This document shows, piece by piece, positions 1 through 64,000 of a DNA stretch of 64,000 bases; within the stretch, counting starts at the first letter, position 1, and each line of letters opens with the position of its first letter. The DNA lies in contig CANQPL010000004.1 of the NCBI GenBank assembly GCA_947625735.1, positions 56,681 to 120,680 of the forward strand. The letters are read 5' to 3'. A program made the translations under genes and the position numbers. This stretch comes from an uncultured Clostridia bacterium. GTDB taxonomy: Bacteria; Bacillota; Clostridia; Oscillospirales; Ruminococcaceae. The notes beneath the pieces are model-generated. The model did no database searches. It was not told the origin of the DNA and was given only the letters and a program-made list of their open reading frames with translations.

Positions 1-211
1 TTGTCAATTGTTACAATATACCAAAATCAAATTTTATTTTTGTTAAATTTATGCAGAAAATGTAATTAAAAGTTAATTTTGATGTTTTAAAAATTTAAAA
101 AGCTATATTAACTTGTTCATTTTCATTTTACTTAAAACACATATAATGCCCGCAGCCGGTTTTTTGTAAAAAAGGCTCTTACAGACAGATTACGAATTTT
201 TTTCTATCCTA

Positions 212-240
212 TTGACAAGCTGCCGAAAATATCCTATAAT
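212..240 (+). promoter_or_regulatory. Consensus sigma-A promoter of the mscS gene
   Basis: TTGACA (212-217), a 17-base spacer and TATAAT (235-240) lie 36 bases before the mscS start codon; an AAGGAAGG ribosome site follows. The upstream 1-211 stretch is AT-rich and shows no gene that I can support. Confidence 0.85.
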
Positions 241-275
241 TTATACATAACAATTTTGAAAGGAAGGAATATTCT

Positions 276-1193
276 ATGGACGAAGCTATAGAAACCACCA
301 CAGCAATTATTGAGGAGACCGTTACCTCCGCTCCTGATATCGTAAAGGAGGGCGAGGAGGTCATGGACGCCATTGCCTCGGGAAATGTAGATACCTCTAT
401 AATGGCGGATTTCGGCAAAGCGCTTTTGAGCTATCTGCCGACAGTTATCGTTGCGGTGCTTATCTTCATCATCGGAAAGATCATTGCAAAGATAATCCTT
501 AAAATCATTGACACGGGCATGGGCAGAACGCATATCGACAAGACGGCTCAGGGCTTCTTAAAATCTCTCCTTAACATCATCTTTACGGCTTTTGTAATAG
601 TCATAGCTCTTTCCACTCTCGGAATACCCATGACCTCAATTATAACAGCTATCGGCGCAGCGGGAGTTGCTGTAGCTCTTGCGCTCCAGAACAGCCTTTC
701 CAATGTGGCGGGGGGATTCCTCATTCTCTTTACAAGACCATTCGGCAAGGGCGACTACATAGCTACCAACGGCATGGAGGGAGTTGTTGAGGATATCTCC
801 ATAATCTCCACAAAGCTCATCACCCCCGACAACAAGGTGATCTATATTCCGAACGGCATGGTTTCGGGAAGCACCGTTATAAATTACAGCGCCGAACAGA
901 AGCGGAGAGTAGATCATACCGTATGCATTTCCTATGAGCAGGATCTTAAAAAAGCCGAAAGCATTGTCCGCAGCGTTCTTGAAAAGCATGACCTTGTACT
1001 TCATGATGAGGAGCATTTTGCAAGGGTAAGCGCACTGCTTGACAGCTCTGTGGAAATAACCGTTAGAGCATGGACAAAAACGGAGAATTACTGGTCGGTA
1101 TACTTTGACCTTATCGAACAGATAAAGCTTGCATTTGTTGAAAACGGCATTGAGATCCCCTATAACAAACTCGATGTCAATATCAAAAAATAA
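276..1193 (+). CDS. mscS: Small-conductance mechanosensitive channel, MscS family
   Basis: A 305-residue inner-membrane channel that opens under membrane tension and releases solutes during hypo-osmotic shock. An acidic N-terminal tail of about 45 residues precedes three membrane segments (about 48-70, 90-115 and 118-145). The third carries the pore-helix pattern AIGAAGVAVALALQNSLSN followed by GGFLILFTRPFGKGD, which is characteristic of MscS. A cytoplasmic beta domain and alpha/beta vestibule (about 165-305) follow. Length is near the 286 residues of E. coli MscS. The ATG at 276 has an AAGGAAGG ribosome site. It is monocistronic, with its own promoter and terminator, and convergent with the lipoprotein gene downstream. 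The acidic N-terminal tail is the only unusual part. Confidence 0.95.
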   Translation: MDEAIETTTAIIEETVTSAPDIVKEGEEVMDAIASGNVDTSIMADFGKALLSYLPTVIVAVLIFIIGKIIAKIILKIIDTGMGRTHIDKTAQGFLKSLLNIIFTAFVIVIALSTLGIPMTSIITAIGAAGVAVALALQNSLSNVAGGFLILFTRPFGKGDYIATNGMEGVVEDISIISTKLITPDNKVIYIPNGMVSGSTVINYSAEQKRRVDHTVCISYEQDLKKAESIVRSVLEKHDLVLHDEEHFARVSALLDSSVEITVRAWTKTENYWSVYFDLIEQIKLAFVENGIEIPYNKLDVNIKK

Positions 1194-1235
1194 AAACAGG
1201 AGAGTTTTTTACACCCCCTGTATCCGAAAATGATC

Positions 1236-1270
1236 GGCGGCTTGCCCTGTGAACAAGCCGCCTTTTTTTT
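1236..1270 (+). terminator. Intrinsic terminator of mscS
   Basis: Perfect 9-bp stem GGCGGCTTG (1236-1244) with CAAGCCGCC (1254-1262), followed by eight T residues. It touches the 3' end of the convergent lipoprotein gene at 1269. There is no strong T-run on the other strand, so it probably works for mscS only. Confidence 0.9.
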
Positions 1271-3488
1271 ATCCGTAACTTTCCGAAAGATAAATATTTA
1301 CCCTTGACTCAATAAGCCTTGCCGTTTCCTCCGCTGTCTTATTCCCCGCAAAATAAGCAGATGCCTCCTCTTTTACTATATCCCCAACAGTACTGTCGCT
1401 GCGGGAAAGTCTGGAAACCGACATCACAAGCTCATTTATCCTGTCAATATCGGCTGATGCGGGAACGCCTATCTCCCCGACAGATACGGCTTTTGAAACG
1501 GTTATATTTCCTACGCTGATAAGAGAATAATAGAAATCATTTTTGCCAAACTGCATTATCCGCTCCCCGTTTTTCTGAAGTGACGATACCCTTACGGGAA
1601 AATTTTCGGTGCTGTCCTGATATTCGGGGCTGAGCAGCGTCCGCAGAAACTGCCACGCCCCCTCTTTGTTTTCCGATTTTGCGGATAATGCAAAGCCCGA
1701 ATTAGGTCTGATGAGTGAGCCGCTTTCTCCGTTTACAGACGGATATCCCACAGCAGTGACCTCGTCCCCGAAAAACTTTTTTTCGGAGCAGTAAAAATCA
1801 TCGTAGCCGCCTATAAGTGTCTGCATAAGGAGAGTGTTTTCCTGCGAATATGTAATGTCTATATCGGCGAATATGCCTGCATAATCAGGCTCACTATCAT
1901 CTCCGGAGGGAAATCCCGATGCAAATTCAAGCAAGGAAAGAAATTCCTCCGAATTGAAATTGCATTTTCCCGCTTGGTAATCAATAAAAGCATCTCCCCC
2001 GTAATTTATACCGTCAAGAAGCACATCTGCGGCATTTGCACCTAAAAGTATATTCCTGTCGGCAGGACCGCTTTTAAGGATATTGTCAAGGCGCTCATAT
2101 GTAAGCGGCTCGCTTCCGAAAATGTCCGATTTTCCGAGAACTGTGTCTATCATGAACATATCCGTAAAATGGTACAGCTTTCCGTCAGTTTCAAAGGCGG
2201 AGAGAACGTTGGGAAGAAATTTATCCCGTGTCACCTCCGCATCGGTGTCCATAAATGTATACAGATCCGCAAAAAGTCCCTTTGATATATAGCTGTCAAT
2301 ATTCATGCCCGGAGAGGTAATTATAATATCGGGAATATTCCCCGAAAGAATGTCTGTATTAAGAGTCGAAAGATATTCCTCATCGGGATATTTTTTTATT
2401 TTTATGCGGTATTCCTCATTTTCCATGTTAAAACGCACTGCCTGTGTTTCCATGGGAACGGTCACGGCATATTCAGAACCTGAAAGAAGTATCTCCTTTT
2501 TTTCGGGAAGTGATGAGCTGTCCACAGGAAAAATTTCTGTAATGACCGGTCCGCCCGAGGGATAGCTTGTCCCCATGCAGATAAAGCCGCCGTTTTCATC
2601 GGGAAATAATGCGCTTATCTCCGAACGGATAAGGTCGGAATCCACCCAGTTAAGAATTTCCGTAAGCTCCCCGCTGTCGGTATCCAGAGAGTCAAGAGCG
2701 GAGCCGTTGTCCACATATATATCCGTTTCACCGCTGCCGCTGTAGGGCGTGCAGTCATAGGAATTGTAAGAGTCTGTGAGCTTTACGGGTTCCCCCGGCT
2801 CACCTGTCAGAGGGTCTACCTCTTTAATGCAGTACCCGTCCGCATAGACCGTGGCAAATATTTCGCCATCAGGTGTCATCAGAAGTCCCATAAGATTGTC
2901 ATTTCCCATATCGGCTGCAAATATCGTTCCGCCCTCCGGGGTAAAGGCTGCGATCGCCGAGTAATTTCCCACATAGATATTCCCGTCACTGCCGCAGGCA
3001 GTTGCATTTACGGTAAAATAGCCATCCGAAAGCTCACTCACCGCATCGGTAATATCAAGCTCCGAGATAAGCTCCCCCTCGCCCGACAGCTTTTTAAGAA
3101 CTGTTTTCACCTGTCGGGTCTGTGTATCCATAACCGATTCGCCGTATATGATATTTCCCTCGCCGTCAATGGAAAATCCGTCTGCATTTACCGTACCCTC
3201 TGCCAAGTCCTTAACCACAAGACCGCTGCCGTCTGCATTTACGATATTAAGATCAATATCCGCCGTCATATCGTCAGGATATGTAATTGTAGTGAAATAG
3301 ACTCTGCCGCCGTAATACATAAAATTACCCGCTTCTCCCGATGTACCTTCAATGTATGTGCGTTTTCCCCGCCATACCGTTTGTTCCGGAGAGGAAAGAG
3401 GCTGCTCCTTAGGCCGAGTGTCCGCTCCCGTGCAGGCGGTGAGCATTGTCACGCAAAGCAGGAGTGCTGTCATTTTCTTGATATTCAT
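1269..3488 (-). CDS. Large lipoprotein: N-terminal propeller-like region fused to a family 1 solute-binding domain
   Basis: A 739-residue secreted lipoprotein. A signal peptide ends in lipobox LTAC with the modified cysteine at residue 19. Residues about 40-330 are rich in short beta motifs with repeated GNI/DGN/GGT turns, as in YncE or NHL-type propellers. Residues about 340-739 resemble extracellular solute-binding proteins: LNTDILSGNIPDIIIT, then LFADLYTFMDTD, a GAWQFLRTLLSPEYQ helix and a C-terminal helical end. No permease or ATPase genes adjoin it. It is the third gene of an operon after the BlaI-type repressor and M56 peptidase (31 bases after the peptidase stop), so it is probably derepressed with them. 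A paralog of the same architecture lies at 60008-62128. The propeller assignment is inferred from pattern only; ligand unknown. Confidence 0.75.
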   Translation of the reverse strand: MNIKKMTALLLCVTMLTACTGADTRPKEQPLSSPEQTVWRGKRTYIEGTSGEAGNFMYYGGRVYFTTITYPDDMTADIDLNIVNADGSGLVVKDLAEGTVNADGFSIDGEGNIIYGESVMDTQTRQVKTVLKKLSGEGELISELDITDAVSELSDGYFTVNATACGSDGNIYVGNYSAIAAFTPEGGTIFAADMGNDNLMGLLMTPDGEIFATVYADGYCIKEVDPLTGEPGEPVKLTDSYNSYDCTPYSGSGETDIYVDNGSALDSLDTDSGELTEILNWVDSDLIRSEISALFPDENGGFICMGTSYPSGGPVITEIFPVDSSSLPEKKEILLSGSEYAVTVPMETQAVRFNMENEEYRIKIKKYPDEEYLSTLNTDILSGNIPDIIITSPGMNIDSYISKGLFADLYTFMDTDAEVTRDKFLPNVLSAFETDGKLYHFTDMFMIDTVLGKSDIFGSEPLTYERLDNILKSGPADRNILLGANAADVLLDGINYGGDAFIDYQAGKCNFNSEEFLSLLEFASGFPSGDDSEPDYAGIFADIDITYSQENTLLMQTLIGGYDDFYCSEKKFFGDEVTAVGYPSVNGESGSLIRPNSGFALSAKSENKEGAWQFLRTLLSPEYQDSTENFPVRVSSLQKNGERIMQFGKNDFYYSLISVGNITVSKAVSVGEIGVPASADIDRINELVMSVSRLSRSDSTVGDIVKEEASAYFAGNKTAEETARLIESRVNIYLSESYG

Positions 3489-3519
3489 TTCTGTGTTTCC
3501 TTTCTTTAATAAATTGTTC

Positions 3520-5928
3520 TCATGCTCCTGCTAAAATATCCGATACGTATATCTGCAATTGTTCGTTATTTTCCGCCTGTGCAGAGTATAAGCCGATATT
3601 TTGCAGGCTGAAATCTCCCTCCGAGAATATAACATCGGCTGTTACCGTAGGAAAACCGTAGTACAGTGTCATCAGCCCCGGAGAAACGTATAATCTGATA
3701 TTATCCCCCTCTATGCTGTATTCTGTAATGCTGTCAAAGGAGATATCCTCCGCTGTAACGCCGTCGGGATAGCCGTTCAGAAAGAGATCCTCATAATCAG
3801 AGATACTACCCGATACGATAAGGCTCCCCTTATCCTTCAGATCCATGCTGTAACGTATGGTCATGCTTTCGTAATCGGTTTGCACCTCAGTAATGCGGCG
3901 GAAAGCTGCCGTCAGATCTTCATTGTCCGCTTCATAAGCCCTGTAGTGTCCGTCTGCACCGATTTTATAGATAACAAGATCGCTTATGCTTATTCCCGTT
4001 CCCGTGCCGCCGCAGTATATTACCGCAAGCTCCTTTTCGCCGTCACGGTCAAAATCTCCCGTATACATCTCAGGAAATATCAAGCGGGGATTAAGCCATG
4101 TTTTATCAAATACATCGACTGTGCCGTCATGCTCAATGATAACAAGGTTATCCTCATCATTTATATAGCTGTACATACGTATACCGTCCTGCTCACCGTT
4201 AAAAAACAGCGGATAATTTATATCCTCCGACAGCTCATTTTCGTCCCGTGCCGCTTCAAGGTCATAGTGCCGCCTTGGCAGAAGCTCATCACCGCTTACA
4301 AATTCCGCTTTTATATCCTCGCCGAATGTTACCTGCGCATTGTCGTAACCGAAAAGCATTACTGACGGAGTACCCTCATCGGGTATAATAAATTCTGCCC
4401 GCACACTGCTTTTCCTGTCGTCAATGCGGTAAATATCAAAGCCGCTGTCATCGTCCGACTTCAGAATATTTACATTTTTGTCGTTACGGTCGTACTCCTC
4501 GTCAAATACAAATGTCATATTGAGCGTAATACATTTACTGCCGTCAATCTGTGATATTTTCCCGTCATTGATGATTATTTCTTCTACATAATCGGGATCG
4601 TAATAAAGGGATTCATCGGCAGTAATGGTAAATTCGCCGTCCTTTATAACTCCGCCCCCGAATCCGCCGCTGCCGTTTTTGCTGCCCGCCTCACAGAAAA
4701 CCGTGTCAAATTCGGTATATGCGCCGTTTACGCAGTCAAGACCTACCCTTACTTTTGGAGTGTACCCGTATGTGATGTTTATTTCTCCTCCGCTGCTGCC
4801 CGTAATACGTGATGTGCCTTTCCGTGGGGTGTCCTCTGATTCTGCGGCTACGCTCTCCATGACGGGCGCATCTGTTACAAGCTCCCCACTGTTTTCGGGG
4901 GATATTTCATCTGTCATAAGTACACCGCAGGCTGTAAGGACAGCCGCCGCTCCCAAAGCTGTGACGGCAAGTCCCGGCTTTTTATAGGAGAGCGCATTCT
5001 TTATACGCAGAGCGGCGCTTTTTTCTCCGAAAGCAGGCGTGATAAATATTCCGCTTTGCTTCATTGAGGCGGTGAGGAGTGCCATAGAATAGGCTTTTTT
5101 ATTCTCCTCCCCCAGCCGTGCAAGGGTATCTTCATCGCAGGAAAGCTCCATGTCACGTGTCATAAGCGCAAAGGATATCCAGATAAGCGGGTCAAACCAG
5201 TTCACCGACAATCCGATAAATGCTGCCGCCTTTTTAAGCGGATCAAGTCTTTTGATGTGTGTACGCTCGTGTGCTGTTATCAGCCGCTTTTCCTCTTCGG
5301 AAAGTCCCGCAGGAAGATACACCGCCATAGGAAAAAGTCCTGCAAATGCGGTATTTATGCGGTCGCTTTCATATACGCCCTTATCCGTCCGTATCGCCGT
5401 GCTTACTCTTTTCATTAAAGCTGTATAGGAGATAACACCGTAAAGGAGCATTATGACCGCTCCCGTAAGCCATATCGAAAGTACGATCATCTCTGTACTC
5501 ACAGATTCGCTTTCATTTACGGTCAATGAGCTTACATTCTCAGCCGTATTAATTTCAATATCGGCATAGGTAACAGTGACCTCCTGCTCTGCGCCCTGTT
5601 CATGCACGATAACAGGGGGAGCGGTGATGTTTCCCTCAATGCTGTAAAGAGGAACGGGCGGCGTGTCATTTTCGGATACAGTTGTTTCAACCGCTGTTTC
5701 TGCTGTATCGTATGTACCCCGGATCCTCGGCATAAGGTTAAAAATGCTCATGCCGCTTTCTGCGGAAACGGGACAAAGACATCTGAAAAATACCGCCGCC
5801 CACAGTATATACAGGCATTTTCGGGGACAGCGGCGCAAAACACACCTTAACAGTATCACCAATGCCGCAGTGACCGCCGCTGTCAGCCACAGATCGGTCA
5901 TTACGGAAAAAAAGCCCATCACAGTCAT
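3520..5928 (-). CDS. BlaR1/MecR1-type M56 family membrane metallopeptidase with a large extracytoplasmic domain
   Basis: An 802-residue sensor protease, second gene of the operon. N-terminal membrane segments at about 12-30 and 38-54 and another near 148-170 surround the M56 zinc peptidase: HERTH at 220-224 gives the HExxH site and ELSCDED near 261-267 the third ligand region. A further membrane segment (about 318-338) leads to a 460-residue extracytoplasmic domain that is not penicillin-binding-like (no SxxK, SxN and KTG set). It is rich in beta strands and contains an acidic stretch MYTGDFDRDGEKELAVIY that resembles an FG-GAP/EF-type calcium loop. In known BlaR systems the peptidase, once triggered, leads to loss of BlaI repression. 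The start overlaps the repressor stop by ATGA, indicating translational coupling. The signal detected is unknown. Confidence 0.85.
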   Translation of the reverse strand: MTVMGFFSVMTDLWLTAAVTAALVILLRCVLRRCPRKCLYILWAAVFFRCLCPVSAESGMSIFNLMPRIRGTYDTAETAVETTVSENDTPPVPLYSIEGNITAPPVIVHEQGAEQEVTVTYADIEINTAENVSSLTVNESESVSTEMIVLSIWLTGAVIMLLYGVISYTALMKRVSTAIRTDKGVYESDRINTAFAGLFPMAVYLPAGLSEEEKRLITAHERTHIKRLDPLKKAAAFIGLSVNWFDPLIWISFALMTRDMELSCDEDTLARLGEENKKAYSMALLTASMKQSGIFITPAFGEKSAALRIKNALSYKKPGLAVTALGAAAVLTACGVLMTDEISPENSGELVTDAPVMESVAAESEDTPRKGTSRITGSSGGEINITYGYTPKVRVGLDCVNGAYTEFDTVFCEAGSKNGSGGFGGGVIKDGEFTITADESLYYDPDYVEEIIINDGKISQIDGSKCITLNMTFVFDEEYDRNDKNVNILKSDDDSGFDIYRIDDRKSSVRAEFIIPDEGTPSVMLFGYDNAQVTFGEDIKAEFVSGDELLPRRHYDLEAARDENELSEDINYPLFFNGEQDGIRMYSYINDEDNLVIIEHDGTVDVFDKTWLNPRLIFPEMYTGDFDRDGEKELAVIYCGGTGTGISISDLVIYKIGADGHYRAYEADNEDLTAAFRRITEVQTDYESMTIRYSMDLKDKGSLIVSGSISDYEDLFLNGYPDGVTAEDISFDSITEYSIEGDNIRLYVSPGLMTLYYGFPTVTADVIFSEGDFSLQNIGLYSAQAENNEQLQIYVSDILAGA

Positions 5929-6296
5929 TCACCGCTTTCCCCCGTGCTTTGGTCGATAAGCGCTTTAAGCCGCTCTGCCTCCTCGGGCGTAAGCCTCCTG
6001 CCGTCCAGAAAAGCGGCTATAAATGCGGGCAGAGAGCCGCCAAAACTCTTTTCTACCACCGCTTCACTTTCATACTTTGCCACACATTCACGCTTTACAA
6101 GGGAGGTGACAATGCTTTTATCATTTTTTACAAAACCCCTGTCAGAGAGCTTTCGTATCATATTGAACACCGTTGACTTCTTCCAGCCCAGCTTATCAAG
6201 GCATATTCTCGAAAGCTCCGTGGATTTGACAGGTTCATTTTCCCATATCACCGATAAAAATTTGTACTCCGCATCAAACAGCTTGTATTCTTCCAT
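5925..6296 (-). CDS. BlaI/MecI/CopY family transcriptional repressor
   Basis: A winged-helix repressor of 123 residues; first gene of the BlaI - M56 - lipoprotein operon. The sequence LFDAEYKFLSVIWENEPVKS opens the family winged helix, followed by KKSTVFNMIRKLSDRGFV (recognition helix region) and a C-terminal helical dimerisation part with FLDGRRLTPEEAERL. The ORF track starts earlier, but those codons run through the promoter and operator. An AAAGGAG lies 10 bases before the ATG at 6296 and only 1 base before the alternative ATG at 6305, so 6296 is preferred. It probably binds the three 18-bp sites just upstream and represses its own operon until the M56 protease responds. Confidence 0.9.
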   Translation of the reverse strand: MEEYKLFDAEYKFLSVIWENEPVKSTELSRICLDKLGWKKSTVFNMIRKLSDRGFVKNDKSIVTSLVKRECVAKYESEAVVEKSFGGSLPAFIAAFLDGRRLTPEEAERLKALIDQSTGESGE

Positions 6297-6320
6297 TTTT
6301 TTCATGCTCCTTTTACGATT

Positions 6321-6338
6321 GGTTTGTCGTAATAAACC
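6321..6338. promoter_or_regulatory. Operator copy 1 for the BlaI-type repressor
   Basis: GGTTTGTCGTAATAAACC, an imperfect dyad between the start site region and the repressor ribosome site. It is 16/18 identical to copy 2 read on the other strand and 16/18 identical to copy 3 read on the other strand. Confidence 0.75.
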
Positions 6339-6352
6339 TTTGTTATATAATA

Positions 6353-6381
6353 AGTTTATCACGACAAACCTCATATGTCAA
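6353..6381 (-). promoter_or_regulatory. Promoter of the BlaI-M56-lipoprotein operon with embedded operator copy 2
   Basis: On the minus strand TTGACA (6381-6376), a 17-base spacer and TAAACT (6358-6353) form the promoter. The operator AGTTTATCACGACAAACC (6353-6370, plus strand) covers the spacer and -10, the expected position for a repressor that excludes RNA polymerase. Confidence 0.8.
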
Positions 6382-6415
6382 TAAGCATATCAGACAAAAT
6401 TAAGGTGATTTTATT

Positions 6416-6433
6416 GGTTTATTGCAACAAACC
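6416..6433. promoter_or_regulatory. Operator copy 3 for the BlaI-type repressor
   Basis: GGTTTATTGCAACAAACC, the most symmetric of the three copies, lying about 35 bases upstream of the -35 element. The three sites give a consensus of GGTTTATYRCRACAAACC. Confidence 0.7.
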
Positions 6434-6545
6434 TTACATATCGGATAAATGCATTTTACGGAAGATAATTTAAAGGAGCGTTTTTTGTCAGTCTATATAT
6501 AAAAATATATGTATCATTCAATTTTGGAATATAAATGGAAAGCTA

Positions 6546-6597
6546 TTGACAAACAGAATATAATATGTTATCATATGAACAGATGAACATATGAATT
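6546..6597 (+). promoter_or_regulatory. Promoter and ArsR-type operator of the metal-efflux operon
   Basis: TTGACA (6546-6551), 17 bases, TATCAT (6569-6574). Overlapping and following the -10 is an ATATGAAC / ATGAACATATGAAT repeat (about 6572-6597), which resembles the ATATGAAC-containing 12-2-12 operators of SmtB/CzrA/CadC regulators. About 120 bases of leader precede the first gene. Confidence 0.75.
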
Positions 6598-6712
6598 AAC
6601 ACAAAATAATTTCATGTGCTCCTCCCGTGACAAGGCGGCATTATCACGGAAATTATATGCGGAGCGGTTTTAACGGGCTTCGTTATCATGAACAATAAAG
6701 GAGGCGACACAT

Positions 6713-7063
6713 ATGCCCGAAAATCATGAAGATTTTCTCTGTGTACGTGAGGACGTGGTGGAAAGCGTAATGGCACAGATGCCCCCGGACGAGATACTCT
6801 ATGATCTTGCCGAGCTTTTTAAGGTGTTCGGCGATACCACAAGGATACGCATACTTTACGCCCTGTTTGAATCGGAGCTTTGCGTAAATGATATGGCGCA
6901 GCTTCTGGGACTTTCTCAGACAGCTGTTTCTCATCAGCTGAGGGTCCTCAAAAACAATAAGCTGGTGAAATTCCGCAAGGAGGGGAAAATAATATTCTAC
7001 TCCCTTTCCGATGACCATGTGAAAAGCCTGATAGAAACAGGAATGGAACACGTTGAAGAATAA
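6713..7063 (+). CDS. ArsR/SmtB family metal-sensing repressor (CzrA/SmtB-like)
   Basis: A 116-residue winged-helix repressor. ELCVNDMAQLLGLSQTAVSH and QLRVLKNNKLVKFRKEGK make the helix-turn-helix and wing. The C-terminal helix carries D-x-H-x10-H-x2-E (DDHV...EHVEE), which fits the alpha-5 zinc/cobalt site of CzrA and SmtB with the last ligand as Glu. The alpha-3 cysteine motif of cadmium/lead sensors (ELCVCD) is reduced to ELCVND, so zinc or cobalt sensing is more likely than a cadmium CadC-type response. It starts at ATG 6713 with an AAAGGAGG site and leads an operon with the HMA protein and the P-type ATPase. Confidence 0.92.
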   Translation: MPENHEDFLCVREDVVESVMAQMPPDEILYDLAELFKVFGDTTRIRILYALFESELCVNDMAQLLGLSQTAVSHQLRVLKNNKLVKFRKEGKIIFYSLSDDHVKSLIETGMEHVEE

Positions 7064-7088
7064 AAATAAAAAAAAGGAGTTTTGTTTT

Positions 7089-7307
7089 ATGAAAAAGGTA
7101 TTTGATCTTATTGATCTGGACTGCGCTAACTGCGCCCGTAAAATGGAGGACGCCATAAAGAAAATAGACGGAGTGGAATCCGCCACTGTCAGCTTTATGA
7201 CACAAAAGCTCACCATTACCGCCGATGATGCACGCTTTGACGAGATAATGAAAAAGGCTGCCGCTGCCTGCAAAAAGGTAGAACCCGACTGCCGCATCGC
7301 CATGTAA
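7089..7307 (+). CDS. Free-standing heavy-metal-associated (HMA) domain protein, metallochaperone-like
   Basis: A 72-residue ferredoxin-like HMA protein with metal-binding DCANCARKME (CxxC) near the N-terminus, the usual position after the first strand. The ATG at 7089 has a GGAG nine bases upstream; the longer ORF from 7053 overlaps the arsR-type gene and lacks a ribosome site. It stops 7 bases before the P-type ATPase, which has no N-terminal HMA domain of its own. The protein therefore probably serves as the detached metal-binding domain or chaperone of that pump. Asp before the CxxC is common in Zn/Cd-type HMA domains. Confidence 0.85.
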   Translation: MKKVFDLIDLDCANCARKMEDAIKKIDGVESATVSFMTQKLTITADDARFDEIMKKAAAACKKVEPDCRIAM

Positions 7308-7314
7308 CACCGCT

Positions 7315-9192
7315 ATGACACGCAAACAGAAAAAAATGCTGGCAAGGATCATAGTTACATTTGTGATCCTTGCCGCCGAAATGATTTTTTTTAAGGTCGC
7401 CGATGTAAAATGGGGCTATGGGGAGCTTGTCTGCTATCTTGTACCCTACTTCATAATCGGATATGACATTCTGCGCAAAGCTGCTCTCAATATCCTGCAC
7501 GGTCAGGTGTTTGACGAGAATTTTCTTATGACTATCGCCACTGTGGGAGCATTCTTTACGGGTGAATATTCCGAGGGTACAGCGGTAATGCTCTTTTATC
7601 AGGTGGGAGAGCTTTTCCAGTCCTATGCAGTGAACAAGTCACGGCGTTCTATTGCAGAGCTTATGGATATACGTCCTGATTATGCCAACATTGAGGACGA
7701 AAAGGGCGATCTCGTACAGGTTGACCCCGAAACAATAAACACGGGCGATATTATCGTTATAAAGCCCGGGGAAAAGATCCCCCTTGACGGCATAGTCACC
7801 GAGGGCAGCTCCTCTGCGGACACCTCCGCTCTTACGGGTGAATCCGTTCCCCGTTCGGTAAGCGCAGGCTCAGACGTTATAAGCGGCTGCATAAATCTCA
7901 GCGGTACTCTGCGTGTACGGGTTACAAAACCCTTCGGACAGTCTACAGTATCAAAAATACTTGAGCTTGTGGAAAACTCCGCCGAGAAAAAATCAAAAAG
8001 TGAAAATTTCATATCAAAATTTGCAAGGGTTTACACTCCTGCTGTGGTAATAGGCGCTTGTCTGCTTGCAATTCTCCCTCCTTTAATAACGGGAGAACCT
8101 TTCGGCGGCTGGGTGCATCGTGCAATGACATTTCTTGTAATTTCATGCCCCTGCGCACTGGTTATATCCATACCTCTGAGCTTTTTCTGCTCAATTGGCG
8201 GCGCATCACGTGAGGGTGTGCTTATCAAGGGCGGAAATTATATTGAGGCTCTTGCCGATGCGGGAATAATGGTATTTGACAAAACGGGAACGCTGACAGA
8301 AGGTACATTTGAGGTCACCGATGTATGTCCTGTTAATACCGATAAGGATACACTTATTATGACAGCCGCTCTTGCAGAGTGCTATTCCGATCACCCTATT
8401 GCGGCATCATTAAAACGTGCCTGCAAAACAAAGCCCGATCCCTCACGGGTTCAAAACGTTCACGAAATAGCGGGAAAGGGTGTTTCAGCACAGGTGGACG
8501 GGAAAATCACTCTTGCGGGAAATCTCAGACTTCTTGAAGGTGAGGGCATATCCGTTCCCGAAGCTGATAAAAGCTGCGGACACATCGGAACTGCCGTACA
8601 CGTTGCCGTAAACGGCGTATACATGGGACATATCATCATTTCCGACAAGGTAAAGCCGGGAGCGGGAGAAACTGTTTTGGCTCTTAAAGAACTGGGTATC
8701 CGCAAAACGGTCATGCTCACAGGCGACATGAAAGCGGCAGGAGAAGCAGTCGCCAAAAAGTTGGGACTTGATGAGTGCCGTACCGAGCTGCTCCCCGCCG
8801 ATAAGGTCGGGGAGGTGGAAACTCTTATAAATGAAAAGCAGGCAAAGGAAACGCTTGTGTTTGTGGGAGACGGTATAAATGATGCTCCCGTGCTTACCCG
8901 TGCCGATGTGGGAATTGCTATGGGGGGCATAGGCTCCGATGCCGCCATAGAAGCTGCGGATATCGTTCTTATGGACGATAAGCCCGAAAAGATCGTATTT
9001 GCCGTAAAGCTGTCCCGCAGGACGATGCAGATAGTAAAGCAGAATATTGTTTTTGCACTGGGTGTAAAGCTCATAACCCTGATACTCGGCGCACTGGGAC
9101 TTGCGGGAATGTGGGCGGCAGTTTTTGCAGATGTGGGAGTTTCTGTAATTGCCATTTTAAATGCCATGCGCACGGGAAAATTCAAAGCATAA
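7315..9192 (+). CDS. cadA: Cd2+/Zn2+-exporting P1B-type ATPase lacking an N-terminal HMA domain
   Basis: A 625-residue membrane ATPase that exports divalent soft metals using ATP. The P1B hallmarks are present in order: paired N-terminal membrane helices, the SALTGESVP-type actuator motif (TSALTGESVPRSV), SCPCAL in the transport helix (near residue 278), the phosphorylated Asp in DKTGTLT (near 322), the SDHPIAAS HP motif and GDGINDAP. The last helix contains FADVGVSVIAILNA, whose Asp fits the Zn/Cd subgroup. The copper subgroup would show different final helices. It is translated from ATG 7315, 7 bases after the HMA gene, and is regulated by the ArsR-type protein at the head of the operon. 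Confidence 0.93.
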   Translation: MTRKQKKMLARIIVTFVILAAEMIFFKVADVKWGYGELVCYLVPYFIIGYDILRKAALNILHGQVFDENFLMTIATVGAFFTGEYSEGTAVMLFYQVGELFQSYAVNKSRRSIAELMDIRPDYANIEDEKGDLVQVDPETINTGDIIVIKPGEKIPLDGIVTEGSSSADTSALTGESVPRSVSAGSDVISGCINLSGTLRVRVTKPFGQSTVSKILELVENSAEKKSKSENFISKFARVYTPAVVIGACLLAILPPLITGEPFGGWVHRAMTFLVISCPCALVISIPLSFFCSIGGASREGVLIKGGNYIEALADAGIMVFDKTGTLTEGTFEVTDVCPVNTDKDTLIMTAALAECYSDHPIAASLKRACKTKPDPSRVQNVHEIAGKGVSAQVDGKITLAGNLRLLEGEGISVPEADKSCGHIGTAVHVAVNGVYMGHIIISDKVKPGAGETVLALKELGIRKTVMLTGDMKAAGEAVAKKLGLDECRTELLPADKVGEVETLINEKQAKETLVFVGDGINDAPVLTRADVGIAMGGIGSDAAIEAADIVLMDDKPEKIVFAVKLSRRTMQIVKQNIVFALGVKLITLILGALGLAGMWAAVFADVGVSVIAILNAMRTGKFKA

Positions 9193-9224
9193 CCGCATAA
9201 CAGAAAAAAGTATTTTTTATATTA

Positions 9225-9308
9225 AGAGCCTGTCCGGTATCCCTCATTGTCGTATAGTAAGCAAATCTGCTGCAAAAAACGACGTTTGGGGAATACCGGA
9301 CAGGCTCT
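9225..9308. repeat. 84-base element with 16-bp terminal inverted repeats
   Basis: AGAGCCTGTCCGGTAT (9225-9240) is the exact reverse complement of ATACCGGACAGGCTCT (9293-9308). The interior has a smaller pairing, TGTCGT (9248-9253) with ACGAC (9279-9283). There is no U-run, so it is not a classical terminator, though it could end the metal operon transcript. A small non-autonomous mobile element or structured RNA is possible. The rest of 9193-9548 shows no gene. Confidence 0.65.
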
Positions 9309-9548
9309 GTTAATATTTTCTTATTTTTCCATTGAGGTATATATTTTGTGTGCTGCGGGGTGGCAGTGATCCCGGATTTTTTTCATTATGCTTAAAAAAT
9401 TGATGGCAGAAATTTAAACGGAATATGTTTATTGTTCCAAGTGAAGAATATTATCTCCATAGTTTTTTATATTCTATGGCTATTATTGACATTTACACGG
9501 CTCTTTATTCAGGTTCATAAACTTATTTTCCGAATTAGTATGCTTATA

Positions 9549-10133
9549 TTAATACAATTTAAAATTAATCTTTTCCTTTGCTAACTTATTATAAATCATT
9601 ACGAAGATGCAAAACGCTAAGATTAACAGCGGCTGAAGTCCTATTGTCATTTTTTTAAACATATACTTTCCATATTGTATTTCTTTTTTTCCTGCTTTAT
9701 TTTCAACAATTATCCTTTCAGTAAACTGATTGTATTGTATCGTAAGATTTTCGGTATTTACTGCGGTTGTGCCTTTATTCATATGTTTCAGATATTCAGA
9801 TACGTCTTGAAAATTATCGGGTTTATCAAGTTCATTCCCGTTGTAATCATAAAAGTACTGTCCGTCTACTCCATCTTCAATATATATCAAATTGAAATCG
9901 AAATATATATCCACTGTACGAATCAGCGATATTGAACGTACCAATTCCATATTTTCATTGTAGAAATACACATTGCTTCCTCCGAATTTGGACATTGCAA
10001 CTGCAAATTGACCTGATCCGTTAAATGCAATACCGCGGCACGATGGACTAAACCAAGATAAAGTACACACTGCAACATAAAGAATCACATATACGATTAA
10101 GGCGATTTTGTAAAACTTTTCTATCTTTGACAT
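9549..10133 (-). CDS. Hypothetical membrane-anchored protein with N- and C-terminal transmembrane helices
   Basis: 194 residues, not recognised. A helix at about 8-28 (ALIVYVILYVAVCTLSWF) and another at about 165-183 (LQPLLILAFCIFVMIY) bracket a roughly 135-residue soluble part. That part is rich in Asn, Tyr and Phe, with short beta motifs such as GSGQFAVAMSKFGGSNVYFY and DGQYFYDYNGNEL, so it may be a small beta-propeller-like or sandwich sensor. The start at 10133 is chosen because AAGGAGG lies in the first codons of the longer ORF. It has a perfect promoter of its own, is monocistronic and is more AT-rich than its neighbours. Confidence 0.7.
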   Translation of the reverse strand: MSKIEKFYKIALIVYVILYVAVCTLSWFSPSCRGIAFNGSGQFAVAMSKFGGSNVYFYNENMELVRSISLIRTVDIYFDFNLIYIEDGVDGQYFYDYNGNELDKPDNFQDVSEYLKHMNKGTTAVNTENLTIQYNQFTERIIVENKAGKKEIQYGKYMFKKMTIGLQPLLILAFCIFVMIYNKLAKEKINFKLY

Positions 10134-10207
10134 ATATACCTCCTTGTACATAATGGGATACTGCCTATGAAAAAAACATTTTTTACTCTAACTATAATTG
10201 CAATTTC

Positions 10208-10236
10208 ATTATATCACCTCACTACAGTAATGTCAA
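10208..10236 (-). promoter_or_regulatory. Consensus promoter of the small membrane protein gene
   Basis: On the minus strand TTGACA (10236-10231), 17 bases, TATAAT (10213-10208), about 75 bases before the start codon at 10133. Confidence 0.85.
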
Positions 10237-10280
10237 GAACAAATATGTACGGTCAACGGCAGAAAATATTTCGATTGCGG

Positions 10281-10309
10281 TTGACAGCAGGAAAAAAATG
10301 TTGTATAAT
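10281..10309 (+). promoter_or_regulatory. Consensus promoter of carB
   Basis: TTGACA (10281-10286), 17-base spacer, TATAAT (10304-10309). It lies about 200 bases upstream of carB, so the transcript has a long untranslated leader. Confidence 0.85.
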
Positions 10310-10315
10310 ATACTA

Positions 10316-10507
10316 AAGACTTGTTCTCATAGGAAATAAGTGCGGATCTCAGGGAAATATTTTTACTGTAAATAACGTTCGCTGTTCACGGTAAAATTTG
10401 ACGAAAGTGCGTTTGCGGTTTTTTATGAGAACAATTTCTGAATAAAACACGGGCGGCAGACAGGGATATTACCGCCCGATGCACAAAGATTAAGTGAGGA
10501 ATTTAAT
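10316..10507 (+). promoter_or_regulatory. Long carB leader with inverted repeats
   Basis: TTGTTCTCAT (10321-10330) pairs with ATGAGAACAA (10425-10434), enclosing about 94 bases. A second hairpin, CGGGCGG (10450-10456) with CCGCCCG (10472-10478), precedes the ribosome site. No T-run and no recognisable PyrR-binding motif are visible. A regulatory role in pyrimidine or arginine control is inferred only from length and structure. Confidence 0.4.
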
Positions 10508-13500
10508 ATGCCAAAAAAACAGGATATTGAAAAGATCATGATAATAGGCTCAGGTCCTATCATAATCGGTCAGGCGTGCGAGTTTGACTATTCGGGTACA
10601 CAGGCGTGCAAGGCTTTGCGCAAGCTTGGCTATAAGATCGTTCTGGTAAACTCCAACCCCGCCACCATTATGACCGACCCGGGAGTTGCAGACATTACCT
10701 ATGTAGAACCCCTTAACCTTGAAAGACTTACAAAAATCATAGAAAAGGAGCGTCCTGATGCGCTGCTGCCGAATCTGGGCGGTCAGTCGGGACTGAATCT
10801 CTGTTCTGAGCTTGCAAATGCGGGAGTGCTTGAAAAATACGGCGTTCGTGTCATAGGCGTACAGGTAGACGCCATTGAACGCGGCGAGGACAGAATAGAG
10901 TTCAAGCACACAATGGAAAAGCTGGGTATCGAAATGCCCCGCAGCGAGGTAGCATATTCCGTTGATGAGGCTGTAAAGATCGCCGAAAAGCTCAGATATC
11001 CCGTAGTACTCCGTCCCGCCTATACTATGGGCGGCGCAGGCGGCGGTCTTGTCTACAACGTAGACGAGCTTAAAACCGTTGCCGCAAGAGGTTTACAGGC
11101 AAGCCTTGTAGGTCAGGTGCTTGTAGAAGAATCCATAAGCGGTTGGGAGGAGCTGGAGCTTGAAGTTGTCCGTGATGCAGAGGACAATGTTATAACCGTT
11201 TGTTTTATCGAAAATATTGATCCGATCGGCGTTCACACAGGAGACTCCTTCTGCTCCGCCCCCATGCTCACCATCTCAGAGGACGTTCAGAAAATACTGG
11301 AGGAGCAGGCATATAAAATCGTCAAGGCAATAGAGGTAATAGGCGGCTGCAACTGCCAGTTTGCCCATGACCCCGTAAGCGGCAGGATAGTCGTTATCGA
11401 GATAAACCCCAGAACCTCACGCTCCTCCGCTCTTGCATCAAAGGCAACGGGCTTCCCTATTGCCCTTGTATCCGCAATGCTTGCCTGCGGACTCACACTC
11501 AAAGAGATCCCCTGCGGCAAATACGGCACTCTTGACAAATACGTCCCTGACGGTGATTATGTGGTAATAAAGTTTGCCCGCTGGGCTTTCGAGAAATTCA
11601 AGGGCGCAGAGGACAAGCTGGGTACGCAGATGAAAGCTGTAGGCGAGGTCATGAGCATAGGCAAGACCTACAAGGAGGCATTCCAGAAAGCTATCCGCAG
11701 TCTGGAAACAGGCAGATACGGTCTTGGATTTGCTAAGAACTTTAATGACCTTTCAAAGGAGGAGCTGCTTTCAAAGCTCAGATATCCCTCATCGGAAAGG
11801 CAGTTTATCATCTATGAGGCGCTGCGAAAGGGAGCTAAGATCGAGGAGATCTATCAGCTTACAAAGATAAAGCACTGGTTCTTAGAGCAGATGAAGGAGC
11901 TTATTGACGAGGAAAATTCCCTGCTTTCAATGAAAGGCTCTGTTCCCGGTGAACCTGTTCTCCGTCAGGCAAAGCTGGACGGATTTTCCGACAGATATCT
12001 TGCAATGCTCCTTGATGTATCCGAAGAGGATATCCGCAGCGCAAGATATAAATACAATATCCGTGAAACGTGGGAGGGCGTTCATGTCAGCGGTACAGAA
12101 GATGCGGCATATTACTACTCCACATATCACACCGACAGAGCCGCAGATAACAACGTTATCCGCACGGATAAGCCGAAAATAATGATACTGGGCGGCGGAC
12201 CTAACCGCATCGGACAGGGAATCGAGTTTGACTACTGCTGCGTTCATGCAGCCCTTGCCCTGAAAGAGCTGGGATTTGAGTCTATCATCGTAAACTGCAA
12301 CCCCGAAACAGTATCCACTGACTATGACACCTCAGACAAGCTGTATTTTGAGCCGCTGACCCTTGAAGATGTACTGAGCATATACGAAAAGGAGAAGCCC
12401 GTAGGAGTTATAGCACAGTTTGGCGGTCAGACACCTCTTAATCTTGCCGCTGATCTGAAAAAATACGGCGTAAATATTCTGGGTACTACCCCCGAGACAA
12501 TTGATCTTGCCGAGGACAGGGATCGTTTCCGTGAGATAATGGATCGCTTAGGCATACCGATGCCAGAAGCCGGAATGGCTGTTACAGTGGAAGAAGCCCT
12601 TGAAATTGCAAATAAGATAGGCTATCCCGTAATGGTACGTCCCTCCTATGTGTTGGGCGGCAGAGGCATGGAGGTAGTTCACGATGATGAAATGATGCGT
12701 GTATACATGGCAGCAGCAGTGGGTGTCACTCCCGACAGACCTATCCTGATAGACAGATTCTTACACCATGCCACCGAATGTGAAGCAGACGCAGTATCTG
12801 ACGGCACAAGCTGTTTTGTTCCTGCGGTAATGGAGCATATCGAGCTTGCGGGAGTACATTCGGGAGATTCTGCTTGTATCCTGCCCGCAATGAATCTGAC
12901 ACCCGAACAGACAGCCACTATCAAGGAATATACAAAGAAAATAGCCGTAGAAATGAATGTACGGGGACTTATGAATATGCAGTATGCTATCGAGGACGGC
13001 AAGGTCTATGTGCTTGAAGCAAATCCCAGAGCCTCCAGAACCGTACCCATAGTTTCAAAGGTATGCGGACTTAACATGGTAAGAGTGGCAACAGAAATAA
13101 TGACCGCTCCCCTTACAGGCATGGCGTCACCTGTTCCCACACTTCACGACAGGAAGATAAACCATTACGGCGTAAAAGAAGCCGTGTTCCCCTTTAATAT
13201 GTTCCCCGAGGTCGACCCTGTTTTAGGTCCTGAAATGCGCTCCACAGGCGAAGTGCTGGGATTGTCAAGCTCCTTCGGAGAAGCCTACTACAAGGCGGAG
13301 GAGGCTACACAGACAAGACTTCCCTCCGCAGGCACAGTACTCCTCAGCATCTGCGACAGGGACAAGCCCGAGCTTGAAGAGATAGGAAAGGCATTCTATG
13401 AGCTGGGATTTAAGATAATCGCCACCGCAGGATGCTGTGACCTGTTAAATAAGGCAGGGATACCCGCAGAAAGAGTATACAAGATATACGAGGGCAGACC

Positions 13501-13738
13501 CAATATCGCAGATGAAATAGCAAACGGAGAAATACAGCTTATCATCAACACCCCCGCAGGGAAGAGCAGCGCACATGACGACAGCTATATCCGCAAGGCT
13601 GCAATCAAGCACCGCATACCCTACATCACTACAATGGCTGCTGCAAAGGCAAGCGCAGAGGGCATAAAAGCAGTAAAAAGCGGTGCCTGTGCAGAGGTAA
13701 AGCCCCTCCAGGCTTACCATGCAGAAATAACAGACTGA
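10508..13738 (+). CDS. carB: Carbamoyl-phosphate synthase large subunit
   Basis: A 1076-residue synthetase that makes carbamoyl phosphate from bicarbonate, ammonia (from the CarA glutaminase) and two ATP, for pyrimidine and arginine synthesis. Two homologous ATP-grasp halves (about 1-400 and 550-930) each contain the family patterns: IGSGPIIIGQACEFDYSGTQ and GGGPNRIGQGIEFDYCCVH at the start of each half, VRPAYTMGGAGGG and VRPSYVLGGRGME at the glycine-rich ATP loops. The last 145 residues form the MGS-like allosteric domain. Length matches the usual 1060-1080. No carA is in this window, so the small subunit must be encoded elsewhere. It is flanked by its own promoter and a strong terminator. 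Confidence 0.97.
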   Translation: MPKKQDIEKIMIIGSGPIIIGQACEFDYSGTQACKALRKLGYKIVLVNSNPATIMTDPGVADITYVEPLNLERLTKIIEKERPDALLPNLGGQSGLNLCSELANAGVLEKYGVRVIGVQVDAIERGEDRIEFKHTMEKLGIEMPRSEVAYSVDEAVKIAEKLRYPVVLRPAYTMGGAGGGLVYNVDELKTVAARGLQASLVGQVLVEESISGWEELELEVVRDAEDNVITVCFIENIDPIGVHTGDSFCSAPMLTISEDVQKILEEQAYKIVKAIEVIGGCNCQFAHDPVSGRIVVIEINPRTSRSSALASKATGFPIALVSAMLACGLTLKEIPCGKYGTLDKYVPDGDYVVIKFARWAFEKFKGAEDKLGTQMKAVGEVMSIGKTYKEAFQKAIRSLETGRYGLGFAKNFNDLSKEELLSKLRYPSSERQFIIYEALRKGAKIEEIYQLTKIKHWFLEQMKELIDEENSLLSMKGSVPGEPVLRQAKLDGFSDRYLAMLLDVSEEDIRSARYKYNIRETWEGVHVSGTEDAAYYYSTYHTDRAADNNVIRTDKPKIMILGGGPNRIGQGIEFDYCCVHAALALKELGFESIIVNCNPETVSTDYDTSDKLYFEPLTLEDVLSIYEKEKPVGVIAQFGGQTPLNLAADLKKYGVNILGTTPETIDLAEDRDRFREIMDRLGIPMPEAGMAVTVEEALEIANKIGYPVMVRPSYVLGGRGMEVVHDDEMMRVYMAAAVGVTPDRPILIDRFLHHATECEADAVSDGTSCFVPAVMEHIELAGVHSGDSACILPAMNLTPEQTATIKEYTKKIAVEMNVRGLMNMQYAIEDGKVYVLEANPRASRTVPIVSKVCGLNMVRVATEIMTAPLTGMASPVPTLHDRKINHYGVKEAVFPFNMFPEVDPVLGPEMRSTGEVLGLSSSFGEAYYKAEEATQTRLPSAGTVLLSICDRDKPELEEIGKAFYELGFKIIATAGCCDLLNKAGIPAERVYKIYEGRPNIADEIANGEIQLIINTPAGKSSAHDDSYIRKAAIKHRIPYITTMAAAKASAEGIKAVKSGACAEVKPLQAYHAEITD

Positions 13739-13758
13739 TTCGATACAACAAAAAAATC

Positions 13759-13793
13759 ACAGCGCAGATCGTGAGGATCTGCGCTGTTTTTGT
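13759..13793. terminator. Bidirectional terminator between carB and the acyl-CoA synthetase gene
   Basis: Perfect 12-bp stem ACAGCGCAGATC (13759-13770) / GATCTGCGCTGT (13776-13787) with T-run on the plus side and an A-run (13750-13757) that gives a U-run on the minus side. Confidence 0.92.
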
Positions 13794-13795
13794 TA

Positions 13796-15457
13796 TCAAT
13801 ATTTCTTTGAATCTCTTTCCCTAATCTCCACACGGCGTATCTTTCCGCTTATGGTTTTTGGCAGCTCATCGGCAAACTCGATAATACGGGGATACTTGTA
13901 GGGGGCAGTATTTGCCTTTACATAGCTTTGCAGCTCCCGTGCAAGCTCATCGCCCGCCCTATTCTTATATTCACTGGTAAGAACGACTGTAGCCTTGACT
14001 ACCTGTCCTCTTATCTGATCGGGAACAGCGGTTATAGCACATTCCAATACCGCGGGATGCTCCATAAGAATAGACTCTATCTCAAAAGGACCTATCCTGT
14101 ATCCCGAGGACTTTATCACATCGTCTACGCGTCCCACGTACCACAAGTAGCCGTCAGAATCCTTATAAGCGGTATCTCCCGTATGATACAGCCCATATGC
14201 AAAGGCTCTTTCGTTGGCTTCCTTATTTTTGTAGTAGCCCTTGAAAATGCCGTTATTAACACCGTCTTTAAGGCGTACACATATTTCTCCCACAAAGCCT
14301 GTAGGCACTTCTCCGCCGTTTGGATCGGCAATAACTATATCGAACATCGGCATAGGCTTACCCATAGAGCCTGAACGGATAACCGAACCCTTTGGGTTAC
14401 CGATAAGCAGCACCGTTTCCGTCTGACCGAAGCCCTCCATCAGCGAAAGACCCGTGTATTCCTTGAACTTATTGTAAACCTCCGCATTAAGCGCCTCACC
14501 TGCCGTTGTAGCGTATTTAAGAGAGGAAAGGTCATGATTTCCCATTCCCTCTTTAATAAAGAAGCGGTACATGGTCGGAGGAGCGCAAAGGGAGGTGACC
14601 TTGTATTTCTCAATGACACCCAACACCGAATCGGGATAGAAACGGTCAAAATCGTAGGTCATGATCGTTGCGGCAAGTGCCATCTGACCGTAAATTTTGC
14701 CCCAGAAAAACTTTCCCCAGCCGCTGTCTGAAATAGACATATGAATACTATCCTTAGTAAGATTATGCCAGTACTTTGCCGTGGGAATGTGGGAAACGCT
14801 GTAGCGGTGGGAATGCATGATCATCTTAGGATATCCCGTAGTCCCCGAGGAGAAGAACATCAGACAGTCATCATCTGTTTCATTCGGAATCCTGTCAAGA
14901 GTATCGGGATATTTCATCATCTCACTGTCAAAGTCGACCCAGCCCTCAACGCTGCCCATAGCGGAGAATTTCTTTTCCAGAGGACACACCTCTGCGGCAA
15001 GATCAATATTATGTGTTACCTCACCGTAAGCAGAAGCGATAATGTGAGTAATATCTCCATGCTCAAAGCGGTAAATGTAATCCTTCTTTTTTAATTGATT
15101 TGTGGCAGGAATCATTATCGCTCCGATCTTTTCAAGTGCGAATGTAACTATCCACATCTGCCAGTGACGCCTGAGTACGGTCATGACCCTTGTACCCCGT
15201 CCTATGCCGTGAGCCATAAGCATATTGGCAGCCCTGTTGGAAAGTGAGGACATTTCGCCATAGGTAAAGATCCTTTCCTGTCCCCTGTCGTCGCACCAGA
15301 TCATTGCCCGTCTGTCAGGCTCTATCTGTGCTATTTTATCAATGATGTCATATGCGTAGTTGAAATTATGCGGCAGTTTCAGATCAAATTCCTTGATAAC
15401 ACCATTTTCGTCAAAGCCCTCAATGATATACTGACTGTGAACTTCCTCTACTAACAT
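13796..15457 (-). CDS. AMP-dependent acyl-CoA synthetase, acetyl/medium-chain type
   Basis: 553 residues of the ANL superfamily: activates a carboxylic acid to the acyl-adenylate and then transfers it to CoA. The P-loop-like MFFSSGTTGYPKMI, the GFGQTET motif, YHTGDTAYKDSDGYLWYVGR and the C-terminal PKTISGKIRRVEIR (catalytic Lys in the flexible C-terminal domain) are all present. The best fit is the medium-chain/benzoate-like branch rather than 650-residue Acs; the acid used is not evident. The start at 15457 was chosen because GGAGG lies in the first codons of the longer ORF. It lies downstream of the HAD phosphatase on the same strand with about 55 bases between, so co-transcription is likely. 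Confidence 0.88.
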   Translation of the reverse strand: MLVEEVHSQYIIEGFDENGVIKEFDLKLPHNFNYAYDIIDKIAQIEPDRRAMIWCDDRGQERIFTYGEMSSLSNRAANMLMAHGIGRGTRVMTVLRRHWQMWIVTFALEKIGAIMIPATNQLKKKDYIYRFEHGDITHIIASAYGEVTHNIDLAAEVCPLEKKFSAMGSVEGWVDFDSEMMKYPDTLDRIPNETDDDCLMFFSSGTTGYPKMIMHSHRYSVSHIPTAKYWHNLTKDSIHMSISDSGWGKFFWGKIYGQMALAATIMTYDFDRFYPDSVLGVIEKYKVTSLCAPPTMYRFFIKEGMGNHDLSSLKYATTAGEALNAEVYNKFKEYTGLSLMEGFGQTETVLLIGNPKGSVIRSGSMGKPMPMFDIVIADPNGGEVPTGFVGEICVRLKDGVNNGIFKGYYKNKEANERAFAYGLYHTGDTAYKDSDGYLWYVGRVDDVIKSSGYRIGPFEIESILMEHPAVLECAITAVPDQIRGQVVKATVVLTSEYKNRAGDELARELQSYVKANTAPYKYPRIIEFADELPKTISGKIRRVEIRERDSKKY

Positions 15458-15511
15458 GAAAAAGACCTCCATAAAAAGAATATGTAAATACTTTTCCCTA
15501 AAATCTCCCGT

Positions 15512-16180
15512 TTAAATCATATTCTGATTATTTTTCCTTACAATATTTAAAATATCCGACGGCGAATGTGCGATATAGACAGCATGATTTTCTTCAAGCT
15601 CCCTTTGCTCTCTGAATCCCCATGTACAGCCCACACTGTCACAGCCTGCATTACAAGCCGTCTGCATATCCACCGATGAATCTCCCGCAATAAGCGTCCT
15701 GCCGGGAGCAGTGCCCAGCGTATCCATAATATACCTTGCACCTGCGGGATCGGGCTTGCTGCCAAAGCCGTCTTTTTTGCCAAGAACAAGATCAAATCTG
15801 TGTTCAAAGAGCCTGTCAATGATCCTGCGTGAAAACTCATCAGCCTTGTTTGACAGTACTGCCGTCATAACGCCCATTTCTGCAAGACCGTCAAGCAGCT
15901 GCGGTATACCGTCATAAGGACGGGTAAGCTTATCAAAGGTAAGCCCGTAGATGCGGTCAAATTCCGCCTTTACACGAGCGATCTCCTCTTCGTTTTTCTT
16001 TCCCTCCGGAAGCACCCTCTCAATTAGCTTCGGTATCCCGTTGCCGACAAAATATCTGTATTTTTCCCTGTCATGGCAAGGGTATCCGAATTTTTTCAGA
16101 GCCTCGTTGCAGGCGTTTGCCAGATCGTCCAGTGAATTTACAAGAGTACCGTCAAGATCAAATAAAACAAGCTCATACAT
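15512..16180 (-). CDS. HAD family hydrolase, phosphoglycolate phosphatase-like
   Basis: 222 residues. Motif I FDLDGTLVNS holds the nucleophilic and acid/base aspartates. A helical cap domain follows, then motif II VLSNKAD, motif III Lys in FGSKPDP, and motif IV AGDSSVDMQTA. The pattern is that of Gph/PpaX-type phosphatases, so phosphoglycolate or another small phosphate is the likely substrate; it cannot be fixed from sequence. The ORF track uses a TTG 24 bases earlier; ATG 16180 directly begins the first strand of the fold. A promoter lies 110 bases upstream. Confidence 0.88.
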   Translation of the reverse strand: MYELVLFDLDGTLVNSLDDLANACNEALKKFGYPCHDREKYRYFVGNGIPKLIERVLPEGKKNEEEIARVKAEFDRIYGLTFDKLTRPYDGIPQLLDGLAEMGVMTAVLSNKADEFSRRIIDRLFEHRFDLVLGKKDGFGSKPDPAGARYIMDTLGTAPGRTLIAGDSSVDMQTACNAGCDSVGCTWGFREQRELEENHAVYIAHSPSDILNIVRKNNQNMI

Positions 16181-16291
16181 TTTATAAATCTTTCCTTTTT
16201 TCAAACTTCCGACATGATATATATTAACATATTTTTCTGCAAATTATCAGTCTTTTTTGTTAATGTTCTGAGAATTTTTGTTACTATTTAT

Positions 16292-16320
16292 AATATAGTT
16301 TATGAATTGTAAAGTGTAAA
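16292..16320 (-). promoter_or_regulatory. Probable promoter of the HAD phosphatase/acyl-CoA synthetase pair
   Basis: Minus strand TTTACA (16320-16315), 17 bases, TATATT (16297-16292). Elements are near consensus and in the right place; the region between 16205 and 16389 contains no gene. Confidence 0.6.
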
Positions 16321-16383
16321 CAACAATTTATGATCCTTTTACCATTGAATATTGTCTGCAATAAAAATTAAAAATCAGGATAA

Positions 16384-16424
16384 ATTCAAAAAATCAGTCT
16401 GTAAAATTTAAACAGACTGATTTT
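16384..16424 (-). terminator. Terminator of metA and the leuCDB-metA genes
   Basis: Perfect 13-bp stem AAAATCAGTCTGT (16390-16402) / ACAGACTGATTTT (16412-16424). On the minus strand it is followed by a U-run from the 16385-16391 A residues. It sits 30 bases after the metA stop. Confidence 0.85.
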
Positions 16425-16453
16425 ATTCATTATGCCAAGTGCTATTATTCGTT

Positions 16454-17392
16454 TCAGCCCTTTTTAATGCATAAAGGCTCCAGCTCAGCAAGGTCATAGG
16501 GCGTACGTTGGTATACACAATAATTGATCCAGTTGGAGAACATAAGATTTGCATGACTCCTCCAGTTAAATGCAGGAGGTGCGCCGATATCGTCAAAGGG
16601 AAAATATTTGTAGGGCTTGCTGATAGGCAGACCTTTATCCAGATCACGCATATACTCGTCACGCAGGGTAAAGCGATCATACTCCGAATGACCCGTCACG
16701 AAAAACAGCCGCTGAGACTTGTCCCCTACAATGTGTACCCCCGAAATAGGTGAGGATGTAAGAATTTCAAGCTCAGCCACCTTTGCTATGTCCTCTCTGC
16801 GCACCTCGGTATGACGTGAATGGGGGACAAAAAATTCTTCATCAAATCCCCTGACAAGCGGGTGATAGGGCAGCTCTATGCGGTGAGGGAACACTCCGAA
16901 CATTTTGCGGGGCAGCGCTCTTTTAGGTATACCGAAGTGATGATAAAGTCCCGCCTGCGCCCCCCAGCAGATGTGAAAGACCGAGAAAACATTTTCAAGT
17001 GACCAGTCCATTATCTCACAAAGCTCGCCCCAGTAATCCACCTCCTCATAATCCATCTGCTCAACAGGAGCGCCCGTGATTATAAGACCGTCAAAGCGCT
17101 GATCCTTTATATGGTCAAAGGTGGTGTAAAACTTGTTCAGATGAGATACAGGCGTATTTTTTGAAACATGGGACGCCGTTTGCAGAAACTCAATATCCAC
17201 CTGAATGGGAGTATTACTGAGAAGTCTGAGTATCTGCGTTTCCGTCTCTATCTTTTTTGGCATCAGATTTAAAATTGCGATCCTCAGCGGACGTATGTCC
17301 TGATGCTCCGCTGTGGCGTTTGTCATAAAAAATATCTTCTCCCTGCTCAGCGTTTCTGTAGCGGGGAGATTATCAGGTATGTTGATAGGCAT
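16454..17392 (-). CDS. metA: Homoserine O-acetyltransferase (MetA type)
   Basis: 312 residues; acylates homoserine as the first committed step to methionine. The glutamine-amidotransferase-like fold is shown by [12 protein letters not shown], the nucleophile elbow [14 protein letters not shown] (Cys) and VTGHSEYD (catalytic His and Glu). In [15 protein letters not shown] the residue after GAPV is Glu. A Glu at this position has been linked to acetyl-CoA rather than succinyl-CoA use (E. coli MetA has GAPLG), so acetylation is predicted. The start [10 protein letters not shown] is the family's typical beginning; the upstream codons in the ORF track are untranslated leader. It follows leuB by about 100 bases, with a GC-rich hairpin (17450-17474) between, and may be the last gene of the leu transcript. 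Confidence 0.93.
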
Positions 17393-17490
17393 TGAAAAAA
17401 ATATCCTTTCCGCATGAAAAACTGTCGGAAAAAAATTCCGATCACACCAACGGGCGGCAGCCTGCACCGCCCGTAAGTCTTAATTTTTCA

Positions 17491-18573
17491 TCATATATTG
17501 GCGGCGATAACGTCACCCATTTCCGAGCATGAAACAAGCTTCATGCCGTCAGACATAATATCACCTGTGCGGTATCCGTCTTTCAGAGCCTTATCCACTG
17601 CCGCCTCGACCGCATCTGCCTCCTTATCCATATCAAAGGAGAAGCGGAGAAGCATTGCCGCAGAAAGGATAGTTGCAATGGGGTTAGCCTTGTTCTGACC
17701 AGCAATATCGGGAGCAGAACCGCCGCTGGGTTCATAAAGACCGAATTTTGTATCGTTAAGACTTGCAGATGCAAGCATACCTATAGAACCCGTTATCATT
17801 GAAGCCTCATCGGAAAGTATATCTCCGAACATATTCTCGGTAAGCACCACATCAAACTGTGCGGGATCCTTTACAAGCTGCATTGCACAGTTATCTACAA
17901 GCATATGCTCATAGGAAACCCCGGGATAATCCCTTGCCACCTCTTCAACAACTTTTCTCCAGAGACGGGAGCTGTCCAGCACATTTGCCTTATCTACACT
18001 TGTAACCTTTTTCCTGCGTTTCATAGCTATGTCAAAGGCACGCACCGCAATGCGCCTTATCTCGTTTTCGTTATATGTAAGAGTGTCAACAGCGGTCATA
18101 ACGCCGTCTATCTCACGGGTTTCACGTGCGCCGAAATAAAGACCGCCCGTCAGCTCTCTCATTATCATCATGTCAAAGCCCTTTTCGGCTATCTCAGCCT
18201 TTAAGGGGCAGGCGTCTTTCAGCTCACTGTAAAGCACAGCGGGACGGAGATTCGCAAAAAGATTAAGCGATTTCCTGAGCTTTAAAAGACCCGCCTCGGG
18301 ACGCTTGTCCGCAGGGAGCTTATACCACGGAGATGTAGAGGTATTTCCGCCGATACTACCCATAAGCACTGCATCGGCAGCCTTTGCCCTTTCAATAGTC
18401 TCATCGGTAAGAGGAACACCGTTTACATCTATAGAACAGCCGCCCATAAGAAGCTGCTCATATGAAAAGCAATGACCGAATTTCTCTGCCGTCCTGTCAA
18501 GAATTTTCATTGCCTCAGTGACTATCTCAGGACCTATGCCGTCGCCCTTTATCACTGCAATATTTTTGTTCAT
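17491..18573 (-). CDS. leuB: 3-isopropylmalate dehydrogenase
   Basis: 360 residues, the usual LeuB length. Catalyses NAD-dependent oxidative decarboxylation of 3-isopropylmalate to 2-oxoisocaproate. Seen: IKGDGIGPEIVTEA at the N-terminus, the LRKSLNLFANLRP substrate loop, the MIMRELTGGLYFG region with the catalytic Tyr loop, the VDKANVLDSSRLWRK lysine, and the C-terminal NAD-binding EPSGGSAPDIAGQNKANP. It is downstream of leuD by 35 bases on the same strand. Confidence 0.97.
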   Translation of the reverse strand: MNKNIAVIKGDGIGPEIVTEAMKILDRTAEKFGHCFSYEQLLMGGCSIDVNGVPLTDETIERAKAADAVLMGSIGGNTSTSPWYKLPADKRPEAGLLKLRKSLNLFANLRPAVLYSELKDACPLKAEIAEKGFDMMIMRELTGGLYFGARETREIDGVMTAVDTLTYNENEIRRIAVRAFDIAMKRRKKVTSVDKANVLDSSRLWRKVVEEVARDYPGVSYEHMLVDNCAMQLVKDPAQFDVVLTENMFGDILSDEASMITGSIGMLASASLNDTKFGLYEPSGGSAPDIAGQNKANPIATILSAAMLLRFSFDMDKEADAVEAAVDKALKDGYRTGDIMSDGMKLVSCSEMGDVIAANI

Positions 18574-18608
18574 GTTAATTTTACTCCTTTGTTCACAGGC
18601 TGATATTT

Positions 18609-19091
18609 TCAGCTTTTCAGAGAATTAAGCAGACCGCCCGCAGCAATGATCTCCTTGATAAAATCGGGGAACGGCTGCGCCTTGTAGGTGTGACCCTTGG
18701 TCTTATTGGTGATAATACCCGTATCAAAATCTATCTCAACCTCATCGCCGCCGTCAATATCCCTTGCCGCCTCATCACATTCGAGAATAGGCAGAGCGGT
18801 ATTAATTGCGTTTCTGTAGAAGATCCTTGCAAATGTAGAAGCGATAACACAGGCGATACCGCTTGTCTTAATAGCAATAGGAGCGTGTTCTCTCGAGGAG
18901 CCGCAGCCGAAATTCTGACAGGCGACCATAATGTCTCCCTCTTTTACATTCTTCACAAAATCGGCATCAATATCCTCCATGCAGTGTGCCGCCAGTTCCT
19001 TATGATCGGCGGTATTCAGGTATCTTGCGGGGATAATGACGTCTGTATCCACATTATCTCCGTATTTATGTACTTTTCCGCAAACCTTCAT
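18609..19091 (-). CDS. leuD: 3-isopropylmalate dehydratase small subunit
   Basis: 160 residues. With LeuC it isomerises 2- to 3-isopropylmalate. The swivel-domain signature [21 protein letters not shown] is clear, preceded by [14 protein letters not shown]-like residues ([14 protein letters not shown]). The short form of about 160 residues is the archaeal/clostridial type rather than the 200-residue enterobacterial type, consistent with the 420-residue LeuC partner. It ends 35 bases before leuB and starts 16 bases after leuC. Confidence 0.97.
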
Positions 19092-19107
19092 TTCAATCTA
19101 TCCTTTC

Positions 19108-20370
19108 TCACATGATCTCATTGGGAGAGGTGATCCTTCCGGTGACCGCAGAAGCGGCTGCAACAGCGGGAGACGCAAGATATACCTCCGACTCGGGGTG
19201 ACCCATTCTTCCCACAAAGTTCCTGTTGGTAGTTGCAACGGCTCTTTCGCCCTTGGCAAGTATCCCCATATGACCGCCGAGACACGGTCCGCAGGTAGGT
19301 GTAGAAACAGCGCAGCCCGCTTTTATAAATGTTTCTGCATATCCCAGCTTCACGCAGTCAAGATAAACCTGTTGAGTTGCAGGAATAACTATACATCTTA
19401 CGCCCTTTGCAATATGTCTGCCGTCAAGGATTTTTGCCGCCATAGCCATATCCTCAAGTCTGCCGTTGGTGCATGAGCCTATTACCACCTGATCAATGGC
19501 TACATCTCCGAAGTCGCCCTCGGCTCTCGTATTCTCAGGCAGATGAGGGAAGGAAACAGTAGGCTTTACAGCCGACAGATCAATATCATAAACAGCATCA
19601 TACTGTGCATCGGGATCGGCTTCATAAACCTTGTATTCCCTGTTAACTCTGCCCTTCATGTAATCCCTTGTAATATCGTCAACAGCAAATATGCCGTTCT
19701 TTGCTCCTGCCTCTATCGCCATATTCGCCATTGAAAGACGATCGTCCATAGAAAGAGCAGCAAGCCCCTCCCCCGAAAATTCCATTGACTTGTAAAGTGC
19801 GCCGTCAACGCCTATCATGCCGATAATATGCAGGATAACGTCCTTACCCATAACATATTCTCCGAGACTTCCCATAAGGTTGAATTTAATGGCTGAAGGT
19901 ACCTTGAACCATGCCTCTCCTGTCGCCATGCCCGCACACATATCGGTAGAGCCTACGCCTGTAGAAAATGCTCCCAGCGCACCGTATGTACAGGTATGAC
20001 TGTCTGCGCCTATCACGCAGTCACCTGCGGCAACTATGCCTTTTTCGGGGAGGAGGGCGTGTTCAATGCCCATATCCCCCACATCATAGTAATGCTTTAT
20101 ATCATACTTACCCGCAAAGGTGCGGCACTGAAAAGCATTTGCCGCAGACTTTATATCCTTGTTGGGAGTAAAATGATCCATTACCATAGAAATTTTTTCC
20201 TTATCAAACACCTTTGAAAAGCCTGCTTTTTCAAACTCGTTGATAGCCACAGGTGTGGTAACGTCATTGCCAAGTACCATATCCAGCTTACATTTTATAA
20301 GCTGTCCTGCCTCCACACTATCAAGTCCCGCATGAGCCGCAAGAATTTTCTGTGTCATTGTCATACCCAT
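19108..20370 (-). CDS. leuC: 3-isopropylmalate dehydratase large subunit
   Basis: 420 residues, an aconitase-family 4Fe-4S enzyme. Cluster ligands are visible in VIGSCTNGR and in [11 protein letters not shown] (CxxC). [21 protein letters not shown] is the conserved active-site segment. Length and pairing with a 160-residue LeuD mark it as the short LeuC2 type. ATG 20370 has AAAGGAG nine bases upstream. It begins only 24 bases after the TelA-like gene, with no terminator between, so leuCDB is probably transcribed with yceGH rather than with leuA. Confidence 0.97.
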
Positions 20371-20394
20371 AGTTAAAATCTCCTTTTTGCAACT

Positions 20395-21552
20395 TCAGGC
20401 ATTCATTTTTGCCCTGTAGTCCTCTTTCAGACGTTCAAGGCGCTTTGCGTCCTCAATGCGCTTTGCCCTTGCATCGTCCTGTAGCTTTCTTGTCTCCTCA
20501 ATACCCGTAACAATAGTCTGCCATGTCTTTTCCAGCGTCTCAACCTGAATTGAGCTGCCGTTTGCAAGCATGGTAGTCATTTTAGTCTGCTCGACTGTGT
20601 TCTGAGCATTTTTCAGAAGAAGCTCATTTGTCTTGTCGTCAAGTGCTTTCATAGCGTTAGCCTGTATTCTCTGTCTTTTAAGCATGACCGCCTGAGCCAG
20701 CGACTGCTTGAATACCGGCATAGTGATGATAAACGCCGAGTTTATCTTTCTTATCAGATTTATATTGGAAAATTCCATTGCTTTGAGCATAGGAACAGTC
20801 TGCATCGCCACATTCTCGGCGATTTTCAGATCCATAACCCTCTGCTCCATAATGGCTCTTGTCTGCTCCAGTGTTTGCAGATCCATAGCCGCCGTACCCG
20901 AATCGGGACTTTGCTCCACCTTTACACGGAAGTCTGCGATATAAGCATCCAGCTCCTTGCAAGCCTGCTCTCCTGCCATAATGTATTTGAGAAGCTGCTT
21001 ATAATAGTCGATATTAGCGGTATACATTGTTTGCAGCTTTACATTTGACTGATTTATTTCACTCTCATACTTTTTGAGCTGGACATAGATCTTATCCACG
21101 TCCTCGCCCATGGTATGGTATTTATCAAGTATCTTGTCAAGCTGACGGCGCAGATTTGCGAACAGTCCCTTTTTCTCCTCTGTAAGCTCCTTTGCATCAA
21201 ACTGCTCCATTATATTTGCAAGGGCATTGAGCAGCTCGCTTGAATCGTCAAGCTGTGACATATTCATGGAATTTAAAACCTGATCCGATGCCTTTGAAAT
21301 TTCCTCGGCAACCTGATTTCCGAAAGCAATGATAGTGTTGGGATCGTTGACATTGATGGTGCTGACCAGCTTGTCGATCTCCTCACTTGAAGCAAGCTCC
21401 GCCGTAAGCCGTTCCTTGTCCGCCACGATGGAGTAGGTCTGCGGCTCAGCAATGTTAAGGTTTAGCTCCTCTGCGGGAGCGGGAGCTGAAACGACAACTG
21501 CTGCTTCGGCTTCGGGCTTTTTTTCCGATGAGGGTGTAAACTGAAGTGCCAT
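20395..21552 (-). CDS. yceH: TelA/YceH family 'toxic anion resistance' protein
   Basis: 385 residues, soluble and almost entirely helical, with coiled-coil stretches (LDKILDKYHTMGEDVDKIYVQLKKYESEINQ). The family core is clear: PMLKAMEFSNINLIRKINSAFIITMPVFKQSL and ANGSSIQVETLEKTWQTIVTGIEETRKL. TelA proteins are associated with tellurite and envelope-stress resistance and with Ter-type stress systems, but their biochemical role is unsettled. It is paired with a YceG-like gene 24 bases upstream, as in the B. subtilis yceCDEFGH cluster, but TerD-type genes are absent here. Odd: it is followed directly by leucine genes. Confidence 0.88.
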   Translation of the reverse strand: MALQFTPSSEKKPEAEAAVVVSAPAPAEELNLNIAEPQTYSIVADKERLTAELASSEEIDKLVSTINVNDPNTIIAFGNQVAEEISKASDQVLNSMNMSQLDDSSELLNALANIMEQFDAKELTEEKKGLFANLRRQLDKILDKYHTMGEDVDKIYVQLKKYESEINQSNVKLQTMYTANIDYYKQLLKYIMAGEQACKELDAYIADFRVKVEQSPDSGTAAMDLQTLEQTRAIMEQRVMDLKIAENVAMQTVPMLKAMEFSNINLIRKINSAFIITMPVFKQSLAQAVMLKRQRIQANAMKALDDKTNELLLKNAQNTVEQTKMTTMLANGSSIQVETLEKTWQTIVTGIEETRKLQDDARAKRIEDAKRLERLKEDYRAKMNA

Positions 21553-21575
21553 AATGATTTCCGCCTTTCATACTT

Positions 21576-23162
21576 TTATTTTATTCCGAAAAAATTTTTA
21601 AATAATCCGCCTTTTTTCTTTTTTCTTCCGGGATTGTCGGGAACCTTGAAATTGGGAACAGTAACATTGTTCACATACTCCCCCGCATAATGAGTTTCAA
21701 ATGCCGCATCAGATACATACGTTTCCACATCTCTGTAGCCGCATGGTGAGAAAACCGTAACATCAAAGCCGAGATAGGAAAACAAAAGAAGCTGCGTACA
21801 CTCCATTTTTGAAAACGTATCCTCTATGGCATCAATAACCACAAACTTCGGTACATCTTTAGTATAATCGTGCTGCATCATATGCCGCAGGATCGGTCTG
21901 TCCATATTAAGACCCGCATAAAGGACGTAGCTTACCATTTCGTCCTCGCTGTCCATCATAAGCAGTCCGTCATCAATGACTGCTTGCAGCTTTTCAAAGA
22001 TAAGATCTAAAAGCTCCTCTGAAATAAAGCCGTATTTATTGAGAGGTGAGCTTCTTATCCTGCGTATATCCAGCTTTTTTCCTCTGTGGTAGGGAGCATA
22101 TTCGGCAATAAGACCCGAATCTGCTGCGGGACGTGTAGGCTTTTTGCTTATGCAAACCGTAGAAGGTGTCAGCATATCGTCAATTTTTTTCCAGTATTCC
22201 CTCATATCCCCGCCGGGAACGCCGTTGATTTTTGCAAATACTGTCGGGATTATAACCCTGTCGCCCCTTACCTCAAAGCCCGAACGGTACTTTGCCTCCT
22301 GATCCCACAGCATGAACATTTCATCGTAGGTAGTTTTAAGCACCGCCGAATCCATCTTTGAAAACTGCCTGTCACGGAACATGGTATCCCCGCTGTAAAG
22401 CATGGTATCAAGCTCTCTTTCGGCATTGTAGGCGGTAGTGGCAATTTTTGCCTTGACAAGCCTTGTAGGGAACGGGAACACAGCCGATGTTCCGGGCAGC
22501 TCCTCTATCTGCATTTTTTCCGCAAAGGGACAGGCTTTAAATACATCAATTACCTTTTTATCGGGACATATGCACACCACGTCCATAGCGCACCGCTGGG
22601 CATAGCACAAAAACAGTACGTCCTCGGGAGCAGGGATACCGTAGTACATTATCATGGGGATCTTATCGGAAAAACCCGTACCGATAGCATTTGCAACGGT
22701 GTTTATCTTTTCCGCAAGAGGCAGACCCACCTCCATGATCCTGTCCCCCATACCCGCAGTCATATCCCCCAGAGCCTTCTGAGCAATATATGTGCGCCCG
22801 GGATCGTTTTTCAGAAAGATATAGCGGCAAAGAGCGGAAATAACAGCAGATCTTTTGCTAAAATCCACCCCCGAAAAAAAGCTCAGAGTGTTTTCCGTAG
22901 GCTTTGCAAGCGGTGTGTCGATAAAAGCAAAGGGACGCCGTGACTTTTTCATATCCTCACGCAGGGAGAAAATAAAGTTGCTGTAATTGTCACGGTCGGT
23001 ACATCCCGCCACCAACAGGAAATACACGGGCATCAACTGATCCTTTGTAAAATGTCCGCCTCTGGTGTAGAGCCGCATGGCGTGCTCCTCCAGCAGATCC
23101 TCGGATAATTTGTTAATATCAGCGGAAATGACCTCCACCGGCATATTCATTCCCGAGTTCAT
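21576..23162 (-). CDS. yceG: YceG-like protein of Ter/TelA stress clusters
   Basis: 528 residues. Resembles the YceG family ('putative component of biosynthetic module'), which co-occurs with TelA. Recognisable parts are LRRIRSSPLNKYGFISEEL-like sequence (IRRIRSSPLNKYGF), FVVIDAIEDTFSKMECTQLLLFSYLGFDVTVFSPCGYRDVE and the basic C-terminus RKKKKGGLFKNFF. Family members are predicted nucleotide- or sugar-handling proteins; activity is unknown. The start at 23162 is preferred because the longer ORF runs through the promoter region; ATG 23150 is an alternative. It has its own promoter, between the leuA terminator and the gene. Confidence 0.75.
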   Translation of the reverse strand: MNSGMNMPVEVISADINKLSEDLLEEHAMRLYTRGGHFTKDQLMPVYFLLVAGCTDRDNYSNFIFSLREDMKKSRRPFAFIDTPLAKPTENTLSFFSGVDFSKRSAVISALCRYIFLKNDPGRTYIAQKALGDMTAGMGDRIMEVGLPLAEKINTVANAIGTGFSDKIPMIMYYGIPAPEDVLFLCYAQRCAMDVVCICPDKKVIDVFKACPFAEKMQIEELPGTSAVFPFPTRLVKAKIATTAYNAERELDTMLYSGDTMFRDRQFSKMDSAVLKTTYDEMFMLWDQEAKYRSGFEVRGDRVIIPTVFAKINGVPGGDMREYWKKIDDMLTPSTVCISKKPTRPAADSGLIAEYAPYHRGKKLDIRRIRSSPLNKYGFISEELLDLIFEKLQAVIDDGLLMMDSEDEMVSYVLYAGLNMDRPILRHMMQHDYTKDVPKFVVIDAIEDTFSKMECTQLLLFSYLGFDVTVFSPCGYRDVETYVSDAAFETHYAGEYVNNVTVPNFKVPDNPGRKKKKGGLFKNFFGIK

Positions 23163-23219
23163 CTGAAAATATCGCCGCCCTTTCACTGTTTTGCACAAAG
23201 TGTATATATGCACTATTAT

Positions 23220-23249
23220 ATTATACTACATATTTATATTTTTTGTCAA
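23220..23249 (-). promoter_or_regulatory. Promoter of the yceG-yceH-leuCDB genes
   Basis: Minus strand TTGACA (23249-23244), 18-base spacer, TATAAT (23225-23220), within an AT-rich 100-base gap after leuA. Confidence 0.75.
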
Positions 23250-23282
23250 GTAGTATTTTGTAAATTTAATCTTTGAAATGGT

Positions 23283-23326
23283 AAAAGCAAGGAGCAGCAC
23301 GGTATAATTCTCATGCCCCTTGCTTT
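23283..23326 (-). terminator. Probable terminator of leuA
   Basis: A 12-bp stem with one mismatch, AAAGCAAGGAGC (23284-23295) / GCCCCTTGCTTT (23315-23326), followed on the minus strand by a short U-run. It suggests that leuA is separated from yceGH-leuCDB. Confidence 0.55.
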
Positions 23327-23358
23327 ATCCTGCCACGCTTAATGTAAATTAATATTTT

Positions 23359-25026
23359 TTATTCTCGTCCCCCTATAAGTCCGCTGTTATTGATAGCGGA
23401 AACAAGTGCGGATACAGACGCATCAATAATATCCGTCCTTATTCCTGCACCCCAGAATACGCCCTTGTCCGTTTCGATACCCACATACGCCGCCGCATGG
23501 GACTGAGAGCTTGTTTCGAGAGCGTGTTCCTGATAGGTCACCAGCTTGTAATCAAGACCCATTCCGTCCTTTACCGCATTGGATACAGCGTCAAGTCTGC
23601 CGTTGCCTACAGCCTCACGGGTAATTATTCTGCCGTCCTTGTGCATTGTCACTGTTGCGGTAATGCCGTTTACCTGTGCAAAATGGGCTTCATCTATCTT
23701 GAAATCTGTTTCGATATTTACGTATTTTTCCAGGAATATTTTCTTTATCTCGTCGGGCTTTAACTCCTTGTGTGTATGGTCGGAAACGTCCTTGACCGCA
23801 TAGCCGAAGCTCTCACGCATTTTCGGAGGCATATCTATACCGAACATCTGCTCCATGATGTAGCCGATGCCGCCCTTGCCCGACTGAGAATTTATTCGGA
23901 TAACATCAGCCTCGTATTCTCTTCCCACGTCCTTCGGGTCAATAGGCAGATAAGGCACATTCCAGTGTTCGGGATCCTTTTCATCTCTCCACTTCATTCC
24001 CTTGGCGATAGCGTCCTGATGAGATCCCGAAAAGGCAGCAAATACAAGTCTCCCCGCATAAGGAGTTCTCTCGTAGACCTTCATGCGTGTCACTCTCTCG
24101 TACAGCTCAACCAGCGACTGCATATCCGAAAAATCAAGTCCCGGATCAACGCCCTGTGAATACATATTCATTGCCAGTGTAACAATATCAACATTGCCCG
24201 TCCTCTCGCCGTTTCCGAAGCAGGTACCCTCTATGCGGTCGCCGCCTGCCAGCAGACCCATTTCCGCATCTGCCACTGCACAGCCCCTGTCATTATGCGG
24301 ATGCAGAGAAATTATAACATTCTCCCTGTCATGAAGATTCTCGCTCATGTACTCGATCTGAGAAGCGTAAACATGAGGCATTGAAAGCTCCACCGTCACA
24401 GGCAGATTAATAATGACCTTGTTGTCGGGAGTGGGCTTCCAGATATCTATGACCGCATTGCATACCTCCAGCGCATACTCAGGCTCAGTGCCTGTAAAGG
24501 ACTCGGGAGAATACTCGAAAATAAATTCGCCCTCATACTTATCCTTATATTCCATAAAGAGCTTTGCACCGCTGACGGCTATCTCCTTTATCTCCTCCTT
24601 TGACTTTCTGAACACCTGCTCACGCTGTGCCACGGAGGTGGAATTATACAGATGAACAATTGCCTTTTTGCAGCCCTTTAATGCCTCAAAGGTCTTTTTT
24701 ATGATATGCTCTCTTGACTGTGTGAGCACCTGTATAACAACATCATCAGGTATGAGATCACGCTCTATGAGGGCACGGCAGAACTCATACTCAGTTTCGG
24801 AAGCAGCAGGAAATCCTATCTCTATTTCCTTGAAGCCTATCTCAACCAGCTTTGCAAAAAATTCCAGCTTTTCCTCCAGACTCATAGGTATGATAAGAGC
24901 CTGATTGCCGTCTCTCAGGTCCACCGAACACCATGCAGGCGCATGGTCGATATATTCCTTATTTGTCCATTTCATGCAGCTTACAGGCGGCATATAGTAT
25001 CCTCTTGCATATTTTGAAGCGTTCAT
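23359..25026 (-). CDS. leuA: 2-isopropylmalate synthase
   Basis: 555 residues; condenses acetyl-CoA with 2-oxoisovalerate, the first step of leucine synthesis. The HMGL-like barrel shows WCSVDLRDGNQALI (metal Asp), ISLHPHNDRGCAVADAEMGLLAG (metal His pair) and GTCFGNGERTGNVDIVTLAMN. The C-terminal allosteric LeuA dimer domain (about 430-555) ends in SALVSAINNSGLIGG. The length and N-terminus (YMPPVSCMKWTNKEYIDHAPAW) match the longer actinobacterial/clostridial LeuA subtype. The start at 25026 has AGGAGG; upstream codons of the ORF track are leader. It is preceded by a T-box riboswitch, so expression should rise when uncharged leucine tRNA accumulates. Confidence 0.96.
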   Translation of the reverse strand: MNASKYARGYYMPPVSCMKWTNKEYIDHAPAWCSVDLRDGNQALIIPMSLEEKLEFFAKLVEIGFKEIEIGFPAASETEYEFCRALIERDLIPDDVVIQVLTQSREHIIKKTFEALKGCKKAIVHLYNSTSVAQREQVFRKSKEEIKEIAVSGAKLFMEYKDKYEGEFIFEYSPESFTGTEPEYALEVCNAVIDIWKPTPDNKVIINLPVTVELSMPHVYASQIEYMSENLHDRENVIISLHPHNDRGCAVADAEMGLLAGGDRIEGTCFGNGERTGNVDIVTLAMNMYSQGVDPGLDFSDMQSLVELYERVTRMKVYERTPYAGRLVFAAFSGSHQDAIAKGMKWRDEKDPEHWNVPYLPIDPKDVGREYEADVIRINSQSGKGGIGYIMEQMFGIDMPPKMRESFGYAVKDVSDHTHKELKPDEIKKIFLEKYVNIETDFKIDEAHFAQVNGITATVTMHKDGRIITREAVGNGRLDAVSNAVKDGMGLDYKLVTYQEHALETSSQSHAAAYVGIETDKGVFWGAGIRTDIIDASVSALVSAINNSGLIGGRE

Positions 25027-25134
25027 AACAAATTCCTCCCTGAAATTTTTAAAATTTAATGTACGGGGAAACGGCTTCCCCAAAAAATCTTATGTTATAT
25101 AGGTCACTTAGCATAAAAACCGCCCCCTTAAAAT

Positions 25135-25415
25135 CAAAAAACCCGTCTCTTAGAAAGCCTTAAAGACTTTCAAGAGACGAGCATACCTACCCGTGTTACC
25201 ACTCTTGTTCGTGAACGGCTCACACCGTACACCTCAGCACGCATCTGACAATGCGCCTCTCTGTAACGGGAGAACCCGTCGGCACCTAATCGTCCTCTGA
25301 CTTTCAGCCCGATGCTCGGGGAGGAGTTATCACCGTATCCCCATACTGCGTCACACCTGCCCGCAGCTCTCTGAAAAGGATATACGTTCTTGATTCCCGT
25401 CATCGCATTTGAAAT
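25135..25415 (-). ncRNA. T-box riboswitch leader of leuA (leucine type)
   Basis: On the minus strand the T-box core AGAGTGGTAACACGG (25206-25192) matches the family consensus AGGGTGGNACCGCG at most positions and precedes a terminator stem. The 5' part has several stems expected of Stem I, including AGAGAG and GGTGT segments. A CTC leucine codon (25326-25324) after ATAA is my candidate specifier; this is inferred. Uncharged tRNA-Leu(GAG) binding would favour antitermination and allow leuA expression. Confidence 0.9.
25137..25180 (-). terminator. Regulated terminator of the leuA T-box
   Basis: CGTCTCTT (25179-25172, minus) pairs with AAGAGACG (25151-25144), extended by GAAAG/CTTTC, then GGTTTTTT. 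It is mutually exclusive with the antiterminator formed by the T-box core. Confidence 0.88.
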
Positions 25416-25434
25416 ATATTATTATCAGTATATC

Positions 25435-25463
25435 ATGATTTTTTTTATTTGTCAAGAGTTTTT
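25435..25463 (-). promoter_or_regulatory. Promoter of the leuA T-box transcript
   Basis: Minus strand TTGACA, 17-base spacer and TATACT just upstream of the T-box leader, within the T/A-rich stretch near 25430-25460. Confidence 0.75.
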
Positions 25464-25586
25464 TTAATTTTTTTCAAATGACTATTTTTTAACGGACAAT
25501 AAAGGGGCATTTATACCGTAATGCACCGCTCACGTCCGTGTGGGCAGATGTTAACAAAAATTAGCTTTATCGGTAAAAAAATATTG

Positions 25587-25615
25587 TTGAAACCTTATGA
25601 TGAAAAGTGTATAAT
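25587..25615 (+). promoter_or_regulatory. Promoter of the LacI-sensor/GGDEF gene
   Basis: TTGAAA (25587-25592), 17 bases, TATAAT (25610-25615); the start codon is 48 bases downstream with a GAAAGGAG site. Confidence 0.75.
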
Positions 25616-25663
25616 GTAATATGGTTAGATGTAGGATAACAGCGGAAAGGAGTATGTGCAAAA

Positions 25664-27577
25664 ATGAAAAGGAAAACCATTGCAGTGTGCGTTACAGGGT
25701 ATAACTGGGAGTGCGAAAGCCGCATCATCTTTGGAATATGGGAAAAATGCCGTGAAAACGACATCAATCTGCTGGTTTTTGCCTCCTTTGTACGCAAGCC
25801 CGAGTTAAGCTCGGACAAAACACTTCCCGAAAGTATCATTCTCGGTGAAACCGAAATATACCGCCTTATTAATTACGACCTTATAGACGGCATTGTTATG
25901 CTGGGCGATTCCATGATAAGCGAGGAGCTGATAGACAGGATCGCCGAAAATGCGGGAAACAAGCATATTCCCATAATCAACGTAAACGACTCCAACCACA
26001 TCATGGACAGCAATGTTCTTATCAGCGACAGTCTGGGAATGGAATACGCCGTCCGTCATCTGGTGGAGGAACACGGACTGAAAAGAATAAATTTTATCGG
26101 CGGATTCCCCGGCAATCAGCAGACCGAGGAGCGTCTTGCCGCCTATAAACGTGTGCTGGAGGAGCATCATATCACGATCGAAGAAAGCCGGATCGCCTAC
26201 GGTGAATTCTGGAAAAAAGCCGCCGACTGCACAGAAAGTTTCCTACAGACAGAGCCGCTGCCCGAGGCGATCGTATGCGCCAGCGACACAATGGCATTTT
26301 TCTGCATGGATAAGCTGAAGGAACACGGTCTGCGGATACCCGAGGATATTGCCGTGACAGGGTTTGACGGGATAAAGGACTGCGAACAGTATGACCCTCC
26401 CCTTACAACCATACGCAGGGATTATGCCGAAATGGGGAGACTGGCATTTGACAGCATTGTCGGTGTCTGGAACGGCATCACACCGCCAAAGGAACAGTAC
26501 GTGGAATCCAAACTGGTGCAAAACCGCTCCTGCGGCTGCTCCATGCCCGAGGAAACGCCCGATCATGACTTTTATACAAAGCAATACGGTGAGCTGAATC
26601 TTTTCAGGGAGTTTAATGCCTATATATTAGATATGAATACTAAATTTGCCTGTGCGTCCACATCGGCGGAGCTGTATACGGACATGGTGCGGGGAGCGCA
26701 GTTTTTCCACCTGAACCGCCTGTACGTCTGCATATGCTCCAACGTGGAATACGGCAGCAAGGGGTACGATCCCGACAAGGAACGCCCGAAATTCATCGGT
26801 CTGTCCGATACCATGATCTCCATGCTGAAATTCGGTCACGATACACCCGTTGGTACTCCCTTTGCGACCCGCAGTCTGGTACCCGATGCTATACTGGAGG
26901 AGGACAAGGCAGTGTTCTTTGCCTTTTCGCCTCTCTACTTCAAGGATACATTTCTGGGATACCTTGCCTACGAGCCTACAGGCATCAAGGGCGCAGGGGA
27001 TTTCTTCGCCACATGGGTCACGTCCATTGCCAACAATGCAGGCAGCTTTTACATGAAAAACGAGCTTGAATGTGTGGTGACGGAGCTTGAAAATCTGTAT
27101 ATCCGTGACCCGCTGACAGGACTTTATAACAGACGGGGAATGCTGCGTCTTGGCAGGTCGCTCATGGAATCCGCAAGATATCACAGCGAGAGCGTGACTA
27201 TCATCTGTGCGGACATTGACGGTTTGAAGCCCATTAACGATATATACGGTCATGAGGCGGGAGATAATGCCATTCTGCAAACTGCGTATGCTATCAGACG
27301 TGCAATGCCCGAGGGCAGCATATGCGTTCGTACGGGCGGCGATGAATTCTGCATAATAGCAAGCATCGACGAAGCACAGACCGCTGAATATGTGGCAAAG
27401 ATCGGCAAATATCTGGAGGAGTACAACCGCACCGGAGAGGTGCCGTACACCGTAGGGTGCAGCTGCGGCTATTACAGCATTTCTGCGGGAAAGCTGTTTA
27501 CCATAGACGATATGGTAAAGATAGCAGACGCCAATATGTATGCGGAAAAAAACAAGAAAAAAGCCGGAAGAATCTGA
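25664..27577 (+). CDS. Diguanylate cyclase with a LacI/GalR-type ligand-binding sensor domain
   Basis: 637 residues. Residues about 4-285 form a periplasmic-binding-protein fold of the LacI/GalR type without the DNA-binding domain: FIGGFPGNQQTEERLAAY, AIVCASDTMAFFCMDKLKEHGLRIPEDIAVTGFDGI and TTIRRDYAEMGRLAFDSI are typical. A middle domain (about 300-445) may be GAF-like. The C-terminal GGDEF domain contains DPLTGLYNRRGM and VRTGGDEFCII with an intact active site. The RxxD inhibitory site is missing at the expected position before GGDEF. There is no signal peptide or membrane helix, so it should sense a cytoplasmic sugar-like ligand and make c-di-GMP. It is monocistronic. The ligand is unknown. 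Confidence 0.9.
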   Translation: MKRKTIAVCVTGYNWECESRIIFGIWEKCRENDINLLVFASFVRKPELSSDKTLPESIILGETEIYRLINYDLIDGIVMLGDSMISEELIDRIAENAGNKHIPIINVNDSNHIMDSNVLISDSLGMEYAVRHLVEEHGLKRINFIGGFPGNQQTEERLAAYKRVLEEHHITIEESRIAYGEFWKKAADCTESFLQTEPLPEAIVCASDTMAFFCMDKLKEHGLRIPEDIAVTGFDGIKDCEQYDPPLTTIRRDYAEMGRLAFDSIVGVWNGITPPKEQYVESKLVQNRSCGCSMPEETPDHDFYTKQYGELNLFREFNAYILDMNTKFACASTSAELYTDMVRGAQFFHLNRLYVCICSNVEYGSKGYDPDKERPKFIGLSDTMISMLKFGHDTPVGTPFATRSLVPDAILEEDKAVFFAFSPLYFKDTFLGYLAYEPTGIKGAGDFFATWVTSIANNAGSFYMKNELECVVTELENLYIRDPLTGLYNRRGMLRLGRSLMESARYHSESVTIICADIDGLKPINDIYGHEAGDNAILQTAYAIRRAMPEGSICVRTGGDEFCIIASIDEAQTAEYVAKIGKYLEEYNRTGEVPYTVGCSCGYYSISAGKLFTIDDMVKIADANMYAEKNKKKAGRI

Positions 27578-27640
27578 CCGCAGCGGTATTATCATACCGC
27601 TTTGTCCGACTGTTTTGCATATACAATAATTTTACCCATA

Positions 27641-27690
27641 AAGGCAGCACCGCATAAAGAACTCACAAAGACTTTATGCGGTGCTGCCTT
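27641..27690. repeat. Perfect 19-bp inverted repeat
   Basis: AAGGCAGCACCGCATAAAG (27641-27659) and its exact complement (27672-27690) with a 12-base loop. No U-run follows on either strand, so it is not a standard terminator. A weaker hairpin (27582-27601) just after the GGDEF gene may be the actual terminator. The rest of 27691-27872 shows nothing that I can identify. Confidence 0.7.
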
Positions 27691-27872
27691 AAAAATATGC
27701 TGCACACATAAAAGCAAAACCGATTTTTATACACTCAGATGCATTTTTTGACAAACCGGTCAGCAGACGCTTACTCTATTATATCAAAATACATTTCATT
27801 GTTAAATTAAAAAATTTTTTCGTATTACCTCAGCATATTACTGTCAACTCACACCTGCACCTGTGGGAAAGC

Positions 27873-28406
27873 TCACAGCCTCTCCATAACAAAATCAACG
27901 ATCCTGTCCACATCTGCAAGAGCGCCCCTGCCCAGATCCCCGCAGGCAAGCCTTGCCTCCCTCGGCTCAACAAAAAGATAACCCAGCTCCGCAAGAGTGC
28001 GGATATTTCTCTGTGTAACGGGATTTTCATACATTGCAGTGTTCATGGCTGGACAGATAACAACGGGAATACCTCTTACCGCCATAAAAACAGTAGTCAG
28101 CATATCATCTGCGATACCCGATGCAGCCTTGCCTATAAAATTTGCGGTGGCAGGAGCAATAAGCATAAGGTCTGCCGACTTTGCAAGAGAAATGTGCTGT
28201 ACCTCACTCGGAACATATTCATCAAACATATCTGTGCAGACCTTGTTTTTGGTAAGTGTCTGCAAGGTCAGAGGAGTTATGAACTTCTGCGCAGCATATG
28301 TCATTATGCAGTGAACGGAAAAGCCCTCCTTTGTAAGACGATTTGCAATGTCCGCAGTCTTATATGCGGCAATGCTCCCCGTACACCCGAGTATAATATT
28401 TTTCAT
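27873..28406 (-). CDS. coaC: Phosphopantothenoylcysteine decarboxylase, stand-alone
   Basis: 177 residues, an FMN-dependent HFCD-family decarboxylase forming 4'-phosphopantetheine in CoA synthesis. Seen: IILGCTGSIAAYKTADIANRL (flavin-binding N-terminus), ADLMLIAPATANFIGKAASGIADDML and the PAMNTAMYENP motif characteristic of CoaC. The start at 28406 has GGAGG; the upstream codons in the ORF track are inside coaB. It overlaps coaB by ATGA (28403-28406). The C-terminal end LACGDLGRGALADVDRIVDFV is typical. Confidence 0.95.
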   Translation of the reverse strand: MKNIILGCTGSIAAYKTADIANRLTKEGFSVHCIMTYAAQKFITPLTLQTLTKNKVCTDMFDEYVPSEVQHISLAKSADLMLIAPATANFIGKAASGIADDMLTTVFMAVRGIPVVICPAMNTAMYENPVTQRNIRTLAELGYLFVEPREARLACGDLGRGALADVDRIVDFVMERL

Positions 28407-29140
28407 GTCCTTACCTCCGCTCTCTGAAGCACAGCAAAAGCTACTCCTCTTGCTATCTCCTGCTTTGTAAAGAAAGTGCCGATACATTCGTCTTTATCAA
28501 GCAAAAACCCCGTATGCTCCTCTCCGTGAATGGTACTGCTGTCATTTGCAAGCACAAGATCGCAGTTATTGCTGATAAGAAGTCTGCGGGCAGTATCAAA
28601 AAGCTCCTCACGGCTCACATTGCTAAGGAGCTTGAATCCCACTATCACCGCATCGGGAAACAGTCCCCTCAGACTTCCGATAATTTTGGGAGTCTGTTTT
28701 AAGAGTATCATGGGAGAACTAAGAGCGGAGCTTATCTTGCTTTCTCTCGGCTTCTCCGAAAGGACGGCAAGAGCCTTTTGAATACCCCCCTCTCCCGCTT
28801 TTTTAAGCTCACAGTCAAGCTCATCGGCAGTGAAAACAGCCGCCGCAGTATAATCACTGACTGCCATTGAATGGATAACGGCATCTATCCTGTAATTCTC
28901 CGAAATCTCCTTTATCCTCTCTGCGGCGCAGAAGGAGGAATCCGCCCTTATTATCCTTGCCTTTTCACAGTCGGGTCTTACCGCATTATCGGGACAGATA
29001 ACAAATATTTCATCTGCACGCTCGTCACGGGACAGCTCATTTACAATAAGACTTCCGAGCCTTCCTGTGCTTGTATTGGTTATGCTCCTCACATTATCTA
29101 TAGGCTCTCTTGTACCTCCGAGAGTGACAAGAATTTTCAT
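28403..29140 (-). CDS. coaB: Phosphopantothenate-cysteine ligase, stand-alone
   Basis: 245 residues. Joins 4'-phosphopantothenate and cysteine using nucleotide. ILVTLGGTREPIDNVRSITNTSTGRLGSLI is the standard CoaB start and DAVIHSMAVSDY the central motif; ISNNCDLVLANDSSTIHGEEHTGFLL ends the active site. Most bacteria fuse CoaB and CoaC as Dfp; here they are two genes, as in streptococci and enterococci, with the ligase first and translational coupling to coaC. Confidence 0.95.
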   Translation of the reverse strand: MKILVTLGGTREPIDNVRSITNTSTGRLGSLIVNELSRDERADEIFVICPDNAVRPDCEKARIIRADSSFCAAERIKEISENYRIDAVIHSMAVSDYTAAAVFTADELDCELKKAGEGGIQKALAVLSEKPRESKISSALSSPMILLKQTPKIIGSLRGLFPDAVIVGFKLLSNVSREELFDTARRLLISNNCDLVLANDSSTIHGEEHTGFLLDKDECIGTFFTKQEIARGVAFAVLQRAEVRT

Positions 29141-29266
29141 CGGTATCTCCTCCTTGCATAATAAAGAGCTTTTTATGGTAAAACATACGGGTCTTAATGC
29201 CGTCAGATCGTCATATACATAAAAAGACAGGCAGTCCGATCAAAAAAATCAAAGGAGCTGATACCC

Positions 29267-29737
29267 ATGAAAAAACACGGACTTACCGAGCTTTTTATTT
29301 TTATTGTGACAGCCGAGCTTACAGGAGTGCTTTCCTCACTTGTTTCGGGCGGATACGGGGATTACCGCACTGTGAACAAGCCCCCGCTTTCGCCTCCGGG
29401 TTGGGTGTTTCCAGTCGTATGGACGGTGCTTTACGCCCTGATCGGAGCAAGTGCATATCTTGTATGGTCGGCAGACGCCCCCGAACTAAAGAAACAGAAT
29501 GCTTTGCGGGTCTACTATTTTCAGATGATACTGAATTTTCTCTGGAGCATTATTTTCTTCCGCTTTGGTCTTTACACCGCAGCGGCAGCGGAGCTTATCC
29601 TCCTCATCGCGGCGGTAACGGTAATGACGGTAAAATTTTTCGGGATACGTCCGTTGGCGGGATATCTTAACCTGCCCTATATTGCGTGGCTTTTGTTTGC
29701 ACTTTATTTAAATATCGGTACTGCACTGCTCAACTGA
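29267..29737 (+). CDS. tspO: TspO/MBR family membrane protein
   Basis: 156 residues with five membrane helices. The family motif NKPPLSPPGWVFPVVWTVLYALIGASAYLVW (only the first part quoted as NKPPLSPPGWVFPVVW) and the NFLWSIIFFRFG helix are diagnostic. TspO binds porphyrins and other hydrophobic ligands; its role in Firmicutes is uncertain. ATG 29267 has an AAAGGAG site. It is divergent from coaB and convergent with the GH3 gene; no clear promoter or terminator was found. Confidence 0.93.
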   Translation: MKKHGLTELFIFIVTAELTGVLSSLVSGGYGDYRTVNKPPLSPPGWVFPVVWTVLYALIGASAYLVWSADAPELKKQNALRVYYFQMILNFLWSIIFFRFGLYTAAAAELILLIAAVTVMTVKFFGIRPLAGYLNLPYIAWLLFALYLNIGTALLN

Positions 29738-29762
29738 TTTTTTCTGATACAAAGAACAGTTA

Positions 29763-31019
29763 TCAGTAAATGATCCCGTACCTCAGCTTCATGAGCAATA
29801 TACGTGTAACGTGTTCGTCCAGCATATCCTCCGTGATGACCCCGTCAATGCGGGCTTCCCTGAGATCGTTATAGGCTGTTTCAAAATCGGTAACACACAG
29901 CAGATCGTTGCCCGCAAGAAGTGCTGACACATACACAGACTCTTCACCCGCATATTCCTTGACAGCGTCCATTCCCAGATCATCGGTGACAACAACTCCG
30001 TCAAACGCAAGCCTGTCACGGAGTATCTCATGGATAACGGGCGACAGTGAAGCGGGATGATCGGGGTCTATCATATCATAGACCGTATGACCCACCATAA
30101 CTGCGGGTACAAGCTCCTTGTCAGTATTTATACCCGCCTCAAATACCGCAAAATCACGGTTATAGAACTCATACTGCTCTCTCGGATCGTGAGCGGCACC
30201 GCTGTGAGTGTCGGTGTTGTCCCCGTAGCCCGGGAAATGCTTAAGACAGGAGCAAAGCCTGAAACGATTATCCGTCTTAACGATAAGGGAAACACATTCT
30301 GCCGTGCCCTCAGCGTCCTGTCCCATGGTCCTCGGGTATATGTAGCTTGAAGTATCCGAGGAAATATCCGCTACAGGTGCAAGGTTAAAATTAATCCCCA
30401 GAGATTTGAGCAGCCTTGCCTTTTCCTCCTCTTCAAGGACAATAAGCTCCGTACCTCCGCGCTGATAAAGCACCTGCGGAGAGGAAAAGGCTTCATCTCT
30501 GAACTGACTGTAGCCGCTTATCCTCACCACCGTGCCGCCTTCCTCATCGACTGCAATAAAAGGAGCAACGGGATTGGCAGCGGAAATACCTGAAGTGAGG
30601 AGCTGTACAGATTCCGTATCGGCATAACGGAAATCCTCCCCGTAAAGAGTATAACCGCCAAGATGATACTGCTCCATATTTTCCACAGGCTCTTTGGGGC
30701 AGCGGGCAAGTATCACCTGACCCAGCTTATCCTCGGTAGACATGGTACCCAGTATCTCGGCAGCCCTGACCTTTTGCTTTTCCATGCGTTCGCTTACAGC
30801 AATTGCGGAGCGTTCCTCTGGAGTGAGCTTCTGCGCCTCGGACTCGGCAGCCTCCTCGTTGAGCTGCTCTATATCGGCAATAGTACCCACCACCGCAGGA
30901 GCATTTTTTCCGATGTTAGCATCATTTTCAATAAAAGTGCTGACTGATTGTTCAATTTCATCACAGCCCGAAAGCATTGCCGCGCAAAGTATGGCGGTCA
31001 GCAGCTTTAAAGGCTTCAT
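29763..31019 (-). CDS. Glycoside hydrolase family 3 lipoprotein, beta-N-acetylhexosaminidase-like
   Basis: 418 residues with a signal peptide and lipobox MLSGC (Cys19), so anchored outside the cell. The GH3 N-terminal barrel shows FIAVDEEGGTVVRI, CLKHFPGYGDNTDTHSGAAHD (the NagZ-type acid/base loop with DTH) and the nucleophile Asp in GVVVTDDLGMDAV. There is no C-terminal GH3 domain, again as in NagZ. The likely role is removal of N-acetylglucosamine from peptidoglycan fragments or other beta-linked GlcNAc. The start at 31019 has AAAGG nine bases upstream. It lies 70 bases after metH on the same strand and could be the end of that transcript. Confidence 0.87.
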   Translation of the reverse strand: MKPLKLLTAILCAAMLSGCDEIEQSVSTFIENDANIGKNAPAVVGTIADIEQLNEEAAESEAQKLTPEERSAIAVSERMEKQKVRAAEILGTMSTEDKLGQVILARCPKEPVENMEQYHLGGYTLYGEDFRYADTESVQLLTSGISAANPVAPFIAVDEEGGTVVRISGYSQFRDEAFSSPQVLYQRGGTELIVLEEEEKARLLKSLGINFNLAPVADISSDTSSYIYPRTMGQDAEGTAECVSLIVKTDNRFRLCSCLKHFPGYGDNTDTHSGAAHDPREQYEFYNRDFAVFEAGINTDKELVPAVMVGHTVYDMIDPDHPASLSPVIHEILRDRLAFDGVVVTDDLGMDAVKEYAGEESVYVSALLAGNDLLCVTDFETAYNDLREARIDGVITEDMLDEHVTRILLMKLRYGIIY

Positions 31020-31088
31020 AGATATCATCCTTTCTAAATATATTGGAAAAGCCTCTCCTTACAGCTTATCCTCCCCATTAAAATTCCA

Positions 31089-33464
31089 TTAATTCACCGC
31101 CGAATAAACCTCTCTTGCCGCATCGACAGTAGCCTTGGCATCTCTTGCGTAGTAATCTGCGCCGATCCTTTCTGCATATTCGGGAGTAAGCACTGCGCCG
31201 CCCACAACTATTTTGCAGTCAGGACGTACAGAGCGCACCAGCTTTATTGTCTCCTCCATTGATTTTAAAGTGGTAGTCATAAGAGCGGAAAGTCCAACCA
31301 GCTTTATTTCCTTGTCCATTGCCGCATCTGCAACTCTCTGATAATCAACGTCACGCCCCAGATCAATGACATCAAATCCGTAATTTTCCAGCAGCACCTT
31401 GACAATATTTTTTCCGATATCGTGAATATCTCCCTTAACTGTCGCAAGTATCACCTTGCCCTTTGAAACGCCGTCCTGCTTTCCGATTTTTGACTTTATC
31501 ACCTCAAAGGCAGCCTGTGCGCCGTTTGCGGATAGAATAAGCTGGGGAAGAAAGCTCTTCCCGCTTTCAAAATCCGCTCCCGCCTTGTCTAATGCGGGAA
31601 TAAGCATATTGTCAACTATATCCATAGGGGAGAATTTTTCAAGAAGTCTTTCAGTAAGTGTACCGCATTCGCCTTTAAGTCCCCTTTGTACCGCAAGGAT
31701 AAGACCCTCGGGCGAAGCCTCCTCAGTCGGAGCTGATAATAAGTTTTGAGGAGCGGGGGCGGAATTGCCGTAGGCATCTATATACTCTACAGAGCTTTCG
31801 TCAATATTTGCAAGCACCTTATAAGCCCTGACCGCACCTAACATAGCGGGTACGTTAGGATTTATGATAGGCAGATCAAGTCCCGCCGCAAGGCACATCT
31901 GCAAAAAATTACAGTTGATAAGCTCACGGTTGGGCAGTCCGAATGAAATATTTGAAACTCCCAGAGCCGTTTTCAGTCCCAGCTCTATCTTTACACGATG
32001 AAGTGCCTTTACCGTCTCCATAACACCCGCCTGCTCCGCAGAAGCAGTAAGTGTAAGACAGTCGATAATAATATCCCTTTTTGGTATGCCGATCTCAATT
32101 GCCCTGTCCATTATCCTTTTGGCGATAGCGAATCTGTCCTCGGCTTTTTTGGGTATACCGCCCTCGTCAAGGGTAAGACCTATGACCATTGCGCCGTATT
32201 TTTTTACGACAGGAAGAATATTCTGCAAGGATTTTTCCTCACCGTTTACCGAATTGACAATAGGTTTGCCGTTATATACCCGCAAAGCCCCCTCTATTAC
32301 CTCGGGAATGGTGGAGTCTATTTGCAGCGGCAGATCCACAACGCCCTGCAAAGCCTTGACCGTGCGTATCATCATGGCTTTTTCGTCAATATCGGGAAGT
32401 CCTACATTTACATCGAGAATATCCGCACCTGCGCCCGACTGCTCAAGAGCCTGACCCAGTATATAGTCCATATCATTATTTCTGAGAGCTTCCTTGAAAC
32501 GCTTTTTTCCCGTAGGATTTATCCTTTCACCGATAACTCTCGGCTGATCTATTATTACAGTATCAGCATAGGAGCAGACTGCCGACAGCTCCTTTACATT
32601 TTGGGGAGAATATTTTTTGCTTTTGTTACGGCTTATCACAGCGGCGATATATTCAGGTGAAGTGCCGCAGCAGCCGCCGAATATTTTTACACCCATATCC
32701 GCAAAGCCCGAGCAAAGCTCACCAAATTCCTCCGCTCCCACATTATAAAGCCCCGTAACAGGATCGGGCAGTCCCGCATTCGGCTTAACAGCCACAGGTA
32801 CATGGGAATATTTACAGATCTCCTCTATTATCGGAGCCAGCTCTTTCGGACCCAGTGAACAGTTGACGCCCACAGCGTCCGCTCCCAGCCCCTCCAGAGT
32901 CAGCACCATTGCAGGAACAGAGCAGCCTGTAAAGGTTCTGCCGTTTTCCTCAAATGTCATGGTGACAATGACAGGCAGATCGGAATTTTCCTTTGCAGCA
33001 AGCAGCGCCGCCTTTGCTTCGTAAAGATCGGTCATAGTTTCTATAACGATAAGATCGGCGTCCGCTCCCGCAATTACCATTTCCTTAAAAATATCGTATG
33101 CTTCCTCAAAGGAAAGGCTGCCCGTAGGCTCTAAAAGCTGTCCCAAGGGTCCTATATCAAGAGCAGCATAACCCTCTGAACCGCATACCCTGCGTGCAAT
33201 GTCCACACCCGCACTGATAAGCTCTGCGGGCGTATAACCGCTGCCCTCTGCTTTCAGGCGGTTTGCGCCGAATGTGTTGGTATAGACGATCATGCTGCCT
33301 GCACTCAGATACTGCCTGTGGATATCGGCAATTATCTCAGGGTGGGTAATATTCAATATCTCAGGCATCTCTCCTGTTTCAAGACCGCTTTTCTGAAGCA
33401 TTGTACCCATTGCGCCGTCAAGATAGACAAATTCATTTTCACTAAGAAGTTTATTAATTTCCAC
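31089..33464 (-). CDS. metH: B12-dependent methionine synthase lacking the reactivation domain
   Basis: 791 residues starting at GTG 33464 (AAAGGGATACACT upstream). Domains in order: homocysteine S-methyltransferase with zinc ligands (GVNCSLGPKEL, FGGCCGTSPEYI), pterin-binding domain (VIGERINPTGKKRFKEAL and DVNVGLPDIDE), B12 cap and B12-binding domain with the cobalamin His loop KGDIHDIGKNIV and VGLSALMTTTLKSM. The C-terminal SAM-dependent reactivation domain of the 1200-residue E. coli enzyme is absent and is supplied by the preceding gene. It transfers methyl from methyltetrahydrofolate to homocysteine. Confidence 0.95.
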   Translation of the reverse strand: MEINKLLSENEFVYLDGAMGTMLQKSGLETGEMPEILNITHPEIIADIHRQYLSAGSMIVYTNTFGANRLKAEGSGYTPAELISAGVDIARRVCGSEGYAALDIGPLGQLLEPTGSLSFEEAYDIFKEMVIAGADADLIVIETMTDLYEAKAALLAAKENSDLPVIVTMTFEENGRTFTGCSVPAMVLTLEGLGADAVGVNCSLGPKELAPIIEEICKYSHVPVAVKPNAGLPDPVTGLYNVGAEEFGELCSGFADMGVKIFGGCCGTSPEYIAAVISRNKSKKYSPQNVKELSAVCSYADTVIIDQPRVIGERINPTGKKRFKEALRNNDMDYILGQALEQSGAGADILDVNVGLPDIDEKAMMIRTVKALQGVVDLPLQIDSTIPEVIEGALRVYNGKPIVNSVNGEEKSLQNILPVVKKYGAMVIGLTLDEGGIPKKAEDRFAIAKRIMDRAIEIGIPKRDIIIDCLTLTASAEQAGVMETVKALHRVKIELGLKTALGVSNISFGLPNRELINCNFLQMCLAAGLDLPIINPNVPAMLGAVRAYKVLANIDESSVEYIDAYGNSAPAPQNLLSAPTEEASPEGLILAVQRGLKGECGTLTERLLEKFSPMDIVDNMLIPALDKAGADFESGKSFLPQLILSANGAQAAFEVIKSKIGKQDGVSKGKVILATVKGDIHDIGKNIVKVLLENYGFDVIDLGRDVDYQRVADAAMDKEIKLVGLSALMTTTLKSMEETIKLVRSVRPDCKIVVGGAVLTPEYAERIGADYYARDAKATVDAAREVYSAVN

Positions 33465-34128
33465 AGTGTATCCCTTTCTTTCTGTAAATACAGGTATTCC
33501 GCAGATCGCACCCTGCACAGTCTCTTACCCTGCGGGGCAGAGGTGCATCGGATATACCGATCACCGCCGTTACCGATTTTACAGGTGTGAGCAGTCCGCT
33601 GCCCATAACGCAAAGCCCTATCCTTTTCGGAGCGTCCAGCACATCAAGGAGCTTTTTCTGCACATCAAGAGGAAAATCGCCGTAGCCGGGAGAAAAACGC
33701 CATGTAAAGTACTTCCCCGCAAGATCATTTTTAATAATATTTTCTCCATCATTGCATACCTGTTCAATGCAGGCGCTCATAAACGCATCGGCGATCACCG
33801 CCTTTGCCATATCCTCGATCATAAGCTGTCTTAAAAGCATATCCGTTCCGCTCCCCACAGTAGCCGCCATTAAAACAGCACCCGTACAGCCCTCCAGATG
33901 TGAGCGGATATCCTTTCCCTCCAAAACAAGCCTTGTGCCGTCAAGAGAAAGAGTATCCTCACAGCGTACCACAGGGAAATACTTAAACAAAAATTTCGGC
34001 GTTATAATCTTTAATATCCTGCTTTCGCATTCGTCCATATATGCATCGGTTTCGGGAGGTATCTCCTGACCCTTGAAAGCTAAGTATCTGAGCGCCTCAC
34101 TGCGGTCGATCCTTTCAATATTTATCAT
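33454..34128 (-). CDS. Free-standing methionine synthase activation-domain protein
   Basis: 224 residues, MINIERIDRSEALRYLAFKGQEIP..., with the RFSPGYGDFPLDVQKKLLDVLDA segment of the MetH SAM-binding activation domain (RFSPGYGD) and a Cys-containing C-terminus CAGCDLRNTCIYRKKG seen in clostridial versions. Predicted to re-methylate oxidised cobalamin on MetH using SAM. It starts at ATG 34128, overlapping the metF stop by one base (TGATG), and ends inside metH by 11 bases; it is the middle gene of metF - activation - metH. It has no role known apart from MetH. Confidence 0.88.
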   Translation of the reverse strand: MINIERIDRSEALRYLAFKGQEIPPETDAYMDECESRILKIITPKFLFKYFPVVRCEDTLSLDGTRLVLEGKDIRSHLEGCTGAVLMAATVGSGTDMLLRQLMIEDMAKAVIADAFMSACIEQVCNDGENIIKNDLAGKYFTWRFSPGYGDFPLDVQKKLLDVLDAPKRIGLCVMGSGLLTPVKSVTAVIGISDAPLPRRVRDCAGCDLRNTCIYRKKGIHCGN

Positions 34129-34988
34129 CACAGCAGACCCTTTACAGCAGCGGAAATTTTCTCAGCCACATAAGGATTATTCATAGTATACAGATGAATA
34201 CCGTCTGCTCCCGATGAAATAAGATCGACTATCTGATCTATGGCATAGGCTATCCCCGCATCACGCAGAGCGGCAGGATCGCTTTCATATTTAGCCATCA
34301 TTCTTGAAAATTTAACAGGCAGACTTGCCCCGCACATAGAAACCATTCTTTCTATCTGCTTTTTATTTGTAACAGGCATTATCCCCGCTTCAATGGGAAC
34401 GGATATACCCGCAATGCGTGCCTTTTCAAGAAATTCAAAGAATCTGGCATTATCAAAGAAAAGCTGGCTCATCAGGTGCGTTGCGCCTGCATCGACCTTT
34501 TCTTTCAGATGTCTGATATCCGTTATCATGTCGGGGGCGTCCACATGGCACTCGGGATAGCAGGCGGCGGAAATACCGAAATCTCCTTTTGACTTTATAT
34601 ATGCGATAAGCTCACCTGCATAATTAAAATCATTCTTGGGAGGACGTTCGGGGTTTATATCCCCTCTCAGAGCGAGGATATTTTCCACGCCCTTTTTCTT
34701 CAGATCGTCAAGGAGAATGTCGATATCGGCTTTTGTATTGCTCACACAGGTAAGATGCGCCGCCGATTCAATATGAAGCTCATTTTTAATATATGCGGCT
34801 ATCTCTCCGGTAATATTGTCTCCGTTTGTCCCTCCTGCGCCGTAGGTAACGCTGATAAAATCAGGGGAGAGATCCTTTAAGCTGTTTAAGGTATTGTAGA
34901 TCGTATCTGTCGGCATATCCTTTTTTGGCGGGAACACCTCAAAGGAAAGGACACATCTGCCCTTGCCGAAAAGTTCCGAAAGCTTCAT
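34128..34988 (-). CDS. metF: 5,10-methylenetetrahydrofolate reductase
   Basis: 286 residues, an FAD-dependent TIM barrel supplying methyltetrahydrofolate to MetH. Visible: LSFEVFPPKKD at the N-terminus, VTYGAGGTNGDN, HLTCVSNTK, LALRGDINP and LMSQLFFDN, then PIEAGIMPVTNKKQ. The length is normal. It lies 29 bases after the esterase gene and directly upstream of the MetH activation gene, giving a one-carbon operon. Confidence 0.96.
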   Translation of the reverse strand: MKLSELFGKGRCVLSFEVFPPKKDMPTDTIYNTLNSLKDLSPDFISVTYGAGGTNGDNITGEIAAYIKNELHIESAAHLTCVSNTKADIDILLDDLKKKGVENILALRGDINPERPPKNDFNYAGELIAYIKSKGDFGISAACYPECHVDAPDMITDIRHLKEKVDAGATHLMSQLFFDNARFFEFLEKARIAGISVPIEAGIMPVTNKKQIERMVSMCGASLPVKFSRMMAKYESDPAALRDAGIAYAIDQIVDLISSGADGIHLYTMNNPYVAEKISAAVKGLL

Positions 34989-35017
34989 TGTAAATTTCCT
35001 CTCTTAATATAATATTT

Positions 35018-36547
35018 TTATGCGTCCGCACTTGTTCTGAACGGCGCAGCGGGAATACCGTTTTTGCCGAAAAGCGTAACATCTCCCCAGTTTACCCACT
35101 TAAAACGTGCATACTTAGGTTCATGAACCTCTTTTGCAGTAAGACGCACCTTTCCTCCGCTGAGGATCTGCGCCGCTGCGGGGTAGTATTTTTTATCCTT
35201 GCCCGCTATTTCAAAGCCGTCGGGAGTATCCGCCCCTTTGAGCACCAGTCCCGATGAAGCGTGTCTGAATTCGATAATAAAGCAGTCGTTATCGGCATAG
35301 GAGCGGTAATACACAGGACCATAGGCGGCGTCCTCGCTTATGCGCATATATGCGTGATAAAGTGCCTGCAAGGCAAGCCTTTCACCTACAGGGCGCTTGT
35401 CAACGGGGTGAATATTGCCGTATTCGCCGCAGTCAAGTGCAACGGCAATACCCGTGTTTGAAGTATCATGACAGACATTCATCTGCGCTTCACGGATAAG
35501 GCACCAGTTTTTCCTGTCCTCCTCTCCCCTGTTTATAAACATCGGGAGCTGCACCATAATAAAGGGCATATCGGGATCCTGCCATTCGGTGCGCCAGCGG
35601 TCAATAAGGAGTTTGAGCAGCTTCCCGTACATATGGGGCTTGTGATCGTCACTCTCCCCCTGATAATAAATAAAACCTTTAGCTGTGTAGGGAGCAATTC
35701 TTTTTATCATCGTTTCATAAAGACCGCCCGCCCTGAACGGAGACTTAGGACCCAAAGGCTCAGGCCATCTTGACGGACTGCCCGCATATTTCTGAGCGTC
35801 CTCCCAGCTCCCCTCGGGGTTTGCAGCATAAAATTCATCTATCTTAGGCTGCCATGCCGCCTCCCATTCACGGTATTCTCTCAGATCCTCAAGATAATCC
35901 TCAAAGGACTTGCCCTCCATAGCCTTGTCGTACTCGTCTGAATAGCTTTTTGTATCCGAATCGGTCAGAAGATCGGCTCTGTCAACCCATGCAGAAGCGG
36001 AAGTGCCGCCCCAATTGCAGCCGATTATCCCCACAGTAACGCCCAGCTCACGGGCTATCCTTTTGCCGAAATAATATCCTACCGCAGACCAGCATTTTGA
36101 ATTTTCGGGAGAGGGCAGCGCCCAGCCGCCGTTGCGCTCATCTATGTAAAAAAACTCGTCTATATAAGGATTTTTCTTTGTATAATAAAAACGCACATTG
36201 GAATCTGCTATATTTTCAAGCTCCTCCGCCCCGTGCTTTTCGTTCTGAAGCTCAAACTCCATATTGGACTGACCGCCTGCAATCCAGACCTCACCTACCA
36301 TAATATCGGAAAAGGTAACGGTCTCGCAGCCGTCTGTAACGCTCATTTCATAGGGACCCCCGTAGGTATTTACCGGAGGGAGCGTAACGCTCCATGTATT
36401 GTCAGTGCAAACTGCATCAGCAGTAAATCCGCAGAAGCTCACGCAGATATTTCTTCCGCTGTAATCGTGACCCCATACATAAATGGGCTTACCCATCTGA
36501 AATACCATATGGTCTGAAAATACAGCGGCAGCCTTTAATGAACTCAT
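35018..36547 (-). CDS. Sialate O-acetylesterase-like SGNH hydrolase
   Basis: 509 residues, domain SASA. VGEVWIAGGQSNMEFEL carries the nucleophile Ser in GQSNM. FIYYQGESDDH gives the oxyanion segment, and GNIHPVDKRPVGERLALQAL gives the catalytic Asp/His near the C-terminus. A beta-sandwich surrounds the catalytic core, as usual in the family. There is no signal peptide, so it should act in the cytosol on imported acetylated sugars. It precedes metF in the same direction with a 29-base gap, an unrelated neighbour. Confidence 0.88.
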   Translation of the reverse strand: MSSLKAAAVFSDHMVFQMGKPIYVWGHDYSGRNICVSFCGFTADAVCTDNTWSVTLPPVNTYGGPYEMSVTDGCETVTFSDIMVGEVWIAGGQSNMEFELQNEKHGAEELENIADSNVRFYYTKKNPYIDEFFYIDERNGGWALPSPENSKCWSAVGYYFGKRIARELGVTVGIIGCNWGGTSASAWVDRADLLTDSDTKSYSDEYDKAMEGKSFEDYLEDLREYREWEAAWQPKIDEFYAANPEGSWEDAQKYAGSPSRWPEPLGPKSPFRAGGLYETMIKRIAPYTAKGFIYYQGESDDHKPHMYGKLLKLLIDRWRTEWQDPDMPFIMVQLPMFINRGEEDRKNWCLIREAQMNVCHDTSNTGIAVALDCGEYGNIHPVDKRPVGERLALQALYHAYMRISEDAAYGPVYYRSYADNDCFIIEFRHASSGLVLKGADTPDGFEIAGKDKKYYPAAAQILSGGKVRLTAKEVHEPKYARFKWVNWGDVTLFGKNGIPAAPFRTSADA

Positions 36548-36604
36548 AACTTCTTCTCCCTTTCTTTTCGGACAGATGTCCGCATTACGATCATACTATA
36601 TTTT

Positions 36605-36633
36605 ATTTTACTATATTTTGCTGATAAAATCAA
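36605..36633 (-). promoter_or_regulatory. Candidate promoter upstream of the esterase gene
   Basis: Minus strand TTGATT, 17-base spacer, TAAAAT in a strongly AT-rich 250-base gap; about 58 bases to the start codon. Confidence 0.45.
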
Positions 36634-36748
36634 TAGTAAACTAAAAGAAAATTATTTTTTTATTTTTAAGATCATATTTTAAGCCGATATGACCGTATAA
36701 TGATGCAGCAAATGTCCGCAGATCTGACGACGGATAGATAAGGAACAG

Positions 36749-36787
36749 CAAAAAACAATGCCCTGCCGCAAAAAACGACAGAGCATT
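36749..36787 (-). terminator. Terminator of the GntR/ABC operon
   Basis: 9-bp stem with one G-U pair (CAGAGCATT 36779-36787 and AATGCCCTG 36757-36765 on the plus strand), followed on the minus strand by GTTTTTTG. It lies 15 bases after the permease stop. Confidence 0.78.
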
Positions 36788-36801
36788 TTCCTATCTGTTT
36801 C

Positions 36802-37458
36802 CTATTCAGACTTCCGCCCCGCAATGGCAGTCGATATCCCCCATGAAATAAGCACCGCTGCCGCCGAAAACAGGACTATAGCTGTCGGGTGCCGGGGCAA
36901 TTCCGTCAGAAACTTATCAAAAGCAGCCAATAAATGCCTGCCTGTGTCAGAACCCCTCATAAGCATTCCTGCAAGCAATGCCGTTACCACAAGGGTCACC
37001 AGAACGTATCTGCCTTTGATGTATCCTAAAGCATAATACCCGGGGAGCTGTATCACCGTAAATACAACGATTATCAGAGAACCGACAGCAAATGCCGGAA
37101 TTATTTCCTCGTGAAGAATACCATTGCCCATAATGTCCGAAGCTGTCATCTGCAGCACCATAAACAGCGGAAGTCCCGCTGCTCCTATCAGAAAATTAAA
37201 CAGATAACGCCCCGCCACAAGATGAGGAACAGACACAGGAAGTATGCCGTAAAGCCGCTCCATTCCGTTTTTTTCTGCAATTGCAAAGGTATAGCTCTGG
37301 GTCATGGAAATGAGCGATGCAGCAACGCTTGTCCCATAGACAAGGGACGAGCTTGGAAAAGCAATAATTCCCGCAAGGAGCATAGTAAATAAAAAGGTTT
37401 TTAAATAAGGCTTTACAAGGCTGAGATCAAGTCTTGCAGCGCTGATAATATCGCTCAT
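36802..37458 (-). CDS. ABC-2 type transporter permease
   Basis: 218 residues with about six membrane helices (for example LFTMLLAGIIAFPSSSLVYG, AVGSLIIVVFTVIQLPGYYALG, LVTLVVTALLAGMLM, AIVLFSAAAVLISWG). QSYTFAIAEKNGMERLYGILPVS is typical of the ABC2_membrane_5 family paired with YtrB/BcrA-type ATPases. It ends the GntR - ATPase - permease operon, one base after the ATPase's second fragment. Exported substrate unknown, often an antimicrobial peptide or lipid precursor. Confidence 0.85.
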   Translation of the reverse strand: MSDIISAARLDLSLVKPYLKTFLFTMLLAGIIAFPSSSLVYGTSVAASLISMTQSYTFAIAEKNGMERLYGILPVSVPHLVAGRYLFNFLIGAAGLPLFMVLQMTASDIMGNGILHEEIIPAFAVGSLIIVVFTVIQLPGYYALGYIKGRYVLVTLVVTALLAGMLMRGSDTGRHLLAAFDKFLTELPRHPTAIVLFSAAAVLISWGISTAIAGRKSE

Positions 37459-37459
37459 T

Positions 37460-38313
37460 TTAATTTTCCTCCTTTCGTGATACGAACACGATCACATCAT
37501 CAATTGAAGCATATTCACAGGCAAGACCCGGGAACAGATGAAGATCGCAGCTTCTTGCAAGCGCCTCAAAGCCTGTGGAATAAACACGTATGCCTATAAG
37601 CCGCTCCCGCATTTTGTCCGTAAGCTCCTCACGCCCTCCGCGTACAATGCGGAACATCTCCATAAATTCATCTGTTCTGCCCGTATAGAAAAGCTTCCCC
37701 TGTTGATGTAGGTAATGAAATCCGCTGCTTTCTGAAGATCCGCAGTAATATGTGTAGAAAAAAGCACACTGTGTTCCCCGTCCTCGATATATTCCGACAG
37801 CAGTCCCCGCAGCTCATCACGGGAAACAGGGTCAAGCCCGCTTGTAGGCTCATCGAGAATCAGCAACTTAGGGTCATAGGAAAAAGCAAAGGCAAGACTC
37901 AGCTTCATCTGCATACCCTTTGAAAGGTCGGATATATGCTTTTTCGGAGAAATGCCGAATCTTTCAAGAAGCTGTGAATATTTCCGGCTGTCAAAATTCT
38001 TATAAAAGGGGGCGACCGATCTTTCCACCTCTGACACTCTCCATTCAGCGCAGAAGAAGTTAGAATCGAATACCACTCCCACCATAGATTTTATTTTTCT
38101 TTCGTCCTTTATATTGTCAAGACCCATTATCTTCACGCTGCCCTCATCACGGGAGATCATTCCCGTGATGAGCTTAACGGTAGTGGTCTTGCCCGAACCG
38201 TTAGGACCTATAAGTCCCATGATATAGCCCTTCGGCAGAGTAAAACCGATGTCATTCAAGGTAAATTCAGGGTATTTTTTTGTAAGCCCCCGCACTTCAA
38301 GAAAATTATCCAT
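37460..38313 (-). pseudogene. ABC transporter ATPase disrupted by a single-base frameshift
   Basis: In two frames. The 5' part (38313 down to about 37700) has the Walker A GPNGSGKTTT, signature LSKGMQMKLSLAFA and Walker B LLILDEPTSGLDP, with STHITAD as the H-loop. At 37694-37700 the plus strand reads AAGCTTCCCC; the frame shifts after YINRG so that KLFYTGRTDEFMEMF... of the C-terminal domain continues in the next frame (to 37460). One base appears missing in the GGGGAAG run. An intact protein would be about 284 residues, as in YtrB/BcrA ATPases. All catalytic motifs precede the shift, so a shortened ATPase could still form. It overlaps the GntR gene by 8 bases. Confidence 0.8.
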
Positions 38314-38689
38314 TCTGATGTTCCTCCAATAAAATATCTACCATATGGTGAAGCTCCTTTTCGGTAATGCCCGCCGCCGTCACAGACTTAATTGCTTCAC
38401 GGATATGCTCCTCAGCGTTTCTTATCAGCTGTTCCCTTATAAGCTCGGAGCTGCTGCCCATAACAAAGCACCCTCGTCCCCGCATATTCTGCACAAAGCC
38501 CTCCTGTTCAAGCTCCGTATACGCCCTTGTCACAGTCAGAACGCTTATTTTAAGTTCCTTTGCAAGAGTGCGCAGTGAGGGCAGGGCAGTATTTTCGGCA
38601 AGCTCTCCCGACAATATGGCGGACTTTATCTGAGATTTTATCTGCTCATAAATCGGCACGCCCGAGGTGTTGGAAACGATCAGCTTCAA
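38306..38689 (-). CDS. GntR family repressor, YtrA subfamily
   Basis: 127 residues: winged helix (IYEQIKSQIKSAILSGELAENT, LPSLRTLAKELKISVLTVTRAYTELEQEGFV, MRGRGCFVM) plus a short helical tail of about 50 residues, the YtrA type that regulates ABC operons. Starts at TTG 38689 behind GGAGGAGG. A 30-bp palindrome covers its promoter. The operon codes for the ATPase and ABC-2 permease. Confidence 0.92.
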   Translation of the reverse strand: MKLIVSNTSGVPIYEQIKSQIKSAILSGELAENTALPSLRTLAKELKISVLTVTRAYTELEQEGFVQNMRGRGCFVMGSSSELIREQLIRNAEEHIREAIKSVTAAGITEKELHHMVDILLEEHQNG

Positions 38690-38714
38690 AGCTCCTCCTC
38701 CTTTCTGTTATAAC

Positions 38715-38764
38715 TGTTATACTGTTATGTATAACAGTATAACACATGATATCAAACTTGTCAA
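38715..38764 (-). promoter_or_regulatory. Promoter of the GntR/ABC operon with a 30-bp palindromic operator
   Basis: Minus strand TTGACA (38764-38759), 17 bases, TATACT (38741-38736). The near-perfect palindrome TGTTATACTGTTAT-GT-ATAACAGTATAACA (38715-38744) covers the -10, as expected for self-repression by the GntR/YtrA protein. Confidence 0.85.
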
Positions 38765-38805
38765 GGGGTTTTTAAAATTTTTTTGATAACATAAAAAAAC
38801 GCTGC

Positions 38806-38834
38806 TTGACACAGGGTACTTAATATGTTATCAT
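38806..38834 (+). promoter_or_regulatory. Promoter of the AgrA/AgrC-type operon
   Basis: TTGACA (38806-38811), 17 bases, TATCAT (38829-38834); the first start codon is 30 bases downstream. Confidence 0.7.
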
Positions 38835-38864
38835 ATTAACATCAAAAAGGGACAGGTGAATAAA

Positions 38865-39578
38865 ATGCTAAAAATTGCAATTTGCGATGATGATGAAACT
38901 CATATTTCGGCATTGCGGAAAATGATCGGAGAATGGTCAGAAAGCAAGCCCTTTGCGGTTATAATATACGAATACCGCAGTGCGGAGGGCTTTCTGTTTT
39001 CATATGACAGCACTCCCTGTGACCTTATGCTTTTAGACATTGAAATGAAAAAAATAAACGGTATGGAGCTTGCAAAAAGGCTGCGCAAAAACGGAGATAT
39101 GCTCCCCATAATTTTTATCACGGGATATTCAGAGTACATGGGTGAGGGCTACGATGTGCAGGCGCTGCATTTCCTGCTCAAGCCCGTAAAAAAAGAAAAG
39201 CTGTTTGACATTCTTGACAGATACACAGAAAAACACGATCCAAAAAAGGATATCGTGCTTTCCTGTGACGATAAAAGCATTCGTGCAGATCCCGAAAATA
39301 TCCGTTACTGTGAGGCAAGAGGAAAGAAAACCGAGGTGCATATTGCGGACGGAAATATTCATATCTGTCACACGGGAATAAACGAGCTTCAAAAAATTCT
39401 GGGGGAAAATTTTATTTTCTGTCACCGTTCTTATCTTGTAAATCTTCTCTTTATAAAAAGCATTTCAAAAACAGAAATTGAAATTGACGGCGGTGAAAAA
39501 ATTCCCCTGTCAAGACGGCTTTACAAAGAAGTCAACGCACGGTTCATTGAATTTTATACCGGAGGAGCAAACCCATGA
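38865..39578 (+). CDS. LytTR response regulator, AgrA/VirR-like
   Basis: 237 residues. The receiver domain (1-120) shows the acidic pair ICDDDE, phospho-accepting Asp in LMLLDIEMKKING and KPVKKEK (conserved Lys). The LytTR DNA-binding domain (about 130-235) shows ENIRYCEARGKKTEVHI and FIFCHRSYLVNLLFIKSISKTEIEI. Start ATG 38865 preferred over the upstream in-frame GTG 38856. It overlaps the kinase gene by 4 bases. It presumably controls the adjoining exporter genes. Confidence 0.92.
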   Translation: MLKIAICDDDETHISALRKMIGEWSESKPFAVIIYEYRSAEGFLFSYDSTPCDLMLLDIEMKKINGMELAKRLRKNGDMLPIIFITGYSEYMGEGYDVQALHFLLKPVKKEKLFDILDRYTEKHDPKKDIVLSCDDKSIRADPENIRYCEARGKKTEVHIADGNIHICHTGINELQKILGENFIFCHRSYLVNLLFIKSISKTEIEIDGGEKIPLSRRLYKEVNARFIEFYTGGANP

Positions 39579-40312
39579 AAACAGGTCTTATAATATTTTC
39601 AGTAATTTTTATTTTTGTGTTTTTAGTTCTCATATATTTTTGTTTCAGAAAAATACTATACAATATGATAGACCGCAGGATAGAACGATTTCAGAGTGAG
39701 CTTATCGAAAAGCAGGTGCGTGAAATTGAGAATATGTACCGTCAGATAAGGGGCTGGCGGCACGACTACCGCAATCATATCCAGAACATGAAAATTCAGC
39801 TTGCGGACAAAAATTACTGCAAACTGAATGAATATCTTGATTCCCTCGCCTGTGACCTTGATACAGTGGATACGGTAATAAAAACGGGAAATGTTATGGC
39901 AGATGCCATACTTAACAGTAAGCTGAACGCTGCCGGAAAATTAAATATCCGTCTGAATGTTAAAGCAAATATCCCCGGTCAAATAAAAATGACCGATGTG
40001 GAATTATGCTCAGTTCTCGGAAATATGCTTGACAATGCAATTGAAGCCTGTGCAGCACTTCCCGAAAATGAGCGTTTTATGCGTGTTTATATCGGCAGAT
40101 TAAAGGGGCAGCTTTATCTTTCGGTGCAGAATTCTGCGGGAAAGGTACGCAAGGAAAAGGGCGCATATATCTCCACAAAAAGCGATTCTAAAGAGCATGG
40201 ATACGGACTTTTCCGAATTGACAGAATTGCAAAAAAGTACGGCGGATATGTAAACCGACAGAATGAGGAGGGTGTTTTTGCCGCCGAAATTATGATACCT
40301 TTGACAGCATAA
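39575..40312 (+). CDS. Short GHKL-type sensor histidine kinase, AgrC-like
   Basis: 245 residues. One N-terminal membrane helix (about 3-25) replaces the six to seven of AgrC. Then a coiled linker, the phospho-accepting His in GWRHDYRNHIQNMK, and an ATPase domain with LGNMLDNAIEACAALPENER (N box) and SKEHGYGLFRIDRIAKKYGG (G box). With no large sensor region, it may detect a membrane signal or work with another membrane protein such as the adjacent exporters. Ends at a terminator. Confidence 0.9.
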   Translation: MKTGLIIFSVIFIFVFLVLIYFCFRKILYNMIDRRIERFQSELIEKQVREIENMYRQIRGWRHDYRNHIQNMKIQLADKNYCKLNEYLDSLACDLDTVDTVIKTGNVMADAILNSKLNAAGKLNIRLNVKANIPGQIKMTDVELCSVLGNMLDNAIEACAALPENERFMRVYIGRLKGQLYLSVQNSAGKVRKEKGAYISTKSDSKEHGYGLFRIDRIAKKYGGYVNRQNEEGVFAAEIMIPLTA

Positions 40313-40332
40313 TTACCATTCGTTCTTTATTC

Positions 40333-40371
40333 TGACCTTTCGTTCCGAAATTCGCACGAAAGGTCATTTTT
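40333..40371 (+). terminator. Terminator after the histidine kinase gene
   Basis: Perfect 11-bp stem TGACCTTTCGT (40333-40343) / ACGAAAGGTCA (40356-40366) then five T residues. It separates the two-component pair from the exporters. Confidence 0.85.
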
Positions 40372-40398
40372 GTGGTATCATAAAAAAGAGGTGATATT

Positions 40399-42270
40399 AT
40401 GGTAAAGGTCACAAAATGGAGCAAGACAAAAAAGAACGCCGATTGGGCAAATTACAAAGCGGAAATAAAAGCCTTAAAATACGGTATCTTGAATAACGTT
40501 ATGTTCGTTATGAAAGAGCTTTTCCGCTTCGATAAATTAATGTTTTTATGTATTTTTCTGTTTGCTTTCGGGTTTTATTTCAGCAATCTTTTATCGGTCT
40601 ATATCAGCAAATATGTGGTGGAGCTTGCCGCCGCAGGCTTTGGGGACAAGCGGCTTATTTTGATCTGTCTTGGGATATTGGTCGGAATATCTGTAAGCGC
40701 ATTCATTGCCGAAAGCGCAGGAAATTATAAAGGATTTATCGGCTTTAGAAAATTTAACGATCACCTTTGCGGGGAAATTATGCATAAATCACTTACAACT
40801 GATTATGAAAATTGCGAAAGCTCGGACAAAGCCGATAAGCTCAACAAAGCAGTCAACGCACTGAATGTAGCGGCAATGAATACGCCCGTAAACGTCAGAG
40901 GAAGTATACGGCACATTCTGGAATTTTTCACATATTCGGCAATACTTTCGGTGCTCGATATACGTCTTGTGCCGGTGATAGTTATCCCTGCCGCTTTGGG
41001 ATATTTCTGCGAACGTCACAAAATGCTCTGGGTCTGGAATATGGCTGATTTTTGGCAGAAATCCGAAAGGCGGATAAGTTACATTAACAAAATAAGCGGC
41101 GATTTCCGGAACGCAAAGGATACCCGTATTTATAATATGCAAAGCTGGTTCAATAAAGCGTGGAAACGCTCCGCAGACGAGCGTCTTAAATGGTATACCG
41201 AGCAGGACGCATGGGAATTCCGTCACAATATTTTCGGCTCAATTGCGGCATTTATCGGCGATCTGGCGGCGTATATCTATGTTATTTATCTTGTTATGGC
41301 AGGAAATATCGGCGCAGGTGATTTTGTGCTGTATTTCAATTCAATAATGCGGCTTTCCACTGCGGTAAAGGATTGGTTGAATAATTTTTCGGGTTATCAG
41401 TGGATCTCTAATAATGTAAATTACATTCGCGAATATCTTGAAATGCCCGATAAAACAAATCGCGGCGAGGGCAAAAAAATTCCCGATGAAAAATGTTAAA
41501 TTGAATTTAAAAATGTAAGCTATAAATATTCCGGTGCGGAAAATTTTACAATTAAAGACCTTTCTTTTACTCTCCACAAAGGCGAAAAACTTGCCCTTGT
41601 GGGACTTAACGGCGCAGGAAAAACAACAATTGTAAAACTTATGTGCGGACTTTATGATCCCACGGAGGGAGAAATTTTTCTTAACGGAATAAACGTTAAA
41701 AATTTCAACCGTGAGGAATATTTCAAATTATTTTCCGCCGTATTTCAGGATATTTTTCCTATCGCCGCAAGCGTTTCGGAAAATGTTGCGGGAAGTATTG
41801 AGATAAGCAAAGAAAAACTTTCCGATTGTATGAAAAAAGCGGGAATTTATGATAAAATAAACAGTCTTCCAGAAAAGGAAAATACAAAATTAGTCCGTGG
41901 AATTTACGATGATTCATTGGAATTATCCGGCGGTGAGACTCAAAAGCTCGCTCTGGCAAAAGCACTTTACAAAAACGCACCCATACTTCTTCTGGACGAG
42001 CCTACCGCCGCTCTTGACCCAATTGCCGAACAGGAAATGTATATGAATTATCTTGATTTTTCTAAGGAAAGGACTTGCGTTTTCATTTCTCACAGATTGG
42101 CTTCAACACGGTTCTGCGACAAAATAATGCTGATAGAAAACGGTGAGATCGCCGAGCTTGGGACACATCCCGAGCTTATGCTCAAAGGCGGCAAATACGC
42201 CGAATTATTCAATATCCAAAGCAGTTATTACAACGATGAAAATGTTAATAAGGAGGCAGATTGTTTATGA
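40399..42270 (+). pseudogene. ABC exporter (membrane domain plus ATPase) interrupted by an in-frame stop
   Basis: Membrane domain (40399-41499, 366 residues) with several helices, followed in the same frame by the ATPase domain to 42270. At 41497 the codon TAA replaces one sense codon in PDEKC-stop-IEFKNVSYKY. The region after the stop is intact: GLNGAGKTT (Walker A), LSGGETQKLALAKAL, LLLDEPTAALDP and FISHRLAS. A re-start at 41599 would lose the Walker A start and is not plausible. Frame and all motifs are otherwise preserved, so a recent nonsense change or a sequence error. It is close in design to the next gene and overlaps it by ATGA; the two may form a heterodimeric exporter. Confidence 0.8.
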
Positions 42271-44177
42271 AAAAGAAGAACGCGGACGATATGACTTTCA
42301 AAGAAAAAATAATTATTTTAAAACGCTGCGTAAAATTTATAAACAGCGCGGACAGGGGAAGAATTTTGCGGGATATTTTATCACTTCTGCCCGATATAAT
42401 AAGTACATTTTCGGGAATTTTCCTTGCTTCTCTGGTGATCGACGGAGTTGTAAACGCAAAGCCCGCAGAGGAGCTTATTTTCTCCGCTGTTATAATTTGC
42501 GGGATAAATTTAATTGTTTCTATTATGCGTAATATTATAAATGCAAAATATAATCGTCACGATTTTCTTTATAATGAAAATACCAAAAGAAAGATCACTG
42601 AAAAAATTTTAAATATAGATTATGTAAAAGCGGAGGACACGGAAACATTAAATTCCGCACAGGCTGCGAAAAATTATTTGTATGGGAATAATGTCAGTAT
42701 TTTTGCCGTAAGCGGCGACATTAAATGGATGTTCGAGGGGGTTATTACCGTAATAACGGGAATTATCCTTATTGCTCCGACCATATTTTCAAAATCGGAA
42801 AGCACTGACGGAATTATGGGATTTATCGGTTCACCGTGGGGAGCTTTAACGGTATTTCTGATAATTATTCCTCTTATTTTATTCAGATCAAAATTTATTG
42901 ATTCGGAACAGTCCAAAAAAATGGGTGAAGTTTTTAGCGATAAGGAAGTTCTTCAGGCAGATAGGATACAAAATCATTTCAGAAATTATGCGCTTAACAA
43001 TTACCGAAGCGGAAAAGACGTAAGGATTTATGATGAAAGTGAGCTTGTCCTCAAAAAATATAATGAAAATGCAAAAATTAATTATTCCAAATGGACAAAA
43101 TTCTTTTGGAAAATAAATTTAAAAAACGGCGAGGGCTGTTTTGTTACCTTATTAATAAATATTTTGCTGTACGGATTTGCGGTGGCAAGGGCTGTCGGCG
43201 GTGCTATGACAATTGGAGAAATAGTGGGAGTTGTTATGTATTTTAATCAGATAACACAGGGGATAAACGGCATTTCAGACTATTTTTCGCAAATGCTTGT
43301 AGCCGCGCCTTTCTGCAAAAAGGTATTTGATTTTCTGGAAATTCCCGATGAAAAATACAAGGGAACACTGCCCACCGAAAAGCGGGACGACAATGAGTAT
43401 GAATTTGAATTTTCCCATGTTTATTTTAAATATCCGGGTACCGAAAATTACGTTTTAAAGGATATTAATTTAAAATGGAAAATAGGCGAAAAAATGGCTC
43501 TTGTGGGACGGAACGGCTGCGGAAAATCCACACTTGTAAAGCTGCTTTGCAGGCTTTACGATCCAACTGAGGGAACAATTACACTCAACGGCATCGACAT
43601 TAAAAAATACAAATACGAAGATTACATGGCGTTATTTTCCGTTGTATTTCAGGATTCTAAAATATTTTCATTTTCAATGGCGGAAAATGTTGCCGCCGAC
43701 ATCGAATATGACAGCGAACAGGTCACTGATTGCGTTATCCGTGCGGGTTTGGGTGAACGTTTAAAAACCATGGAAAATGGCATTGAAACAATTATGTACA
43801 AGGATTCTGACGAAAACGGAGTTGAAATATCAGGCGGTGAAATGCAGAAACTCTGTCTTGCAAGAGCAGTTTATAAAGGCGCGCCGTTTATCGTTCTGGA
43901 CGAACCCACAGCCGCCCTTGACCCTATTTCCGAATATGATATCTACACGAAATTCAACGGGATAGTGGGAACACGCACGGCGATATATATTTCCCACAGG
44001 CTTTCCTCCTGCCGTTTCTGCGATGAAATTACCGTTATGAATAACGGTGAGATAGTGGAACGAGGCTCACACGATGCACTTCTTGAAAAGGGCGGATATT
44101 ACATGAATTTGTGGAATGCACAGGCGGAGTATTATAAAACGGTATCTTCACGGACGAAAAACGAAAAAGGAGCATAA
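42267..44177 (+). CDS. ABC exporter, fused membrane and ATPase domains
   Basis: 636 residues. Membrane domain (1-360) with about six helices, ATPase domain (380-636) with VGRNGCGKSTLVKL (Walker A), ISGGEMQKLCLARAV (signature), FIVLDEPTAALDP (Walker B) and YISHRLSS (H-loop). Similar to lipid, peptide and lantibiotic exporters of clostridia. RBS AAGGAGG lies ten bases before ATG 42267; the TTG of the ORF track is less likely. Forms a pair with the preceding, interrupted exporter gene. No precursor peptide gene is visible nearby. Confidence 0.9.
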   Translation: MKKKNADDMTFKEKIIILKRCVKFINSADRGRILRDILSLLPDIISTFSGIFLASLVIDGVVNAKPAEELIFSAVIICGINLIVSIMRNIINAKYNRHDFLYNENTKRKITEKILNIDYVKAEDTETLNSAQAAKNYLYGNNVSIFAVSGDIKWMFEGVITVITGIILIAPTIFSKSESTDGIMGFIGSPWGALTVFLIIIPLILFRSKFIDSEQSKKMGEVFSDKEVLQADRIQNHFRNYALNNYRSGKDVRIYDESELVLKKYNENAKINYSKWTKFFWKINLKNGEGCFVTLLINILLYGFAVARAVGGAMTIGEIVGVVMYFNQITQGINGISDYFSQMLVAAPFCKKVFDFLEIPDEKYKGTLPTEKRDDNEYEFEFSHVYFKYPGTENYVLKDINLKWKIGEKMALVGRNGCGKSTLVKLLCRLYDPTEGTITLNGIDIKKYKYEDYMALFSVVFQDSKIFSFSMAENVAADIEYDSEQVTDCVIRAGLGERLKTMENGIETIMYKDSDENGVEISGGEMQKLCLARAVYKGAPFIVLDEPTAALDPISEYDIYTKFNGIVGTRTAIYISHRLSSCRFCDEITVMNNGEIVERGSHDALLEKGGYYMNLWNAQAEYYKTVSSRTKNEKGA

Positions 44178-44244
44178 AAAATCCCATTCTCATAGGAAAT
44201 ATATGCATATCCCTGCCTTGACAGGTGCGGACAGAAAATATAAC

Positions 44245-44280
44245 AAAAAGCCCATAAACTGTGTGTTCATGGGCTTTTTT
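44245..44280. terminator. Bidirectional terminator between the exporter and tRNA-Leu
   Basis: 11-bp stem AAAAAGCCCAT (44245-44255) / ATGGGCTTTTT (44269-44279); gives U-runs on both strands. Confidence 0.85.
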
Positions 44281-44282
44281 AG

Positions 44283-44362
44283 TGCGGGTGACAGGACTTG
44301 AACCTGCACGCTTGCGCAATAGATCCTAAGTCTATCGTGTCTGCCAATTTCACCACACCCGC
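44283..44362 (-). tRNA. tRNA-Leu, anticodon UAG
   Basis: On the minus strand GCGGGTG...CACCCGC form a 7-bp acceptor stem, discriminator A follows. The anticodon stem ATAGA/TCTAT encloses loop CTTAGGA with anticodon TAG (reads CUA and related leucine codons). A long class II variable arm (TGCGCAAGCG) and the T-loop GGTTCAAGTCC complete the fold. It is a single tRNA gene. No CCA is encoded. Confidence 0.93.
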
Positions 44363-44524
44363 ATATTAAGTGTCGTTTTCCGCATATCCGAAAAATTACC
44401 TTTTCATTATACCACAGACAGCCGAAAGCGTCAAGCAGTTTTTTACTTTTTTTGCATAGTGTGCAAAGTTTTATTGTATGTTTGTGCAAGATGCTAAAAT
44501 ATTTATAAAATATGAGCTTTATCA

Positions 44525-44553
44525 TTGACTTTTTATATTAAATATGGTATAAT
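44525..44553 (+). promoter_or_regulatory. Promoter of the orphan solute-binding protein gene
   Basis: TTGACT (44525-44530), 17 bases, TATAAT (44548-44553). Leader of about 110 bases with a short TTTGTAAA...TTTACAAA inverted repeat (44591-44626). Confidence 0.75.
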
Positions 44554-44629
44554 TATCGTGAAAATAAAAGTATCTGTTGCGTATGCTTAATTTGTAAAGG
44601 CAGCAGAAAATTGTTTTTTTACAAATTTA

Positions 44630-44643
44630 TGCAAACGATTACA
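44630..44643 (+). promoter_or_regulatory. LacI/CcpA-type operator in the leader of the solute-binding protein gene
   Basis: TGCAAACGATTACA fits the cre consensus TGWNANCGNTNWCA at all fixed positions but one (C at the first W). It sits downstream of the promoter, where a repressor would block elongation. Confidence 0.5.
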
Positions 44644-44667
44644 ATAATAAAAAAGGAGGAAATAAGA

Positions 44668-46047
44668 GTGATAAACTATAAGAAAAGCTTAGCGGCTTGT
44701 ATGGCGCTTTCGATTGCGGCGTCCCTGTCTGCCTGCGGCGGCTCGGGAACATCTGAAGAAGCAACTCCCGATGTAACTACCACTGCTGCAACCGAGTGGA
44801 CGGGCGACAACATAGAGGTCGAGGAAATGGAGGAAACTCTTGATGTGAATATTGAGGGACAGACTCTGACGTGGCTGGGCATTTATGACCTGAACCCGAC
44901 AAACGACTCCCCCGAAAGATCGCCTGAGCTTGCACTTTTTGAAGATACCTACGGTGCAAAGATCGTCTATCAGCCTACCACCAACGACAAGCGTTTTGAT
45001 GATCTGGCAACCTCTATTCTCGGAGGCACGCCACCCGATATTTTCGCATATGAATGGAGGAGCTTCCCATATGATATCTCCAAGGATCAGTACCAGCCCA
45101 TTGATTCACTTGTAAACTGGGACGATCCCAAATGGGCTGATGTAAAGAATACAGCATATAAATTCACATGGAACGGCGAACATTACATAGCTCCTCTGGG
45201 CTACAGCTTCAACGATACTCAGGTGCTTATGTATAACAAGACTCTTGTGGAAAATGAGGGCTTTGATGATCCGTATCAGCTTTATCTTGACGGCAAATGG
45301 GACTGGAACACCTTTGTGGATATGATGAAAACATTTGTTGAAAACGGCGGCGGCACCGAAAGATTCGGCATAGGCGGCTGGTGGGCGAATGCGTTCGTCT
45401 ATACTGCGGGCGACACTATGGTTACCTATGACGGCAAGACATTTACCAATAACCTGAGAAGCGCAAAGATCGAAAAGGCGCAGCTTGTACTGGAGGATAT
45501 CTTTAAATCAAATCTTATCAAGAGGGGCTGGATAGGCGGCGAATCGGCATTTACCGACGACAGTCTGCTCTTCTACTCCATGGGTACATGGGCGTACAAC
45601 GCAGCAGCGCAGTCAAGGCCCAATGACGTTATACAGATAGTTCCCTTCCCCAGGGATCCCGATCAGGATAAATACTATGTATCCAACAAGGTATTTGCAT
45701 ATATGTGGGTAAAGGGTTCGGAAAATGCCGACTGTGTAAAGGCATGGTTCGACTGCAACAGGACTGTAAACTACGAGGATACATATATTCAGGCAACAAA
45801 GGAAAAATTCCTTGCAAACAATCCGGGCTGGTCATCGGAAATGTATGATATCGCTATGGATTTCTATGATGAGGATAAATTTACACAGGCTTATGACTAC
45901 GGCTACGGTCTTAGCACCTATATGGCTGATACTCTTATGGGTCAGCTCTATGAGGGCATTGCCAATGAGCAGTTTGAAAGCTGGGTAACCGCAAGGGAAG
46001 AATATTATGCTATCGTTGACGAGGAGATAAAGGCATATAACGGCTGA
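44668..46047 (+). CDS. Extracellular solute-binding lipoprotein, family 1 (orphan, sugar type)
   Basis: 459 residues from GTG 44668 (AAAAGGAGGAAATAAGA before it). Signal peptide ends in lipobox SLSAC (Cys23), then an acidic Thr/Glu linker. The binding protein body shows LATSILGGTPPDIFAYEW, PLGYSFNDTQVLMYNKTL, GKWDWNTFVDMMKTFVENGG and FSYMWVKGSE-like (VFAYMWVKGSENADCVKAW) patterns of ABC sugar-binding proteins. Permease and ATPase genes are absent, so it must use transport components encoded elsewhere, or act as a scavenger or sensor. Control by a LacI-type regulator is suggested by the operator-like site in the leader. It ends at a terminator. Confidence 0.88.
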   Translation: MINYKKSLAACMALSIAASLSACGGSGTSEEATPDVTTTAATEWTGDNIEVEEMEETLDVNIEGQTLTWLGIYDLNPTNDSPERSPELALFEDTYGAKIVYQPTTNDKRFDDLATSILGGTPPDIFAYEWRSFPYDISKDQYQPIDSLVNWDDPKWADVKNTAYKFTWNGEHYIAPLGYSFNDTQVLMYNKTLVENEGFDDPYQLYLDGKWDWNTFVDMMKTFVENGGGTERFGIGGWWANAFVYTAGDTMVTYDGKTFTNNLRSAKIEKAQLVLEDIFKSNLIKRGWIGGESAFTDDSLLFYSMGTWAYNAAAQSRPNDVIQIVPFPRDPDQDKYYVSNKVFAYMWVKGSENADCVKAWFDCNRTVNYEDTYIQATKEKFLANNPGWSSEMYDIAMDFYDEDKFTQAYDYGYGLSTYMADTLMGQLYEGIANEQFESWVTAREEYYAIVDEEIKAYNG

Positions 46048-46086
46048 TAAAACCTGTTAAGTATTAACAAAAAATTTACTTTATAT

Positions 46087-46121
46087 TCACGCTGCATTAC
46101 TTTATGCGGCGTGATTTTTTT
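46087..46121 (+). terminator. Terminator of the solute-binding protein gene
   Basis: Stem TCACGCTGCAT (46087-46097) / ATGCGGCGTGA (46104-46114) with one mismatch, then a seven-T run. Confidence 0.8.
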
Positions 46122-46186
46122 GGCAATTATGCAATATTACCAAATAAATGATGAAATATTTTTGTATATAATCATCTAAAGATTCG

Positions 46187-46215
46187 TTGACAACCCGGTA
46201 TTTTTTTGTTATAAT
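46187..46215 (+). promoter_or_regulatory. Consensus promoter of the giant repeat protein gene
   Basis: TTGACA (46187-46192), 17 bases, TATAAT (46210-46215), with about 80 bases of leader and a GGGAGGAATC site before GTG 46296. Confidence 0.88.
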
Positions 46216-46295
46216 AGATACAATTAGAGTAATAATGTGCGGGTATGCCATTATTTCCGAACAATGAATTTTTTTAGCACGGGAGGAATCAAGCT

Positions 46296-49200
46296 GTGGA
46301 AATTTATAAGGACTATGACCGTTTCAAAACCGCTTGTGAGGAATTTAAAAGCGCATTTACCGAAAAGTATTTTGAAACGGGTAAGCTCTTCTGTCATCCG
46401 CTCTGCGATGATCTGATCTATGCGCCCTGTACGCCCGAGGAGGCAAAGACCAACGGTCCGGAGATCTGCCGTATGGGAGATATGCTCCTTATGAGCACTG
46501 ACGGAAAGAATTTTGAGCCGTTCAAGCTGGCAGACGCAAGAAAGATCGCCGAGGAAAACGGGTCGGTCTATATCACCGATCTGCTCTTTCAGTCTGCCTT
46601 TGAAGCACAGTGCTGGATGATCGACGGCAGGCACGACACTCTTATTATCAGTGAGGAGCATATGAAAAAGGAGGGCAAGCCCTATGCGCCCGTAACTCCC
46701 CTGACAAATGTGGTGCAGCATTTTAAAAAGATAAATTGCAGCTTTCTTTATACAAAGGGTACTCCCGAAAGCCCTGCGGTACTTGCCGAAAAGGATATAA
46801 GCGAAAAGCTCGATAAATTCCTTGACGATCTGCTTGAGGAGTTTTCAAGAATAGAATTTGTGGGTGAAGCAGAATTTGATATTTTCGGCAGCAGGATCAC
46901 CACCGATAAAAACGAAGCCCGCTGCATGGAGCTTGACAAGGGTCTTAGTATCCTTGATACCGTAAAAACCTCAATGCAGGCAAATGAAGCACCTCTTAAA
47001 GCTGCGGGAGTGGATTTCGATCTTCTGAAATACTCGGTCAAGCTGCTTATAAAAGCAGGTGAAAAATGCGGCGTGACCATTTCCGAAAAGGATCTTGAAG
47101 GCGCATCTGATGCCGAAGCCGTAAAGGAAAAATTCAGAAATCTCATCTCCGAAAAGAACGGCTACGGGTTTAAATATACACCCGTTGATAAAGAAAAGGC
47201 TCTTGCTGACATTAAGGCAGCCGAGCTTTCTGCAGCATCTCCCGAGGAGCTTAAAAAGGACGTGGCAGATCTTCTTAAAGTGCGTCCCGTCACGGGCGCA
47301 GTTTTCAACCTTGCAAGAGCAGTTTCTCCCGCAGATGCGGAAAATGTTGAGAACATCTCAGAATACTGGGGCTGTGAAGCATTAAGTGCCGAGGAGCTGG
47401 GCAAGTATCTGGATAAGTCATATATTCCCGAAGATGCAAGGGACGAGAATGGCAAGCTCATCTGTCCGGGCGCTCAGGCTCAGGTCATCTCCAAGGATAT
47501 TGAAACCGCAGCAGCAAGGTATAAAATGAAAAATCTTCCCGTACTAAAGGAGCTTTCCGACAGATGCGAGGAGGCGGAAAAGGCAAGCCGCACCTATAAC
47601 GGCACTGTATTTGCCTCTGCCGAAGAAATGGAAAAGGCGGTAAAGAACGAAAAGGAACTGGCGGAGCTTTGCGCCGATCTTTCCGTTCTTAACGAGGAAG
47701 AACTGAAAAAGCTGAGAAAATACATATATGATATGCCCCTTGACAAGAAAACAACGGGCAGATATTTGCTGAAAATAAAACTCGCTCTCAACGACTGCGA
47801 GGAAAATCAGTTAAAACTCCTTTGCACCGGTCTTACACTCAAAAAACGCGGAGAGCTGGAGGAGCTTAAAAAGAAGATAGCAGATGGCGGATTTGATGAG
47901 GTAGTTGCCGCACCCTTTAAGGCAATGATTAACGATTCAATTCTTAATGCCGATCTTAAAGAGCTTACCGAGATGTTCAAATCTATCCCCGACAGCTCAA
48001 AGGCGGATTCACTTGAAAAGGCTTTGGCTTCGGGAAAATATGACAAGATATTTACAAGGCATTTCACCGCCAAAATCGCCGATGCCCGTGACGGCTTTGC
48101 AAGAAAAGAGCTTGCAGACATCTGCAAAGATGTGTCCTCTGCTGCAAAGGCAGCACTTGACGATATTTCCAAAAAGCTTGATGCCGTAAAGTGCAGAGAA
48201 GCCCTTAAAACAACCTATAAAAAAGCTGTATCCGACAGGTACAGTGCTATTGAGGAGCAGGAGGCAGCCGAAGCGTTTGCAGGCATAAAGACTGCCGATA
48301 AATCTAAGATAGAAGAACTGAAAAAGATTATCGGATCGGGCAGATTCCGCAAGGATATCTGCGACAAATATTCTGCCGACATTGAAAAGCGTATTGAAGA
48401 GATCAATAATCAGGAATTTATTGACAAGTGCAATTCTATTCCCAAAATGGACAGAAAGGCGCTTGAAGAGATCACCGCAGAGCTTAAAAACGGAAAACAC
48501 GACGAGGATATTACAGCAAAATATCTCGGAATGGTTGACGCAAGAGAAAAGGAGCTTACAAAGGCTGAGATCGCCGATATGTGCAAGGATCTTGAAAATA
48601 TGGACTTTGCAAAGCTTGATGAGCTTGAAAAGAAGCTTGCGGAAAAGAATTATCCCGAAGATCTTACAAAGGAATATACAGATAAGATCGCACAAAGAAG
48701 AAAGGCTCTTTACAATAAAGAAGTCGATGACCTTTGCAAGAATATCGGTACAATGGATAAGCCCGCACTGGCAGAGCTTACCGAAAAGCTCAAAAACGAA
48801 AAATACGATCCGGAATACACGAAGAAATATTTTGCAGATATTGAAACAAGAATAAACAAAATTGAAAATGACAAACTCACCGCAATGTGCAAAGACGTTG
48901 AAAAGCTCAAAAAGGAGGAGCTGGAAAAGCTCTCTGCCGAGATCGGCAAACTTGATGTCAGAAAGGAAAATGCCGCTCCGTTCTTAGACAAGATTCGCAA
49001 GGCAGAAATAAGCCTGATGAAGAAGGAGCTGGAAAATCTCTGCAAGAATATAGCCAACACACCGAGAAAAGAGCTTGAAAAGCTCAGAGAAGCTCTTTCG
49101 GGCGGCGACTTTGACAAGGAGCTTTCAGACAAGTACATCAAGCAGATAGACGAGCGCACAAAGGAGCTTATCAAAAAGGAGCTTTCCGAGCTGTGCAAGA

Positions 49201-51056
49201 ATATTGCAGGTTCGCCCAAGGATAAGCTCATGGAAATGAAGCTCACCATAAACGACACCCCCGAATATGCTGAGCAGGGCAAGGCATATCTTGAACAGAT
49301 AGATACCCGCCTCAAGCAGATAGACAAGGCTGAGTTCGATAAGCAGATGGCTTCTATTGACAAGCTTTCAATGGAGGAGCTTGACAAGTTCACAGAAGAC
49401 CTTGAAAAACGCAAGCCCACTCTTGATGCAAAGCTCTACGAAGCGTCCGCCGAAAAGTGCAAGGCACGCAGAAAGCTCCTTGAAGAAACTGAGCTTAACA
49501 AGATCACCGAAAATCTTGCAAATGCAGATCTTGCGGCTCTCAACAATATGAGAGAAGCTGTTGCCGAGGGCGATTTCACTCCCGAATTTACCTATCCGTA
49601 TCTTAAAAAGATTGATGACGCTATCAGTGACCGTCACATAAAATATTTTACCAAGCTCACCGAGAAAGTCAGCGGTATGTCCAAAGCAGAGCTTGTGGTG
49701 CTTCTTGAAAAGATCAAGAAAAACGAAAATCACTGCCCGGACGATATGCTCCAGCGGTATGTTGGTAAGGTAAATGCTGAGATACGCAAGGCAGACAGCA
49801 ATATGCTCAGTGCCAAGTGCAAAAATATCGGCTCTTTCAGTGAGCATCGCAGCTATGAGCTTATCAAGGATATTCAGGAAATGGATATTGATGATGATAA
49901 CAAGAAGCGTTACATCAATCAGATAACTCTCCACATTGTTGATATGAAAACAAGGGAAAGAGATGCTTATGTTGAGAAGCTGAATCTGTCTATGGTGGAT
50001 AATTCGATCTCGGGCGGAAATAACTTCTATGTTCCGGGTATCTCCAAGACCTTTGAGCAGCAGTTCAACGCCTGCAAGTCATATGCAAGCATGGAGGAGT
50101 TTGAGCTTCCTGTACTCATCTATCTGATAGATGTTTCCAAGGCTGATAATTTCTATATGCTCACCGTTGAACGCTTCTACTTCAAGGGCAAAAATGCATT
50201 CGGAAATGTGGCTGTAGACCAGATCGAAAGATTTGAAGCAAAAGGCGGCGTGTTCGGTGCAGCAGCACTTCATCTTATTGAAAAGGACGGTAAGGATTCG
50301 GTTATCCCCAACGGACTTAATAAAAAGACCTCCGAAAATGCTGTTAAGGTACTCAATTTCATAGTAGCACTTATCCAGAAGGAAAGAGCAGCATCGAAGA
50401 TCAAGGAGGCAGAGGAGATAAGAGCCGCCGAGGAAGCAAAGCTCAAGGAGCAGGAGGAAGAACGCAGAGCGATCGAGGCAGCAAGGAAAAAGGCGGAAGA
50501 AGCTGAAAAGCCCGCACCCAAGCCCGAAGAAAAGCCTGTTTTGAAGCCCGAGGAAAAGACAGCTCCGAAGCCTGAGGATAAAACTCCTCCTAAACCTCCC
50601 AAGCCCGAAAACAAGCCTACCGTACCTATCAAGCCGATTAAGCCTATCGAGGTAGTTGTTTCCAATATACCCGAAGTAAAGCCTATCCAGCACCTTGAAG
50701 CAGATAAAAAGCCCGCACCTGCAAAGCCCGATGAGACACCCAAACCGGCAGCACCCGTTAAAACCGAAACACCCGCTAAGCCTACCGAAGCACCAAAACC
50801 CGAAACAGCGGCTAAGCCTGCGGCACCTATCAAAACCGAAACTCCCGCTAAGCCCGCCGAGGCTCCAAAGACAGAAACTCCTGCTAAGCCTGTCGAGGCT
50901 CCCAAAACAGAGGCTCCCGTTAAGCCTGCCGAAACGCCTAAACCCGAGGCACCCAAGCCCGAGCTTAAAATAAGGTTCTGCGACCAGTGCGGAGCAAAGA
51001 TCCCCAACGAAAAGGCTAAATTCTGCATGGAATGCGGTAATAAGCTGTCCCAATAA
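46296..51056 (+). CDS. 1586-residue protein with about fifteen 51-residue helical repeats, a PH-like domain and a C-terminal zinc ribbon
   Basis: Not recognised as a known family. N-terminal part (about 1-140) of mixed alpha/beta type; helical region to about 450. Residues about 451-1221 hold about fifteen 51-residue repeats: (K/E)ELxxLCKNI, then (L/M)xEL..KL, a turn Gx(Y/F)D, and a KYxxxIxxRxKEL helix, spaced by exactly 51 in the best copies, with a Cys in the first helix of many. Residues about 1238-1365 resemble a bacterial PH domain (MLTVERFYFKGKNAFGNVAV...). A short charged coil follows, then a Pro/Lys/Glu-rich linker of imperfect PAKPxEAPKTET repeats (about 1410-1555), and a zinc ribbon FCDQCGAKIP-FCMECGNKL (four Cys). 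No signal peptide or membrane helix. GTG start with AGGAATC. A GtrA-like gene follows 130 bases later. Confidence 0.8.
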   Translation: MEIYKDYDRFKTACEEFKSAFTEKYFETGKLFCHPLCDDLIYAPCTPEEAKTNGPEICRMGDMLLMSTDGKNFEPFKLADARKIAEENGSVYITDLLFQSAFEAQCWMIDGRHDTLIISEEHMKKEGKPYAPVTPLTNVVQHFKKINCSFLYTKGTPESPAVLAEKDISEKLDKFLDDLLEEFSRIEFVGEAEFDIFGSRITTDKNEARCMELDKGLSILDTVKTSMQANEAPLKAAGVDFDLLKYSVKLLIKAGEKCGVTISEKDLEGASDAEAVKEKFRNLISEKNGYGFKYTPVDKEKALADIKAAELSAASPEELKKDVADLLKVRPVTGAVFNLARAVSPADAENVENISEYWGCEALSAEELGKYLDKSYIPEDARDENGKLICPGAQAQVISKDIETAAARYKMKNLPVLKELSDRCEEAEKASRTYNGTVFASAEEMEKAVKNEKELAELCADLSVLNEEELKKLRKYIYDMPLDKKTTGRYLLKIKLALNDCEENQLKLLCTGLTLKKRGELEELKKKIADGGFDEVVAAPFKAMINDSILNADLKELTEMFKSIPDSSKADSLEKALASGKYDKIFTRHFTAKIADARDGFARKELADICKDVSSAAKAALDDISKKLDAVKCREALKTTYKKAVSDRYSAIEEQEAAEAFAGIKTADKSKIEELKKIIGSGRFRKDICDKYSADIEKRIEEINNQEFIDKCNSIPKMDRKALEEITAELKNGKHDEDITAKYLGMVDAREKELTKAEIADMCKDLENMDFAKLDELEKKLAEKNYPEDLTKEYTDKIAQRRKALYNKEVDDLCKNIGTMDKPALAELTEKLKNEKYDPEYTKKYFADIETRINKIENDKLTAMCKDVEKLKKEELEKLSAEIGKLDVRKENAAPFLDKIRKAEISLMKKELENLCKNIANTPRKELEKLREALSGGDFDKELSDKYIKQIDERTKELIKKELSELCKNIAGSPKDKLMEMKLTINDTPEYAEQGKAYLEQIDTRLKQIDKAEFDKQMASIDKLSMEELDKFTEDLEKRKPTLDAKLYEASAEKCKARRKLLEETELNKITENLANADLAALNNMREAVAEGDFTPEFTYPYLKKIDDAISDRHIKYFTKLTEKVSGMSKAELVVLLEKIKKNENHCPDDMLQRYVGKVNAEIRKADSNMLSAKCKNIGSFSEHRSYELIKDIQEMDIDDDNKKRYINQITLHIVDMKTRERDAYVEKLNLSMVDNSISGGNNFYVPGISKTFEQQFNACKSYASMEEFELPVLIYLIDVSKADNFYMLTVERFYFKGKNAFGNVAVDQIERFEAKGGVFGAAALHLIEKDGKDSVIPNGLNKKTSENAVKVLNFIVALIQKERAASKIKEAEEIRAAEEAKLKEQEEERRAIEAARKKAEEAEKPAPKPEEKPVLKPEEKTAPKPEDKTPPKPPKPENKPTVPIKPIKPIEVVVSNIPEVKPIQHLEADKKPAPAKPDETPKPAAPVKTETPAKPTEAPKPETAAKPAAPIKTETPAKPAEAPKTETPAKPVEAPKTEAPVKPAETPKPEAPKPELKIRFCDQCGAKIPNEKAKFCMECGNKLSQ

Positions 51057-51136
51057 TATAATAAAAACGTCCCAATGATCCAACCACAATTATGGACTTA
51101 ACGGATCAAAGGTATCAAAAAATAACTGTCATGGGT

Positions 51137-51159
51137 TTCCCGGGTATAATGTCCGGGAA
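51137..51159 (+). terminator. Hairpin between the giant protein gene and the GtrA gene
   Basis: 7-bp stem TTCCCGG (51137-51143) / CCGGGAA (51153-51159). There is no T-run directly after it, so it may be an intergenic processing or attenuation hairpin. Confidence 0.35.
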
Positions 51160-51186
51160 GCCTGTGCTGTCTTTTGTAAGGATATT

Positions 51187-51720
51187 ATGACTAAAAAATT
51201 TTTCAGAAAAATATATTCCATACTTCCCTCCCCCGCAGAAAAGCTCTGCCTGAAATACGAGAACGGCATTATTTATATTTTTTACGGAGTTCTCACCACT
51301 CTTGTAAACTACACCGTTCACTTTGGATTGAGGTTAGCATTTGCCGATCTACCGCCGCAGGACGCGCTTACATTCCAAAGTCTGATAGATTCCATGGCAA
51401 ATTCCGCCGTATCGTCCGCAGGCGCAGCTACGGTTTCGTGGATAGTTTCTGTCATTTTTGCTTTCTATGTCAATAAGATATTTGTTTTTGAGAAGAAAAG
51501 CACCGTTAAAGGTGAAACGCTGCGTGAATTTCTTACCTTTTCGGGAGGGAGAATTTTTTCTTACGGCTGCGAGCTTGCCATTATGTTCACCTTTGTGGAT
51601 ATGCTTCACTTCAATGAGCTGATCGTAAAATTGATGTGCGGCATTGTGGTCATGATCCTGAATTATTTTTTAAGCAAATTTTTAGTTTTTACGAAAAATA
51701 ACAAAGAAAACTCACGGTAA
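51187..51720 (+). CDS. GtrA-like membrane protein
   Basis: 177 residues with four membrane helices. The family patterns are YIFYGVLTTLVNYTVHFGLRL (helix 1), FYVNKIFVF and NYFLSKFLVF (helices 2 and 4). GtrA proteins are thought to move undecaprenyl-linked sugars across the membrane for cell-wall or exopolysaccharide glycosylation. No glycosyltransferase gene adjoins it here. The gene begins at ATG 51187 with AAGGA, 130 bases after the giant repeat protein. Confidence 0.88.
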   Translation: MTKKFFRKIYSILPSPAEKLCLKYENGIIYIFYGVLTTLVNYTVHFGLRLAFADLPPQDALTFQSLIDSMANSAVSSAGAATVSWIVSVIFAFYVNKIFVFEKKSTVKGETLREFLTFSGGRIFSYGCELAIMFTFVDMLHFNELIVKLMCGIVVMILNYFLSKFLVFTKNNKENSR

Positions 51721-51785
51721 AAAAATTTTAACTTTTTTCTGAGAAAAAAATTGTGTAAAAAATACAAATTTACATAAAAAAACAC

Positions 51786-51814
51786 TTGACAAATTCGGAA
51801 AGATGTTGTATTAT
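51786..51814 (+). promoter_or_regulatory. Promoter of the pfl operon
   Basis: TTGACA (51786-51791), 17 bases, TATTAT (51809-51814). About 195 bases of leader, with an ACGGA...TCCGT hairpin near 51935-51950, precede the pflB start. Confidence 0.75.
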
Positions 51815-52013
51815 ATTAGTAATAGGAAGTGTAAAGCAAAGGCTTTCCAAAATTTTCATGTTATTTTTATTGTTTATGCGCGATGAAATAATACCGATTA
51901 GGTATAGTTAAAACGTATTGACAAATGTATCCCAACGGACGGAGATCCGTATTATTGCATTACAAGACTTCGCACCGCTCACAGCGGGCGAAAGATTAAG
52001 GAGGAAATAAATT

Positions 52014-54113
52014 ATGAAGCAGATGCCACAGGAATGGGAAGGCTTCATCGGCGGTCAGTGGACAAAGGAGATCAATGTTCGTGATTTTATTCAGAAGAAC
52101 TACACCCCATATGACGGCGATGAAAGCTTTCTCGCAGCACCCACTGCTGCAACCAAGAAGCTCTGGGACGATGTAATGGATCTTGCCAAGAAGGAAAGAG
52201 AAGCAGGCGGTGTCCTTGATATGGATACAAAGGTAGTATCCTCTCTTACCTCTCACGGCGCAGGCTATATTGAAAAGGATCTGGAGCAGATCGTAGGTCT
52301 CCAGACAGATAAGCCCTTTAAGAGAGCGCTTATGCCTTACGGCGGTCTGAGAATGGCTGAAAATGCGCTTGTTCAGAACGGATATGCCATTGACCCTGAG
52401 ATCAAGCACATCTTTACCGAGTACAGAAAAACTCATAATGCGGGCGTTTTTGACGTTTACACACCGGAAATGAGAAAAGCAAGAACTGCACATATCCTTA
52501 CCGGTCTCCCTGATGCATACGGCAGAGGAAGGATCATCGGCGATTACAGACGTGTTGCCCTCTACGGCGTGGATAAGCTCATTGAGGATAAGCAGGAGCA
52601 GAAGGCATTCTACACCTGTCCTATGACTGAGGAGAAGATCCGTGCAAGAGAGGAAATTGCTGAGCAGATCAGAGCCCTTGAAAACCTGAAGAAAATGGCT
52701 GAGATCTACGGCTGCGACATCTCCAAACCCGCATCTACCGCAAAGGAAGCAGTACAGGCAGTTTACTTCGGCTATCTGGGCGCAGTTAAGGATCAGAACG
52801 GTGCGGCAATGTCCCTCGGACGAACATCTACATTCCTTGATATCTATTTTGAAAGAGATTTTGCAAAGGGTATCATCACCGAGGAACAGGCACAGGAAAT
52901 AATCGACCACTTCATTATGAAGCTGCGTCTCGTTCGTTTTGCAAGAACTCCCGAGTACAATGCCCTGTTCTCAGGCGATCCTCAGTGGGTAACCGAGTCC
53001 CTTGGCGGTATGGGTATTGACGGCAGACATATGGTAACAAAGACCAGCTTCAGATATCTGCATACTCTTGAAAATCTCGGCACTTCTCCTGAGCCTAACC
53101 TTACTGTTCTCTGGTCCACAAGACTTCCTCAGGGCTGGAAAAACTACTGTGCTAAGATATCCATTAACACATCGTCTATCCAGTACGAAAATGATGACCT
53201 GATGAGAGTTACACACGGTGACGATTATGCGATCGCTTGCTGCGTATCCTCCATGAGAGTCGGCAAGGAAATGCAGTTCTTCGGAGCAAGAGCAAACCTT
53301 GCAAAGTGCCTGCTCTATGCGATCAACGGCGGCGTAGACGAGATCAGCGGCGTACAGGTAGCTATCAAGCTCAGACCTATCACCAGCGAGTATCTTGACT
53401 TTGATGAAGTAATGGAAAGATACGATGACATGATGACATGGCTGGCAGAGCTTTATGTAAATACACTGAATATTATTCACTATATGCATGATAAATACTG
53501 CTACGAAAGCCTCCAGATGGCTCTCCATGACAGAGAGGTCAAGAGATACTTCGCAACAGGTATTGCAGGTCTTTCTGTTGTGGCTGACTCACTCTCTGCT
53601 ATCAAGTACGCTAAGGTAAAGACTGTAAGAAACGAAAACGGCGTTGTAGTTGACTACATCATCGAGGGCGACTTCCCCAAATACGGCAATGATGATGACC
53701 GTGTTGATGAGATCGCTCAGGACGTACTCAACAGATTCATGAACAAGATCCGTCAGCAGCACACCTACAGGGGCGGCGTGCCTACCACATCAATTCTTAC
53801 CATTACATCTAACGTTGTTTACGGTAAAAAGACAGGCTCAACTCCTGACGGCAGAAAGCAGGGCGTGCCTCTTGCACCCGGTGCTAACCCCATGCACGGA
53901 AGAGATACTCACGGTGCTTCCGCTTCCCTCTCCTCCGTTTCCAAACTCAACTTCATCAACGCTCAGGACGGTATCTCCAATACCTTCTCCATTATTCCCG
54001 ATGCACTCGGCAAGGATAACGGCGTATTCCTCGGCGACCTTGACCTTGACAAGCTCAATGATTGTCCTTCCTGCGCTAATATTCCCAATATCAGCGACAC
54101 GGACAGAGATTGA
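52014..54113 (+). CDS. pflB: Pyruvate formate-lyase catalytic body, lacking the glycyl-radical domain
   Basis: 699 residues; converts pyruvate and CoA to acetyl-CoA and formate. The PFL barrel is complete up to the active-site cysteines in [17 protein letters not shown] (the CC pair), [33 protein letters not shown] and [13 protein letters not shown]. It then ends in a short tail ([17 protein letters not shown]) instead of the roughly 55-residue C-terminal segment with the radical glycine. That segment is encoded by the next gene. E. coli PFL is 759 residues; the two pieces here total 779. ATG 52014 has AGGAGG. It is strongly expressed in style (frequent preferred codons). Confidence 0.95.
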
Positions 54114-54135
54114 TTTTCCTTTAAGTTAATTTTGA

Positions 54136-54162
54136 CCGCATATCCCCTTGTGGGATATGCGG
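54136..54162 (+). other. Intercistronic hairpin after pflB
   Basis: Perfect 11-bp stem CCGCATATCCC (54136-54146) / GGGATATGCGG (54152-54162) with a 5-base loop and no U-run. Position suggests an RNA 3'-end stabiliser or processing site between pflB and the radical-domain gene. Confidence 0.65.
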
Positions 54163-54183
54163 CACAAAATAAATTGTAAGAGC

Positions 54184-54214
54184 GCCATAGAAGTATGGTT
54201 TATATTTCTATGGC
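54184..54214 (+). other. Second intercistronic hairpin in the pfl operon
   Basis: 9-bp stem GCCATAGAA (54184-54192) / TTCTATGGC (54206-54214), 60 bases before the glycyl-radical gene. It could adjust the relative amounts of the two proteins. Confidence 0.55.
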
Positions 54215-54273
54215 AAATATACACGAAAACGGTATATTTATCCGTTTCACCTATTTTGAAAGGAGTTTTTACT

Positions 54274-54516
54274 ATGGCAGCAAATGCACAGCAGGTAAGT
54301 AATCTGGTTGGTCTTCTTGACGGCTACGCTCAGAAGGGCGGTCATCATCTTAATGTAAATGTGTTTACCCGTGACACTCTTCTTGACGCTCAGAAGCACC
54401 CCGAGAATTATCCCCAGCTCACTATCCGTGTATCGGGATATGCAGTAAACTTCATCAAGCTCACCAAGGAGCAGCAGGATGATGTTATTTCCAGAACCTT
54501 CCATGCAGCTCTTTGA
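54274..54516 (+). CDS. Stand-alone glycyl-radical domain of pyruvate formate-lyase
   Basis: 80 residues. [28 protein letters not shown] and RVSGYAVNF (radical Gly) are the C-terminal PFL signature; [11 protein letters not shown] at the start equals the PFL segment that comes right after FSIVPNALGKD in normal enzymes. It thus begins where PflB ends, and has no N-terminal extension as E. coli GrcA (127 residues) has. Start ATG 54274 has GAAAGGAG; the longer ORF from 54148 is untranslated. Since pflB itself lacks the glycine, this is an essential second subunit, not a spare part. pflA follows in 3 bases and should activate it. Confidence 0.9.
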
Positions 54517-54519
54517 TGT

Positions 54520-55287
54520 ATGAAGGGTTACATTCACTCAACTGAATCATTTGGAACAGTCGACGGACCGGGTATCCGGTTCGTCGTATTTTTCCAAGGG
54601 TGTCCCATGAGATGTCTCTATTGCCACAATCCCGATACATGGAATTTTCATGCAAAGGACGGCGCGGGTACCGAGGTAACCGCCGAAGAAATTCTTGATA
54701 TGTACGACGGTGTAAAGGAATTTCTCAAGGGCGGCGGCATAACCTGTACCGGCGGCGAACCGATGGCGCAGATAGGATTTCTTACAGAGCTTTTTGAAAA
54801 GGCTCATGCCAAAGGGATACACACCTGTCTTGACACCTCGGGCATAACCTTTGACCCCGAACATACCCAAGCGGTTGACAGACTTCTTAAAGTCACCGAC
54901 CTTATCATGCTTGATATCAAGCATATTAACGATGAGGAGCATAAAAAGCTCACAGGTCAGAGCAATAAAAATATCCTGAGCTTTGCAGAATATGTCAGCC
55001 AAAAAGGAGTACGTCTCTGGATACGTCATGTAGTAGTACCGGGAATAACAGATAATCCCGTGTATCTTCACGAGCTGGGAGTATTTATTTCACGGCTTAA
55101 GACGCTCAATGCCCTTGATGTTCTCCCCTACCATGACATGGGCAAGGCTAAGTACAAGAATCTGGGGATCGACTATCCCCTTACCGAAACCGAGCCTTTA
55201 TCCAAAGAGGACGCAGCCAAAGCCCGTGACATCATAATGCAGGGCGTAAAGGACGGTCTTGCCGAGGCTCATAAACATCAGAATTAA
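54520..55287 (+). CDS. pflA: Pyruvate formate-lyase activating enzyme
   Basis: 255 residues, a radical SAM enzyme that abstracts hydrogen from the PFL glycine. GCPMRCLYCHNPDTW gives the CxxxCxxC 4Fe-4S site, GGGITCTGGEPM the SAM-binding GGE motif, followed by DTSGITFD and LLKVTDLIMLDIKHIN. Length is typical. Starts 3 bases after the radical-domain gene; its RBS is weak, so translation is probably coupled. Its target Gly is in the small gene upstream rather than in pflB. Confidence 0.96.
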   Translation: MKGYIHSTESFGTVDGPGIRFVVFFQGCPMRCLYCHNPDTWNFHAKDGAGTEVTAEEILDMYDGVKEFLKGGGITCTGGEPMAQIGFLTELFEKAHAKGIHTCLDTSGITFDPEHTQAVDRLLKVTDLIMLDIKHINDEEHKKLTGQSNKNILSFAEYVSQKGVRLWIRHVVVPGITDNPVYLHELGVFISRLKTLNALDVLPYHDMGKAKYKNLGIDYPLTETEPLSKEDAAKARDIIMQGVKDGLAEAHKHQN

Positions 55288-55325
55288 AGGTGTAAGCGGT
55301 CATGGATCGCTTACACCTTTTTTTC
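55287..55325 (+). terminator. Terminator of the pfl operon
   Basis: 12-bp stem AAGGTGTAAGCG (55287-55298) / CGCTTACACCTT (55308-55319) with a T-run; overlaps the last base of pflA. Confidence 0.9.
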
Positions 55326-55375
55326 ATTAACTGCCGCCGCCAGTTAAACAGAGCAGCGGTATAATTACACCTGAT

Positions 55376-55549
55376 TTAACCGCAGCAGGAGGACTTGCAC
55401 TCAAAGGACTGGCAGTCGGTACATTCGGGAACAGTAGGATTTGCCTCATGAGTGCCGACCTTGATAGACTCCAGTGAGCAGTAATGCTCGCTTTCAAGGT
55501 TGTACTTGCAGTTCGTCACATCGCACTTGATGGAAGAATTTCTTGACAT
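55376..55549 (-). CDS. DUF1540 domain protein
   Basis: 57 residues with a clear DUF1540 pattern: SIKCDVTNCKYNL, an aromatic-Cys segment EHYCSLESIKVG and ECTDCQSFECKSSCCG, with eight cysteines that probably bind metal. Function unknown; members are often small and found in spore-forming or anaerobic Clostridia. Starts at ATG 55549 with GAGAGG; the longer ORF is not supported. Confidence 0.85.
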   Translation of the reverse strand: MSRNSSIKCDVTNCKYNLESEHYCSLESIKVGTHEANPTVPECTDCQSFECKSSCCG

Positions 55550-55781
55550 GATGATCAGCCTCTCTTTTTGTAATTTGCCATGTATCACATGGGCTGATAT
55601 TAGTATTTTCGGAATACGGATAATGATTCAAGGAAAAATAAGGAATGTACTTTTAGAGGATAGAAAATAGAGGATAGATGTGTAAACCTGCTGATTAGCA
55701 CGTTTCCTTTGACTTGTTATTTAGCGGGCGGAACCCGCTGCCAACTCGCTCAAAAATTGTGCAGAAGCCTTTTTGTACAAT

Positions 55782-55903
55782 GGCTCAGTAACTGTTATAT
55801 GATGTAAATGGTCATTAAATATTACAGTAAATAAAAGTTACCGAGCCGCAAATTAAATTTTCACACATAACTTACTAACGACCTGCGTGAAGGCTCAGCC
55901 TTC
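55782..55903. repeat. Structured dispersed repeat, copy A (stop-codon side of the PBP gene)
   Basis: Inverted repeat GGCTCAGTAACT (55782-55793) / AGTTACCGAGCC (55836-55847, 11 of 12 paired). A hairpin GAAGGCTCAGCCTTC (55889-55903) lies right after the PBP stop codon. From AGTTACCGAGCCGC onward the sequence aligns with copy B at about 63119-63188. A further hairpin AGCGGGCGGAACCCGCT lies at 55723-55739. Otherwise 55589-55903 has no gene. Confidence 0.65.
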
Positions 55904-57496
55904 TTATTTATAATATCTTCCGAGTGTCACGCTGTCCGCAATATCCTTGAAAACAGGACCGCAGGTAAGATTACCCGATACTCCCTCCTCGATCATCACA
56001 GTTACAGCATACTGCGGCTCATCTGCGGGAAAGAATCCCGTAAACCAACAGTTCAGCTTCTCCTCTCCGTTATCAAAATACTGCCATGTCTGAGCAGTGG
56101 AGGTTTTTCCTCCTCCTGTAGTAAATTCGGGAACAGCCGCAGAGTTTTCCTTATACATGGTAGTTATCATAAAGCTCTTCAGCTTATCGGCGGTGGAGGA
56201 TTTCATAACCCTCCGATAAGAGGGCTGCGCCGCCGCAGCTTTGGCATCATGAACGATATCTGTGCTTCCGTGTATCAGTACAGGCTCCGGGCATATTCCG
56301 CTGTTGGCAATTGCAGCGGTCATAACAGTCACCTGTAACGGGGTTGCCGTCAGCATTCCCTGCCCAAAGGAAAAATTTGCCTTTTCAGCGGGTATAAGCA
56401 GTTCCTTCACAGTCGTAAGATGTCCCGATGATGAAGAAATACCGTCACAGAAAAAGGACGCCTTCCCAAAACCCAACCCCTCTGCAAAGCTGTGCAGAAA
56501 CTCGGTAGGAATATCTCTGCCGAGACTTATAAAATAAGGATTGCAGGATTCGACCATAGCCGATCTCATGTCAAGAGTGCCGTGACCGCCGAAACGGTGA
56601 CATTTGAATTTATTTTCGTAGATGAATATACTTCCCCGGCAGCGGTAGGCATATTCATCGGATATGCCGTATTCCAGCGCAGCCCCCGCCGTCACCAGCT
56701 TAAAAACCGAACCCACGCTGTAGGCAGAAAATGCTCTGTTTATAAACGGCGAATCCTCCGAATCAAGGCTCAGCTCAGGGTGTGCGGGGTCAAATCCGGG
56801 CTTGCTTACCACCGCACAGATCTCCCCCGTCTTAATATCCATAACAATGGCGGCACCCTTTTTCACCTCAGACATTGCCTCCTCTGCCGCCCTCTGTATA
56901 CAAATATCAAGAGATGTAGCAACCCCTGTCCGATAAGATGATGTTTCACTTATGGAAAGGCCGTCACCCTCCAGCATATTTCCCCGTGCATCTGCGCTGT
57001 ATCGGAGCTTTACGGTGCTTCTCGGAATACGCAGTATATCATCGAATGCCGCTTCAATACCGCAAACGCCTTTTTCATCGGCAGTATATCCTATAATATG
57101 CTCAGCCATGCTCCCGCTGTAGCGTTCCTTTGTTACGATCACAGGTATATCCCCCAGATCGGACGTATTGACCTCGCAAAGAAAAAGAGCGTCTCCCGTA
57201 ATGCACTCGTCATACTTTTCCCTGTTGATAATGTGACCGCTTAGCACATCTGTATCCGCCGTTTCGGGATCAATGACCGCAATATAGCTGTTTGCACGGT
57301 TAACAAGACTTATACCGTTTCTGTCAAAAATGTCGCCGTATGAGCATATGATCTCCACCTCTCTTGGCGCGGACATATCATAGCTGCTGTAGTTTTCCAT
57401 AGAAAACCCGGTAAGCATAATGCGCAGCATAAGCAGCACTCCCACCAAAGCGGTTATCACTGCAAGTATGGTGATCTTAATTTTCATTCGGTACAT
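55904..57496 (-). CDS. Penicillin-binding protein 2-like transpeptidase
   Basis: 530 residues with an N-terminal membrane helix (about 8-28) and an extracytoplasmic transpeptidase domain. The catalytic Ser/Lys pair is in SVFK (263-266), SCN at 317-319, and the third motif is KTS in GGGKTSTAQTW instead of the usual KTG. A dimerisation-like domain (GDIFDRNGISLVNR) precedes it. It is class B (monofunctional), of about 530 residues, smaller than FtsI/SpoVD with PASTA domains. Start ATG 57496 follows GGAGGCG. No cell-division gene is nearby, so it may be a stand-alone, possibly sporulation or stress-related enzyme. Confidence 0.9.
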   Translation of the reverse strand: MYRMKIKITILAVITALVGVLLMLRIMLTGFSMENYSSYDMSAPREVEIICSYGDIFDRNGISLVNRANSYIAVIDPETADTDVLSGHIINREKYDECITGDALFLCEVNTSDLGDIPVIVTKERYSGSMAEHIIGYTADEKGVCGIEAAFDDILRIPRSTVKLRYSADARGNMLEGDGLSISETSSYRTGVATSLDICIQRAAEEAMSEVKKGAAIVMDIKTGEICAVVSKPGFDPAHPELSLDSEDSPFINRAFSAYSVGSVFKLVTAGAALEYGISDEYAYRCRGSIFIYENKFKCHRFGGHGTLDMRSAMVESCNPYFISLGRDIPTEFLHSFAEGLGFGKASFFCDGISSSSGHLTTVKELLIPAEKANFSFGQGMLTATPLQVTVMTAAIANSGICPEPVLIHGSTDIVHDAKAAAAQPSYRRVMKSSTADKLKSFMITTMYKENSAAVPEFTTGGGKTSTAQTWQYFDNGEEKLNCWFTGFFPADEPQYAVTVMIEEGVSGNLTCGPVFKDIADSVTLGRYYK

Positions 57497-57608
57497 TGAA
57501 CACGCCTCCGCTTATAGCATTGGCATTATTTTACCGAATTATTCCATAAAATCATTACAGCTTTTAAGTAAACCCGAACTGTACTTGCGACAACCTTATC
57601 AGTCGTCC

Positions 57609-58100
57609 TCACTTCGATGCTTTATCGGCGGGAAGGTTAGCCTTTGCAGTAAGACGTGTGACTGTAAGTCTGGCAACAGCGGTCCTTTCCACAGCCGCCC
57701 TGTTATATTCAAAATTCCTCGTTTCCTCATGCCTTGCCATAATGATATTTTCCAAGGCAAACAGCTTTTCCTCCCCCTCAAGAAATGTGACCGCCGCCTC
57801 ACCCATAACAGACATATAACGCATAGTCACGTCCCCTCTCTCGGGAATAAGCTCAATTTTCAGCGGAATATCCATTTCAAAGGAGCAAAAGGGCGACCCT
57901 TTAAGCAGCTCATACTTTCTCCCCGCTTTTGCACCGTGGATATATAATTCAACAGAACCCTCCTCAGCCCTGTAAGCAAAATTGACAGGCACAATATACG
58001 GAAAATTCCCGTCAGCAATACCCAGCCGCAGTATTTCGCACTGATCTATAATTTTTATTATCTCTTGAAAATCGGTTATTTCCCGATCCTTTCTTCTCAT
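57609..58100 (-). CDS. Nim-like flavin-binding protein, pyridoxamine 5'-phosphate oxidase family
   Basis: 163 residues, split-barrel FMN-binding fold: QCEILRLGIADGNFPYIVPVNFAY, YIHGAKAGRKYELLKGSPFCSFEMDIP and MSVMGEAAVTFLEGEEK are typical of NimA-type proteins, which are linked with 5-nitroimidazole resistance but are widespread with other functions. The start at 58100 is favoured by AAGGACGTGAAAAA (AAGGA nine bases before ATG). In the ORF track the same frame extends upstream into the 3' end of a broken aminoglycoside phosphotransferase gene. Confidence 0.85.
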   Translation of the reverse strand: MRRKDREITDFQEIIKIIDQCEILRLGIADGNFPYIVPVNFAYRAEEGSVELYIHGAKAGRKYELLKGSPFCSFEMDIPLKIELIPERGDVTMRYMSVMGEAAVTFLEGEEKLFALENIIMARHEETRNFEYNRAAVERTAVARLTVTRLTAKANLPADKASK

Positions 58101-58952
58101 TTTTTCACGTCCTTTTTCAATAAAATCATATCTGTTATTTTTTATACCATAAACAATTGTTTCTATTGGATAGTATTGTTCAAAAAACATCTTGATACTC
58201 TTTTGTTTTAGCAATATCAATATCTCCATAAATCTGCAAAATATCTTCGCCGAAAAACGAACCGATTTCTTCTTCACTATCTTCTAATAAATATATAAAA
58301 TCACAATATTCGTCAATAATTCCTGCATCACCAAAATCTATAATTCCTACCAGTTTATTATTATCATTTAATAATAAATGATTACAGCTGAGATCATTAT
58401 GACATAAACATTTTTATCATCAAAAATTGTTGTACTTTTTAATCTTTCAAAAAAGCTCTCAATGTGTTGCTTCTCAACATCAGTAAGTTCATTATAAATT
58501 GTATCCCTTAATAACTGATATTCTTCTAAAAAATTCTGCCTGTTATCTATAGAATAATTTTTTATTTCTGAATGATCCAAACCATGCATTGCTTTTAAAA
58601 ATTCAGCAATATCTTTTTTTAAAGCAGATTTTTGTTCAGAGGTCATTGTATTATATATTTGGGGATTTAAGAATTTTCCATCAATTTTTTTATAACCTAT
58701 TATTGATAATTCATCTGTTATGTAACTATAATCTATTTCAGGTATTTTAATATCAGATGTTAAGTATTTATTTAAAAAATCATATATTGCTTTTTCCTTT
58801 TCATAGCCTCTTTTCTTATTTGCACTAAATTTAATTTTAAAAATATATTCATTATTAACTAAATATGCTTTACTATCATGACCCTCACCAATTAAATTTA
58901 TACTATCAACGTCAATATCAAAATGCCTTTCTATTATATTTTTTATGTTCAT
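58101..58952 (-). pseudogene. APH(2'')-type aminoglycoside phosphotransferase with two frameshifts
   Basis: The N-terminal lobe (58952 to about 58416) is intact: [24 protein letters not shown] and [10 protein letters not shown] one-base loss in a five-A run (58411-58415) moves the frame; in the next frame [12 protein letters not shown] (catalytic loop), [25 protein letters not shown] (metal-binding) and [14 protein letters not shown] follow. A one-base gain in a six-T run (58182-58187) moves it again to EQYYPIETIVYGIKNN. The C-terminal part then reads in frame into the Nim-like gene. The sequence matches APH(2'')-I/III/IV-type kinases. The segment is AT-rich, unlike neighbours, suggesting transfer. 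If the frameshifts are errors, the gene may be functional. Confidence 0.85.
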
Positions 58953-58995
58953 AGTTCACCTCTTTTTTTCATAAGTGTATCCGGTCTTGATGATA

Positions 58996-59916
58996 TCAGA
59001 AAAATAAATCGTCAAAATCACGCAAAAAAATCATATTATCAATTGTAATCTGAGCCTTGATCCAATTTTCGGCAATATACCATTCTTTGCAGTCGCTGTA
59101 CCATTGCCATGGTACACTGTAAGAACCGTCGGAAAGCTGGGTATTTTTGATATATTCACATTCCACACTGCAAAGTTCTTTAAATTTTTCATTATAAAAT
59201 CTTTTGTTTGCAGGTGTAAAAAACGTTGACGGCTTTGGAATGTATTCACCCCAGCGTGAAACATCACTGCAAACAGAGCCTTCGATAATTTCATTCAGCT
59301 TTGCAAGATAAGTCTCACTGTCAAACGGCATATTGCCTGCATCATCGCAGTAATCATAAAGCGACATAAAGCATACGGCAATATGACGTTCAAGCGGAGC
59401 ATTCATTATAAACCAATTTGCAGCTTCTCCTGCGATCTGCACACCTTTTTCGTATAAAGCGCTTTTTTTATCTGCATACTTTATGATAAATCCGGCAAGT
59501 GCGGCGGTAGGATTATATTCAAATACACTTCCGTTTTCGGGATATTTCCACCAGACAGCACAGGGACTTGAATTGTTTGTGGGAACAGTATTCAGCCACT
59601 GATTATGTTCAATATCAAAATCCGAACCGCTTGAAAGGTATTTCAGTATTCCCTCTGCAATGGGATCATCAGGTTCAAGACCGCCTGTTTTTCTGATATA
59701 TTCTGTTGCTTTCCATACACCCATGGGTAAAGAATTACGATTAAAATTATCCGATTCCAATCCCCAGCCGAAGCCCCCGTCTTGATTCTGATAAGCTGAA
59801 AGAGCGGCAGTAACATCACTTAACGGACCATTTTCAAAGTAAAACCTGAATACAGCTAAATCCAGAGGTCGTGCATTGCGATAAATAAAACGGCGTGCTT
59901 TGTCAAAAGTGTTCAT
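58996..59916 (-). CDS. Squalene/prenyltransferase-like alpha-alpha barrel protein
   Basis: 306 residues. SAYQNQDGGFGWGLESD matches the QxxDGGFG motif of the prenyltransferase/squalene-oxidase repeat, and PLGVWKATEYI-like helices recur, giving several repeats of about 50. No DXDD or other cyclase-active site is visible, so catalysis is not assured. The family role in Firmicutes is unknown. It has no signal peptide and lies between the broken APH gene and a lipoprotein gene. Confidence 0.65.
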   Translation of the reverse strand: MNTFDKARRFIYRNARPLDLAVFRFYFENGPLSDVTAALSAYQNQDGGFGWGLESDNFNRNSLPMGVWKATEYIRKTGGLEPDDPIAEGILKYLSSGSDFDIEHNQWLNTVPTNNSSPCAVWWKYPENGSVFEYNPTAALAGFIIKYADKKSALYEKGVQIAGEAANWFIMNAPLERHIAVCFMSLYDYCDDAGNMPFDSETYLAKLNEIIEGSVCSDVSRWGEYIPKPSTFFTPANKRFYNEKFKELCSVECEYIKNTQLSDGSYSVPWQWYSDCKEWYIAENWIKAQITIDNMIFLRDFDDLFF

Positions 59917-60007
59917 TATAAAATCTCCCTTAAATATGTAATATTTGATAGTTAAAAAAATTTATGTCTGAAAACAAACAGCGCTTAAATTATTTAAAAA
60001 ATACCTT

Positions 60008-62128
60008 TTAATTTCTTTCACTGAACGCTATACCTGCCCTGCCCTGAATATTTTTCGCCGCATTGTCCGCAGAGGTATCCCCCGCAAAAAACATATCCGT
60101 TTCTTCATTTACAATATTCAGTATCTCATCATCATATCTTATTTTGACGGAATTATTTATCATTTCCGTTATATGATCGTAATCGCTTTTTTCAATAAGT
60201 CTTACGGGAACATTATTAAACATAAACTGATAGGCTTCGTCACCGTTTTCCTCTTTGATAAGACGGTTGCTTTCAAGAACAGCATTCATATTTTTATCAA
60301 AAAGCAATTTTAATACCGGTATCCCCATAGAAAAGCTGCCTGCCCTGTTGTACTGATTATAATTCAGATAGAATTTTATAAAATCCCATGCAGCGGATTT
60401 ATTTTCCGAAAAAGAATTAAGATAAATCGCATCACCGCTCAGAACATGAATTTTTTTGCCGTCAATTCTCGGTACCCCTATAGGGTGAAGATCAAGTACC
60501 TCTTCATAAGCAGCAAGCTCCTCCGCACCGTGTATCGTTATTGGCTGAATCTTCATCGGCACATCGTCAGACAGGGTATCACTTTTGGTGTCGGGAATAT
60601 TTACATCCCGGGAAAAATTCATAAGCATACGCAAATTTTCATTATCAAAATCACATTTTACAGTATTATAATCAGTAAAGCAGTCAAAGTTATACCTGAC
60701 CAATTCATTCATAAAATCGGTTCTTGAATTAAAATTATTTATCAGAATATCATTCTGTACCTTTTCCGAATCAAGACGTGTTATGTCAAATGAATCATAA
60801 TTTCTGCAATATCCTGAATTTGCAGCGTATGTCAGAATAGCAAAATCAGCCCACATACCGTATAATTTTCCGTCAGTTTCCATAGCGGAAAGTGCTGCTT
60901 CAAAAAAATCATCACGGCTTATATCTTCATCACTGTCAATAAATCCATACAGATCCTCAAAAAGTCCCGCATTATAAACATTTTTTATTCCTGACGGGAA
61001 AATAAGAATATCTCCCAATTCATCACCGCTGATGAGCTTTCTGTCAAAGGAGTCAATAAGATCACCCTTTTCATTTTCATCAAGATATTCAAATTCAATA
61101 ACATGATCCTTACTGCTTCTGTTATATGCAAAAACCGCTTTCTCAAAATTATTTCCCACATCATCTGAAACAGTTATGGTTATTTTTGTACGCTCATTTA
61201 ATTTCTCTGTCGGAATAAATTCTAACCGTGAAAGAGAACCCACTTCCCCGTTTTCAAAGTCAAAAAATAATATCCTTCCGTTTTCATCTGAAAATACACT
61301 GTTAAGCGAATATTCCGTAAGTCCCATATCGGATAGGCTTGCAATAACATTAAATTTTCCGTCTGCATTTATTCCGTAAATATAAATATTATCAGCCGCA
61401 TATAAAATATTGTCCCCGTATCCGCCGAAAACGGTATGCCCGTTGAAATCCGACGGAAATTCAACGGTATCTGCAAACTCTATTTTCTCTGTGTCGATTT
61501 TTTTCAGTGAATCATACATCACCGCATATAAAGCGCCGTCTGCACCGATAATAAGCTGATTTATAATATCCTCGGATTCAATTTTACCGCATAATTCGAG
61601 TGAATCATTGAGCTTGAATTTATATATGCAAAAGCTGTTATAAAGATAAATTTCCCCATTATAATATTCTGCTCTGCAAAAATCACCAAGTTTTTCGTTT
61701 ATGTCATATTTTTCAAAGCTGTGTCCGTTTATATCATATATCAGGAGTGAATAACCCTTTTCATTACCTCCCGAAAGCAGCACAATATTTCCCTCATCAT
61801 TTACAAAAAGGGACGAAATACCCTCCCCGGGAAATGGTATATCCACATCATCGGAAATATTCCAGATCATTTCCGAACTGCCGTTGGAGGTATCCGTAAG
61901 CATAAGATAATAATTATGCTCCTTGACATATGAAGCATAGAGCTTTCCGTTTCCGTTGTAGTATGAAGCCGATATTGAGCCGCCTTTCGGTGACAGCTCC
62001 ACCGTTTCTATATTACAGCCGTACGGTGTTTTCTTTGTTGTATTTTCAGCCTGATCTTTTTTTTCACAGCCTGAAAAAACAAATGCAGCCGCTAACAATA
62101 AGATCATAAATTTATAGAAAATCTTCAT
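60008..62128 (-). CDS. Second propeller/solute-binding lipoprotein, paralog of the 1269-3488 gene
   Basis: 706 residues with lipobox FSGC (Cys21). The N-terminal part (about 40-320) has short beta motifs like DEGNIVLLSGGNEKGYSLLIYD. The C-terminal SBP part contains LFEDLYGFIDSDEDISRDDFF and ALSAMETDGKLYGMWADF, which match LFADLYTFMDTD and NVLSAFETDGKLYHF in the paralog. It ends with NAAKNIQGRAGIAFSE (paralog: EETARLIESRVNIYLSE). It stands alone; no BlaI-type gene or GGTTT...AAACC operator is seen upstream. Its function is unknown, but two copies of this unusual design suggest a family of sensors or scavengers. Confidence 0.75.
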   Translation of the reverse strand: MKIFYKFMILLLAAAFVFSGCEKKDQAENTTKKTPYGCNIETVELSPKGGSISASYYNGNGKLYASYVKEHNYYLMLTDTSNGSSEMIWNISDDVDIPFPGEGISSLFVNDEGNIVLLSGGNEKGYSLLIYDINGHSFEKYDINEKLGDFCRAEYYNGEIYLYNSFCIYKFKLNDSLELCGKIESEDIINQLIIGADGALYAVMYDSLKKIDTEKIEFADTVEFPSDFNGHTVFGGYGDNILYAADNIYIYGINADGKFNVIASLSDMGLTEYSLNSVFSDENGRILFFDFENGEVGSLSRLEFIPTEKLNERTKITITVSDDVGNNFEKAVFAYNRSSKDHVIEFEYLDENEKGDLIDSFDRKLISGDELGDILIFPSGIKNVYNAGLFEDLYGFIDSDEDISRDDFFEAALSAMETDGKLYGMWADFAILTYAANSGYCRNYDSFDITRLDSEKVQNDILINNFNSRTDFMNELVRYNFDCFTDYNTVKCDFDNENLRMLMNFSRDVNIPDTKSDTLSDDVPMKIQPITIHGAEELAAYEEVLDLHPIGVPRIDGKKIHVLSGDAIYLNSFSENKSAAWDFIKFYLNYNQYNRAGSFSMGIPVLKLLFDKNMNAVLESNRLIKEENGDEAYQFMFNNVPVRLIEKSDYDHITEMINNSVKIRYDDEILNIVNEETDMFFAGDTSADNAAKNIQGRAGIAFSERN

Positions 62129-62273
62129 TTTTTCTCTCTCCGTAAATTAAAAAAATGACCGACAGTTTCAAAAATTCCGATACCAAATCACAGCAAAAGG
62201 AAATTTTCAAGCTGCTGTATAAATTATTTCGCATAAATAATTTTAAAAAACTGCAAGTAGAGTCACCACGCAT

Positions 62274-63068
62274 CTACCCAATTAAAAAATCGAATACGAT
62301 CTGATTAAAGTCTTTTGCTTCCTCATAGGCAGCGTGCCCCAAATTGTCATACATATGTATTTTACAACCGAGCTTCTCTGCAATTTCCTCAGAAGCCGCT
62401 CCGCTAACGACTTTATCCTGTCTGCCGCCCATAACAAGCACAGGACATTTAATATTGTCAAGCATCTCATATGTATTGCAGGTAAGGCAGGAATCAACAA
62501 GTATAACGAACCGCTGTACATCTTTTGGTTTTTGCATAAGCGTCAGCAGCGGCATAAACGGACGATACCTTTTTATATAATCATCGGAATACATCTTTTG
62601 AGCCATATCCATAACAAGTTCTTTCATAGCTCCATGCTCTGCCATTTTAACCCAACTTCCGACAACCTGCTTTACCGTATCATTATTACGGGAGAGCGTT
62701 ACCGCAAGAACAAGTTTATTAACAAGATCGGGTCTTTGAAGGGCAAGATATTGTGCGATCATTCCTCCTTGAGATACCCCGAATACATCTGCTTTTTTTA
62801 TGCCTAATATATCCATTGCTGCGGCAATATCAGATGCCATTTCCTTTACAGTAATGCAATTCTGAACGATCGGTCTCCTGTCAAAAATATAAACCTTGTA
62901 ATCATTTGCAAAAATGCGGTAAATATAGGCAAGTGACAACGCCGCACCCTTTATTCCCCGTGTACTAAGCCCCTGTATCATAACCAACGGCTTTTTACCG
63001 CTGCCGAATGTAATATAATCAAACTGCATATCCGAAACAGTCAGTTTTAATTCTTTGGCATTATACAT
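62274..63068 (-). CDS. Alpha/beta hydrolase, esterase/acyltransferase-like
   Basis: 264 residues. The nucleophile elbow is GVSQGG, the Asp region is LVMGGRQDKVV and the His is in DNLGHAAYEEA. Short N-terminal region with no signal peptide. Start at ATG 63068 follows GGGGGTGATACG; the upstream codons in the ORF track belong to the repeat element. Substrate unknown. It is near another hydrolase (63180-63929), both on the minus strand, possibly one transcript interrupted by the repeat. Confidence 0.85.
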   Translation of the reverse strand: MYNAKELKLTVSDMQFDYITFGSGKKPLVMIQGLSTRGIKGAALSLAYIYRIFANDYKVYIFDRRPIVQNCITVKEMASDIAAAMDILGIKKADVFGVSQGGMIAQYLALQRPDLVNKLVLAVTLSRNNDTVKQVVGSWVKMAEHGAMKELVMDMAQKMYSDDYIKRYRPFMPLLTLMQKPKDVQRFVILVDSCLTCNTYEMLDNIKCPVLVMGGRQDKVVSGAASEEIAEKLGCKIHMYDNLGHAAYEEAKDFNQIVFDFLIG

Positions 63069-63116
63069 TTTAAACGTATCACCCCCAAAAACTTCAGACA
63101 AAGCATCATTGCAAAT

Positions 63117-63188
63117 AATAGTTACCGAGCCGCTATTTAAAATATTCAAGCATAATTTACTATCGAATTGCAAGCGGGTTCAACCCGC
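63117..63188. repeat. Structured dispersed repeat, copy B (overlapping a hydrolase stop codon)
   Basis: AGTTACCGAGCCGC near the start and CATAATTTACTATCGAATTGC align with copy A at 55836-55903. The hairpin GCGGGTTCAACCCGC (63174-63188) contains the stop codon (TGA on the minus strand at 63182-63180) in its loop. Stem sequence differs from copy A but pairing is preserved. Confidence 0.6.
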
Positions 63189-63929
63189 CGGGGTCAACCC
63201 TGCCGTAATATCCTCAGTCACCGCTTCTATAAGCCTTTTTCTTGCAGCAGCCGAAAACCCGTGACCCTCTCCGGGAAATTCCGTCAGCGTACAGTCGGTA
63301 AAGCATTTCTCCGCCCTTTTCGCATAATCGGGAGTAACAAGTGTATCCGCCGTACCCTGATACAGCCGCACCCTACCCATATAACGCCCTATATGCTCAA
63401 ATACATCAAACTGCGGCAGACCCTTGCAGAATTTATCGGAAAGCTCCAACCCCATAAACATCATTGTCCCCTCAATAGTCCTGCCCCGCCAGTTGTCGGG
63501 AATGCAGAATGCGGGATAGAGAAGATACATTCCCGCAATGCGCTCATCGGCGGTCAGAGCGGAAACAAATCCGCCCTGACTTTCACCGTAAAGGTATATC
63601 CTGTCATTATCTGCATTTTCCAGATTTCTGATAAATTCTATTACCTTGTTTAAATCGTCCATCTCCGAGGAAATGCTCATATCAACAGATCTTCCGCTGC
63701 TTTGCGAACGCACCGAACCGCCGCAAAAATCGTAGCTGTAAGCAAGCACACCGCACTCTGCCAATGAACGTGCCATATCTTCAAGATCGCCGCAGCATGA
63801 ATTATAGCCGTGACTTAATATCACACAGGGAAGTGCGCCGTTTTTTTTACAGGGGACATACAGCCTGCCGTATATCTCCCTGTCGGCAAGCTGTATGGGC
63901 ATCTCCTTAACATCTATCGTGTATTTCAT
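63180..63929 (-). CDS. Alpha/beta hydrolase, dienelactone-hydrolase/BAAT-like
   Basis: 249 residues. ILSHGYNSCCGDLEDMARSLA (oxyanion), nucleophile Ser in YLYGESQGGFVSAL, Asp region YQGTADTLVTPDYA and catalytic His in PGEGHGFSAAARKR are all present. No signal peptide. Start at ATG 63929 with AAAGGCGG; the longer ORF is unsupported. A probable esterase or peptidase; substrate unknown. It is the first gene of a pair with the 62274-63068 hydrolase. Confidence 0.87.
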   Translation of the reverse strand: MKYTIDVKEMPIQLADREIYGRLYVPCKKNGALPCVILSHGYNSCCGDLEDMARSLAECGVLAYSYDFCGGSVRSQSSGRSVDMSISSEMDDLNKVIEFIRNLENADNDRIYLYGESQGGFVSALTADERIAGMYLLYPAFCIPDNWRGRTIEGTMMFMGLELSDKFCKGLPQFDVFEHIGRYMGRVRLYQGTADTLVTPDYAKRAEKCFTDCTLTEFPGEGHGFSAAARKRLIEAVTEDITAGLTPAG

Positions 63930-64000
63930 TATTATAATCCGCCTTTCTGCGAAAGGCACCAATGCGGTTATGAAAAGGTGCTTCCGCTAAAATGTTAAAT

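Follow-up and report, generated by a model that had tools for sequence, protein, structure and literature searches.

The analysed DNA (64,000 nucleotides, referred to here as the window) carries on its minus strand three genes that form one operon, encoding a BlaI/MecI-type repressor, a BlaR1-type M56 membrane peptidase and a lipoprotein. The genes and the control elements in front of them are:

5925..6296, minus strand: blaI/mecI-type repressor gene, 123 aa (Pfam Penicillinase_R 7e-19; alignment with solved MecI/BlaI)
3520..5928, minus strand: M56 (BlaR1-type) membrane peptidase gene, 802 aa (Pfam Peptidase_M56 1.7e-36, residues 13-293 only)
1269..3488, minus strand: lipoprotein gene, 739 aa, propeller plus solute-binding protein (SBP) (SBP_bac_8 1e-12, residues 350-624)
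6353..6381, minus strand: sigma-70-type operon promoter TTGACA-17-TAAACT (consensus scan, 10/12)
6321..6338, no strand: operator 1, GGTTTGTCGTAATAAACC, between promoter and start codon
6353..6370, no strand: operator 2, AGTTTATCACGACAAACC, overlapping the promoter
6416..6433, no strand: operator 3, GGTTTATTGCAACAAACC, upstream of the promoter

The repressor and peptidase genes overlap by 4 bases (ATGA), and the stop codon of the peptidase gene is followed by a gap of 31 bases before the lipoprotein gene, in which a scan found neither a terminator-like nor a promoter-like site. The three genes are thus predicted to be transcribed together, in agreement with an earlier reading of this DNA from its letters alone (the sequence-only reading). 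Starting from the ATG at 6296 the repressor has 123 aa, and the open frame reaches to 6374. The operon is adjoined by divergent genes on the plus strand (window 6713-9192) for an ArsR-type regulator, a heavy-metal-associated domain protein and a P-type metal ATPase, with a promoter at 6546 that lies apart from the BlaI operators.

Repressor, operators and receptor

The winged-helix Penicillinase_R domain of the repressor scored 68.7 bits against a curated cut-off of 22.6, and the protein is a member of the BlaI/MecI superfamily. In the alignment with solved MecI and BlaI, its Phe96 falls on Phe102 of MecI; in the S. aureus system this is the P1' position of the cleavage site, where the residue is almost invariant (PMC9834060).

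The operon promoter is covered by three palindromes (6321-6433), each 18 bp long and of the form GGTTTRTYRYRAYAAACC, which are predicted, from the sequence, to be the BlaI sites. Many other blaI genes of the order have related palindromes in front of them, at a level above that of shuffled sequence, which supports a role of the palindromes as BlaI operators. Elsewhere in the 3.0-Mb genome, 0 further sites were found at up to one mismatch and four at two mismatches, and the reversed operator pattern, which served as a control, had 0 sites in the genome. The predicted regulon is thus the window operon alone, in an assembly that is about 94% complete and could therefore still hide an operator elsewhere. 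The palindromes had not been mentioned in the sequence-only reading.

Further features belong to the receptor:

5257..5271, minus strand: zinc-binding HERTH motif, M56 residues 220-224 (third ligand region E261...D265)
3523..4911, minus strand: M56 outer (extracellular) domain, about residues 340-802, about 460 aa
4030..4056, minus strand: FG-GAP-like calcium-loop motif DFDRDGEKE, M56 residues 625-633 (regular-expression match)

This protein, one of four encoded by M56 genes in the window's genome, is a member of the M56 superfamily with four hydrophobic (TM) segments (residues 9-27, 38-56, 148-166 and 320-338), and its HERTH zinc site (H, E, H) and E261...D265 are invariant across 13 aligned M56 proteins. 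Conservation of the catalytic residues, together with that of the Phe at P1' of the site where BlaI would be cleaved, makes it probable by homology that the repressor is removed by proteolysis, as had been proposed.

The outer domain is, by sequence comparison, an orphan. It matched no Pfam family, no full-length homologue came from 394 genomes of the order or from the remaining 19 of the genus, and orthologue searches with it gave local matches only, chiefly to the FG-GAP-like stretch. Homology to the window lipoprotein was tested and not found, and a structure model (two-row alignment) was uninformative, with a mean pLDDT of 29. The FG-GAP-like loop that had been pointed out earlier is real, and it is not unusual, because similar loops are present in several other M56 outer domains. 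Likewise, the claim that the outer domain lacks penicillin-binding motifs held: a motif search past residue 338 gave no hit to S..K or to [KH][TS]G, so that the acylated-serine chemistry of BlaR1 would not be expected there. On these motifs, penicillin sensing by the window M56 protein was considered and rejected.

The lipoprotein and its candidate permease partner

The lipoprotein is composed of the following parts:

3432..3443, minus strand: lipobox LTAC with the lipidated Cys19 (invariant in 15 relatives)
2514..3326, minus strand: beta-propeller-like domain, about residues 55-325 (weak NHL-propeller profile match, E 0.007)
1272..2471, minus strand: solute-binding domain, about residues 340-739 (SBP_bac_8; CbpC profile match)

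A family profile built from the 15 relatives matches the solved SBP CbpC (7x0o) at 1.6e-27, and the solute-binding part of the earlier description as a propeller/SBP lipoprotein therefore stands. The propeller part is weakly backed by the NHL profile match and by Foldseek, which returned mostly propellers for a low-confidence model that is poor overall and best at the strand-rich residues 110-230 (pLDDT about 60-77). In one study, none of the sugars tried was bound by CbpC, the closest solved SBP (PMC9601137). The window's genome encodes several paralogues of the lipoprotein, one of them, a shorter propeller-SBP protein (706 aa, 27% identical), in the window itself (60008-62128, minus strand), with no BlaI or M56 gene nearby. 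The genomes G105 and G240 (genus g87) each encode dozens of paralogous lipoproteins of the propeller-SBP or SBP kind, a large lineage-specific expansion. No relatives of the lipoprotein were found in viral contigs.

The window operon contains no permease gene. In relatives, paralogues of the window lipoprotein adjoin two permeases and an HlyD-like protein (L082-L084), and the window's genome encodes at G000:C1:49152-54009 two BPD_transp_1 permeases, an HlyD-like protein and a MacB_PCD protein with no SBP beside them, in an operon that carries no BlaI operator. As this permease set has no adjacent SBP, the scattered lipoproteins of the genome may share it as one permease core. It should be noted that two importer-type permeases with an HlyD-like protein, and in several cases MacB_PCD, form a recurring set (L253 4153-9010 (G000:C1), L082, L083, L084, L164, L237, L238), usually beside an SBP; no ATPase gene was seen beside it, and importer parts are mixed in it with MacAB-like parts.

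Distribution of the trio and of M56 proteins fused to an SBP

The combination of BlaI, M56 and lipoprotein, for which the sequence-only reading had proposed a search in related genomes, was found in 0/19 other genomes of the genus (20 with the window's), many of the comparison genomes being drafts and several of their contigs short. The closest relatives of the lipoprotein (G008, G007 and G009) have no BlaI, M56 or operator nearby, on contigs some of which are short, and a scan of genome contigs revealed one M56 gene, in another context (L085). Gene calls in relatives were mechanical open reading frames, checked against home-made profiles and, for key genes, against Pfam. Among about 100 M56 loci examined, nearly all have an adjacent blaI gene and few have downstream lipoproteins, and an SBP lipoprotein directly after an SBP-less M56 gene is confined to the window.

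M56 outer domains are, on the family matches obtained, a varied sensor repertoire. The transpeptidase domain was found in 0/96 outer domains, M23 peptidases in 5/96, Big_14 in 6/96 and SBP families, at the threshold used, in 3/96, frequencies that are not unbiased because the 96 domains were largely picked by similarity to the window's M56; LRR_5, PASTA, endopeptidase-inhibitor, lipocalin-like and other domains occurred singly. At four loci (L067, L096, L097 and L164) the outer domain is homologous to an adjacent lipoprotein. L067 (1475-8027, G000:C22) is a second BlaI-M56 operon of the window's genome, with three downstream lipoproteins; the third showed homology to the outer domain of the M56 protein (E 5e-8), and L200 (10761-12722 onward) contains a similar operon with three lipoproteins. 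At L097 (319-6076), the adjacent M56 protein has a very long outer domain, and a gene upstream of blaI encodes a lipoprotein homologous to that domain (phmmer E 4e-57).

An SBP forms the outer domain of M56 proteins in four genomes from three genera (G105, G160, G169 and G223), and three of the four fusions are housed in ABC-transporter operons. In G105 (L096), blaI is followed by a gene for a 1041-aa M56::propeller::SBP protein and by one for a lipoprotein related to the receptor's propeller. The G160 operon (L164) encodes BlaI, M56::SBP, a free SBP lipoprotein that is 68% identical to the outer domain of the receptor, two permeases and, judged by eye, an HlyD-like protein. G169 (L237) and G223 (L238) represent two species of one genus, in which the operon of the fusion also contains blaI, two permease genes and an HlyD-like gene (by eye), joined in G223 by a MacB_PCD gene. 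Neither genome has a match to the SBP of the fusion other than the fusion itself; no second SBP was seen in the G223 operon, and the L237 operon ends at the contig end, so that a downstream SBP could lie out of view there.

On a tree of 93 M56 domains the fusions need 3 changes, that is, three separate origins, and a single clade of fusions was rejected (AU p 5.5e-7). The M56::SBP pairing thus arose repeatedly, with at least three independent origins indicated by the tree, and the window's pairing, in trans, is another separate event, the fourth. Since proteins that are fused to each other usually act together, this repeated joining of SBP and M56 is a strong indication that solutes can drive M56 receptors. 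The four fusions lend strong comparative support to the general idea of the earlier reading that a solute-binding module, there the lipoprotein capturing a surface ligand, feeds the receptor. No report of SBP-bearing BlaR1 proteins was found in the open-access literature searched.

Interpretation and comparison with known systems

We lean, by a modest degree of confidence, towards the interpretation that the operon encodes a BlaR1-type proteolytic receptor that responds to a solute, not to a beta-lactam, and induces a solute-binding lipoprotein. Dimers of BlaI would bind the three operators and keep their own operon repressed. When a signal, either the solute directly or the solute loaded on the lipoprotein, reaches the outer face of the M56 protein, the cytoplasmic zinc protease would be activated and would cut BlaI, most likely between Ala95 and Phe96, thereby lifting repression. 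The output would be more receptor and, above all, more solute-binding lipoprotein, which would probably serve the permease core on C1. Several findings count against this solute-receptor interpretation: among the 20 genomes of the genus the trio is restricted to the window's species, the outer domain is neither an SBP nor a homologue of the lipoprotein, the operon lacks a permease while the C1 permease operon lacks an operator, and CbpC bound none of the sugars tried.

The role of the lipoprotein could be more direct. In a split receptor, the solute-loaded lipoprotein would dock on the M56 outer domain and switch the protease on, as CuaD does for CuaS, and it would be both input and output, generating positive feedback. 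This overlaps with the solute-receptor interpretation and is put forward tentatively, as something that may well not apply: the predicted co-transcription of the two genes, the cis fusion of SBP or propeller-SBP modules to M56 in four genomes and the existence of three-component systems of SBP and kinase (PMC10384115) argue for docking, whereas the window M56 protein keeps an outer domain of its own, of about 460 aa and unlike the lipoprotein, and the pair of M56 and lipoprotein occurs once. If, instead, the outer domain itself sensed cell-wall damage or a peptide, the lipoprotein would be a protective or decoy surface protein. Such a sensor of envelope stress or antibiotics would be in line with the characterised BlaR1/MecR1 systems, which answer beta-lactams, with involvement of a muropeptide in B. 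licheniformis (PMC9834060, PMC3305447), and with the M23 peptidases and the single PASTA and endopeptidase-inhibitor domains among the related outer domains. It is nevertheless unlikely, as the window M56 protein has no penicillin-binding motif, none of the 96 outer domains has a transpeptidase, the product of the operon is an SBP, and three of the four SBP fusions lie in transporter operons.

Finally, the lipoprotein might be a chance neighbour, that is, a propeller-SBP paralogue gained downstream of an orphan BlaI-M56 pair and functionally unconnected with it. The restriction of the trio to one species, the nearest relatives of the lipoprotein, which lack BlaI/M56 and the operator, and the lack of a downstream lipoprotein in most BlaI-M56 pairs all fit such an accident, but the 31-base gap without a terminator, the three operators upstream, the lack of any other operator in the genome and the recurrence of independent M56-SBP pairings elsewhere make it quite improbable.

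Beyond the window, one may envisage that the BlaR1 protease underlies a class of receptors for nutrients. In these, the SBP of a transporter, fused to M56 or in trans, would report its ligand by triggering the destruction of BlaI and would thereby induce the transporter, and some of the receptors might be the transporter's only SBP. We give this generalization a little less than an even chance. The wiring of the window operon and the repeated SBP fusions in transporter operons of relatives suggest that the machinery of an 'antibiotic sensor' is also used for sensing food molecules. BlaR1 is an antibiotic sensor in the literature searched, and this order of gut bacteria has many BlaI-M56 pairs with very diverse outer domains. 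Where an outer domain is a copy of the binding protein encoded in its operon, it would hint directly at the signal of the receptor, and BlaR1 would become a general design for plug-in receptors, of use also in building biosensors. The findings also speak against annotating such BlaI-M56 genes as regulators of beta-lactam resistance.

With BlaR1-BlaI and MecR1-MecI of Staphylococcus aureus and Bacillus licheniformis the window system has in common the pair of repressor and peptidase, the four TM segments, the HExxH zinc protease with E...D, the P1' Phe of the repressor and palindromic operators at the operon's own promoter, for which the core is TACA/TGTA in the known systems and the form is GGTTTRTYRYRAYAAACC in the window; it is by inference that the system works like BlaR1. 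Unlike BlaR1 and MecR1, however, the window receptor has an outer domain without the SxxK and KTG that, with SxN, mark a penicillin-binding domain, and its operon has a solute-binding lipoprotein as output in place of a beta-lactamase or PBP2a. The blaR1 model matched the peptidase part of the window M56 protein alone, at 58 bits against a cut-off of 400. The search for a penicillin-binding domain found none, and there was no resistance target either (no beta-lactamase and no resistant PBP in the operon, no second operator in the genome at up to one mismatch); the window receptor is therefore, on its domain and gene content, not a BlaR1/MecR1 beta-lactam sensor.

The CuaD-CuaS-CuaR system, in which contact between CuaD and CuaS has been shown, establishes the design of an SBP that signals together with a histidine kinase (PMC10384115). 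There, as in the window, genes for a solute-binding lipoprotein, a membrane receptor and a transcription regulator stand together, the latter two proteins being a histidine kinase and a response regulator in that system and an M56 protease and BlaI in the window. The C-terminal half of the window lipoprotein resembles the carbohydrate-type SBPs of ABC transporters (SBP_bac_1/8; CbpC 7x0o, Lmo0181 5f7v), from which the protein differs by its additional N-terminal propeller-like domain and its operon by the lack of a permease. A further parallel is offered by the fusions L096, L164, L237 and L238, three of which share the same transporter type: as in the window, the BlaI-M56 chassis is coupled to an SBP of the same superfamily, in cis in the fusions and in trans in the window, on M56 parts that belong to different clades.

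Follow-up and report, generated by a model that had tools for sequence, protein, structure and literature searches.

Large modular scaffolds made of helical repeats are already a known kind of protein. Rods and solenoids of the spectrin, HEAT and TPR types are built from tandem helix-pair units, with no enzymatic motif in the repeats. Bacterial PH domains, represented in Pfam by bPH_1 (DUF1696) and bPH_3, share a seven-strand barrel followed by a C-terminal helix. The Zn_Ribbon_1 (PF13240) proteins of Firmicutes carry a terminal four-Cys ribbon, and elsewhere this ribbon is usually joined to membrane or small proteins. The 64,000-nucleotide stretch of DNA analyzed here (the window), which comes from an uncultured Clostridia bacterium of the Ruminococcaceae, contains a gene whose product, referred to below as the rod protein, is similar in part to each of these systems. 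It likewise has tandem helix-pair units without an enzymatic motif, a predicted barrel and helix of PH type, and a terminal four-Cys ribbon. Unlike the spectrin, HEAT and TPR types, its repeat has a period of 51 residues and does not consistently match the repeat families of Pfam or sequences in the PDB; its PH-like domain has a long rod before it and a helix with a tether after it, and its ribbon is carried behind a rod on a tether of 21-215 residues.

Searches of Pfam, NCBIfam, PHROG, PADLOC and PDB sequences used, in varying combinations, the whole protein and alignments of the head, the second region, the repeat pairs and the PH-like domain, and only the zinc ribbon rose above noise. The PADLOC models for anti-phage defence gave nothing at E up to 0.1, and no paper on this architecture was found in the literature. 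The family is undescribed in the libraries and literature searched, with its head and repeats matched to no named family. This agrees with an earlier reading of the sequence alone (the sequence-only reading), which had recognized no family, and the agreement holds for the head, the second region and the repeats.

The gene and the parts of its product

The rod-protein ORF (46296..51056, + strand) has 1586 codons, begins with GTG and contains no internal stop. A ribosome-binding site, GGGAGGAAT, lies at about 46281 on the + strand, and both the site and the GTG codon are kept in relatives of the same genus, which supports this start. Upstream, also on the + strand, an intrinsic terminator (46087..46114; an 11-pair stem and then a T run) ends the previous unit, and it is followed by a sigma-70-type promoter at 46187..46215 (TTGACA-17-TATAAT with an extended -10 TG, 12/12 match). 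Downstream, a second + strand terminator with a 17-pair stem lies at 51130..51166. By these predicted signals, in the order terminator, promoter, gene and terminator, the gene stands as its own transcription unit. The reverse strand opposite it holds many stops in the matching frame, and the antisense ORFs listed over the gene are, as the sequence reads, mechanical. The possibility of a frame-fused set of unrelated genes was looked at and does not apply, as full-length orthologues of the same layout were found in many species.

No operon or partner was indicated by synteny, in that no neighbor of the rod gene was conserved between genera; the absence of a neighboring partner, a GtrA-like gene apart, had been noted from the sequence. 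This GtrA-like gene (51187-51720), which lies downstream after the terminator, adjoins the rod gene here and in a single close relative only, and for this reason it is not considered a partner. Just upstream of the rod gene, 44611-46047 encodes a 478-aa solute-binding-lipoprotein-like protein with a codon adaptation of 0.730 and only a weak TPR match in Pfam. Pyruvate formate-lyase stands beside the rod gene in part of the genus only. In the window this enzyme is split (52014-54516): a 699-aa body retains no more of the glycine-radical domain than positions 2-49, and the remainder (45-106, with RVSGYAVNF) is encoded by a small ORF apart from it, which has a ribosome-binding site of its own, begins with an ATG near 54274 and ends at 54516. 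A radical-SAM activase (54520-55287) directly follows this small ORF. The same split was observed in all eight genomes searched from the genus and in one genome each of three further genera, whereas others have an intact enzyme, and no paper on a split pyruvate formate-lyase was found in the literature.

The N-terminal head domain (residues 1-262; 46296..47081, +) carries the conserved motifs ICRMxDMLLMS, WMIDG and YAPVTPLTN. Its length is 262-264 residues in all 24 family members, and together with the zinc ribbon it is the most conserved part of the protein. A kinship with SseB (PF07179) was suspected from the predicted topology of the head and was rejected, with no Pfam match and an hhalign probability of 0.2% against SseB relatives. 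The head is followed by a second N-terminal helical region (residues 263-452; 47082..47651, +), which ends in the motif RTYNGTVF. The AlphaFold2 model of residues 1-520, made from an alignment of two sequences, had a mean pLDDT of 40.6 and was unusable.

Behind the rod, AlphaFold2 and Foldseek suggest a PH-like domain at residues ~1268-1365 (50097..50390, +), in line with the sequence-only reading at the level of fold. The model has seven strands (E369-373 to E430-438 in model numbering) and then a helix (H439-499). Its confidence is modest (~60-80), and the likeness to the PH superfold holds at fold level only. Foldseek returned many PH folds (GRK2, Rtt106, TFIIH p62, and 3dcx of DUF1696) with probability up to 1.00 and E of 0.016-0.2; it also returned small phage proteins, with a target TM-score of 0.71, and a 'Bacterial PH domain protein' lower in the list. 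The Pfam PH and bPH models gave no match in 21 family members, and hhalign against bPH_3 members gave a non-significant 0.2%, although the register looks right. Solved bacterial PH domains are described as forming oligomeric rings (PMC2817789), and by analogy with the domains described there, PH-driven assembly of the rod protein is plausible.

The C-terminal part consists of a charged E/A/K/R helix, seen in the AlphaFold2 model and in the sequence (residues 1362-1405; 50379..50510, +), a linker of Pro, Lys and Ala (residues 1405-1556; 50508..50963, +), and the predicted zinc ribbon (CDQC...CMEC; 50964..51053, +), whose cysteines follow the pattern C-x2-C-x11-C-x2-C at residues 1562-1580. These two CxxC knuckles were present in 24/24 family members, as expected for the terminal ribbon already noticed in the sequence; Pfam Zn_Ribbon_1 matched with E 2.7e-4, which is under the curated cut-off of 25 bits. 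Neither a signal peptide nor a membrane segment or wall anchor was found, the N-terminus is charged, and the maximum Kyte-Doolittle value over 19 residues is 1.11, with no membrane helix. The rod protein is thus probably intracellular. The lack of a signal peptide and membrane helix had been read correctly from the sequence, and the surface role proposed beside it was not borne out.

The 51-residue units and the length of the rod

The sequence-only reading of about fifteen 51-residue units agreed with the profile HMM, autocorrelation and AlphaFold2. The profile HMM placed fifteen units at residues 454-1211 (47655..49928, +) with bit scores of 21-56, and their spacing is 51 residues in 11 of the 14 steps, the other steps being 49, 53 and 53. 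Autocorrelation over residues 420-1190 peaked at lags of 51, 102 and 153 (z = 14.2, 10.5 and 10.2 vs shuffles). In the AlphaFold2 model of residues 905-1410, made with one orthologue, helices of ~26 and ~13 residues alternate with a pLDDT of mostly 75-92, and therefore one unit corresponds to a helix pair; the pTM of 0.37 means that this model does not fix the global shape of the rod. The repeated Cys of the 'LCKNI' helix, also remarked on from the sequence, occurs in 60% of 412 units across the family. Where it is absent, F, T, M, V or I mostly stands in its place, and this Cys is therefore probably a buried core residue rather than a ligand. A search of 41 genomes for the repeat unit turned up no other protein that carries it. 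Repeat-pair alignments gave scattered weak and inconsistent matches to unrelated families of helical proteins, the best of which had E 1.5e-5 and was seen in 4 of 35 members, and the best PDB sequence match to the repeats was a DUF305 protein with E 0.0076.

The unit number is 15 in every complete member of the genus and 9, 12, 15 or 17 in other genera. Among the 24 family members, the rod varies from 456 to 863 residues and changes in steps, whereas the linker, at 21-215 residues, drifts freely. Across most of the genus, a unit shares 54-65% identity with the unit of the same number and 18-20% with other units. The same-number unit was the best match for 14-15 of the 15 units in three species, and for fewer in the most divergent ones. 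Between genera, the first unit was matched, as were the last six in the comparison with the 17-unit form, and the middle was unmatched. As judged from these alignments, length changes come as gains or losses of whole central units, with both rod ends largely orthologous across genera. Although the unit copies are alike as protein, their DNA is only ~63-85% identical over short stretches, so that the array is no recent tandem expansion. Together with the higher identity of orthologous units, this indicates that each unit is individually maintained.

Distribution, expression and selection

Within the genus, 17 of 20 genomes contain a match to the rod gene, and the three without one are 69%, 72% and 86% complete. 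In the host family, the gene occurs in 22/299 genomes and in 7 of the 126 sampled genera. Outside the family, head-profile searches of the order (345 genomes) and the phylum (399 genomes) found none, and no homologues were found in phages, plasmids or viral contigs. All holders belong to a single branch of bacteria from gut and rumen, relatives of Ruminococcus. On the rpoB tree, 15 holders and 14 non-holders require a single change (support 81/97); when presence was shuffled, the mean was 10 changes, and none of 500 shuffles was as low as one. Because the holders form one branch on this tree, a single origin followed by vertical descent is the simplest account of the gene. A link to the cellulosome was considered and rejected, as dockerin numbers do not track gene presence. 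The sister genomes without the rod gene, G024 and G062, contain 88 and 70 dockerin domains, and the searched holders 0-9.

Twelve of the 24 family members have a perfect (12/12) promoter within 220 nt of the start, and five more have an 11/12 match. Across these loci (508 kb, both strands), perfect promoters numbered 42, with those of the family members included. The codon adaptation index of the rod gene, with rpoB as reference, is 0.718, the third highest of 23 window genes (rpoB 0.762). Promoter and codon usage together suggest that the rod protein is probably abundant and highly expressed. In close species pairs, dN/dS was 0.08-0.10 overall and 0.07-0.12 in the repeats, values that indicate strong purifying selection on the gene.

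Possible roles of the rod protein

We consider the chances about even that the rod protein is an abundant cytoplasmic scaffold or adaptor of rod type belonging to one Ruminococcaceae-type clade, because it combines a conserved head, a rod of fixed unit number, a PH-like domain and a tethered ribbon with no membrane segment. The scaffolding role is read from the domain layout only. Of the scaffold or surface/ruler layout proposed earlier, the scaffold part stands as the likeliest class, given a many-domain layout without a catalytic family match, and the surface part does not, given the lack of a signal peptide or membrane segment. In such a scaffold, the conserved head would bind one partner, and the helical units would act as a semi-rigid spacer with a length fixed within the lineage. 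The PH-like domain might serve in oligomerization or in docking to membrane or protein, and with the zinc ribbon on its flexible tether it may bind a second partner. Against this, no gene neighbor is conserved between genera, and the head might prove to be an enzyme from a family not seen so far.

If the ribbon and the basic Pro/Lys linker bound RNA, DNA or the transcription or translation machinery, with the rod reaching another site, the protein would be associated with nucleic acids or ribosomes. The linker is indeed basic (pI 9.2) and the ribbon is, together with the head, the most conserved segment, but the head and the rod both have acidic pI values (4.8-5.7) and no nucleic-acid-binding domain was found. 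Short zinc ribbons of this type are also common in proteins without a nucleic-acid role, and we regard such an association as rather unlikely. A cytoskeleton-like role linked to the envelope or division, in which the PH-like domain would attach to the inner membrane face or build rings, with cross-linked rods setting spacing or stiffness, also seems fairly improbable. The PH-like fold has a precedent in the rings described for bacterial PH domains (PMC2817789), and the fixed unit number in the genus and the apparently high expression would suit such a structure; however, no membrane segment was found, division and wall genes are not consistently linked to the rod gene, and most of the host family lacks the protein.

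The dense invariant motifs and constant length of the head might instead suggest a ligand- or stress-sensing regulator, with the head as an enzyme or ligand-binding domain and the rod only as a relay. Most of the invariants are hydrophobic or structural residues, though, and they form no recognizable catalytic set, and the relation to SseB was not found, so that a regulator of this kind appears very unlikely. As for a ruler, the term is allowed only in the sense of a clade-specific spacer length, and the constant unit number of the genus, with changes between genera by whole middle units, fits a spacer of defined length. The bolder proposal, a lineage-specific cytoplasmic spacer or ruler system in which the unit number of an abundant protein with private repeats, altered only by whole central units, fixes the distance between two cellular structures, is distinctly unlikely.

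The rod gene is a large gene without a described family; its promoter and codon usage are those of a highly expressed gene, and it is kept under strong purifying selection across its clade. Its unit numbers, which differ between genera and are constant in this genus, may provide a natural series in which the effect of rod length could be tested in a bacterial rod protein.
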